Part shown: positions 1 to 34,067 of the stretch, in pieces
Layout: every line of letters starts with the position of its first letter
How positions within the stretch are numbered: position 1 is the stretch's first letter
From: Candidatus Aminicenantota bacterium
Lineage (GTDB): Bacteria; Acidobacteriota; Aminicenantia; Aminicenantales; Aminicenantaceae
Assembly: GCA_029882525.1 (NCBI GenBank)
Contig: JAOUKO010000006.1
Coordinates: forward strand, 1 to 34,067
Direction: 5' to 3'
Length of the DNA stretch: 34,067 nucleotides
The notes under the pieces: generated by a model
Databases searched by the model: none
What the model was told of the DNA's origin: nothing
Seen by the model: the letters and a program-made list of their open reading frames with translations, nothing else
Made by a program: the position numbers and the translations under genes

Positions 1-1161
<1,161 letters not shown>

Positions 1162-1268
1162 TTAAAATTCCAGGGGTGAGCAGATATAAGGTAATTAATC
1201 GCAGGCCTAACCTCTTTCGGTGAGAAAAATTTAAAAAAAATCACCCAACAATTCATCCATAAAAGCGA

Positions 1269-1297
1269 TTGATAGAACGCAAACTCTATGCCACAAT
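1269..1297 (+). promoter_or_regulatory. Possible promoter of the first PilZ gene
   Basis: TTGATA at 1269-1274 and CACAAT at 1292-1297 have a 17-base spacer. Transcription would start near 1304, only about 6 bases before the ATG at 1310, and no Shine-Dalgarno sequence is present there. If real, the message is nearly leaderless. Confidence 0.4.
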
Positions 1298-1309
1298 CTG
1301 AATCCTAAA

Positions 1310-1696
1310 ATGGACACAAAAAAATTACTCGATAAACCTTCCTATCCAAATGCCATCAATGATGTGAAGAGAGAGCGTACTTTTGAGCTCTCTCTTCCAG
1401 CTTTGGTTACTGGAATCAACGCGGCTGGAGGCGAATTTAAAGAATTCACTGAGTTGATATCATTGAGCTCTCAGGAGGCCATCTTCAGACTCGATTCCAG
1501 AGTCATCATCGGCTCCAGGTTGAATATCAGTCTTGAAGTCCCTAAGACTTTATTCCTGGAAAATCAGCTCAAAGTGGATATATCCGGGAACGTCAAGTTT
1601 GCCAAATCTGAACCCGACGACGCAAAAAGACAGCTCATAATTCTCCGTTTGAATAAGAACTACAAGATCAAGCCTATACCCTTTAGAAAAAATTAA
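1310..1696 (+). CDS. PilZ-like domain protein, degenerate
   Basis: 128 residues, soluble, no signal peptide. It aligns by eye over most of its length with the PilZ protein at 2796-3203: both have (R/E)xxFELxLPA near the start, then a shared stretch (SRVIIGSRLN here, SGVVIGSKLN there) and VPK soon after. PilZ domains usually bind cyclic di-GMP through RxxxR and (D/N)xSxxG. Here the first motif is RERTF and the second is SLSSQEA, so both are broken and ligand binding is doubtful. It may be a non-binding PilZ partner. No ribosome-binding site precedes the ATG. It lies upstream of a LuxR-type regulator and was probably created by duplication with the second PilZ gene. Fold call moderate, function unknown. 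Confidence 0.65.
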   Translation: MDTKKLLDKPSYPNAINDVKRERTFELSLPALVTGINAAGGEFKEFTELISLSSQEAIFRLDSRVIIGSRLNISLEVPKTLFLENQLKVDISGNVKFAKSEPDDAKRQLIILRLNKNYKIKPIPFRKN

Positions 1697-1742
1697 CCTG
1701 AATTACGTAAATAATCCTGGTCCCTGAATTATTCATAAAATC

Positions 1743-1843
1743 TGCCGACACCCTATTCTTTTTTCTCAAAAGGGGACAATCCCACTCTTCTGTAAAATAA
1801 TGACCAAAAAGGGACAGTCCCCATTTTTTTCTGTATGTCGGCA
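1743..1843. repeat. 101-bp element with 8-bp terminal inverted repeats (MITE/REP-like)
   Basis: TGCCGACA at 1743-1750 is exactly inverted as TGTCGGCA at 1836-1843. Inside are GGGGACAATCCC (about 1771-1782) and the palindrome-like GGGACAGTCCCC (1811-1822), each beside A- or T-rich tracts. Such GGGGACAGTCCCC modules resemble sequences seen near REP-associated transposases, but no transposase gene is present in the window. TGCCGACA also occurs at 20129-20136, next to a different repeat. Confidence 0.55.
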
Positions 1844-1863
1844 TCTTTTCCCCTTCAGGCGAT

Positions 1864-1928
1864 GCCCATTGTGGAGGGTGGGAGGGTCTTGGCGGGGACG
1901 GAGGGGAACCGGCGTCGAACTTCTCAAT
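1864..1928. repeat. G-rich modular repeat, copy 1 (module A then module B)
   Basis: Module A (1864-1898, with GGGAGGGTCTTGGC) and module B (1896-1928, with GGGGAACCGGCG and CTTCTCAA) are both found again at 21593-21662. There the order is B inverted followed by A. Similarity was read by eye, about 80% or more in each module. Confidence 0.6.
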
Positions 1929-1985
1929 TGGTCGGATGTTTCTTTCATCACGAAAATAGAGATGTTCACTTTCGCTATTCTTACC

Positions 1986-2012
1986 TTGACAATAAATTTC
2001 TGTTTGTATAAC
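1986..2012 (+). promoter_or_regulatory. Possible promoter of the LuxR-type regulator gene
   Basis: TTGACA at 1986-1991 and TATAAC at 2007-2012. Both hexamers are good, but the spacer is only 15 bases. Transcription would begin near 2019, giving a leader of about 16 bases before the ATG at 2035. Confidence 0.4.
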
Positions 2013-2034
2013 ATATCTCTAAAATTAGAGGATA

Positions 2035-2772
2035 ATGAAAAACATCAAATCATCTAAGGGGTCATCCAAGAAAAAGCCCTCTCCCAAAAAAGTAACGGCT
2101 AAAGCTCCGGACGAGAAAAAAATCAGCTCTCTTATCTACTGCACATCCGACTTAATCCTCTCGGGAATTCTAAAAAGCTTGGACAGAGCCTCTGATATCG
2201 AAGTCGTGAATATCGAGAAAAGCACTATCGACTCTTTCATCGAGTCCATAAAAAACCTCAGGCCTAATGTGATCATCTTCACCAACTCTGAGCCTCTTCC
2301 CAATATCCGAGAAATCTGCAAGGCAATCATCGAGATCTCAACAACGAGGACAAAATCACAGCTCCTTCTTTTAGGAAATATCCCCTCGCATGAAGAAGTG
2401 GTTGGCCTCATGAACGCAGGAGTCAGAGGATATTTTGACCTGAACGACCCATCAGACCAACTTGCGGATGCGATAAGGATCATTCATAAAGGCGACATAT
2501 GGCTTCCTCGTGATAAGATGAGCAGCATCATGGATCGTATCATCTCAGTAGTGGGAAGAGATTTGAAGGAAAAAACGCTCGACCAGCTTACGCCAACAGA
2601 ATTCCAGGTCCTCCGGCTTATCGGCCAAGGCAAAAGCAACGATGAGATTGCTGAATCTCTTTTCATCAGTAAAAACACTGTCCGCTCCCACATCAAAAGC
2701 ATCTACGCCAAGCTCAACACCCACAGCAGGCTTCAACTTGCGCTGTATGCCATTAATTCCGCCCTGTTTTGA
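2035..2772 (+). CDS. LuxR/NarL-family regulator with a degenerate receiver domain
   Basis: 245 residues. A basic Ser/Lys-rich tail (1-30) precedes a receiver-like fold (about 31-155) and a clear LuxR-type helix-turn-helix (about 180-240: LTPTEFQVLRLIGQGKSN, then EIAESLFISKNTVRSHI). The receiver has lost its chemistry: where a phospho-accepting Asp should follow the third strand the sequence is NVIIFTNSEP, and the usual acidic pair after strand 1 is replaced by CTSD. The later GVRGYF and Lys regions remain recognisable. It is therefore probably a phosphorylation-independent DNA-binding regulator. It sits between two PilZ genes, which may supply the input. AGAGGA at 2027-2032 lies close to the ATG. 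No histidine kinase gene is nearby. Confidence 0.85.
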   Translation: MKNIKSSKGSSKKKPSPKKVTAKAPDEKKISSLIYCTSDLILSGILKSLDRASDIEVVNIEKSTIDSFIESIKNLRPNVIIFTNSEPLPNIREICKAIIEISTTRTKSQLLLLGNIPSHEEVVGLMNAGVRGYFDLNDPSDQLADAIRIIHKGDIWLPRDKMSSIMDRIISVVGRDLKEKTLDQLTPTEFQVLRLIGQGKSNDEIAESLFISKNTVRSHIKSIYAKLNTHSRLQLALYAINSALF

Positions 2773-2795
2773 TCCAACATTATGATGAGGTGATT

Positions 2796-3203
2796 ATGAC
2801 AAAAACCGCAGCATCAAAGAAAACGACTTCCACAAAGACCCGTAAAAAGGGAATAGGACCCTCCCCGCTCAAGGTGAACCGGCGCAGGGAATGGCGCTTC
2901 GAGCTGCCTCTTCCAGCTAAAATTGAGGGGAGACTTCCCGGCGGCAGAAAATTCGAAGAAAAAACAAAGATTAAGAACATAAGTTCAAGTGGAGTCTATT
3001 TCTGTCTTGATTCAGGCGTGGTCATCGGTTCAAAACTCAATCTGGTTATTGACGTGCCCAAGGAATTGAGCAGAGGCAAAAAAAAACTGAAGCTTTGTAT
3101 CGGAGGACTTACCGTGCGCCTTGAGGAAATGGACATAAGGGAGAAGAAACAGGGAGTTGCCCTCCGGTTCGAGAAAAAATTCAGGATCATCCCTGACGAC
3201 TAG
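2796..3203 (+). CDS. PilZ domain protein, probable cyclic di-GMP binder
   Basis: 135 residues from the ATG at 2796, chosen because GAGGTG lies just upstream (2787-2792). A TTG at 2769 would overlap the previous gene and is less likely. A basic Thr/Lys-rich tail (1-30) is followed by a PilZ domain with RREWR (RxxxR type) near residue 31 and NISSSG (NxSxxG type) about 40 residues later, the two motifs that normally contact cyclic di-GMP. No catalytic domain is fused, so it is likely a small adaptor that changes partner under cyclic di-GMP control. It starts 23 bases after the LuxR-type regulator and is probably co-transcribed. Partner and target are not visible from sequence. Confidence 0.8.
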   Translation: MTKTAASKKTTSTKTRKKGIGPSPLKVNRRREWRFELPLPAKIEGRLPGGRKFEEKTKIKNISSSGVYFCLDSGVVIGSKLNLVIDVPKELSRGKKKLKLCIGGLTVRLEEMDIREKKQGVALRFEKKFRIIPDD

Positions 3204-3329
3204 AAGACTTCATAAAAAAAAGACCCCGAACTATGTCCACAAAATGATTCCCCTTCTATCACTGACTCACCCCTTTCCTTTCTTTGCAGACAGAGCTATT
3301 CTTTATAAAATTATTCTGGGATTAACCCC

Positions 3330-3980
3330 ATGCTGATCGTAGCCCTGACCGGTGGAATCGCCTCAGGAAAGTCGGTAGTCGCCAGGATCCTGGAAGAGCT
3401 GGGGTGCTATATCCATCATGCGGATGAAGCTGCCCACCAGCTCATGGAGCCAGAAAAGCCTGCCTGGAAAGAAATCGTCTCCCACTTTGGGAAAAAAATC
3501 CTCAATGAAGATAGGACAATCAACCGGTCCCGGCTGGGAAAAATCATCTTCACAGACGAAAAAGAACGGCGCTTCCTCAATAAACTCATCCATCCTCTTG
3601 TCCTCGAAAAGAAAAAGGAAGCCATTCAGAAAATTGAAGAAAAAGGACGGCATATCATTTTTATCTCGGAAGCGGCCTTAACCATCGAAGCCGGTTACTC
3701 AGACCTTTTTGATAAAGTCATCGTTGTTTACTGCAAAAAAGAAGTCCAAATTGAAAGGATAATGAAAAGAGATCATATCAGTCGAGCAGAGGCCATCAAG
3801 AAATTGAAAAGCCAGATGGATCCCGGAAAAAAGCTGGAATATGCGGACTATATAATCAATACTTCCGGACCGTTTAAAAGCACCGTGGAAGAAACAGAAC
3901 GGGTTTATAGAAGTCTGATACAGGATTACGAGATGAAACACGCAGGCCTGGGCCCCACTCGAAGAGATAATAGAGACTGA
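3330..3980 (+). CDS. coaE: Dephospho-CoA kinase
   Basis: Last step of coenzyme A synthesis: phosphorylates the 3'-hydroxyl of dephospho-CoA with ATP. The 216-residue product has the P-loop GGIASGKS at residues 8-15, HHADEAAHQL in the CoA-binding part, INRSRLGKIIF, LIHPLV, and a lid region around KRDHISRAEA. Length fits the family (about 200-210) with a short C-terminal tail. TATAAA at 3304-3309 may be a -10 box, but no good -35 or Shine-Dalgarno is seen. It points toward the deoxyhypusine-synthase-like gene; 97 bases between their ends hold no clear terminator. Confidence 0.95.
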   Translation: MLIVALTGGIASGKSVVARILEELGCYIHHADEAAHQLMEPEKPAWKEIVSHFGKKILNEDRTINRSRLGKIIFTDEKERRFLNKLIHPLVLEKKKEAIQKIEEKGRHIIFISEAALTIEAGYSDLFDKVIVVYCKKEVQIERIMKRDHISRAEAIKKLKSQMDPGKKLEYADYIINTSGPFKSTVEETERVYRSLIQDYEMKHAGLGPTRRDNRD

Positions 3981-4077
3981 GCCTGCCTCTGTCCAAGAAA
4001 AAGAGCCATCTCTGAACCAAAGAAGGAAGGCGAGACAAGGCTGTCCTCCGAAAGAATAAAATCTGGCTCGAAGTTCT

Positions 4078-5049
4078 CTACTTACCAAGCCCTGAAGATT
4101 TGAGCGAAGCGGCCAGGAGAGGAATCAGAAGCTCATGATGCCCGATAAAATAGAATCCCTTACCCTTCTCTCCGTGGGGCCTTTTCACCACGTTCTGGCA
4201 CGGACGATAATGATGGATGAAATCAAAGACAGCCGTAGTGAAGCCTTTAAGCAAGTTTCCTCTGTTTCTGACTAAAGATAACGCTTTGAGAAAAACTTCA
4301 GGCAGGATCACGGCTGAGCCCACGTTGAGAAAAACACCACCCTCCTCCAAACCCTCCAGTAAGGAGCAAAACAGAAAAAAATCCCTGTGAGAGAGCTTCC
4401 CAAAGGCTTCTCCCTTGGCTTTTGGATGGGAGTGAATGATATCCGTGCCGATGGCCACGTGGACTGTAACAGGTATGTTCAAATCATAAGCAGTGGCAAG
4501 GAGGCTCATAGTCTTATAAGGATAATTCGATTTCGAAAGCATCTCACCCAGGGTCTCCCCAAGACCCACTTCTTTCTTTTCTCCCTGGTTTATAGCCTCA
4601 TTCAACACCTCGGCTGTCTCCTGAGCCATCCCAAAACGTCCGTTCTTAAGCTGGGACTCCACATCTTCTGAAGTCTGTCCGGCAAGGGCCACTTCAAAAT
4701 CATGGATGATCACGGCTCCGTTGAAAGCCAAGGAGGTTACCCAACCCTCCTTCATCAAGTCGATGATAACAGGATTCAGCCCGACCTTTATCACATGGGC
4801 TCCCAGAGCCCAAATAATGGCTTTATCCTGCTTTCTTGCTTTTCCCATCAGAGTAATGAATTCTTTAAAGTCTTTTCCTGCCAGAACATCAGGAAGGCTG
4901 TCAACGAAGCGTGAAAATTTCTCATCGGGTGCAAATACTTGAGCGAATTTTTTGATATCCACTTTGCTTTTTCTGGATTGGAGAGAGTAAGTCTTGATGT
5001 CTTGAGGCGCAAAAGGCTTGATCCTGTACTTGCTCATGTTGAAAATCAT
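4078..5049 (-). CDS. Deoxyhypusine-synthase-like conserved protein of unknown function
   Basis: 323 residues, cytoplasmic. The N-terminal half resembles the NAD-binding part of deoxyhypusine synthase: GAHVIKVGLNPVIIDLM, SLAFNGAVIIHDFEVAL and AGQTSEDV. The C-terminal half has its own conserved blocks, HVAIGTDIIHSHP, NVGSAVILPEVFLKALS and GHHELLIPLL, and lacks the lysine-containing active-site region expected of true deoxyhypusine synthases. No eIF5A-like substrate is expected in bacteria. Relatives are common in Deltaproteobacteria and related groups, usually annotated as hypothetical. Two starts are possible: ATG at 5049 (used) and ATG at 5037 (MSKYRIKPF); neither has a good ribosome-binding site. 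It follows the HU gene by 66 bases on the same strand. Confidence 0.65.
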   Translation of the reverse strand: MIFNMSKYRIKPFAPQDIKTYSLQSRKSKVDIKKFAQVFAPDEKFSRFVDSLPDVLAGKDFKEFITLMGKARKQDKAIIWALGAHVIKVGLNPVIIDLMKEGWVTSLAFNGAVIIHDFEVALAGQTSEDVESQLKNGRFGMAQETAEVLNEAINQGEKKEVGLGETLGEMLSKSNYPYKTMSLLATAYDLNIPVTVHVAIGTDIIHSHPKAKGEAFGKLSHRDFFLFCSLLEGLEEGGVFLNVGSAVILPEVFLKALSLVRNRGNLLKGFTTAVFDFIHHYRPCQNVVKRPHGEKGKGFYFIGHHELLIPLLAASLKSSGLGK

Positions 5050-5115
5050 ATTAAAGGAAGGAGCTATTAAAGGCAGGATCCACAGCCACCTCTGCCTCTT
5101 GTTCCCATCACCCGA

Positions 5116-5391
5116 TTAACGCACTCTGATATTCTTTATGTCCTGACCCGGTCTAAATTTTATCCTTTTCCCTTTTTTGATCTTGATCTGCTTCTTTCTC
5201 CGGATATCCCTGCCGAATCCCGTCTTCTTGTTGACGACTTTAAAGCTCGAGAATCCCCTTATCTCGATCTTCTCATCATTTGCCAGAGCGTCCTTGAGGG
5301 TTTTGAGAATTGCCTCTACGATTAACAATGATTTTGCCCTATTGAACTCAGACTTCTTCTCAATGGCAAGGGCGATATCATTCTTAATCAT
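5116..5391 (-). CDS. HU/IHF-family DNA-binding protein, atypical arm
   Basis: 91 residues, the usual length of an HU or IHF subunit. It shows the dimerising helices (MIKNDIALAI ... AILKTLKDAL), then IEIRGFSSFKVV at the saddle and the beta-arm. In most family members the arm tip carries RNP, whose proline wedges between DNA bases. Here the matching positions read GRDIRRKKQIK, with Ile for Pro and many added Lys and Arg. DNA binding is likely, but bending may differ. AGGAGA sits just before the ATG. It is followed on the same strand by the deoxyhypusine-synthase-like gene. Confidence 0.9.
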   Translation of the reverse strand: MIKNDIALAIEKKSEFNRAKSLLIVEAILKTLKDALANDEKIEIRGFSSFKVVNKKTGFGRDIRRKKQIKIKKGKRIKFRPGQDIKNIRVR

Positions 5392-5422
5392 TGAAGTCTC
5401 CTTTGAGCTAATAGACTAATTA

Positions 5423-5451
5423 TAAATAATTTATTGAAGATAAAAAGTCAA
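5423..5451 (-). promoter_or_regulatory. Possible promoter of the HU-family gene
   Basis: On the minus strand TTGACT (5451-5446) is followed after 17 bases by TATTTA (5428-5423). A better -10, TATAAT (5424-5419), overlaps it but at a 21-base spacing. The region is very A/T-rich. Confidence 0.35.
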
Positions 5452-5530
5452 GATTAATTATTAATTTTTATTTCAAACAGCGGATATTCATTTTGGTCGA
5501 GCTCAAACAAGACGCTCATCATTTCACTTC

Positions 5531-5667
5531 TCAGGCCTCGTTTTTTCGGCAGTCCATCCATCCCATCCGAGCAATGAATGTGTTTCCATCACAGATTAGG
5601 GAATACTTATCTCAAAAAGGCATACTATGACTTCCTGAACGGTAAGGTGTCTAACAACGAGGCCTGA
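5531..5667. repeat. 137-bp interval with perfect 12-bp terminal inverted repeats
   Basis: TCAGGCCTCGTT at 5531-5542 and AACGAGGCCTGA at 5656-5667 are exact reverse complements, 113 bases apart. This could be a small non-autonomous mobile element or a long-range stem. There is no clear target-site duplication and no second copy in the window. Confidence 0.5.
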
Positions 5668-5705
5668 ATCCTATAATCTGGCCATCCAAAACTTGGATTA
5701 ACATA

Positions 5706-5734
5706 TTGACTTGTATCTGACCGCCACTTATAAT
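5706..5734 (+). promoter_or_regulatory. Strong sigma70-type promoter of nfeD
   Basis: TTGACT at 5706-5711 and a perfect TATAAT at 5729-5734 with a 17-base spacer. Transcription should start near 5741. The -10 box covers the ATG at 5733, so translation must begin downstream, most simply at the in-frame ATG at 5745. Confidence 0.75.
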
Positions 5735-5744
5735 GAAATCCGAT

Positions 5745-7022
5745 ATGAGAAAAGGGCTTTCCATCCTTCTAATGATCATCGTCTTCCCAGTGGTTGGAAG
5801 CGCATCCATCCTGAAAATTTCCGTTGACGCTCCGATCCATCCCATAACCTCCGAATACATCAGAGACGCGATCGACAGGGCAGATAAAGAAAACGCCAGT
5901 CTGGTCATAATTACCCTGAATACGCCGGGCGGACTGGATAGCTCAATGAGAGAGATCATCGAAAGAATCCTGAGCTCAAAAACGCCAGTGGCCGCCTATG
6001 TCAGTCCCAGCGGAGGCCGTGCGGCTTCAGCCGGTTTTTTCATCTCCATCGCCTGCGACATATTCGTCATGTCCCCTGGTACAAGCACAGGGGCAGCCCA
6101 CCCGGTCGGAGTATCCATCACCGGCCAGACAATGGATAAGACGATGGAAGAAAAAGTCACCCACGATGCTGCCTCTTACATCAAGACACTCGCGGAAAAA
6201 AGAGGGAGAAACACCAAGCTCGCCGAAGACGCTGTCAGGCAAAGCCTGTCTTACACGGAGCAGGAAGCCTATAAAGGAAACCTGATCGACCTGGTAGCCA
6301 AGGACATAAGGGAGATCATCGACTACTTCGATGGTAAACGTTTAGTAAGATTTGACGGTAAAGAAGAAGTCCTCGACCTCAAAGACGAGGAAATAATCGA
6401 AATCCCGATGACGGCCAGACAGAAATTCTTGATCACCATAGCCAACCCCAACCTGGCATACATCCTTCTGATGCTGGGTTTGCTCGGCCTCTACTTTGAG
6501 TTTTCCAACCCGGGCGCCATCCTGCCGGGAGTTTTAGGCGGGATCTTCCTGCTCTTAGCCATCTTCTCCTTCCAGATCCTGCCCATCAATTATGTGGGTC
6601 TGCTGCTGATCCTTCTGGCCATCGGACTCTTCATACTTGAGGTAAAAATACAGAGTTATGGGATTTTAACCGTAGGAGGAATAACAGCCATGATCATCGG
6701 TTCGATAATGCTCATAGATACTCCGATTCCGGAATTTCGTCCCAGCTTAAAAGTGATCATTCCAGTGGCTCTGGCTTTATCCTTGATCTTTATTTTCTTG
6801 ATCGTTATAGCTATTCGGGCCCATATGAAAAGAGTCTTCACGGGAAAGGAGGGCCTTGTAGGAGAGATAGGGATAGCCAAGAGTGACATCAAGCCAGAGG
6901 GAAAGGTCTTTGTCCACGGCGAGATATGGAATGCGGAAGCGACTGAAAACATACCCAAGGGTGCCAAAGTCAAAGTCCTTGAGGTCAAGGAAAACCTGAT
7001 GCTGAAAGTGACCAAATCATAA
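5745..7022 (+). CDS. nfeD: NfeD-family membrane-bound ClpP-class serine protease
   Basis: 425 residues. A signal peptide (1-20, ending VGSAS) leads a ClpP-like protease domain (about 22-210), then four or so membrane helices (about 225-355) and a C-terminal OB-fold NfeD domain (about 365-425). The catalytic serine is probably Ser95 in GGRAASAGFF, and the lysine partner is in YIKTLAEKRGRN near residue 140, as in archaeal PH1510. Long NfeD proteins act with stomatin-like proteins, and a slipin gene follows at 7183. I chose the ATG at 5745 (MRKGLSILL) because the ATG at 5733 lies inside the promoter -10 box. The message then has almost no leader. Confidence 0.93.
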   Translation: MRKGLSILLMIIVFPVVGSASILKISVDAPIHPITSEYIRDAIDRADKENASLVIITLNTPGGLDSSMREIIERILSSKTPVAAYVSPSGGRAASAGFFISIACDIFVMSPGTSTGAAHPVGVSITGQTMDKTMEEKVTHDAASYIKTLAEKRGRNTKLAEDAVRQSLSYTEQEAYKGNLIDLVAKDIREIIDYFDGKRLVRFDGKEEVLDLKDEEIIEIPMTARQKFLITIANPNLAYILLMLGLLGLYFEFSNPGAILPGVLGGIFLLLAIFSFQILPINYVGLLLILLAIGLFILEVKIQSYGILTVGGITAMIIGSIMLIDTPIPEFRPSLKVIIPVALALSLIFIFLIVIAIRAHMKRVFTGKEGLVGEIGIAKSDIKPEGKVFVHGEIWNAEATENIPKGAKVKVLEVKENLMLKVTKS

Positions 7023-7182
7023 AGGGCACGGTGTTGAGCTGAAGCTTCCTGCTGCAGAGGAGACACAAAGCAAAAGTGCGCATCTTGAAAGCAAAAAAAC
7101 ACTCAGAGGGAAAAGGAGAAAAATAACCCTGAGGATAATCCGTATAAATCATGAATAGCAACTTAAAACTCAGGAGGTGAAA

Positions 7183-7938
7183 ATGCTAACCTTACCTATT
7201 ATCCTTATATCCATCATCGTACTCTACCTGTTGAACGCGATTAAAATCTTGAGAGAATATGAACGAGGTGTCATCTTTCGTTTGGGACGAGTCCTGAGCA
7301 GGCCAAAAGGGCCCGGGCTCATCTTTGTCTTCCCCCCTATTGACCGCATAGTCAGAGTCAGCCTTCGAATCGTGGTCATGGATATTCCGCCTCAAGATGT
7401 CATCACCAAGGATAACGTATCCGTGAAAGTCAACGCCGTTGTCTATTTCCGTGTCATGGATCCCCAGAAAGCAGTCATCGAAGTTCAGGATTACCTCTAC
7501 GCCACCTCCCAGCTCGCTCAAACAACTCTCCGGAGCGTCTTGGGAGAGGTCGAACTGGATGACCTTCTATCAGAGAGGGAAAAGCTCAACGCCCAGCTCC
7601 AGGAAATCATCGACAAACACAGCGATCCCTGGGGGATCAAGGTTCAGCTGGTGGAGATGAAGCATGTCGACCTTCCAGACAACATGGTCAGAGCCATAGC
7701 CAAGCAGGCCGAGGCAGAGAGAGAAAAAAGGGCGAAGATCATCCACGCCGACGGGGAGTTCCAAGCTGCAGGACAGCTTACCAAAGCCGCAGATATCATC
7801 TCGACCAATCCCCAGGCCCTCCAGCTCAGGTTCCTGGCTACTCTGACTGAGATCGCAACAGAAAAAAATTCAACGATCATTTTCCCGCTTCCGATCGAAA
7901 TGCTCAAAGCTTTCTTCTCAAAGCAAAAAGGGTCTTAA
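7183..7938 (+). CDS. Slipin/stomatin-like SPFH (band 7) membrane protein
   Basis: 251 residues: one N-terminal membrane helix (about 3-18, [14 protein letters not shown]) followed by the SPFH domain ([13 protein letters not shown] ... [12 protein letters not shown] ... [20 protein letters not shown]) and a coiled C-terminal region rich in Glu, Arg and Ala ([17 protein letters not shown]). It forms membrane-associated oligomers and is the known substrate and partner of NfeD proteases, whose gene lies 160 bases upstream. The ATG at 7183 has an ideal AGGAGG at 7172-7177; a GTG at 7177 overlaps that site and is rejected. The intervening bases hold only a weak imperfect inverted repeat (around 7101-7134). 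Confidence 0.95.
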
Positions 7939-7962
7939 AAGAAAGGAAGCCAGAAGCAGACC

Positions 7963-8496
7963 GTGAAAAACAAAGACTACAGAGAAATTCAACTCTCCAG
8001 CGCACAGCTCGCCATCATCTTCCTGGCCATTCTCATCCTCGGCGTAGTCATCTTTTTGCTGGGAGTTTCCGTAGGCAAGAAACAGGCTCAGCTCGTGAAA
8101 GAATCGGGCCTGACCGCTCTAGGTGAGATCCAGAAGGTCGAAGCCAAAACAGCTATCCCATCCCAGGAGCCCGAAGACACGATCAGTAAGGAATTGGCCT
8201 CGCACCAAAAAATCAAGGAAAAGACTGAAAAGAAAAAGCCAGCTGCCGCACCCCAGAATCTCTACTATATTCAGGTCGCTGCTTTAGACTCTAAAGATGC
8301 AGCCACCTCCTTTGCTGATCAATTCAAGCAGAGAGGATATCCAGCTATAGTTTTGGATCCCTTCCCGACTGATAGCCGGCCTGTTTTCCGGGTGAGGATC
8401 GGAGGTTACGAAACAAAGGAAGAGGCAGAGAAAATTCTTGCCCAGCTGCAATCCGAGTCAAGAAGGAAGGTTGACTACTTCGTGATCAGAAGCTAA
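7963..8496 (+). CDS. Single-pass membrane protein with C-terminal SPOR domain
   Basis: 177 residues from a GTG. A cytoplasmic tail (1-16) precedes one membrane helix (about 17-40, AIIFLAILILGVVIFLLG), a Lys/Glu-rich linker (about 45-100) and a SPOR domain (about 103-177: YYIQVAALDSKDAA ... VFRVRIGGYETKEEAE). SPOR domains bind glycan strands stripped of stem peptides, usually at the division site, so this is a probable septal or envelope protein. It begins 24 bases after the slipin gene, likely in the same transcript, with AAAGGAAG upstream but somewhat distant. Confidence 0.87.
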   Translation: MKNKDYREIQLSSAQLAIIFLAILILGVVIFLLGVSVGKKQAQLVKESGLTALGEIQKVEAKTAIPSQEPEDTISKELASHQKIKEKTEKKKPAAAPQNLYYIQVAALDSKDAATSFADQFKQRGYPAIVLDPFPTDSRPVFRVRIGGYETKEEAEKILAQLQSESRRKVDYFVIRS

Positions 8497-8569
8497 GTCT
8501 CTGCAAGGCTATTTATTTTTTCTGCGCCAAGAAATTGGAAAACAAGGCGTCTGCACATAGGTTCTTAAT

Positions 8570-10111
8570 TTGAAACTCAAAAAAACGGATTTCGTCCTTT
8601 CCGTATTGTCCGGGGCACTCACTGCTGCCGCGGCTCCTAAATTCGGTCTCTCGTTCTTCGCCTGGATCTCCCTCATCCCTCTCATCTTCATCATCATCAA
8701 TAAAAAGCCAGCCCAATCGTTCCTCCTGGGGCTTATAGCCGGAATCTCCTGCAACTCTATCTTGATTTACTGGATCCCATCTGTTCCTGCCCACTACGGC
8801 AATCTCTCTCTGGGAATAAGCATCGTTATTTACATCATATTTGTTCTTTTTCTTGCTCTCTACTGGGCCTTTTTCTGTCTCGTCTTAGCGAAAATCTCTC
8901 AGTCCTTTCCCAAGCTGGTCTTCTTTCTGACTCCATTCCTCTGGGTATCCCTGGAATACATCCTGACTCATTTTTTAACAGGTTTTCCGTGGGGACTCAT
9001 CGGCTCTACTCAGCACTCAAACATCTGGTTTATCCAGCTTGCCACAATAACCGGAGTCTACGGACTTTCTTTCATCCTCATCCTGTTCCAGAGCATGTTT
9101 GTTTATTCCATGAGATACAACAGAAAAATGCCCTTTTTTTCTGCTCTTGCTCTCGTGCTGATCATTCATCTGGGTGGATGGTTGAGCGTGAAGAAGATCA
9201 CTCCCCACGAAAACTCATTCACCGCTGCTGTCATCCAGGGAAATGTTTCTTCGGACATCTACTGGGATCAAATCTCCACTCTGCAAGTCTGGGACCTTTT
9301 TGACCAGCACCTTGAGCTGAGCCAAAAAGCTGACGAAGGAGGAGCCGATCTTATTATCTGGCCTGAATTCTCGGTTCCTCTCTGCTTCAGCTGTTCCTAC
9401 GGGTATTATCAGGATTTTAAAGAAAAACTTTTCCAGTTCGTTCAAGAAAAAGATTGCACTATTCTAATCGGGACCAATGAACAAACAGGTTCTCCTGGAA
9501 GCGTAAACTATTACAACACCGCTCTCTGCCTCAGCCCGAACCTCTCTCAAAGCCAATATCACAAAATGCATCTTGTTCCCTTTGGTGAGTATACTCCGTA
9601 TAAAAAAATCTTTAGCTTTATTGAAAAAATGACACATGCCATTGGGGAAATCACGCCAGGCACAGAGTACAACCTTCATCAATTCAAAGAATTAAAATTC
9701 GGCTCTCCTATCTGCTATGAAATCATCTTTCCAGATCTTGTCCGTAGATTTGTCAAAAAAGGAGCACACTTCCTGACCACGATTACCAATGACGGCTGGT
9801 ACGGAAAAAGCTCAGCTCCCTATCAACATTATTCTATGGCCGTCCTGAGAGCTGTAGAAAACAGAAGGTTTCTTCTTCGGGCAGCCACCACAGGAATCAG
9901 CGGGATTATCGATCCTTACGGACGTATTCTCTCTCAGTCTCAGCTGATGACTCAAACCCATCTTTCCGGGGTCATCTCTCCCTCTGAAAAGCTCACTTTC
10001 TATACGAGATTTGGGGATGTCCTCCCCTTTCTCAGCTTGACTTTATCAGCTGTATTTCTTATTCTGGCCTTAGTTAAAAGTATCCATGAAAGAAAAAGAA
10101 TCTCTTCCTAA
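8570..10111 (+). CDS. lnt: Apolipoprotein N-acyltransferase
   Basis: Adds the third acyl chain to the N-terminal cysteine of lipoproteins in the inner membrane. The 513-residue product has six or so N-terminal membrane helices (about 8-210), a nitrilase-fold domain (about 222-485) and a last membrane helix (about 487-507). The catalytic triad is visible: Glu266 in IIWPEF, Lys332 in HKMHLVPFGEYTP and Cys382 in SPICYEIIFPD. Translation probably starts at the TTG at 8570; an in-frame stop lies at 8558-8560 and the next ATG is far inside. The 3' end overlaps prfB by 26 bases. Its presence supports a diderm cell envelope. Confidence 0.95.
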   Translation: MKLKKTDFVLSVLSGALTAAAAPKFGLSFFAWISLIPLIFIIINKKPAQSFLLGLIAGISCNSILIYWIPSVPAHYGNLSLGISIVIYIIFVLFLALYWAFFCLVLAKISQSFPKLVFFLTPFLWVSLEYILTHFLTGFPWGLIGSTQHSNIWFIQLATITGVYGLSFILILFQSMFVYSMRYNRKMPFFSALALVLIIHLGGWLSVKKITPHENSFTAAVIQGNVSSDIYWDQISTLQVWDLFDQHLELSQKADEGGADLIIWPEFSVPLCFSCSYGYYQDFKEKLFQFVQEKDCTILIGTNEQTGSPGSVNYYNTALCLSPNLSQSQYHKMHLVPFGEYTPYKKIFSFIEKMTHAIGEITPGTEYNLHQFKELKFGSPICYEIIFPDLVRRFVKKGAHFLTTITNDGWYGKSSAPYQHYSMAVLRAVENRRFLLRAATTGISGIIDPYGRILSQSQLMTQTHLSGVISPSEKLTFYTRFGDVLPFLSLTLSAVFLILALVKSIHERKRISS

Positions 10112-11217
10112 ACTGAGTCATTCTGACCTCCTGGTCAGGATCAAAGAATGTCTCTCTGCATTCGAAGATCTTAGAGGCTATCTTTGACCTTGATCAGAAA
10201 AAAGCAGAGTACGAGAAGATAAACCAAGAGCTTTCCTCTCCAGATACCTGGAAAGACCGAAAAAAATCTCAATCCCTTCAACAGAACAAAAAAAGGCTGG
10301 AAAGAGAAATGCAATTTCTCTCCAGGCTTTACCGGGAGAAGGAAGAGCTTGAAGTCTTGCTGGAGCTGGCTGAAGAAGGAGAAAATGTCGACCAGGAGAT
10401 AAGCCAGTCTCTGGACTCCTTTGAAAAGGACTTTGAAGAGGCCAATCTTCAAACACTCTTCTTTGAAGAAGACGACATCCGAAATGCCATCCTCACCATC
10501 CACCCTGGAGCCGGAGGCACAGAATCACAGGATTGGGCCCAGATGCTTCTCCGGATGTACTTGAGATACGCGGAGAGAAAAGATTATAAAACCGAAATTC
10601 TTGACTATCTTCCAGGCGAAGAAGCAGGGTTGAAGAGTGCGACAGTTCGAGTCCAGGGTGATTATGCTTACGGAAATCTCAGCCAGGAATCCGGAGTCCA
10701 CCGTTTGGTAAGGATATCACCATTCGATGCCAATAAAAGACGTCACACATCCTTTGCCGCTGTTTTTGTCTATCCTGAGGTCGAGGAGGATATCGAAGTC
10801 GAGATCAATCCCGAAGACCTGCGCATCGATACCTTCCGTGCTTCAGGGCGAGGAGGGCAGCATGTCAACGTCACCGATTCGGCCGTGCGGATAACCCACA
10901 TCCCCACGGGGATTGTCGTTCAGTGTCAGAACGAAAGGTCACAGCACAAAAATAAAGCCAGCGCCATGAAGGTCCTTAAAGCCAGGCTCTACGAGCTGGA
11001 GAAGAAGGCCAAGCTGGAAAAACTTGAAAAACTGGAAGATGCAAAATCCGACATCGCCTGGGGAAACCAAATCAGGTCCTATGTGCTCCATCCCTACAGG
11101 ATGATCAAAGACCTTCGGACTGGAGAGGAGATCGGGGATACGGAGAGTGTTCTGGATGGGGAAATCGACGAATTCATAAAGTCCAATCTCATCGCCAGAA
11201 AGCCCCACATGGATTAA
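10086..11217 (+). CDS. prfB: Peptide chain release factor 2, with programmed +1 frameshift
   Basis: Ends translation at UGA and UAA. The gene is in two frames: 33 codons from the ATG at 10086 to CTT (10182-10184), then an in-frame TGA (10185-10187), then the remaining 343 codons in the +1 frame from GAC at 10186. The joint AGA GGC TAT CTT TGA C matches the classical prfB frameshift site, with a Shine-Dalgarno-like AGAGGC three bases before CTT. The joined 376-residue protein has ISPFD (SPF anticodon motif), GRGGQ at about 255-258 and the RF2 N-terminal helices. The start overlaps the lnt 3' end. An annotation starting at 10309 would lose about 75 residues. Confidence 0.95.
10171..10188 (+). 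promoter_or_regulatory. Programmed +1 frameshift site of prfB
   Basis: The internal Shine-Dalgarno-like AGAGGC (10173-10178), TAT, the slippery CTT (10182-10184) and TGA followed by C (10185-10188) match the autoregulatory site of bacterial prfB. When RF2 is scarce the ribosome pauses at the UGA and slips from CUU to UUU. Confidence 0.93.
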
Positions 11218-11232
11218 ACAGGCTGCTTTCAG

Positions 11233-12021
11233 CTATTTGATTTTATCCTTGGCCTCTTCCCAGATCTCATCCATTTCTTTTAAGCTCGTCTGCCTCAGGT
11301 CCCTTCCGTCCCTTTCCAGTTTTTCTTCTATGAATCTAAACCTTTTGCTAAATTTCCTGTTGGCCTGTCTGAGAGATATCTCCGGGTTGACTCCCAGATG
11401 ACGGGAGACGTTGGACAGGGCAAAAAAAACATCCCCAATTTCCGTGGAGATCTTATCCTTTTTATAAGCCTTTAAAGCCTTTTCCAGCTCAGATATTTCT
11501 TCCTTGACCTTTTGGAGAGCATCTAAAGGCTGCTCCCAATCGAACCCAAAGTGGGATACGCGGAGCCCGATCTGGAAGGCTTCCAAGAGAGAAGGAAGAC
11601 AGCTGGCCATGCCATCCAGAACCGATTCCCTTTCCTTTTCCTCTTTTTTCTGCCGACACCACTCGTCGATAACTTTCTCAGAAGTCTCATAATTCTTATC
11701 AGCGAACACATGGGGATGCCGTTGAACCATCTTCCTGTTGATTCCATCCACAACATCAGAGATCGAGAACTGTTTTTTTTCCGTGAAAATCCGGGCTAAG
11801 AAAACAACCTCCATCAACACATCTCCCAGTTCCTCTGCTAGAGAACCCGCGTCACCTTTGTCTATGGCATCGACAGCCTCATAGGCCTCCTCTAAGAAAT
11901 AATTCGCTATGGACCGCTCATTCTGTTCTTTATCCCACGGACATCCCTCCTCTCCCCGGAGAGCGTCCAGGATTTGAACTAAGCGTGAAAATTTTTTTCC
12001 CGCATTTTCAGCATCTTCCAT
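11233..12021 (-). CDS. mazG: MazG nucleoside triphosphate pyrophosphohydrolase
   Basis: Hydrolyses NTPs to NMP and pyrophosphate, a house-cleaning and stress role. The 262-residue product has two MazG domains, as in E. coli MazG (263 residues). The N-terminal one has CPWDKEQ, EEAYEAVDAI and EELGDVLMEVVF; the C-terminal one has DALQKVKEEISELEKAL and EIGDVFFAL. Metal-binding ExxE and ExxD patterns are visible in both. I chose the ATG at 12021 because AGGGAG at 12029-12034 lies 7 bases upstream; an in-frame ATG at 12051 lacks such a site. It faces prfB with 15 bases between stops. Confidence 0.95.
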   Translation of the reverse strand: MEDAENAGKKFSRLVQILDALRGEEGCPWDKEQNERSIANYFLEEAYEAVDAIDKGDAGSLAEELGDVLMEVVFLARIFTEKKQFSISDVVDGINRKMVQRHPHVFADKNYETSEKVIDEWCRQKKEEKERESVLDGMASCLPSLLEAFQIGLRVSHFGFDWEQPLDALQKVKEEISELEKALKAYKKDKISTEIGDVFFALSNVSRHLGVNPEISLRQANRKFSKRFRFIEEKLERDGRDLRQTSLKEMDEIWEEAKDKIK

Positions 12022-12155
12022 TTTTCTTCTCCCTTGAATTTGAACAGTCAATATTGTAATATTTTTTTTCGACTCATTTAAACTGAATTATTTATAAAAT
12101 ACATTGTCAATCCCGGCCGACCACTCAAAAATACTTTCAACATAGAGGGGATAAA

Positions 12156-12494
12156 ATGCCAGAAAAAAAAGAAACCCAGAAAAAAAGAGCTGAAAAGAAG
12201 ACAGAACAGGAAAAGCCAGAAGAGCAGAAAGAGATTCTTCCTCCTCTCGATTTCAGTTCACTCGTTCTTCCTTTCTTCACTCAGGCCTTGATCAAGCTGG
12301 GCCTGGCTGAAGACCCTTTAGCCAAAACAGAGGAAGAGGATCTTGACCTGGCCAAAAGATTGATCGATTTGCTCGACCTTTTAAAGGAACGGACAAAAGG
12401 AAACCTCAAGAGCGAAGAAGAAAAGCTTTTAACCGCCTGTCTCCATCAGCTCAAGATAGCTTTCATGGAGAAAGCCAAAATCATCAAACTCTAA
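12156..12494 (+). CDS. DUF1844 family protein
   Basis: 112 residues, cytoplasmic. A very charged Lys/Glu tail (1-30) precedes the DUF1844 core (about 33-105: DFSSLVLPFFTQALIKLGL ... AKRLIDLLDLLKERTKGNL ... EEEKLLTACLHQLKIAF). Molecular function is unknown. GAGGGG lies at 12146-12151 before the ATG. ribF begins 4 bases after its stop, so the two are co-transcribed. The 134 bases separating it from mazG are A/T-rich and must hold the divergent promoters, but no clean hexamer pair was found. Confidence 0.85.
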   Translation: MPEKKETQKKRAEKKTEQEKPEEQKEILPPLDFSSLVLPFFTQALIKLGLAEDPLAKTEEEDLDLAKRLIDLLDLLKERTKGNLKSEEEKLLTACLHQLKIAFMEKAKIIKL

Positions 12495-12498
12495 TCCC

Positions 12499-13422
12499 AT
12501 GGAACTCTTTCACAGTTTCGACCAGTTCTCATCCTATTCCAGGCCATCCGCCGTGGCCATAGGAAACTTTGACGGCATTCATCTGGGACATCAAAAAATT
12601 TTGAAATTTCTTGAAGAAAAAGCCAGAGAGCATGACCTTCTTTCCCTTGTCCTGACTTTTTCTCCTCATCCGGAAAAAGTCCTTGGCGAGAACAGAATCT
12701 GTACGATCCAGACGCTTGACCAGCGGATAAGAGAGATAAATAAATTCAACATCCAGGCTGTCCTTGTCACTCCATTTGATAAGAAATTCTCCAATCTATC
12801 CGGACACGATTTCATTCAAAAAATCATCTCTGATACCCTCAAAGCAGAGGTCGTCATAGTCGGTGAAAACTTTCGCTTCGGCAAAGACCGTGAAGGGGAT
12901 ACTTCACTCCTCCGACGTCTGTCCTCCTTGTTCCGCTTTCAGGTTCACTCTATCCCTTCAGTCATTTTGAACGGAGAAACAGTGAGCAGCAGCCTGGTTC
13001 GCCAATTTCTCCAAGAAGGGCGAGTCGAAAAAGCCCGCGCACTGTTGGGGAGAAATTATGAGATAGAAGGAACGGTGATAAAAGGCCATTCCAGAGGAAA
13101 AAGCCTTGGCTTCCCCACGGCTAACATTAAAACGGAAAATGAAATCATTCCTCAAGGTGTGTTTATCACCCAGACCAGGATCGGGCCCCAAACCTTTCCT
13201 TCCATGACCAACGTGGGAAGCCAGCCGACTTTTAAACAAAAAGGCATGCATATTGAATCCTTTATTATTGACTTCGAGAAAGAACTCTATGGTGAGCATA
13301 TAGCCCTTGGATTCTTGGAAAAAATAAGGGATGAAATCAAGTTCAGAACTCCTGCTGACCTCATCCATCAGCTCGAGAAGGACCTGGCTGCCGCAAAGGA
13401 TTTTTTCAAAGGAAAGCTATAA
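12499..13422 (+). CDS. ribF: Bifunctional riboflavin kinase / FAD synthetase
   Basis: Converts riboflavin to FMN and then FAD. The 307-residue product has the N-terminal nucleotidyltransferase (AIGNFDGIHLGHQKIL at about 20-35, TFSPHPEKV, GENFRFGKDREGD) and the C-terminal kinase (about 180-305: GTVIKGHSRGKSLGFPTANI, then PQGVF and TNVGSQPTF). Length fits the family. The ATG follows the DUF1844 stop by 4 bases with no obvious Shine-Dalgarno, so translation is probably coupled. Confidence 0.95.
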   Translation: MELFHSFDQFSSYSRPSAVAIGNFDGIHLGHQKILKFLEEKAREHDLLSLVLTFSPHPEKVLGENRICTIQTLDQRIREINKFNIQAVLVTPFDKKFSNLSGHDFIQKIISDTLKAEVVIVGENFRFGKDREGDTSLLRRLSSLFRFQVHSIPSVILNGETVSSSLVRQFLQEGRVEKARALLGRNYEIEGTVIKGHSRGKSLGFPTANIKTENEIIPQGVFITQTRIGPQTFPSMTNVGSQPTFKQKGMHIESFIIDFEKELYGEHIALGFLEKIRDEIKFRTPADLIHQLEKDLAAAKDFFKGKL

Positions 13423-13503
13423 GGAATCGTTAACATTCCAACCTGAGCCATAGATTTTTTTCTATCACGGAAGATGGAATGCTTACCTGCCCATTTTACA
13501 TTC

Positions 13504-13532
13504 TTGACATTTTTCATCAGATATTGCATTTT
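13504..13532 (+). promoter_or_regulatory. Possible promoter of the pyr operon
   Basis: A perfect TTGACA at 13504-13509 has CATTTT 17 bases later (13527-13532), a poor -10. TAGAAT at 13541-13546 is a better -10 sequence but is 31 bases from the -35. Only the -35 box is convincing. Confidence 0.28.
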
Positions 13533-13593
13533 CTTAGGGATAGAATGAGTATCTCCATTAAAAAAAACTTCCCCAAAAATCAGGAGTCTCTGT

Positions 13594-14148
13594 ATGAAAG
13601 AAAAAATTAAAGCCAGGATCATGGATTCCCCGAAAATAAAAAGAGCCTTAGACCGGATGACAACAGAGATCATCGAGCGAAACCGCAATTTGAAAAATCT
13701 GGTCATTGTCGGGATCAGGACAAGAGGAATCTATGTCGGCAAAAGGATATCGAAGCTGATCAAAGATATGGAAAAGGTAGACATCCCTGTGGGGGTCCTG
13801 GATATCACTCTCTACCGGGATGATTTCTCAGAGCTCGAAGCTCAGCATATGGTAAAAAAAACAGAGATCAATTTCCCTGTGGTCAAAAAAGACATCCTTC
13901 TCGTGGACGATGTCCTGTTTACCGGGAGAACCATCCGGGCCGCCATGGACAGCCTGATCGACCTGGGACGCCCGAAGACCATCCAGCTTCTGGTCCTCAT
14001 CGACCGCGGCCATCGAGAATTGCCGATAAGAGCCGACTACGTCGGAAAATTCCTCCCTACTTCAAAACGGGAAAACGTCCAGGTCCACCTGAAAGAGATC
14101 GATAACACCGATGAAGTGCTCATCACTGAGCCGCCGGGGATCAAATAG
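13594..14148 (+). CDS. pyrR: PyrR bifunctional regulator / uracil phosphoribosyltransferase
   Basis: 184 residues, phosphoribosyltransferase fold. The PRPP-binding loop DILLVDDVLFTGRTIRAAM (about 107-125) is the PyrR signature, and IVGIRTRGIYVGKRI and LVLIDRGHRELPIRADYVGK are also typical. PyrR senses UMP/UTP and PRPP and in many bacteria binds pyr mRNA leaders; it also makes UMP from uracil. In the 171 bases upstream I find no copy of the usual PyrR-binding hairpin, so RNA control here is unproven. AGGAG precedes the ATG (about 13581-13585). It is followed after 9 bases by pyrB. Confidence 0.95.
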   Translation: MKEKIKARIMDSPKIKRALDRMTTEIIERNRNLKNLVIVGIRTRGIYVGKRISKLIKDMEKVDIPVGVLDITLYRDDFSELEAQHMVKKTEINFPVVKKDILLVDDVLFTGRTIRAAMDSLIDLGRPKTIQLLVLIDRGHRELPIRADYVGKFLPTSKRENVQVHLKEIDNTDEVLITEPPGIK

Positions 14149-14157
14149 GAGGTGAGT

Positions 14158-15096
14158 TTGGCCTTCAAGCATAAACATCTGCTCGGCATACAGGACCTGA
14201 CTGCTTCCGAGATCACCACTATTCTGGACACAGCAGAATCCTTCTACGAAATATCGACTCGAGAAGTCAAAAAGGTTCCCACCCTGCGGGGAAAAACCAT
14301 CATCAACCTCTTCTTTGAGCCCAGCACTCGAACACGAAGCTCTTTCGAGCTGGCCGCAAAAAGACTGAGTGCAGATATCGTCAACTTCAACTCAAATGCC
14401 AGCAGCACATCAAAGGGAGAGACCTTTAAGGACACCATCCTCAACCTCGAGGCTATGAATCCTGATGCCATCATCATCAGGCATCCCTGCGCTGGCGCCA
14501 CCCACTATGCCGCCACCTTCAGCCGCTCAAACATCATCAATGCGGGAGACGGAGCCCATGAGCATCCCACCCAGGCCCTTCTGGACGCTTTCACCATAAG
14601 GCAGCAAAAAAAGAATTTCAAAGATCTGAAAATAATAATCGTCGGAGACATCCTCCACAGTCGGGTGGCCCGCTCCAATATATTCCTTCTTGGAAAGATG
14701 GGAGCCAGGGTGACTCTGGTCGGCCCTCCCCCGCTTCTTCCTCGAGAATTTGAAAAATTCGGAGTGAATTTAGATTTCAATCTTGACCGAGCTATAGAAG
14801 GTGCCGATATAGTCATGATGCTGAGAATTCAATTGGAAAGGCAGGCCAAAAATTTCTTTCCTTCCATCCGGGAATACCGAAACATCTATGCCTTGACCGC
14901 TAAAAGATTCAGACGAGCGAAGAAGAACGCTATCATCATGCATCCTGGACCCATTAACCGGGGAGTCGAGTTGTCAGCAGACATAGCAGATTCGGCCAAA
15001 TCGGTCATACTCAAGCAGGTGGAAAACGGTATCGCAGTCAGGATGGCAGTTTTCTACCTCTTGTTAGGAGGAAAAGACCGTGAAGCTTTTGATTAA
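14158..15096 (+). CDS. pyrB: Aspartate carbamoyltransferase, catalytic chain
   Basis: Makes N-carbamoyl-aspartate from carbamoyl phosphate and aspartate, the first committed pyrimidine step. About 312 residues with FFEPSTRTRSSFE (carbamoyl phosphate binding), HPCAGATHYAA, GAHEHPTQALLDAF and MHPGPINRGVEL. The start is the TTG at 14158, with AGGAGG at 14147-14152 five bases upstream; the in-frame GTG at 14152 overlaps that site. No pyrI regulatory subunit is in the operon. The 3' end overlaps pyrC by 17 bases. Confidence 0.96.
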   Translation: MAFKHKHLLGIQDLTASEITTILDTAESFYEISTREVKKVPTLRGKTIINLFFEPSTRTRSSFELAAKRLSADIVNFNSNASSTSKGETFKDTILNLEAMNPDAIIIRHPCAGATHYAATFSRSNIINAGDGAHEHPTQALLDAFTIRQQKKNFKDLKIIIVGDILHSRVARSNIFLLGKMGARVTLVGPPPLLPREFEKFGVNLDFNLDRAIEGADIVMMLRIQLERQAKNFFPSIREYRNIYALTAKRFRRAKKNAIIMHPGPINRGVELSADIADSAKSVILKQVENGIAVRMAVFYLLLGGKDREAFD

Positions 15097-16378
15097 GAAC
15101 GGGAGAGTTGTTGATCCTTCCTCTGGACTGGATAAAACAATAGACGTTCTGATTGACAAAGGGAAAATTGCCGCCATAAAGCCGAATATCAGAGCCAGCG
15201 GAGCAAAAATCATCGATGCTTCTCGACTGGTGGTGGCTCCGGGATTCATAGACATGCATGTCCATCTTCGAGAGCCCGGACAGGAGGAGAAGGAAACGCT
15301 CTCCACTGGCGCGCTTGCCGCTGCCAGAGGGGGCTTCACCTCCATCGCTTGTATGCCCAACACAGAACCTGTGAATGATAATCGAGGGGTGACAGAGTAC
15401 ATCCTTTCCGAAGCCAAGAAGAATGCGGTCGTCAACATCTTCCCCGTAGCCTCGATAACCAGGCGGCAGCTTGGCGAAGAGCTGACCGACATGGCGGACC
15501 TGAACGATGCCGGAGCTGTCGCTTTCTCGGATGACGGATTCCCTGTTCAAAACGCGCAGGTCATGAGGCGGGCTCTGGAATACTCCAAGATTTTAAGCAC
15601 CATCATCATCGACCACTGCGAAGATAAGAATTTAAGCGCTGAAGGCGTCATGCATGAGGGTTACCACTCTTATCTCTTCGGACTGAAGGGAATCCCCTCT
15701 TCATCTGAGGAGGTCATGGTCTCTCGGGACATTATACTCGCCCAAAGAGCTGATTCGCCCGTCCACATCGCTCATCTCAGCACCAAAGGAGCTACAGAGC
15801 TGGTCAGGGACGCGAAAAGAAAAAAGGTTAAAATCACAGCAGAAGTCACTCCCCATCATCTCTTTCTCACAGACTCCTCTCTAGAGAACTATGATACAAG
15901 CTATAAAGTAAACCCTCCCCTCAGGAGCAAGGAAGATGCACAGGCTTTAATCCGGGCAGTCAAGGACGGGATCATCGATGCTATTGCCACAGACCATGCC
16001 CCTCACACCGTGGATGATAAGAGTGTGGAATTCGATAAGGCTCCCTTCGGGATCAACGGCCTCGAGACAGCTGTTTCACTTTGTCTGGATAGACTGGTCA
16101 ACGCAAAAGTCATTTCTCTCCATAAATTCATCAAGATGATATCCTTCAACCCGGCTCTCATCCTGGGGCTGGAAAACAAAGGTCGAATCCAGGTCGGGGC
16201 TGACGCTGACTTGACCCTTCTCAACCTCCGCCAAGAGATCGTCGTGGATATCAACACCTTTAAGTCAAAAGGCAGGAATAATCCCTTTCATGGCTGGAAA
16301 TTAAAAGGCGCGCCACAAATGACGATCGTGGGGGGAAAAGTCGTTTATTCCTCATCACCTTCAAGAAGCTCGCAGTGA
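15080..16378 (+). CDS. pyrC: Dihydroorotase
   Basis: Closes carbamoyl-aspartate to dihydroorotate. The 432-residue product is of the long, PyrB-associated type with metal ligands in DMHVHLREPGQE (about 58-69), later His residues in IIDHCED and HIAHLSTKGA, and the Asp in IATDHAPH (about 305-312). The GTG start has AGGAGG at 15066-15071 inside the end of pyrB, and the two genes are translationally coupled. It may form a complex with PyrB, as in Aquifex; that is an analogy only. Confidence 0.96.
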   Translation: MKLLIKNGRVVDPSSGLDKTIDVLIDKGKIAAIKPNIRASGAKIIDASRLVVAPGFIDMHVHLREPGQEEKETLSTGALAAARGGFTSIACMPNTEPVNDNRGVTEYILSEAKKNAVVNIFPVASITRRQLGEELTDMADLNDAGAVAFSDDGFPVQNAQVMRRALEYSKILSTIIIDHCEDKNLSAEGVMHEGYHSYLFGLKGIPSSSEEVMVSRDIILAQRADSPVHIAHLSTKGATELVRDAKRKKVKITAEVTPHHLFLTDSSLENYDTSYKVNPPLRSKEDAQALIRAVKDGIIDAIATDHAPHTVDDKSVEFDKAPFGINGLETAVSLCLDRLVNAKVISLHKFIKMISFNPALILGLENKGRIQVGADADLTLLNLRQEIVVDINTFKSKGRNNPFHGWKLKGAPQMTIVGGKVVYSSSPSRSSQ

Positions 16379-16412
16379 TTAAAACTTCGAGAATGATAAA
16401 AGTCATCCGTTC

Positions 16413-17168
16413 ATGAGAATCAATATCTCCCAATTCGAAAAAAAGATAGGATACACGTTCAATGATAAAACCATGCTTATTCAGGCCTTGATTCACAGCT
16501 CCTATGCCTATGAAAACCAGCCGAACGTGGAAGCGGATAATGAAACTCTGGAATTCCTGGGCGATTCCGTTCTCGGGCTCGTCGTCGCCGATTATCTCTA
16601 CTCCAGATATGACGACTTTGCCGAAGGAGAACTTTCCAAACTCAAATCGTTAGCCGCTAACACCAGTTCTCTTTCGACATTCGGGAAAAGAATTAACCTC
16701 GATAAAAACATCCTCCTCGGTAAAGGCGAGGAAAAAAGCGGAGGCAGGAGAAAGAAGACCATCCTTGCTGGCGCATTTGAAGCTCTGGTAGCAGCCATTT
16801 ATCTTGACGGAGGGATTAAAGAGGCCAGGGATTTTCTTCTTCCCCATATGGAAAACCTTTTTAGAAAAATCAAAGCGGAGAGCTTCCTCATCAATAACTA
16901 CAAGTCTGCCCTGCAGGAATACCTCCAGAAGGAAAACCTTCCTGCCCCTGTTTATAAGACCATCACCACTACTGGTCCCGACCACAGAAAAGACTTTATT
17001 GTGAAGGTTTTTATTGAAAAAAAGCCCCTGGCAAAAGCCAGAGGCCATTCCAAGAAAAGCGCTGAGCAGAGAGCTGCCCAAAAAGCTCTGAAAAGCATCC
17101 TCGGGAAAAGAATGAAAATCTTCACTTCGGATACATTCTTGATGAGGAAAAAGAGAAAACAGAAATGA
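16413..17168 (+). CDS. rnc: Ribonuclease III
   Basis: Cuts double-stranded RNA in rRNA and mRNA processing. The 251-residue product has the catalytic domain with NETLEFLGDSVLG (about 43-55) and the second acidic cluster in GAFEALVAAIYLDGG (about 116-130), then a double-stranded RNA-binding domain (about 158-228: YKSALQEYLQKENLP ... ARGHSKKSAEQRAAQKAL). A basic tail of about 20 residues ends the protein. No clear ribosome-binding site. Its stop overlaps the next gene (ATGA). Confidence 0.95.
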   Translation: MRINISQFEKKIGYTFNDKTMLIQALIHSSYAYENQPNVEADNETLEFLGDSVLGLVVADYLYSRYDDFAEGELSKLKSLAANTSSLSTFGKRINLDKNILLGKGEEKSGGRRKKTILAGAFEALVAAIYLDGGIKEARDFLLPHMENLFRKIKAESFLINNYKSALQEYLQKENLPAPVYKTITTTGPDHRKDFIVKVFIEKKPLAKARGHSKKSAEQRAAQKALKSILGKRMKIFTSDTFLMRKKRKQK

Positions 17169-17503
17169 TCGACTCCTACTCTTTTGGCCGAATGGAAATT
17201 GGCGGACACACCTACACTTCTGACCTCATCCTCTTCCCGGACAAGATCAAAGACTCCTGGTGGCGGGAGAGCGGGCACAGATTATCTTTGAGAGACATGG
17301 AGGATGTGTTCCAAGAGGCCCCTGAATTCATCGTCATCGGAACCGGCTTTTATGGGATCATGGAGGTGGAAGAAGAAGTGAAGCAAGCGGCTCAATCGAA
17401 GGGTATTTCTCTGGTCATAGAAAAAACTAAAAAAGCTGTTGAAAGCTACAACAAAATCGCACCTCAGAAAAAAACGATCGGCGCCTTCCATCTGACTTGC
17501 TGA
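17165..17503 (+). CDS. Mth938-like (DUF498/AAMDC) domain protein
   Basis: 112 residues. The whole protein is one Mth938-like domain: SYSFGRMEIGGHTYTSDLIL, SWWRESGHRLSLRDM, PEFIVIGTGFYG and VESYNKIAPQKKTIGAFHLTC. The fold is known; the reaction is not. The ATG overlaps the rnc stop by 4 bases, so it is translated with rnc. Confidence 0.87.
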   Translation: MIDSYSFGRMEIGGHTYTSDLILFPDKIKDSWWRESGHRLSLRDMEDVFQEAPEFIVIGTGFYGIMEVEEEVKQAAQSKGISLVIEKTKKAVESYNKIAPQKKTIGAFHLTC

Positions 17504-17540
17504 GCATTTCCTCTAAAAAACAGTATTATTCCTGAGAAAA

Positions 17541-18191
17541 ATGGCTAAATGCGTGAAATGCAAGAAAAGAAAAGGGAAACGGTATTGCGCTGCCCTGGGC
17601 GATTATCTGTGCAGCCTCTGCTGCGGTCTTCTCAGAGAAAAGGAGATTTACTGCCCGCAAACCTGCAGCTTTTTCGAAAAACACAGCACTTACCACGAAG
17701 AGCGGGTCATAGAAAGAAAACAGGCATCTGTTCCCAAAAGGATCTTTCCTGAAGAGGATATCTTAAGAGACGAGCGAATGGCCTGGCTGGCTTTCCACAT
17801 TGAAGCGCCTTTGATGGAATATGCCAGAAGAAAGGAGACTTTCACGGATAGGGAAGCTTTCCTGTCCCTCGAATACGCCAGAGAAAAGATAGAAAAGGAA
17901 AAAGGGCTCATCTTCATGCCTGATGAGAGAACCCAGCCAAAAAATGAAATCGGAGAGGCCATCTATCAGAGCATAGAAAGATGCCGATACGAAAAGAAGA
18001 TCATCATCCCAGGAGTACTCGATATATATACTCAGGACGAGAAAATACGCTGTCTGGAGCGGGTCATGCTCTCTATCCAGCTAGCGACCAGAGGAGACCT
18101 GGAAGGGAGACGATACCTCAATCAGGTTATTGATAGATTTTCGAGAATGAAACAGCGTTCCCGGCAAAACAAAATCATCACCAAGGATTGA
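17541..18191 (+). CDS. Unrecognised protein with an N-terminal Cys-rich, probably zinc-binding, module
   Basis: 216 residues, no signal peptide. The first 45 residues hold nine cysteines in the order C4-x2-C7, C16, C24-x2-C27-C28, C38-x3-C42, ending CPQTCSFF, which could bind two metals. The remainder (about 55-210) is charged and mostly helical with a Lys/Glu-rich stretch (SLEYAREKIEKEKGLIF) and no domain I recognise. Similar Cys-rich starts occur in uncharacterised bacterial proteins. It begins 37 bases after the Mth938-like gene, so a link to RNase III is possible only through context. The coding frame is clean and uses the same codons as its neighbours. Confidence 0.7.
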   Translation: MAKCVKCKKRKGKRYCAALGDYLCSLCCGLLREKEIYCPQTCSFFEKHSTYHEERVIERKQASVPKRIFPEEDILRDERMAWLAFHIEAPLMEYARRKETFTDREAFLSLEYAREKIEKEKGLIFMPDERTQPKNEIGEAIYQSIERCRYEKKIIIPGVLDIYTQDEKIRCLERVMLSIQLATRGDLEGRRYLNQVIDRFSRMKQRSRQNKIITKD

Positions 18192-18356
18192 ACACTCTAA
18201 GGGAATAACATCAAATGCCCTGAAGGAATAATGCTCTGATGTTTCATCCAATCCTTCCCAAACTGAAATAATAAGCTTCCCTCTGAAATCCTGTCTTTAA
18301 TCCAATCTTTTCCGATACAGCACAAAATTCACCTCCAGAATCACCTCAAAAGGCGA

Positions 18357-18385
18357 TTGACCCCCAAGAAAAGCTGTGTCATAAA
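18357..18385 (+). promoter_or_regulatory. Probable promoter of the outer-membrane protein gene
   Basis: TTGACC at 18357-18362 and CATAAA at 18380-18385 have a 17-base spacer. The predicted start near 18392 gives a leader of about 50 bases with a good AAGGAGG ahead of the gene. The rest of the 250-base gap shows no other feature. Confidence 0.45.
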
Positions 18386-18441
18386 TGCATGAGCAGAAGG
18401 AAAGTTGACTTCAATCTAATGGCTAAGGAGGAAATGCAAGA

Positions 18442-19812
18442 ATGAAACAAATCGGAAAGCTTGGTTTAATCGGAACTCTCGTCCTGTTTTTAGCCATCAA
18501 CGTCCTGGCCACGGATTCCCGCAAGATGGTCCTGACAGGAACGGTCTATCATGAGCTCACTCCGGTAGGAATGGTGATCACCTCAGTCGATTCCCTGCTC
18601 AACCCCGCTTTCATGCTGGATAATCCCAGTTTCGTGAATGTCGACTTCGACTCCTCAACATTGACCTACAGCGGTTATGCTATTTTCAAGTTAGAAGCTC
18701 TCAACTTACCCGGAATGTTCGGACTTCAGATCGGTAAACACTACGGGAGCTACCGGACAGATATCTGGGCTGGGCCAGGCCAGGATATCAACGATCTGAA
18801 CGGCTTGGCCGCTCCGCTCTGCGGGCAGGATGCTGTGGGAGTCGACGGCATCAACGTGACCAATCTGAACGAGATGAGATCCTTCGGCCTCTATTACGCT
18901 CTTCCCATAGGTGACAAGTTAAAGGCCGGGTTTGGTCTCAGCTATGTAGGACGCGGAGTTTCGGGGAACCGGATCAACGACCCCCAGTCTGTTTCCACAG
19001 AAAGAGATGATACCTTCAAGAAAAAAATATCGGTTATGATGTTCCGCATAGGAGCGGTTTACACCATGATGAAAGACAAATTGAACCTGAATGCAGACAT
19101 CGGTTTCGGCAAGCCCAAATATGAGTATGAATACACGATCGCGGCCGGCTCAACAGCTGACAGTGAGACTGCCTCATTCTCGGGTAATGATATGGACGCC
19201 AACCTGAGAGCAAGCTATGTCTTAGGCGAAAAAACGGACGTGGTCGCCAACCTCTTCTATCTCTCCTACGGGGGATCTCTGGAAATCGACCCGGATACCG
19301 CCACTGCCGATGACGGCACGACCTACGGGAGATCCCAGAAAGGGCTTGTTTTTCTCGTGGGACCGCTTTTCCACGGAGACGGCTATAATTTGGGAATTCA
19401 GCTGGGCTTTGCCAGAGGTAAATCCAAAGAAGAGACGACCATCGAGACGGCAGCTACAGATACCCAAAAGAACAATCCAAAAGTTACCGCTTCTCCCATC
19501 CTGAGAGTATTTGCCGAGAAACGCCTGTTCAGCTGGTTCACCATGCGGGCTTCAGTCACCTTCGAGACGTCCAGGGAGAAGACAGTGACAAACCTCGATA
19601 CTGACACGGCCACCGAAGACTGGACAACGGTCACTGCTCAGCCTGCTTCCTCTCTCACTACGGCCTTCGGCTTTACAATCGACATGAAGAACGGGTTTTA
19701 CATCGATGCTTACATGTACGACAGGATCTTCCGTGAAGGCCCTTGGATCGTGACTGGAAACGCTTCTATACCTGATCTTAACGCAGGCGTCAGCATTGGA
19801 ATCAGGCTATAA
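18442..19812 (+). CDS. Exported outer-membrane beta-barrel protein
   Basis: 456 residues. A signal peptide (1-23, LFLAINVLA followed by TDS) precedes a sequence with alternating polar and hydrophobic residues, frequent Tyr/Gly and short turns rich in Asp, Asn and Thr, as in large outer-membrane barrels: GLYYALPIGDKLKAGFGLSY, FLVGPLFHGDG, GIQLGFARG, LRVFAEKRLFSWFTMRASV. It ends GVSIGIRL, without the common terminal Phe. No porin family can be named. AAGGAGG lies at 18425-18431; an ATG at 18434 is out of frame. Its own promoter and a strong terminator make it a single-gene unit. Confidence 0.75.
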   Translation: MKQIGKLGLIGTLVLFLAINVLATDSRKMVLTGTVYHELTPVGMVITSVDSLLNPAFMLDNPSFVNVDFDSSTLTYSGYAIFKLEALNLPGMFGLQIGKHYGSYRTDIWAGPGQDINDLNGLAAPLCGQDAVGVDGINVTNLNEMRSFGLYYALPIGDKLKAGFGLSYVGRGVSGNRINDPQSVSTERDDTFKKKISVMMFRIGAVYTMMKDKLNLNADIGFGKPKYEYEYTIAAGSTADSETASFSGNDMDANLRASYVLGEKTDVVANLFYLSYGGSLEIDPDTATADDGTTYGRSQKGLVFLVGPLFHGDGYNLGIQLGFARGKSKEETTIETAATDTQKNNPKVTASPILRVFAEKRLFSWFTMRASVTFETSREKTVTNLDTDTATEDWTTVTAQPASSLTTAFGFTIDMKNGFYIDAYMYDRIFREGPWIVTGNASIPDLNAGVSIGIRL

Positions 19813-19841
19813 GTTACTGGCCTGAAATAAGCTAAAATCAG

Positions 19842-19875
19842 GGCCGGAGACCGTGAGGTCTCCGGCCTTTTTTTT
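19842..19875 (+). terminator. Strong intrinsic terminator of the outer-membrane protein gene
   Basis: A perfect 11-bp stem (GGCCGGAGACC at 19842-19852, GGTCTCCGGCC at 19857-19867) with a GTGA loop is followed by eight Ts. Confidence 0.95.
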
Positions 19876-19909
19876 AAACAAAGAAGTTTCAGTCCGGTCA
19901 TTCCTCCCA

Positions 19910-20105
19910 CTAATGTAAACGCAGTAAATAAGGTTACGATCTCTGTTCGGCCTGAAGCCGCCCTTAGCTCCCGGACCCCGAGAGAACCTGTCCCGCCGGT
20001 TCCCCCCGTCGGATAAACCGACGGCCCCCCTCCGCTACGGGGGCTCAAGGGCAGCATCCAGGCCCGCTCAATAAGAGGATGTCACACGAATTATTGCGTT
20101 AATAT
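19910..20105. repeat. Roughly 200-bp structured repeat, copy 1
   Basis: Starts CTAATGTAAACGCAG and ends GCGTTAATAT. By eye it is about 85-90% identical to 21390-21589 in the same orientation. It has the same outer arms as copy 2 but with mismatches, and a well-kept inner hairpin (CCGTCGG, ATAAA, CCGACGG). Confidence 0.9.
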
Positions 20106-20286
20106 TATCCTGAATAATTTATATAATATGCCGACACTATATAGCATTTTCCAGGCTAGAAATATCATCCGTTTCGCTTTTATGCATGATGAGGCAGATA
20201 TTATTTTGAGTTTATCGTTCAGGAGAATAGGTAAATTTAAACAACAAAAATAGGAGAACAGATACTATACTGGAGAGGCGGTCTTT

Positions 20287-21309
20287 CTATCCTTTACTCA
20301 TAAGCTCAGCCATGAAATTCAAAGAGGGAATGTTTCGGCAGACGATCTTGACGATCGCTGCTGTGGGAACAGCCAAGATCATTCCCCCTATCCCCCACAA
20401 CCATCCCCAGAAAAAAAGAAAAAAGAGGACAACAAGGGTGCTCAGACCCAGTCCCTGCCCCATCACCCTCGGCTCAACAAAGTTACCCAGAATCATCTGG
20501 GTGGAGCCCAGAATAATGAGAATCCAGAATGCGGGCCAAAGAGTCTCAAACTGAATGGCAGCGATAGCCACAGGAAAGGAAGTGGCTATTATGGACCCGA
20601 TGTTCGGGATGTAATTCAGGATAAAGGTGATAAACCCGAAAACAACGGCAAAATCGACTCCAAAGATCAGCAGGACGACCGTGGCGATAACTCCGGTGGC
20701 AAAGCTGACGACTGTTTTGATAGCCAGGTACCTCTGGATTTGACTATCGATGTTCTGGATAACATTGATAATCTGTAAAGACCTGTAACTGCTGAAAGAC
20801 CTTTCAATTTTCTCTTTGATCCTTCCCCGCCCGGCGAGAATAAAGATCAAAAAGATAAAAACCAGAAAAAGGTTGGACATGAAGGCGAAAAAAGGCCCAA
20901 GCGAGGAAATAAAAAATCCTCCGACCCTGTTGATATCAAGCTGTCCAACCCAATCCACAGGCTCCCGTTCCGGTCCGCTGAGCTTGAGGCTCTCTTGAAT
21001 CGAAGTCAGAATCGAGCTAATTTTCTCAGCGTATTTCGGGAATCCAGAGGCAAATGTCTTGCCGCTGGAGTAGAAAAGAGCGCCCAAGAGATAGATGACA
21101 AAAAATGCAAAAATGACGATAAACAGGATAGAGACGAATTTCGGGATCTTCAGGCGGGTCATGAAATCCAAGGCCGGGGAGAGGACAAAGGAGAGAAAGA
21201 TTGCCAAAAAGAAGGGAAAAAGAACGGGTTTGGCCAGCCGCAGCACCACTCCTGCGAGGAAAATGACGATGATCACCAGCGAGGCGACAACGACTTTGTT
21301 CTCTTTCAT
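20287..21309 (-). CDS. AI-2E family transporter (PerM/YhhT-like permease)
   Basis: 340 residues, inner membrane, about eight helices: three at the N terminus, an amphipathic soluble stretch (about 80-140), then the rest. Family signs are FLSFVLSPALDFM, FGFITFILNYIPNIGSIIA and LGNFVEPRVMGQGLGLSTLVV. Members export small molecules or act as Na+/H+ antiporters; the substrate cannot be told from sequence. The gene stands alone between the two copies of the structured repeat. Confidence 0.93.
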   Translation of the reverse strand: MKENKVVVASLVIIVIFLAGVVLRLAKPVLFPFFLAIFLSFVLSPALDFMTRLKIPKFVSILFIVIFAFFVIYLLGALFYSSGKTFASGFPKYAEKISSILTSIQESLKLSGPEREPVDWVGQLDINRVGGFFISSLGPFFAFMSNLFLVFIFLIFILAGRGRIKEKIERSFSSYRSLQIINVIQNIDSQIQRYLAIKTVVSFATGVIATVVLLIFGVDFAVVFGFITFILNYIPNIGSIIATSFPVAIAAIQFETLWPAFWILIILGSTQMILGNFVEPRVMGQGLGLSTLVVLFFLFFWGWLWGIGGMILAVPTAAIVKIVCRNIPSLNFMAELMSKG

Positions 21310-21331
21310 CGGTATTTGCTACACCTTACCC

Positions 21332-21337
21332 ATTATA
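21332..21337 (-). promoter_or_regulatory. Possible -10 box of the AI-2E-type gene
   Basis: A perfect TATAAT on the minus strand, with transcription expected near 21325 and a leader of about 16 bases. The T-rich sequence upstream gives no good -35 box. Confidence 0.35.
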
Positions 21338-21389
21338 ATCCATTCATGCCTAAAACAAAAACAATTCCGTGATAAGGGAAACATCTAAT

Positions 21390-21589
21390 CTAATGTAAAC
21401 GCAGTAAATAAGGTTACGATCTCTGTGCGGCCTGGATGCCGCCCTCAGCCCCCGGACCCCGATGGAACCTGTCCCGTCGGTTCCCCCCCCGTCGGATAAA
21501 CCGACGGGTCCCCCCTCCGCTACGGGGGCTCAAGGGCGGCATCCAGGCCCGCTAAATAGAGGATGTCAAACGAATGATTGTGTTAATAT
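21390..21589. repeat. Roughly 200-bp structured repeat, copy 2, with long hairpin
   Basis: The outer arms 21429-21454 and 21523-21549 pair almost perfectly: GGCCTGGATGCCGCCCT with its complement, a one- versus two-base bulge, then AGCCCCCG with CGGGGGCT. Inside are two smaller hairpins: GGAACC (21464-21469) with GGTTCC (21479-21484), and CCCGTCGG (21488-21495) with CCGACGGG (21501-21508) around ATAAA. The fold is branched, like a cloverleaf. Confidence 0.9.
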
Positions 21590-21592
21590 GAG

Positions 21593-21662
21593 TTGAGAAG
21601 TGCGGCGCCGGTTCCCCTCCATCCGAAGCCCATGAAGGAGGGGGGGAGGGTCTTGGCTGGGA
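21593..21662. repeat. G-rich modular repeat, copy 2 (module B inverted, then module A)
   Basis: The left part (21593-21624, GAGAAGTGCGGCGCCGG then TTCCCCTCC) is the reverse complement of module B at 1896-1928. The right part (21628-21662, with GGGAGGGTCTTGGCTGGGA) matches module A at 1864-1898 in direct orientation. Confidence 0.6.
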
Positions 21663-22577
21663 TTACTTTTTCAAGTTTTCGATCAACAATCCAAAATACA
21701 TCTCCCCGACTTCTCGAAAGTCATCCTGAACCTTCATCACCCCACAGATATAATTCTTAACTCTGGCTATATATATATTATGGTAGTAACGGTCCTTAAA
21801 GATATAACCCGAGGAAATCTTTTTGATATCCGAACCGCTTTTTTTCTCCAAATACTGCTCCAGCATGCTCTGCGCATCCTCATCGCCCTTTCCCTCGATA
21901 ATGAAGCATTCAAAATCACGGTCCTGAAGCCTGTAGTTGGCCACATAGCCGTCGTGGAGGAAGCTGTAGCCCAAAAAATTACGCAGGATGAACTTCTCGC
22001 TGTTCTTGATCAGTCCCTCCTGAGGAAAACTCAGAAGAAGAGGGGGAAGCAGGGCTTTATCTTTGATCTTGGCGACAATCTCCTGAGAGAGGGATTTCAG
22101 AACATCATCGGACCCTTCCCCGCAATCAAAGCAGAGAAGCTTGATGTAATATCTGCCTGCGATAAAATTCAAGGTCCCCTCTTCCAGGTATCCCTGGTTT
22201 CCTATGGGGAGGAAACGGCTTTCCGGATACCTCTCAGCACTGTAGATCCCGAACGAGTTCTTCTCATTCCCCATGTCATAGATTTCCACACTCAGGGCTG
22301 CCAGGCTGTTCTCTTTCTGATACTGTCCCACGGCCAATTCTTTAAAATCATAGGCAAGATAGATCTCTGCGGCACCGTTGATGTACTCAAAAAGGTTTCC
22401 GGGGATATAATTCTGGGGCTCTTCAGAATGCTTCCAGGCTTTAACCTCTGGCAAAAGAGAAAAAAGGGATGGGACATCTCCCTTCCTCGCCAGAAAAGCG
22501 GCACTGCCAAAAAATAAAGCGACCAGGATTAAGACGGCAAGAATCCTGATGAGTTCGATTAACTTGACTTTATTCAC
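21663..22577 (-). CDS. DUF6599 family membrane-anchored protein
   Basis: 304 residues from a GTG start with GGAG seven bases upstream. An N-terminal hydrophobic helix (about 8-30, IRILAVLILVALFFGSAAFLA) acts as signal or anchor. The outside domain carries the family pattern YIPGNLFEYINGAAEIYLAY, then FKELAVGQY, VEIYDMGNEKNSFGIYSAER, FIAGRYYIKL and a C-terminal NYICGVMKVQD. Function unknown. Such proteins are frequent in Aminicenantes and Acidobacteria genomes, as far as I recall. It is divergent from the DUF362 gene and preceded by a fair promoter (22610-22639). Confidence 0.72.
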   Translation of the reverse strand: MNKVKLIELIRILAVLILVALFFGSAAFLARKGDVPSLFSLLPEVKAWKHSEEPQNYIPGNLFEYINGAAEIYLAYDFKELAVGQYQKENSLAALSVEIYDMGNEKNSFGIYSAERYPESRFLPIGNQGYLEEGTLNFIAGRYYIKLLCFDCGEGSDDVLKSLSQEIVAKIKDKALLPPLLLSFPQEGLIKNSEKFILRNFLGYSFLHDGYVANYRLQDRDFECFIIEGKGDEDAQSMLEQYLEKKSGSDIKKISSGYIFKDRYYHNIYIARVKNYICGVMKVQDDFREVGEMYFGLLIENLKK

Positions 22578-22609
22578 GGGGGGACTCCATCGATTGATTT
22601 GACTTATTC

Positions 22610-22639
22610 AATATAAGCTGAAAAACACACCTTTGACAA
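22610..22639 (-). promoter_or_regulatory. Probable promoter of the DUF6599 gene
   Basis: On the minus strand TTGTCA (22639-22634) and TATATT (22615-22610) have an 18-base spacer. The start would be near 22603, with a leader of about 26 bases. Confidence 0.5.
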
Positions 22640-22688
22640 GCCTTTTCTTTTTTTTCGCGGCAAAGAATCCACTGCCTTATATCTTTAT

Positions 22689-22718
22689 TTGCATACCGCT
22701 TAAATTTGTTGATATCAT
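22689..22718 (+). promoter_or_regulatory. Possible promoter of the DUF362-AmrS-spermidine-synthase-like operon
   Basis: TTGCAT (22689-22694) and TATCAT (22713-22718) with an 18-base spacer, just before AGGAGA at 22724-22729. The close packing of start point and ribosome-binding site makes this uncertain. Confidence 0.35.
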
Positions 22719-22741
22719 ATAAAAGGAGAATTTTTACGGCC

Positions 22742-23638
22742 ATGGCATCATCTCAAGTCGTTATCGTCAGAGGGAAAGGAGTACTGACTCAAGACGAAAA
22801 CATCGACCAGAAGAAGCTCCTGCGGATGTACTCCCGGGGATTCCAGCTTATCCTGGACTCCCTCAATCCAAAAGAAAGCCTCCGGCGACTCTTTAAAGCC
22901 GATGACAGAGTGGGTATAAAGATCAATACCATCGGCGGCAAGAGAATCTCCACCAGGCCCGAAGTCTCTCAATCTCTGGCCAATTTTCTGGTTGATAGCG
23001 GGATCCCGGACAGGGGGATTGTCATCTGGGACCGAACCAACAGGGAATTGAGGGAGGCGGGATATCGCCTGAACATGAACCGCAGCGCCCTAAAAGTTCT
23101 GGGCACAGACACCAATGGCATCGGGTATAATTTTGACCTGGTATCTCACCTCAACATCGGCAGCCGATTCTCCAGGATTCAGACCGACACCATCACCACT
23201 TCAATAAGCCTGGCCATTTTAAAGGACCATGGCATGGCTGGAATCACAGCCGGAATGAAAAACTATTTCGGAGCCATTCACAATCCGAATAAATACCATG
23301 ATTCCAACTGCGATCCATTCGTGGCTGAGCTGTTTGAAACCAGTCCGATTAAAGAGAAACATAGGCTTTCTATACTGGACTGCCTCGTTGTTCAGTATCA
23401 TAGGGGGCCTGCCTATCATACCCGATGGGCAAAAAAATACGAGGCTCTTGTCTTCAGCCTGGATCCTGTGGCCGCTGATTTCGTAGGATGGCAGGTCATC
23501 GAACAGCTCAGGGCTCAGGACGGGCTGCCGTCTTTGAAAGAAGAAAACAGAGAGCCGAAGTATCTCCAGACCGCCGTAAAGATGGGCTTGGGAAAGGCGA
23601 GCTCCGGCGAAATCAAGATCATTGAAGAGGAAATATGA
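22742..23638 (+). CDS. DUF362 domain protein
   Basis: 298 residues from the ATG at 22742. One DUF362 domain covers most of the protein: VGIKINTIGGKRISTRPE, GIPDRGIVIWDRTN, AILKDHGMAGITAGMKNYFG (about 159-178), LSILDCLVV and LDPVAADFVGWQVI. No ferredoxin-type cysteine motifs are fused, unlike many DUF362 proteins. The biochemical role is unknown. A TTG start at 22706 is possible but falls in the promoter region. The AGGAGA at 22724-22729 is rather far (12 bases) from the ATG. The stop overlaps the radical SAM gene by 4 bases (ATGA), so the two are translationally coupled. Confidence 0.87.
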   Translation: MASSQVVIVRGKGVLTQDENIDQKKLLRMYSRGFQLILDSLNPKESLRRLFKADDRVGIKINTIGGKRISTRPEVSQSLANFLVDSGIPDRGIVIWDRTNRELREAGYRLNMNRSALKVLGTDTNGIGYNFDLVSHLNIGSRFSRIQTDTITTSISLAILKDHGMAGITAGMKNYFGAIHNPNKYHDSNCDPFVAELFETSPIKEKHRLSILDCLVVQYHRGPAYHTRWAKKYEALVFSLDPVAADFVGWQVIEQLRAQDGLPSLKEENREPKYLQTAVKMGLGKASSGEIKIIEEEI

Positions 23639-24756
23639 AAAGGAGACAATTCTTCAAAACAGCAGGAGGAGCTGCCCTCCTTACAAGTTCTGGCTTGGGC
23701 TCTTTGCTGATGGATCTCTATGCGTTCAGCGGGCAGGAGAATCTATCCCAAGTGGAGGCTCGCTACTATAAAAAGCATCCGGACAGGGAAATCGAGTGCG
23801 AATTATGCCCCCGATTCTGTAGGCTGGGGGATAAAGAAAGAGGCTACTGCGGTGTCAGAGAGAACATCGGAGGCACTTATTACACCTTGGTCTACGGAAA
23901 AGCCTGTTCCGCCAACATCGACCCTATAGAAAAAAAGCCCCTCTTTCACTACCTCCCTGGCAGCAGTGCCCTCTCCATAGCCACGGCTGGCTGCAACGTG
24001 AACTGCAAATTCTGTCAGAACTGGGAGATCTCCCAGGTCAGGCCTGAGCAAGTCACGCATTACGATTTTCCTCCTCAGGCTGTTGTCCAAAGTGCCCAGA
24101 AGAACAACTGCCCTGTCATCGCCTACACCTACACTGAGCCCATCATCTTCTATGAATACATGTACGACACCTCCATTGAAGCGCATAAAAAGGGAATCCA
24201 TAACGTCGTCATCACCGGTGGCTACATCAATCCTGAACCTCTTGTGGAGCTGACCAAGGTGGTGCAGGCCATAAAAGTCGACCTGAAAGCTTTTTCCCAG
24301 GATTTTTACGCATCCTATGTCAGAGGAAAGCTGGAGCCTGTCCTGGAAGCCATCAAGATTATCTCCAAGAGCAAAGTCTGGATGGAAATCGTGTATCTTG
24401 TCATCCCCACCCTTAATGACAGTCCCCAGGAAATCAGAGGAGTGAGCCAGTGGCTTAGGAAAGAAGTCGGTCCTGATGTCCCCCTTCATTTCTCTCGATT
24501 CCACCCCATGTATCTGGTAAAAAACCTGCCTTCGACTCCTGTCTCCACCTTGGAGCGAGCACACAAGATCGCCAAAGAAGAAGGGCTCAACTACGTGTAT
24601 ATCGGCAATGTCCCGGGACACCGGGCGGAAAGTACCTACTGCCCCAAATGTGGAAAGGTGGTCATCGAAAGAAAAGGTTATCTGATAGAAAGTATCGAAC
24701 TGGCAGAGAATAGATGCAAAAACTGTAGTACGCCTATTCCAGGAATTTGGAGTTGA
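23635..24756 (+). CDS. AmrS-like radical SAM protein with an N-terminal Tat-type signal
   Basis: 373 residues. Family signs: an N-terminal cysteine cluster (C55-x2-C58, C62, C72), the radical SAM C120-x3-C124-x2-C127 with NWEISQ, IAYTYTEPIIFYEY, VVITGGYI, and a C-terminal zinc ribbon (YCPKCG ... RCKNC ... GIW). These match the AmmeMemoRadiSam-system radical SAM enzyme, a relative of pyruvate-formate-lyase activases. The usual partners AMMECR1 and MEMO1 are not in the window. The N terminus MKRRQFFKTAGGAALLTSSG looks like a twin-arginine signal, odd for an enzyme needing cytoplasmic SAM and reductant. The gene overlaps both neighbours. The reaction is unknown. Confidence 0.88.
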   Translation: MKRRQFFKTAGGAALLTSSGLGSLLMDLYAFSGQENLSQVEARYYKKHPDREIECELCPRFCRLGDKERGYCGVRENIGGTYYTLVYGKACSANIDPIEKKPLFHYLPGSSALSIATAGCNVNCKFCQNWEISQVRPEQVTHYDFPPQAVVQSAQKNNCPVIAYTYTEPIIFYEYMYDTSIEAHKKGIHNVVITGGYINPEPLVELTKVVQAIKVDLKAFSQDFYASYVRGKLEPVLEAIKIISKSKVWMEIVYLVIPTLNDSPQEIRGVSQWLRKEVGPDVPLHFSRFHPMYLVKNLPSTPVSTLERAHKIAKEEGLNYVYIGNVPGHRAESTYCPKCGKVVIERKGYLIESIELAENRCKNCSTPIPGIWS

Positions 24757-26897
24757 AAGACTTTCTCCCTCCTATTCTACTGGGATTTCTTGCTCTTTCA
24801 TTTCAAATTTTCCTGTTGAGGGAATTCTCTGTCCATTTCTACGGCAACGAAATCACTTTCGGGTTTATCCTCGCGGCCTGGCTTTTGTGGGGTGGGTTGG
24901 GAAGTATTGCCGCCTCTCAATTGAAATATTCTCCAGCCCGGTTCATCCGGGCCTATTACCTGGTCATCCTCATCTTTCCTGCTTGTCTTGTCGGGCTCAG
25001 GCTTTCCCGATTTTTACTTAACCTTCTCCCCGGTGAGATCACCGGGATCATTCCCATACTGGTCTCTTCTCTTCTGCTGGCTCTATTCGTCAGCTTTCCC
25101 CTGGGGATTCTTTTTGTCTTCAATGCTCTTTTCCAGAAAGGAAACCTCTATCAGGTCTATCTCCTTGAGTCTTTCGGTTCCTCGGTGGCTGGATTGCTGG
25201 TCTATTTCGTTCTCATTCCCTTCTTCTCCAATTGGCATGGAGCCGCTATTATCGGAGCCATCGTTTGCCTAGCGGCTTTTCTCACTTTTGGCGGAAAAAA
25301 GCAAATACTCTTTCCCCTTGGCATCCTGGTTCTCCTCGCCCTCTTCTGCATATTCGATTTCCCCAGCCAAAAGACCTACTGGAAGCCTTTTCAACTCATC
25401 AAGAGCAAAGACTCACCCTACGGAAAGCTCCAGGTTATCCAGACTGAGGAGCAGATATCTCTGTACAACAACAGCCTGCTCGACTATACCTACCCGAACC
25501 TGGCTTCCTCCGAGGAATCCGTTCACTTCGCGCTGCTCCAGAATCCTCAGGTCGAGCGTGTGCTGCTGGTGGGCGGAGGTGCAGGCGGAAGCCTGGCACA
25601 GATCCTGAAATATCCCAGGACAGAGGTCGATTATGTCGAGCTCGATCCGGAAATCATACATATGTCATTTGAATTTTTACCTGAAAAAGAGCGCAAAATC
25701 CTGAAGGACAAACGGGTCAAGATATTTTATCAGGATGGAAGGGCCTTCCTCGAGAAAACCAAAGAAATCTACGGGATGATCATCCTCAACCTCCCTGAAC
25801 CCGCTACCGCCCAGATCAACCGATTCTACACCAAGCAATTTTTCTTGAAAGCCAGAGAAAAATTGAACGAACAGGGAGTCTTTTCCTTCCGGGTCCCCTC
25901 AGCAGAGAATTACATCAGCCCTGAGCTCCAGGATTTTCTCTCCTCGCTCTATCACACTCTGAAAGAGGCTTTCCCTGTTGTTGAAGTCGTGCCCGGCGAC
26001 ATGAACGTCTTCCTGGCATCCTCCCGTCCTTTAACCATTAAATATGAGGATCTCAGTCACAAAATCGAAAGCCTCAACCTCCGGAATACGTATATCAGCC
26101 CCAATCTTCTCTTTTCACGTCTGAATCCTCTCCGAGTGGAGATGGTCAAAGAAAAAGTTCTCACCGGGAAAAAGACCATCAACCTCGACTTTTCCCCTAT
26201 CAGTTATTTCTATAATTCCGTGCTGTGGAGCACACAATTCAAAGGATTGGAAAGGAATGTGTTTTCTTTCTTCTCTTCCCTGCGTCCTTTCTGGCTGTTG
26301 GATTTCCCGTTGATTCTTTTCATTCTGCTTCTCATTATCCTCTGGCTGAGAAAGAAAAAATCTTCATTCTTCCTCGTCCCTCTCACTGTCATGGGATTCA
26401 CCACCATCGTCGCTGAAATCATCGTCATCGTTTCATTCCAGATCCTCTTCGGATACCTCTACCGAAGTATCGCTCTCCTGCTTACCTCCTTCATGTTCGG
26501 CCTCTTTTTAGGTTCTCTCCGGGGCAAAAAAAGAAAAAGAATAGAATTCGGGCAGCTTCTTCTTATTCAGGCCGGCTTTCTTCTTCTCCTCCTTGTACAA
26601 CAGTTTTCATTAAGGATGAATCCTCCTGAGATCTTATTCTTCCTCTACCTCCTTGCCCTTGGCTTTTTGGGGGGAGATCTGTTCATTGTTTCTAACCACC
26701 TTCTCCTCAAAGAAAAGAAAAACTATGGCCTGGGCTATGGATTGGACCTGCTCGGCTCCTTCGTTGGAGCACTCGCCGCTTCCTCTCTTCTGATTCCGCT
26801 GGTGGGGCTTCCTCATCTTCTTCGCTATCTTTTTATTCTGAATTCTTTTTGCTTCCTCTTTCTCATTGGAGGCTGGAAAAAAAATAGAATGGAGTAA
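24747..26897 (+). CDS. Membrane protein with an embedded spermidine-synthase-like methyltransferase-fold domain
   Basis: 716 residues: about seven N-terminal membrane helices (1-205), a spermidine-synthase-like domain (about 215-430) and a second membrane block (about 505-716). The SAM-fold loop is VERVLLVGGGAGGSLAQIL and the acidic strand end is DYVELDPEI. Where active aminopropyltransferases have a catalytic Asp before the DP motif, this has IILNLPEPATAQINRFYT, so Asp is Asn and polyamine synthesis is doubtful. The TTG at 24747 overlaps the radical SAM gene by 10 bases; the TTG at 24753, with AGGA at 24741-24744, is equally possible. Such fused proteins are widespread and uncharacterised. 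Confidence 0.83.
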   Translation: MELKDFLPPILLGFLALSFQIFLLREFSVHFYGNEITFGFILAAWLLWGGLGSIAASQLKYSPARFIRAYYLVILIFPACLVGLRLSRFLLNLLPGEITGIIPILVSSLLLALFVSFPLGILFVFNALFQKGNLYQVYLLESFGSSVAGLLVYFVLIPFFSNWHGAAIIGAIVCLAAFLTFGGKKQILFPLGILVLLALFCIFDFPSQKTYWKPFQLIKSKDSPYGKLQVIQTEEQISLYNNSLLDYTYPNLASSEESVHFALLQNPQVERVLLVGGGAGGSLAQILKYPRTEVDYVELDPEIIHMSFEFLPEKERKILKDKRVKIFYQDGRAFLEKTKEIYGMIILNLPEPATAQINRFYTKQFFLKAREKLNEQGVFSFRVPSAENYISPELQDFLSSLYHTLKEAFPVVEVVPGDMNVFLASSRPLTIKYEDLSHKIESLNLRNTYISPNLLFSRLNPLRVEMVKEKVLTGKKTINLDFSPISYFYNSVLWSTQFKGLERNVFSFFSSLRPFWLLDFPLILFILLLIILWLRKKKSSFFLVPLTVMGFTTIVAEIIVIVSFQILFGYLYRSIALLLTSFMFGLFLGSLRGKKRKRIEFGQLLLIQAGFLLLLLVQQFSLRMNPPEILFFLYLLALGFLGGDLFIVSNHLLLKEKKNYGLGYGLDLLGSFVGALAASSLLIPLVGLPHLLRYLFILNSFCFLFLIGGWKKNRME

Positions 26898-27014
26898 TCC
26901 ACTTTTTTCAGACCCTCCTGAGAAAGGCCGCGCCTTTGAATCTCAGTTAAAAAGCCTGCGCTCAGCCCTGAGGAAAAATGATTCTCTTCCATTTTGTAGG
27001 GGTAATTGAATGAC

Positions 27015-27075
27015 TAAAATACACGGAAATGAACTCGTTACCTTCAGATTTTTAATGCCATTCCCGTGTATTTTA
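27015..27075. terminator. 17-bp inverted repeat between convergent genes, possible two-way terminator
   Basis: Arms 27015-27031 (TAAAATACACGGAAATG) and 27059-27075 (CATTCCCGTGTATTTTA) pair at 16 of 17 positions around a 27-base loop. The AAAAT/ATTTT tracts at the stem base would give a T-run in both directions. It lies between the ends of the convergent membrane protein and S46 genes. The long loop makes it an unusual terminator. Confidence 0.5.
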
Positions 27076-27109
27076 CCAACACTATCTGAAAGAGAACCAG
27101 AAAGATTTA

Positions 27110-29356
27110 TTATTGATTCGAGAATTCTGGTTCGATCCCTATCTCTTTCAGGATATGGTCGGCGTGCTCGACGGCATCGAGGATCCAGAGGATGTAGCGA
27201 ACATCGACATGGATGGACCTGGTGAGGTCGGGCAGGAAGACCAAGTCGCTGGCCACTCCTTCTATGTTACCGTCGAAGAGTATGCCGGCGAATTCGGCTT
27301 TATTGTTCAGAGTGGCCGAGCCTGAATTCCCTCCAGTTGCGTCAAGGTCAGTCAACAGGTTCACTGGAACCTCTCCGGCTTCTTCAGATACATAAGAACC
27401 GAAACGTCCAGATTGGATGGCTTCGATGATCGAATCAGGAGCATCGAACGGCTGTTCGCCCTTGTTTTTAGTCCATTTTTCCACTACCTGAGAGACCTTG
27501 GTGAACGGGAAGTATTTCTCCTTATCCGGTGCCGGCTTGTAGCCGCGGACCGTACCGAATGAAATGCGGATGGTGCCGTTGGCATCCGGAGCGATGTTGC
27601 CCTGGTAATAGTCACGCAAGGCATAATAATAATGGGGGCGGAGCAGCACCGAAGCGCCGGAGTAACTCTTCTCGCTTTCTCTGAGCTGTTCGATGATTAG
27701 GCTGAGTTTCAGGGCAAACTGGATCAAGGTATCTTCGCTCTTGTTGAGGTCTTCCAGGCTGGCGTTCTTTAACAGGTTGAGGCGGTATTCCCTGTTTTCC
27801 ATCCTGGACCCGTCAAAAAGCGCGTTGACTTTCTGACGGATTCCCTCTTCACTGACCTCTTCACCGCCAAACAGGCCTTCCAAAATTTCAGGGCGTTCTT
27901 CATCTGGAAGTTTCAGTCCCTCCGCAATGGTTGTGACCAGCATGGTAACGTCGATCTCTCGCGAATAAGTCCGCTGCAGGCTGATCTGCTCCTGTTCGAT
28001 CCGCCTCCAGTTGCGCTCCTGGTAGGCCGGATCCCGTTCGTTATCGGGCTTGGGACGTTCTTCCGCCATCCGGACGATGGTCACGGCAGAGCTGGTTAGA
28101 GGAGCAAGAAATCTGCTCCCCATGAACCGCATCAACATATTAGCTTCCCATGATTCTTGATATTCCTCAAACAGCTTATCCAATTCCTGGATAATGGTCC
28201 CGTATTTTTCTTTCCGCTCAGAATCAGACCGTATCCATTTTTGCAATTCCTTTTCTTTCTGGATTTTCTCGCGGACGATATCCTTCTTTCGAGCGCCTTC
28301 CAAGACACCGATAGAGTTCTTTTTGCTGTTTTCCAGACCGGATAATATTCGGGCAGCTTTGATCTCTAAATCTTTATCATCTCCGACTGTTTCATTGACG
28401 GCATCGATGTAGGTCTGAAAGAGTTCGACCCTCCGGGGCAGGTTCTGATCGATCTCGAATCGAGTTTCCAGGGTCGTGGTCAACCGCTCGGTGCTCCCGG
28501 GATAACCGATAACAAAAGCGAGGTCCCCTGACTTGAACCCTTCTTTGGAAACACGCAGATAGGCTTTCGGTTTGAACGGAACATTATCCACAGAGTAATC
28601 CGCTGGTTTGCCATCTTTTCCCACATAAGCTCTTAACAGCGAAAAGTCCCCGGTGTGACGGGGCCACATCCAGTTGTCGATGTCTCCTCCGAACTCGCCG
28701 ATCCCCCGATGAGGAGCGTACACCAGACGGACATCACGGATTTCCAGTCTGACGATAACATAATATTGTCCTCCGCCGTAGAAATTGGCCACCTCACAGC
28801 GGGAATCAGGATTGGCTTCCTCGAATTCCTTGACGATAGCTTTTTCCCGCCTTTCGATCTCATCGTACCTCTCTAGATCATCTTCTATCCCGTCGATTCC
28901 CTCCAACATACGATTGGTGACATCGATGACAGCGGTGGTGACATACACCCGGGCTGTTGGACCTGCGGATATTTCTTCTTCACGGTTTTTAGCCAGGAAT
29001 CCTGTGTGGAGCAGGTTGTTATCCTTGGTCGAGTTGTACTGCAGGTATCCTCGGACACAATGGTAGTTTGTGATGATCAGTCCGTCCGGACTGATGAATG
29101 AGGCTGAACATCCTCCGAGACTGATGATGGCGTTCAACGGGAATTCCAGAGGATCGGAAAACACCTCCGGGTCAATACCCAGGCCCATCTCTTTTAAGGT
29201 GTCGCCGTGGATTTCCGCGACTTGCTGCGGCAGCCACATCCCCCCGGGTTCATAGATCAAGGCCTCGCCGGCATCAGTGGTTTGAGTAGATTCCGGCCGG
29301 CATGAAATTAAGCATAACAAACAGAGGATGGTAACGAAAATAAGGGTTTTTCTCAT
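27110..29356 (-). CDS. S46-family dipeptidyl-peptidase, probable lipoprotein, DPP7-type
   Basis: 748 residues. Removes dipeptides from peptide N termini outside the cytoplasm. MRKTLIFVTILCLLCLISC ends in a lipobox (LISC, Cys19), so the enzyme is probably membrane-anchored. Catalytic triad: His99 in ITNYHC, Asp in GGDIDNWMWPRHTGDF, Ser678 in GGNSGSATLN. The specificity position after the serine reads FDGN (Gly696), as in DPP7, which prefers hydrophobic P1 residues; DPP11 has Arg there. I chose the ATG at 29356 with AGGAGA eight bases upstream; the in-frame ATG at 29422 would bury the signal peptide. A perfect -10 box TATAAT lies at 29454-29449 with no clear -35. Confidence 0.94.
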   Translation of the reverse strand: MRKTLIFVTILCLLCLISCRPESTQTTDAGEALIYEPGGMWLPQQVAEIHGDTLKEMGLGIDPEVFSDPLEFPLNAIISLGGCSASFISPDGLIITNYHCVRGYLQYNSTKDNNLLHTGFLAKNREEEISAGPTARVYVTTAVIDVTNRMLEGIDGIEDDLERYDEIERREKAIVKEFEEANPDSRCEVANFYGGGQYYVIVRLEIRDVRLVYAPHRGIGEFGGDIDNWMWPRHTGDFSLLRAYVGKDGKPADYSVDNVPFKPKAYLRVSKEGFKSGDLAFVIGYPGSTERLTTTLETRFEIDQNLPRRVELFQTYIDAVNETVGDDKDLEIKAARILSGLENSKKNSIGVLEGARKKDIVREKIQKEKELQKWIRSDSERKEKYGTIIQELDKLFEEYQESWEANMLMRFMGSRFLAPLTSSAVTIVRMAEERPKPDNERDPAYQERNWRRIEQEQISLQRTYSREIDVTMLVTTIAEGLKLPDEERPEILEGLFGGEEVSEEGIRQKVNALFDGSRMENREYRLNLLKNASLEDLNKSEDTLIQFALKLSLIIEQLRESEKSYSGASVLLRPHYYYALRDYYQGNIAPDANGTIRISFGTVRGYKPAPDKEKYFPFTKVSQVVEKWTKNKGEQPFDAPDSIIEAIQSGRFGSYVSEEAGEVPVNLLTDLDATGGNSGSATLNNKAEFAGILFDGNIEGVASDLVFLPDLTRSIHVDVRYILWILDAVEHADHILKEIGIEPEFSNQ

Positions 29357-29859
29357 TAAATCTTTCTCCTTTTTCCTAAAGTGATTGATATATTTAAATT
29401 TTGGATAATCCTGTTTACTCAATCCTCTAAGGATTGATTTTAAACACTATTATACTCCAATTTATTTGTAAACAATATTTCATCCGATGACAGAAAGTAA
29501 GCTGAGTGAATATTGACTCCAACGTGAGTATTATCAATCCATTTGACTGTTTTTCTTCTGATGGATTATTTGGCTGGCACCAGATCAGCGAGGCTGAATA
29601 CTCAAGAAATGCCTCGATTGTCAAAAAACCTTAAACATATACGCCTTTCCAACCTCCTCTTCCTCATCTTCTTCACTATTTTTTCCTCCTGTACTCTTTT
29701 TGTCTTCTTTTTTTTGTCGGAGGATGGAGAAAAATTATTTTTTTGTGATAATTTCTTGACAGAAAAACGGAATTATGATTTACTGTAAGGTAATTCATTT
29801 CTCTATAATTCCTATATTAACTATAGGGATTTGTCCCTAGTTTGAAAGAGTGAATCCTC
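29357..29859. other. Divergent regulatory region between the S46 gene and hdrC (503 bases)
   Basis: For the S46 gene (minus): TATAAT at 29454-29449 and a perfect 7-bp hairpin in the leader (TCAATCC at 29419-29425, GGATTGA at 29431-29437). For hdrC (plus): a promoter at 29756-29784, another TATAAT at 29804-29809, and a bulged hairpin near 29819-29842 (TATAGGGA, then TCCCTA). Between them is T-rich sequence with an 81-codon frame that I do not think is a gene. Confidence 0.55.
29756..29784 (+). promoter_or_regulatory. Possible promoter of the hdrCB-korDABC operon
   Basis: A perfect TTGACA (29756-29761) and TTTACT (29779-29784) with a 17-base spacer. The start near 29791 gives a leader of about 70 bases that contains the bulged hairpin at 29819-29842. 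Confidence 0.42.
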
Positions 29860-30267
29860 ATGAGAATCAACATATCCAAAAGAAAGATCAGGGATCGTTT
29901 TGTGGCCAAAATCGAAGAGTTAAGCGGCCAAAACCTGCTTGCCTGCTATCAATGCGGCAAGTGTTCTGCGGGATGCCCGGCTGTCTCTCAGATGGACATT
30001 CTTCCCAACCAGATCATCCGCTTCGCTCAGCTGGGCTTCAAGGATGAACTCCTGAAATCCAAGTCCATCTGGATCTGCGCCTCCTGTTTCACCTGCAATG
30101 CCCGCTGTCCCAAAGGCATTAATATTGCTGAAGTCATAGAGGCTATCAGGCAAATCCTGCTCCGGAAGAGAGAAGACCATGTCCAGGTCCAAAAGCTTTC
30201 GGATTCAGAAAAAGGTGATATTCCTCCGATTGCGCTCATCAGCAGCTTGAGGAAATTTACATCTTGA
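29860..30267 (+). CDS. hdrC: Heterodisulfide-reductase subunit C-like iron-sulfur protein
   Basis: 135 residues, soluble. Two [4Fe-4S] motifs: C29-x2-C32-x2-C35-x3-C39-P and C73-x2-C76-x2-C79-x3-C83-P. In Hdr complexes HdrC passes electrons between the flavin subunit HdrA and the HdrB site. It is followed by hdrB, with a 54-base gap. No hdrA gene is in the window, so the partner may be encoded elsewhere or replaced by the Kor proteins. No strong ribosome-binding site precedes the ATG. Confidence 0.88.
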   Translation: MRINISKRKIRDRFVAKIEELSGQNLLACYQCGKCSAGCPAVSQMDILPNQIIRFAQLGFKDELLKSKSIWICASCFTCNARCPKGINIAEVIEAIRQILLRKREDHVQVQKLSDSEKGDIPPIALISSLRKFTS

Positions 30268-30321
30268 ATTGAGATATTATGATTTATAACTTTTTTTATT
30301 TTCGTTTCATAAAGGATCATA

Positions 30322-31200
30322 ATGAAAATAAGCTATTATCCTGGTTGCACTCTGAAAAACAATGCGAAAAATTTTGAAGATTCGACACTTTGCTCCCTAA
30401 ATAAACTCGGAATACAAGTCGAAGAGCTTCCCCGCTGGAACTGCTGTGGAACGGTCTTCTCTCTGGCCACTGATGACCTCATCCATCATTTAGCTCCCCT
30501 CCGCAACCTCATCCGGGTCAAGGAATCCAACTCAGACAAGGTCATGACTCTCTGCGCCATGTGCTACAACACCCTGAAGAGAGCCAACGAAAGAGTCAAA
30601 TCCGACCCGGAGAGTCTCGATAAAATCAATGAATTCATGTACCGCGAAAAAGTCAAATACAAAGGAGACGTGAAAATTCTTCACCTCCTGGAGCTCCTGA
30701 GGGACGAGATAAAATTTGAGACCATTGCCCAGCAGGTGGTCAAGCCGTTAAAAGGATTGAAAGTGGCCAATTACTACGGCTGCCTGTTGGTCCGTCCCAA
30801 GGAAATCGGCCTGGACGACGTCGAAAACCCGACCATCTTGGAGACGCTGACAACCGTCCTGGGTGCAGTGCCCATAGATTTTCCTTACAAGACAGAATGC
30901 TGCGGGGCTTATCAAACGGTCGACAAGCCTGATATCGTGGCCGAACGGACTTACCAAATCCTCACCTCAGCTCAATCACAGGGAGCGGACATTGTTGCCG
31001 TGAGCTGCCCTCTCTGTGCCTTCAACCTTGACCACCGCCAGCAACACACCGTCAAAAAATATCCTGAATTCAAGCATATCCCTATCCTTTATTTCACTCA
31101 GCTCTTAGCCATAGCTTTGGGTTGCCCCGAGGAAGCGCTCAGGTTCGACCTCCATTATGTCGACCCTAAGCCTGTTCTCAAAGAGAAGGGATTGATTTGA
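30322..31200 (+). CDS. hdrB: Heterodisulfide-reductase subunit B-like protein
   Basis: 292 residues with two CCG domains. The first: YYPGC9, WNC41C42G, LC78AMC81. The second: YYGC154, TEC193C194G, SC-x2-C near residue 231. These sets hold the unusual non-cubane [4Fe-4S] clusters of HdrB, the site of disulfide reduction in methanogens. In bacteria the real substrate is often unknown. AAAGGA lies before the ATG. korD starts 7 bases after the stop, so hdrCB and kor form one operon. Confidence 0.9.
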
Positions 31201-31207
31201 GGGACAA

Positions 31208-31483
31208 ATGATACATTTTGGCGATCTCAAATCCAAAAAGGGCAAAATTCACATCGAAAAAGACAGGTGTAAGGGATGTGGATTCTGCGTGGAATACTGC
31301 CCGAAAGATGTCCTTGAGCTCTCCGAAGAGTTCAACATCAAAGGATATCATCCTCCGCTAGTCGTGAGGGAGGATGACTGCCTCTACTGTCAGCTCTGCG
31401 AGACCATATGCCCTGAGTTTGCCATATTTGTCACTCTCAAGAAAGAGGAGAAAGAAGGTGAAAAAGGTGAAAGCAGACCCTAA
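31208..31483 (+). CDS. korD: 2-oxoacid:ferredoxin oxidoreductase, ferredoxin-like delta subunit
   Basis: 91 residues with two [4Fe-4S] motifs: C21-x2-C24-x2-C27-x3-C31-P and C58-x2-C61-x2-C64-x3-C68-P. It carries electrons from the TPP/iron-sulfur centre of the Kor enzyme to ferredoxin or to the neighbouring Hdr proteins. GAGGG lies just before the ATG, and the 3' end overlaps korA by 26 bases. The C-terminal tail is highly charged (EKEGEKGES). Confidence 0.9.
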
Positions 31484-32624
31484 AGGAGTATTAACCGGCT
31501 CCCATTATTTAGACGGAGACTACGCCCTTGCTGAAGGAGCTCTGGCGGCTGGCTGCCGCTTCTTCGCTGGCTACCCCATCACTCCCTCCACAGAAACAGC
31601 CGAACGATTCTCTGAAAGGATTCCTATGGTTGGCGGAGTCTTTATCCAGATGGAAGACGAGCTCGCTTCCATAGCCGCCCTGATCGGGGCTGCCTGGGGT
31701 GGAAAAAAATCCATGACCGTGACTTCCGGCCCGGGGTTTTCCCTTATGATGGAAAATATCGGGCTGGCCTGTATGCTGGAAACACCTCTGGTGATAGCCA
31801 ATGTCCAAAGAGGAGGCCCTTCGACAGGGCTCCCCACCTTGACCGGTCAGCAGGATATGATGCAGGTCAAATGGGGATCGCATGGCGATTATAAGATCAT
31901 CGCCCTTTCCCCCGATTCTCCTCAGGAATGTTTTGACCTCACCATCGAGGCCTTCAATTTATCCGAAATTTACCGGGTTCCCACTTTTGTCATGACCGAC
32001 GAGTGTGTCGGGCACATGCATGAGAAGGTGGTCATCCCTCCAGCCGAAGAGATCGAGCTCGTTGAAAGGAAATGGTATTCAGGCCCCAAGAACGAATACC
32101 TTCCTTTCAAGCCTGATAAGGATATGGTTCCATTCATGGTCAAAGTCGGTGACGGATATCATTTCCATATTACTGGATTAACCCACGACGAGCACGGCTA
32201 TCCGGTGATCAACGCCGAATGCCAGGATGTCTGTGTCCGCCACCTGAATGACAAGATCACCAATAATGCCGATAAGATCATCAGAATCGAAGAAGACCAA
32301 ATAGACACCGCTGAAATCGTAGTCATCTCCTACGGGATCACCTCCAGGGTGACAACAAGAGCGGTAAGGAAAGCAAGAGAGGCTGGCATAAAAGTCGGAA
32401 CAATCCGGTTGATCACTGTCTGGCCTTTTCCCGAGAAGCGGATCAAAGAGCTGGCTAAGAAAGTGAAGGCCTTCGTCGTCCCCGAGATCAATTATGGACA
32501 GGTCGTCCATGAAGTTGAACGGAGCGCTGCAGGTCAAGCTCCGGCTATCCTTGTCCCTCACTGCGGAGGTTGGGTCCACGACCCGGATGATATTCTTAAG
32601 GCTATCAAGGAGGCTGCCAAATGA
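31458..32624 (+). CDS. korA: 2-oxoacid:ferredoxin oxidoreductase alpha subunit, probably 2-oxoglutarate type
   Basis: 388 residues. Contains [18 protein letters not shown] (pyrimidine-binding part of the TPP enzyme fold), [44 protein letters not shown] and the C-terminal domain [16 protein letters not shown]. These fit KorA. The GTG at 31458 is chosen because AGAGGAG at 31444-31450 lies 7 bases upstream; the frame opens earlier (an ATG at 31374), but that would overlap korD by 110 bases. The stop overlaps korB (ATGA). The exact 2-oxoacid cannot be proved from sequence. Confidence 0.93.
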
Positions 32625-33493
32625 AGGAAGAAGACCGTCTCGAAGAAAGAAATCCCATCGAAGATCTTCTGAGAATGGACCGGATCCCCCATATCTGGTG
32701 TCCTGGCTGTGGAATAGGAACAGTCGTCACCTCCTTTGCTGAAGCTCTGCGCAAGAGCAAGATCGACCTGGATAAGGTGGCGATCCTCTCCGGAATCGGA
32801 TGCACAGGACGGGTAGCCGGTTACATCAAGCTGGACTCCATCCACACCACGCATGGCCGCGCTATTCCTGTGGCTACGGGTCTGAAGCTGGCCAATCCCG
32901 ATTTAAAAGTAGTCGTGTTCAGCGGAGACGGAGACATCGCCGGAATCGGGGGCAACCATTTCATCCATGCCGCTCGAAGGAACATGGACCTCATCATCAT
33001 CTGTGTCAATAATTTCAACTATGCCATGACCGGCGGCCAGGTGGCACCCACAACGCCGATCGGAGGCAATGCCTCCACAGCCCCTTACGGGAACTTCGAG
33101 TATCCTTTTAGCCTTCCCTATCTGGCTGAGGCCTGCGGAGCCACTTATGTCGCCCGCTGGACAGCCCTCCATCTCAGGAGAGTGACCAAGTCGATCCAGG
33201 AAGCTTTCAAAAAGAGAGGATTTTCCTTCATCGAGGTCATCACTCCTTGTGTGACCCTCTATGCCCGCAGGAACCGCCTCGGCGACGGACTGAACCTTCT
33301 TAAATATTACTATGAAAAATCCGAGATCCAGCATGGAGCAGACACCAGAACCCTGGATATCAGCTACCAGGGAAAACTCATCGTCGGCAAATTCGTCGAC
33401 AAGGAAAAACCAACCTTCCTGGATTGCATGAACGAACATCTCGCCAAGGTCTTGGGAGATAAATACCAGCTCTATGGAGTAAACAATGAGTGA
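32621..33493 (+). CDS. korB: 2-oxoacid:ferredoxin oxidoreductase beta subunit
   Basis: 290 residues. TPP and Mg binding: FSGDGDIAGIGGNHFIHAAR, followed by NNFNYAMTGGQ. The iron-sulfur ligands include WCPGCGIG near the start (about 26-33), GIGCTGR, and a later Cys in ITPCVTLYARRN. It catalyses oxidative decarboxylation of the 2-oxoacid with korA. Start and stop overlap both neighbours, typical of a tight operon. Confidence 0.95.
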   Translation: MKEEDRLEERNPIEDLLRMDRIPHIWCPGCGIGTVVTSFAEALRKSKIDLDKVAILSGIGCTGRVAGYIKLDSIHTTHGRAIPVATGLKLANPDLKVVVFSGDGDIAGIGGNHFIHAARRNMDLIIICVNNFNYAMTGGQVAPTTPIGGNASTAPYGNFEYPFSLPYLAEACGATYVARWTALHLRRVTKSIQEAFKKRGFSFIEVITPCVTLYARRNRLGDGLNLLKYYYEKSEIQHGADTRTLDISYQGKLIVGKFVDKEKPTFLDCMNEHLAKVLGDKYQLYGVNNE

Positions 33494-34067
33494 GATTCGG
33501 TTTTCTGGTTTTGGGGGTCAAGGGATCATCCGCTGTGGATTGATCACGGGAAAGGCACTGGCTCTCTTTGACAACAAGCATGCGACGATGACCCAGAGCT
33601 TCGGTCCCGAAGCAAGAGGAAGCGCCTGCAGTTCCCAGCTCGTCGTTTCTGAGGACCGGGTCCTCTATCCTTACATAACAGCACCGGAAATCCTGGTCTC
33701 TATGTCCCAGGAAGCCTATGACAAATATGAACCCGAATTGAGAGAGGACGGGGTACTGATCATCGATAAAGATCTGGTCAAGACCAAGCCTGCTCGAGGA
33801 AAAATCAAAACCTATGCCATTCCCTCAACCCGGTTTGCCGAGGAACTCGGAAATCGGATCACCGCCAACCTGGTCATGCTCGGATTCTTTTCTGCTGTGA
33901 CCGGGATTGTTTCCTCGGAGGCCATGAAGCAAGCTCTCCCAGGCCTCGTTCCTTCGAGATTTCTCGACCTCAACAAAAGAGCGTTTGATAAAGGCTTCGA
34001 GTATGGGAAAGAGGTCCTGGCTGAGGAGAAAAAGCCAAAAACTCAGAAAGCAGCGAAATCTCCAGGC
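33486..34067 (+). CDS. korC: 2-oxoacid:ferredoxin oxidoreductase gamma subunit (3' end outside the window)
   Basis: 194 codons are visible with no stop before the edge. FSGFGGQGIIRCG near the start and MTQSFGPEARGSACSSQLV (about 36-54) are the gamma-subunit signature; the CoA-binding role is assigned from the family. The family is usually about 180-190 residues, and the visible Lys-rich C-terminal end (EEKKPKTQKAAKSPG) suggests only a few codons are missing. The ATG overlaps the korB stop by 8 bases. Confidence 0.92.
   Translation, partial: MSEIRFSGFGGQGIIRCGLITGKALALFDNKHATMTQSFGPEARGSACSSQLVVSEDRVLYPYITAPEILVSMSQEAYDKYEPELREDGVLIIDKDLVKTKPARGKIKTYAIPSTRFAEELGNRITANLVMLGFFSAVTGIVSSEAMKQALPGLVPSRFLDLNKRAFDKGFEYGKEVLAEEKKPKTQKAAKSPG

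Follow-up and report, generated by a model that had tools for sequence, protein, structure and literature searches.

A three-gene operon of Candidatus Aminicenantes and a predicted extracytoplasmic AmmeMemoRadiSam variant

In a Candidatus Aminicenantes genome, three overlapping genes on the + strand encode a DUF362 protein, an AmrS-type radical SAM enzyme with a Tat signal and a 14-helix membrane protein (Table 1). The genes were originally predicted to form a candidate pathway of their own, without the AMMECR1 and MEMO1 that usually accompany AmrS. The window, that is the whole 34,067-nucleotide stretch of DNA that was analyzed, was compared with the remainder of its source genome, with genomes of the same phylum and with species genomes outside it. 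On sequence grounds, the products of the operon are very probably three components of an AmmeMemoRadiSam variant that is exported to work outside the cytoplasm.

Table 1. Positions of the operon genes, their domains and motifs, and the adjoining divergent gene in the window
Feature	Position	Strand	Basis
DUF6599 protein, N-terminal hydrophobic anchor or signal	21663..22577	- (divergent)	PF20244, 162.6 bits
Intergenic stretch between divergent DUF6599 and DUF362 genes	22578..22741	.	Sequence
DUF362 protein	22742..23638	+	PF04015, 59.3 bits
Invariant H163...K173 of DUF362, H-x-x-A-G-x-x-x-G-x-K	23228..23260	+	Invariant columns of alignment A4
ATGA stop/start overlap of DUF362 and AmrS	23635..23638	+	Sequence
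AmrS-type radical SAM enzyme with Tat signal	23635..24756	+	TIGR04337, 391.5 bits (cut-off 220)
Tat signal of AmrS, MKRRQFFKTAGGAALLTSSGLGSLLMDLYAFSG	23635..23733	+	R3 and R4 invariant in 17 aligned relatives (alignment A2)
Radical-SAM motif CNVNCKFC	23992..24015	+	C120, C124 and C127 invariant (alignment A2)
14-helix membrane protein with SpeE-fold domain	24747 or 24753..26897	+	716 aa; PF01564 Spermine_synth, 89 bits
N-terminal repeat, TM1-6 plus TM7	24753..25379	+	AF2 helices; homologous to C-terminal repeat
SpeE-fold domain	25380..26276	+	Foldseek; column counts; alignment to 1uir/3anx
TM8 plus C-terminal repeat TM9-14	26286..26891	+	AF2 helices; hhalign

Layout and distribution of the gene cluster

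All three genes lie where the original prediction had placed them, and the ATGA overlap of the DUF362 and AmrS genes is exact. The 10-base overlap claimed for AmrS and the membrane protein is correct if translation starts at TTG 24747 and is lost if it starts at the in-frame TTG 24753, which leaves a TTGA overlap. The latter codon is supported by an AGGA 8 nt upstream and by a good N-terminal fit to a relative (L121, alignment A1), and was judged from the sequence to be an equally good or better start.

Promoters for the DUF6599 and DUF362 genes are presumed to lie together in the stretch between them. The divergent placement of DUF6599 is repeated in loci L120, L122-L124 and L140-L144, and of the 59 loci with enough flank, 13 have the gene no more than 4 kb from AmrS; it is a recurrent accessory neighbor of the AmrS cluster. 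A second DUF6599 gene of the same genome (L242:1083-3004, G000:C126) is directly followed by a Tat-DUF362 gene, and DUF6599-DUF362 may be a recurring unit. Downstream of the operon, a Peptidase S46 gene (dipeptidyl-peptidase family, 719 bits) occupies 27110-29422 of the window on the opposite strand. HdrC/HdrB-like and 2-oxoacid:ferredoxin oxidoreductase genes follow at 29860-34067 and are found in the same position in L120, L123 and L140.

The order DUF362-AmrS-membrane protein is conserved in ∼10 Aminicenantes genomes. A scan outside the phylum, with 17 Tat-AmrS sequences against 84,980 species genomes, yielded 80 loci. Scan loci were from Acidobacteriota, Aminicenantes, Zixibacteria, KSB1, Calditrichota, Latescibacterota, Planctomycetota, Poribacteria, Thermodesulfobacteriota, Myxococcota, Omnitrophota, Armatimonadota, Elusimicrobiota and Nitrospirota, among others. 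Among the 43 loci with at least 3 kb of flank on both sides of AmrS, at least one of the three partners was encoded within 3 kb of it in 35, at least two in 23 and all three in 11. The original prediction stood or fell with linkage beyond close relatives, and such linkage was found across more than 10 phyla.

The co-occurrence count that had been proposed for the three families was run on 149 genomes of the phylum. The window type of AmrS and the membrane protein were found together in 43 genomes, alone in 3 and 2 respectively and both missing in 101 (p 2.6e-31), the corresponding counts being 43/3/5/98 for a MEMO-AMMECR1 fusion (p 4e-28) and 25/21/1/102 for DUF362 (p 9e-15); these p-values ignore relatedness, and the presence sets were set by hand from score thresholds. 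Because the gene order is kept in ∼10 Aminicenantes genomes and the partners track AmrS across more than 10 phyla, the arrangement exceeds chance. The membrane protein was full-length or nearly so in 8/8 named genomes tested, in several of which it was not adjacent to AmrS. In the cultured Desulfoferrobacter suflitae DRH4, for example, the fusion and AmrS are neighbors (L209), and the membrane protein is encoded at G149:C44.

AmrS and its MEMO and AMMECR1 partners

The window AmrS begins MKRRQFFK and has the features of a Tat substrate, with a twin-arginine motif followed by a hydrophobic stretch and a Tat translocase in the genome (TatC, contig C391). Its CxxxCxxC cluster motif is intact and is invariant among aligned relatives, the nearest named relative being that of Candidatus Aminicenantes CP070750.1 (73%). 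A Tat motif with a hydrophobic stretch was found in 107 of 118 AmrS of the window type and in 1 of 18 cytoplasmic-type controls, the exception being an over-long ORF; the controls start ∼16-30 residues ahead of the first cysteine. The division into these two sets was by score, with an HMM trained on exported members. In a tree calculated without the N-termini, all 118 window-type sequences fell on one side of a single branch of moderate support (SH-aLRT 88), with the window AmrS placed within this exported group.

One AmrS clade (12 rows, support 99; L100-L104, L135-L138, L236, L238 and L239) has a strictly conserved CxxCH, with the Tat signal on one side and the radical-SAM domain on the other in 12/12 sequences. 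CxxCH is typical of c-type cytochromes, in which haem is attached outside the cytoplasm. The motif hints that these radical-SAM proteins may bind haem covalently, with zinc as an alternative. Sec-like or anchor N-termini without a Tat motif were found on AmrS of the exported group in L196, L202, L216, L218 and L219, which is odd for an Fe-S-cluster protein and is a counterpoint to the export model. The catalytic domain of AmrS is predicted, with strong support, to be extracytoplasmic.

A whole-genome search of the source genome (3.51 Mb, 91.6% complete) located three full AmrS, two AMMECR1 and three MEMO. The reported absence of AMMECR1 and MEMO1 therefore holds within the window and fails for the genome, where both are present, including in a signal-bearing MEMO-AMMECR1 fusion; an AmrS free of AMMECR1 and MEMO1 was thereby ruled out for this genome. 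The fusion (C357:142-1575) is encoded on a different contig from the operon and begins MRKKTLFHSLLFILCISLLWSQ, a signal peptide. AmrS, AMMECR1 and Memo genes are not adjacent in the window and are adjacent in many relatives, and the same fusion type adjoins Tat-AmrS in many relatives, including other members of the phylum. Within the window's class, relatives of the C357 protein are also unlinked to AmrS (G093, G060, G111, G072, G146, G020, G004 and G047), and the basis for assigning the fusion to the system in this class is co-occurrence (43 of the 46 phylum genomes having the window AmrS type).

A hydrophobic N-terminus was found on 59/63 MEMO-AMMECR1 fusions, and their catalytic domains are likewise predicted to lie outside the cytoplasm, again with strong support. 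On a Planctomycetota contig (L200:4568-6868), signal peptide, MEMO, truncated AMMECR1 and AmrS are joined in a single 767-aa polypeptide. The MEMO iron ligands are retained in exported fusions as H69 (66/66), H101 (66/66) and C245 (65/65), the counterparts of the iron-binding H49, H81 and C244 of human MEMO1 (PMC11081632).

The exported system has in common with AmmeMemoRadiSam (TIGR04337, PF01871, PF01875) an AmrS above cut-off, the radical-SAM motif, all three families, the Memo iron ligands and the AMMECR1 LRGC motif. It differs in having Tat/Sec signals on AmrS and on the fused MEMO-AMMECR1, and in its constant 14-TM SpeE-like partner, often with DUF362; neither a SpeE-like nor a DUF362 partner was found near the 18 cytoplasmic AmrS controls. 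In the literature compared, to which the 2019 Memo-AMMECR1 paper in JBC (Burroughs et al.) did not belong, nothing was found on the triad, the membrane protein or an exported AmrS. The exported version is widespread and apparently undescribed.

The membrane protein and DUF362

The AF2 model of the membrane protein (pLDDT 92.9) consists of seven helices, a SpeE-fold domain and a further seven helices. By hhalign, the TM halves are homologs of one another (98%, E 1.3e-13), with 2% for a reversed control. Such duplicated halves are found in many transporters, and two homologous six-helix halves are shared with MFS-type transporters, the window protein having 14 helices in total. Loop K+R content averaged 20.9 per protein on the N-terminal side versus 3.1 on the domain side, with the same bias in 32/32 sequences. 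By the positive-inside rule, this bias places the SpeE-like domain outside the cytoplasm, a strongly supported prediction; the RKKKSS loop that follows TM8 would be cytoplasmic.

The best Foldseek hits were all SpeE (E 6e-13, TM ∼0.74 by target), and the top hits spanned the SpeE domain only; the N-terminal TM region matches that of PRK03612. The domain has the fold and nucleoside pocket of SpeE aminopropyltransferases, pocket residues G276, E298, D300 and D330 being retained. It differs from SpeE and PRK03612/MFS_SpdSyn (NF037959) in its second TM repeat past the domain, in its replaced catalytic acids (A279 and N348, matching neither GGG(D/E) nor D-x-x-D-P) and in scoring below all cut-offs, far below in the case of the SpeE equivalogs (132 vs 472, 115 vs 260, 87 vs 250). 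In most family members V, L, A, P or I stands in place of the acid after GGG, and 21/32 sequences have Asn at the position of the catalytic Asp. An active spermidine synthase was rejected because of these altered residues.

The window DUF362 has no signal peptide of its own, nor has any Aminicenantes DUF362, and the protein may stay in the cytoplasm in this lineage. Orthologs of other lineages carry Tat signals; of the 41 orthologs scored, 32 have one by rule, and at least 3 more were recognized by eye. Tat is able to export unsignalled partners in complex (PMC10924467). A PDB fold search with the AF2 model of DUF362 (pLDDT 95.1) returned the LarA family (best E 1.2e-5).

Proposed route, alternatives and implications

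In the proposed route, AmrS would receive its 4Fe-4S cluster before leaving the cytoplasm by Tat. In most lineages DUF362 would cross via a Tat signal of its own; in Aminicenantes it would perhaps ride on AmrS. Outside, the transporter-like membrane protein would supply S-adenosylmethionine, with the SpeE-like domain holding or handing over the nucleoside, and electrons would arrive from membrane or periplasmic carriers, such as a NapH-like polyferredoxin or haem c in some lineages. The 5′-deoxyadenosyl radical would then modify a substrate, to be bound or processed further by AMMECR1, the iron site of MEMO and the LarA-fold DUF362.

A role in SAM supply is plausible for the membrane protein, though held at rather less than even confidence, because it is a constant partner with transporter-like halves, a SAM-type pocket and lost catalytic residues, and because an exported radical SAM enzyme would need SAM. 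The complete pathway, in which a dedicated SAM carrier is combined with electron delivery by polyferredoxin or haem c, is put forward tentatively. We know of no extracytoplasmic radical-SAM enzyme and of no periplasmic SAM supply.

The membrane protein could instead be an extracytoplasmic methyl or aminopropyl transferase acting on the AmrS product. Its SpeE fold (TM-score ∼0.74 by target length) and retained nucleoside pocket agree with this, but the acid after GGG is mostly lost, the catalytic Asp is often Asn, the scores fall far below the SpeE equivalog cut-offs and a transferase would likewise require SAM or dcSAM outside; we regard it as unlikely. A downstream role for DUF362, as a LarA-type nickel-pincer-nucleotide enzyme transferring hydride after the radical step, is less probable again. 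DUF362 and LarA (superfamily DUF2088) are both in Pfam clan CL0471, and the spacing of H163 and K173 equals that of the LarA residues His174 and Lys184 (PMC11770544). The fold fits and the source genome encodes LarC and a LarA, but although hhalign paired the His/Lys columns, the overall sequence match to LarA is weak. LarC, of the LarB/C/E set on which LarA/NPN enzymes depend, was also not detected in G013, G078 and G144, three genomes of 99-100% completeness that all have a linked DUF362, and so the nickel-pincer cofactor is not general for DUF362.

If the AmrS N-terminus were merely Tat-like and the cluster an ordinary cytoplasmic system beside a membrane protein, the unsignalled window DUF362 would be accounted for, and the radical SAM enzymes known to us are all cytoplasmic. 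This reading is nevertheless very improbable given the frequency of the Tat motif and hydrophobic stretch in window-type AmrS (107/118 vs 1/18 in controls, that one an over-long ORF), the signals on MEMO-AMMECR1 fusions, the CxxCH behind a Tat signal and the single signal-MEMO-AMMECR1-AmrS polypeptide of L200. Least credible of all is a separate three-gene pathway independent of AMMECR1 and MEMO1; in Aminicenantes the three genes are indeed linked and the fusion lies elsewhere, but the fusion accompanies the AmrS type in nearly every genome of the phylum that has it and is part of the same cluster in other lineages. What had been called an uncharacterized pathway thus retains its linkage and is better read as the exported branch of AmmeMemoRadiSam, given AMMECR1 and MEMO1 in the genome and in the clusters of relatives. 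Also part of the original prediction, and judged right, was a radical-SAM step associated with the membrane, with co-expressed genes and a SAM-fold domain carried by the membrane protein.

If true, the complete pathway, with its own SAM supply and electron line, would represent, to our knowledge, the first extracytoplasmic radical-SAM chemistry, spread over more than 10 phyla. The exported branch makes a sharp claim: SAM must occur outside the cytoplasm, or else exported radical-SAM proteins function without it. Export would call for a route by which S-adenosylmethionine and electrons reach a radical enzyme outside the cytoplasm, and for the SAM supply the membrane protein, as a near-constant partner, is a concrete candidate. 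Conservation of MEMO1 and AMMECR1 extends to humans, and no reaction of either is known to us. Export signals on Memo, AMMECR1 and the radical-SAM enzyme would make a cytosolic RNA or protein substrate unlikely in the exported branch, which narrows the possible roles of the human proteins. The shared MEMO/AMMECR1 chemistry becomes testable by localization and envelope analysis.

Other families also recur around the cluster. Response-regulator/GGDEF neighbors (10 loci) were discounted as belonging to a generic family. A second Tat-DUF362 recurs, as do DUF6599 and membrane polyferredoxins of the NapH/NosR type. No such polyferredoxin was seen in the neighborhood of the window, and a NapH-like gene was found near AmrS in 8 loci, a raw neighbor count that is suggestive only of a link to the cluster. 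In the single-contig genome G010, the SpeE-like membrane protein itself (L139:7000-9504) carries a C-terminal Fer4_5 (NapH-like) 4Fe-4S membrane region.
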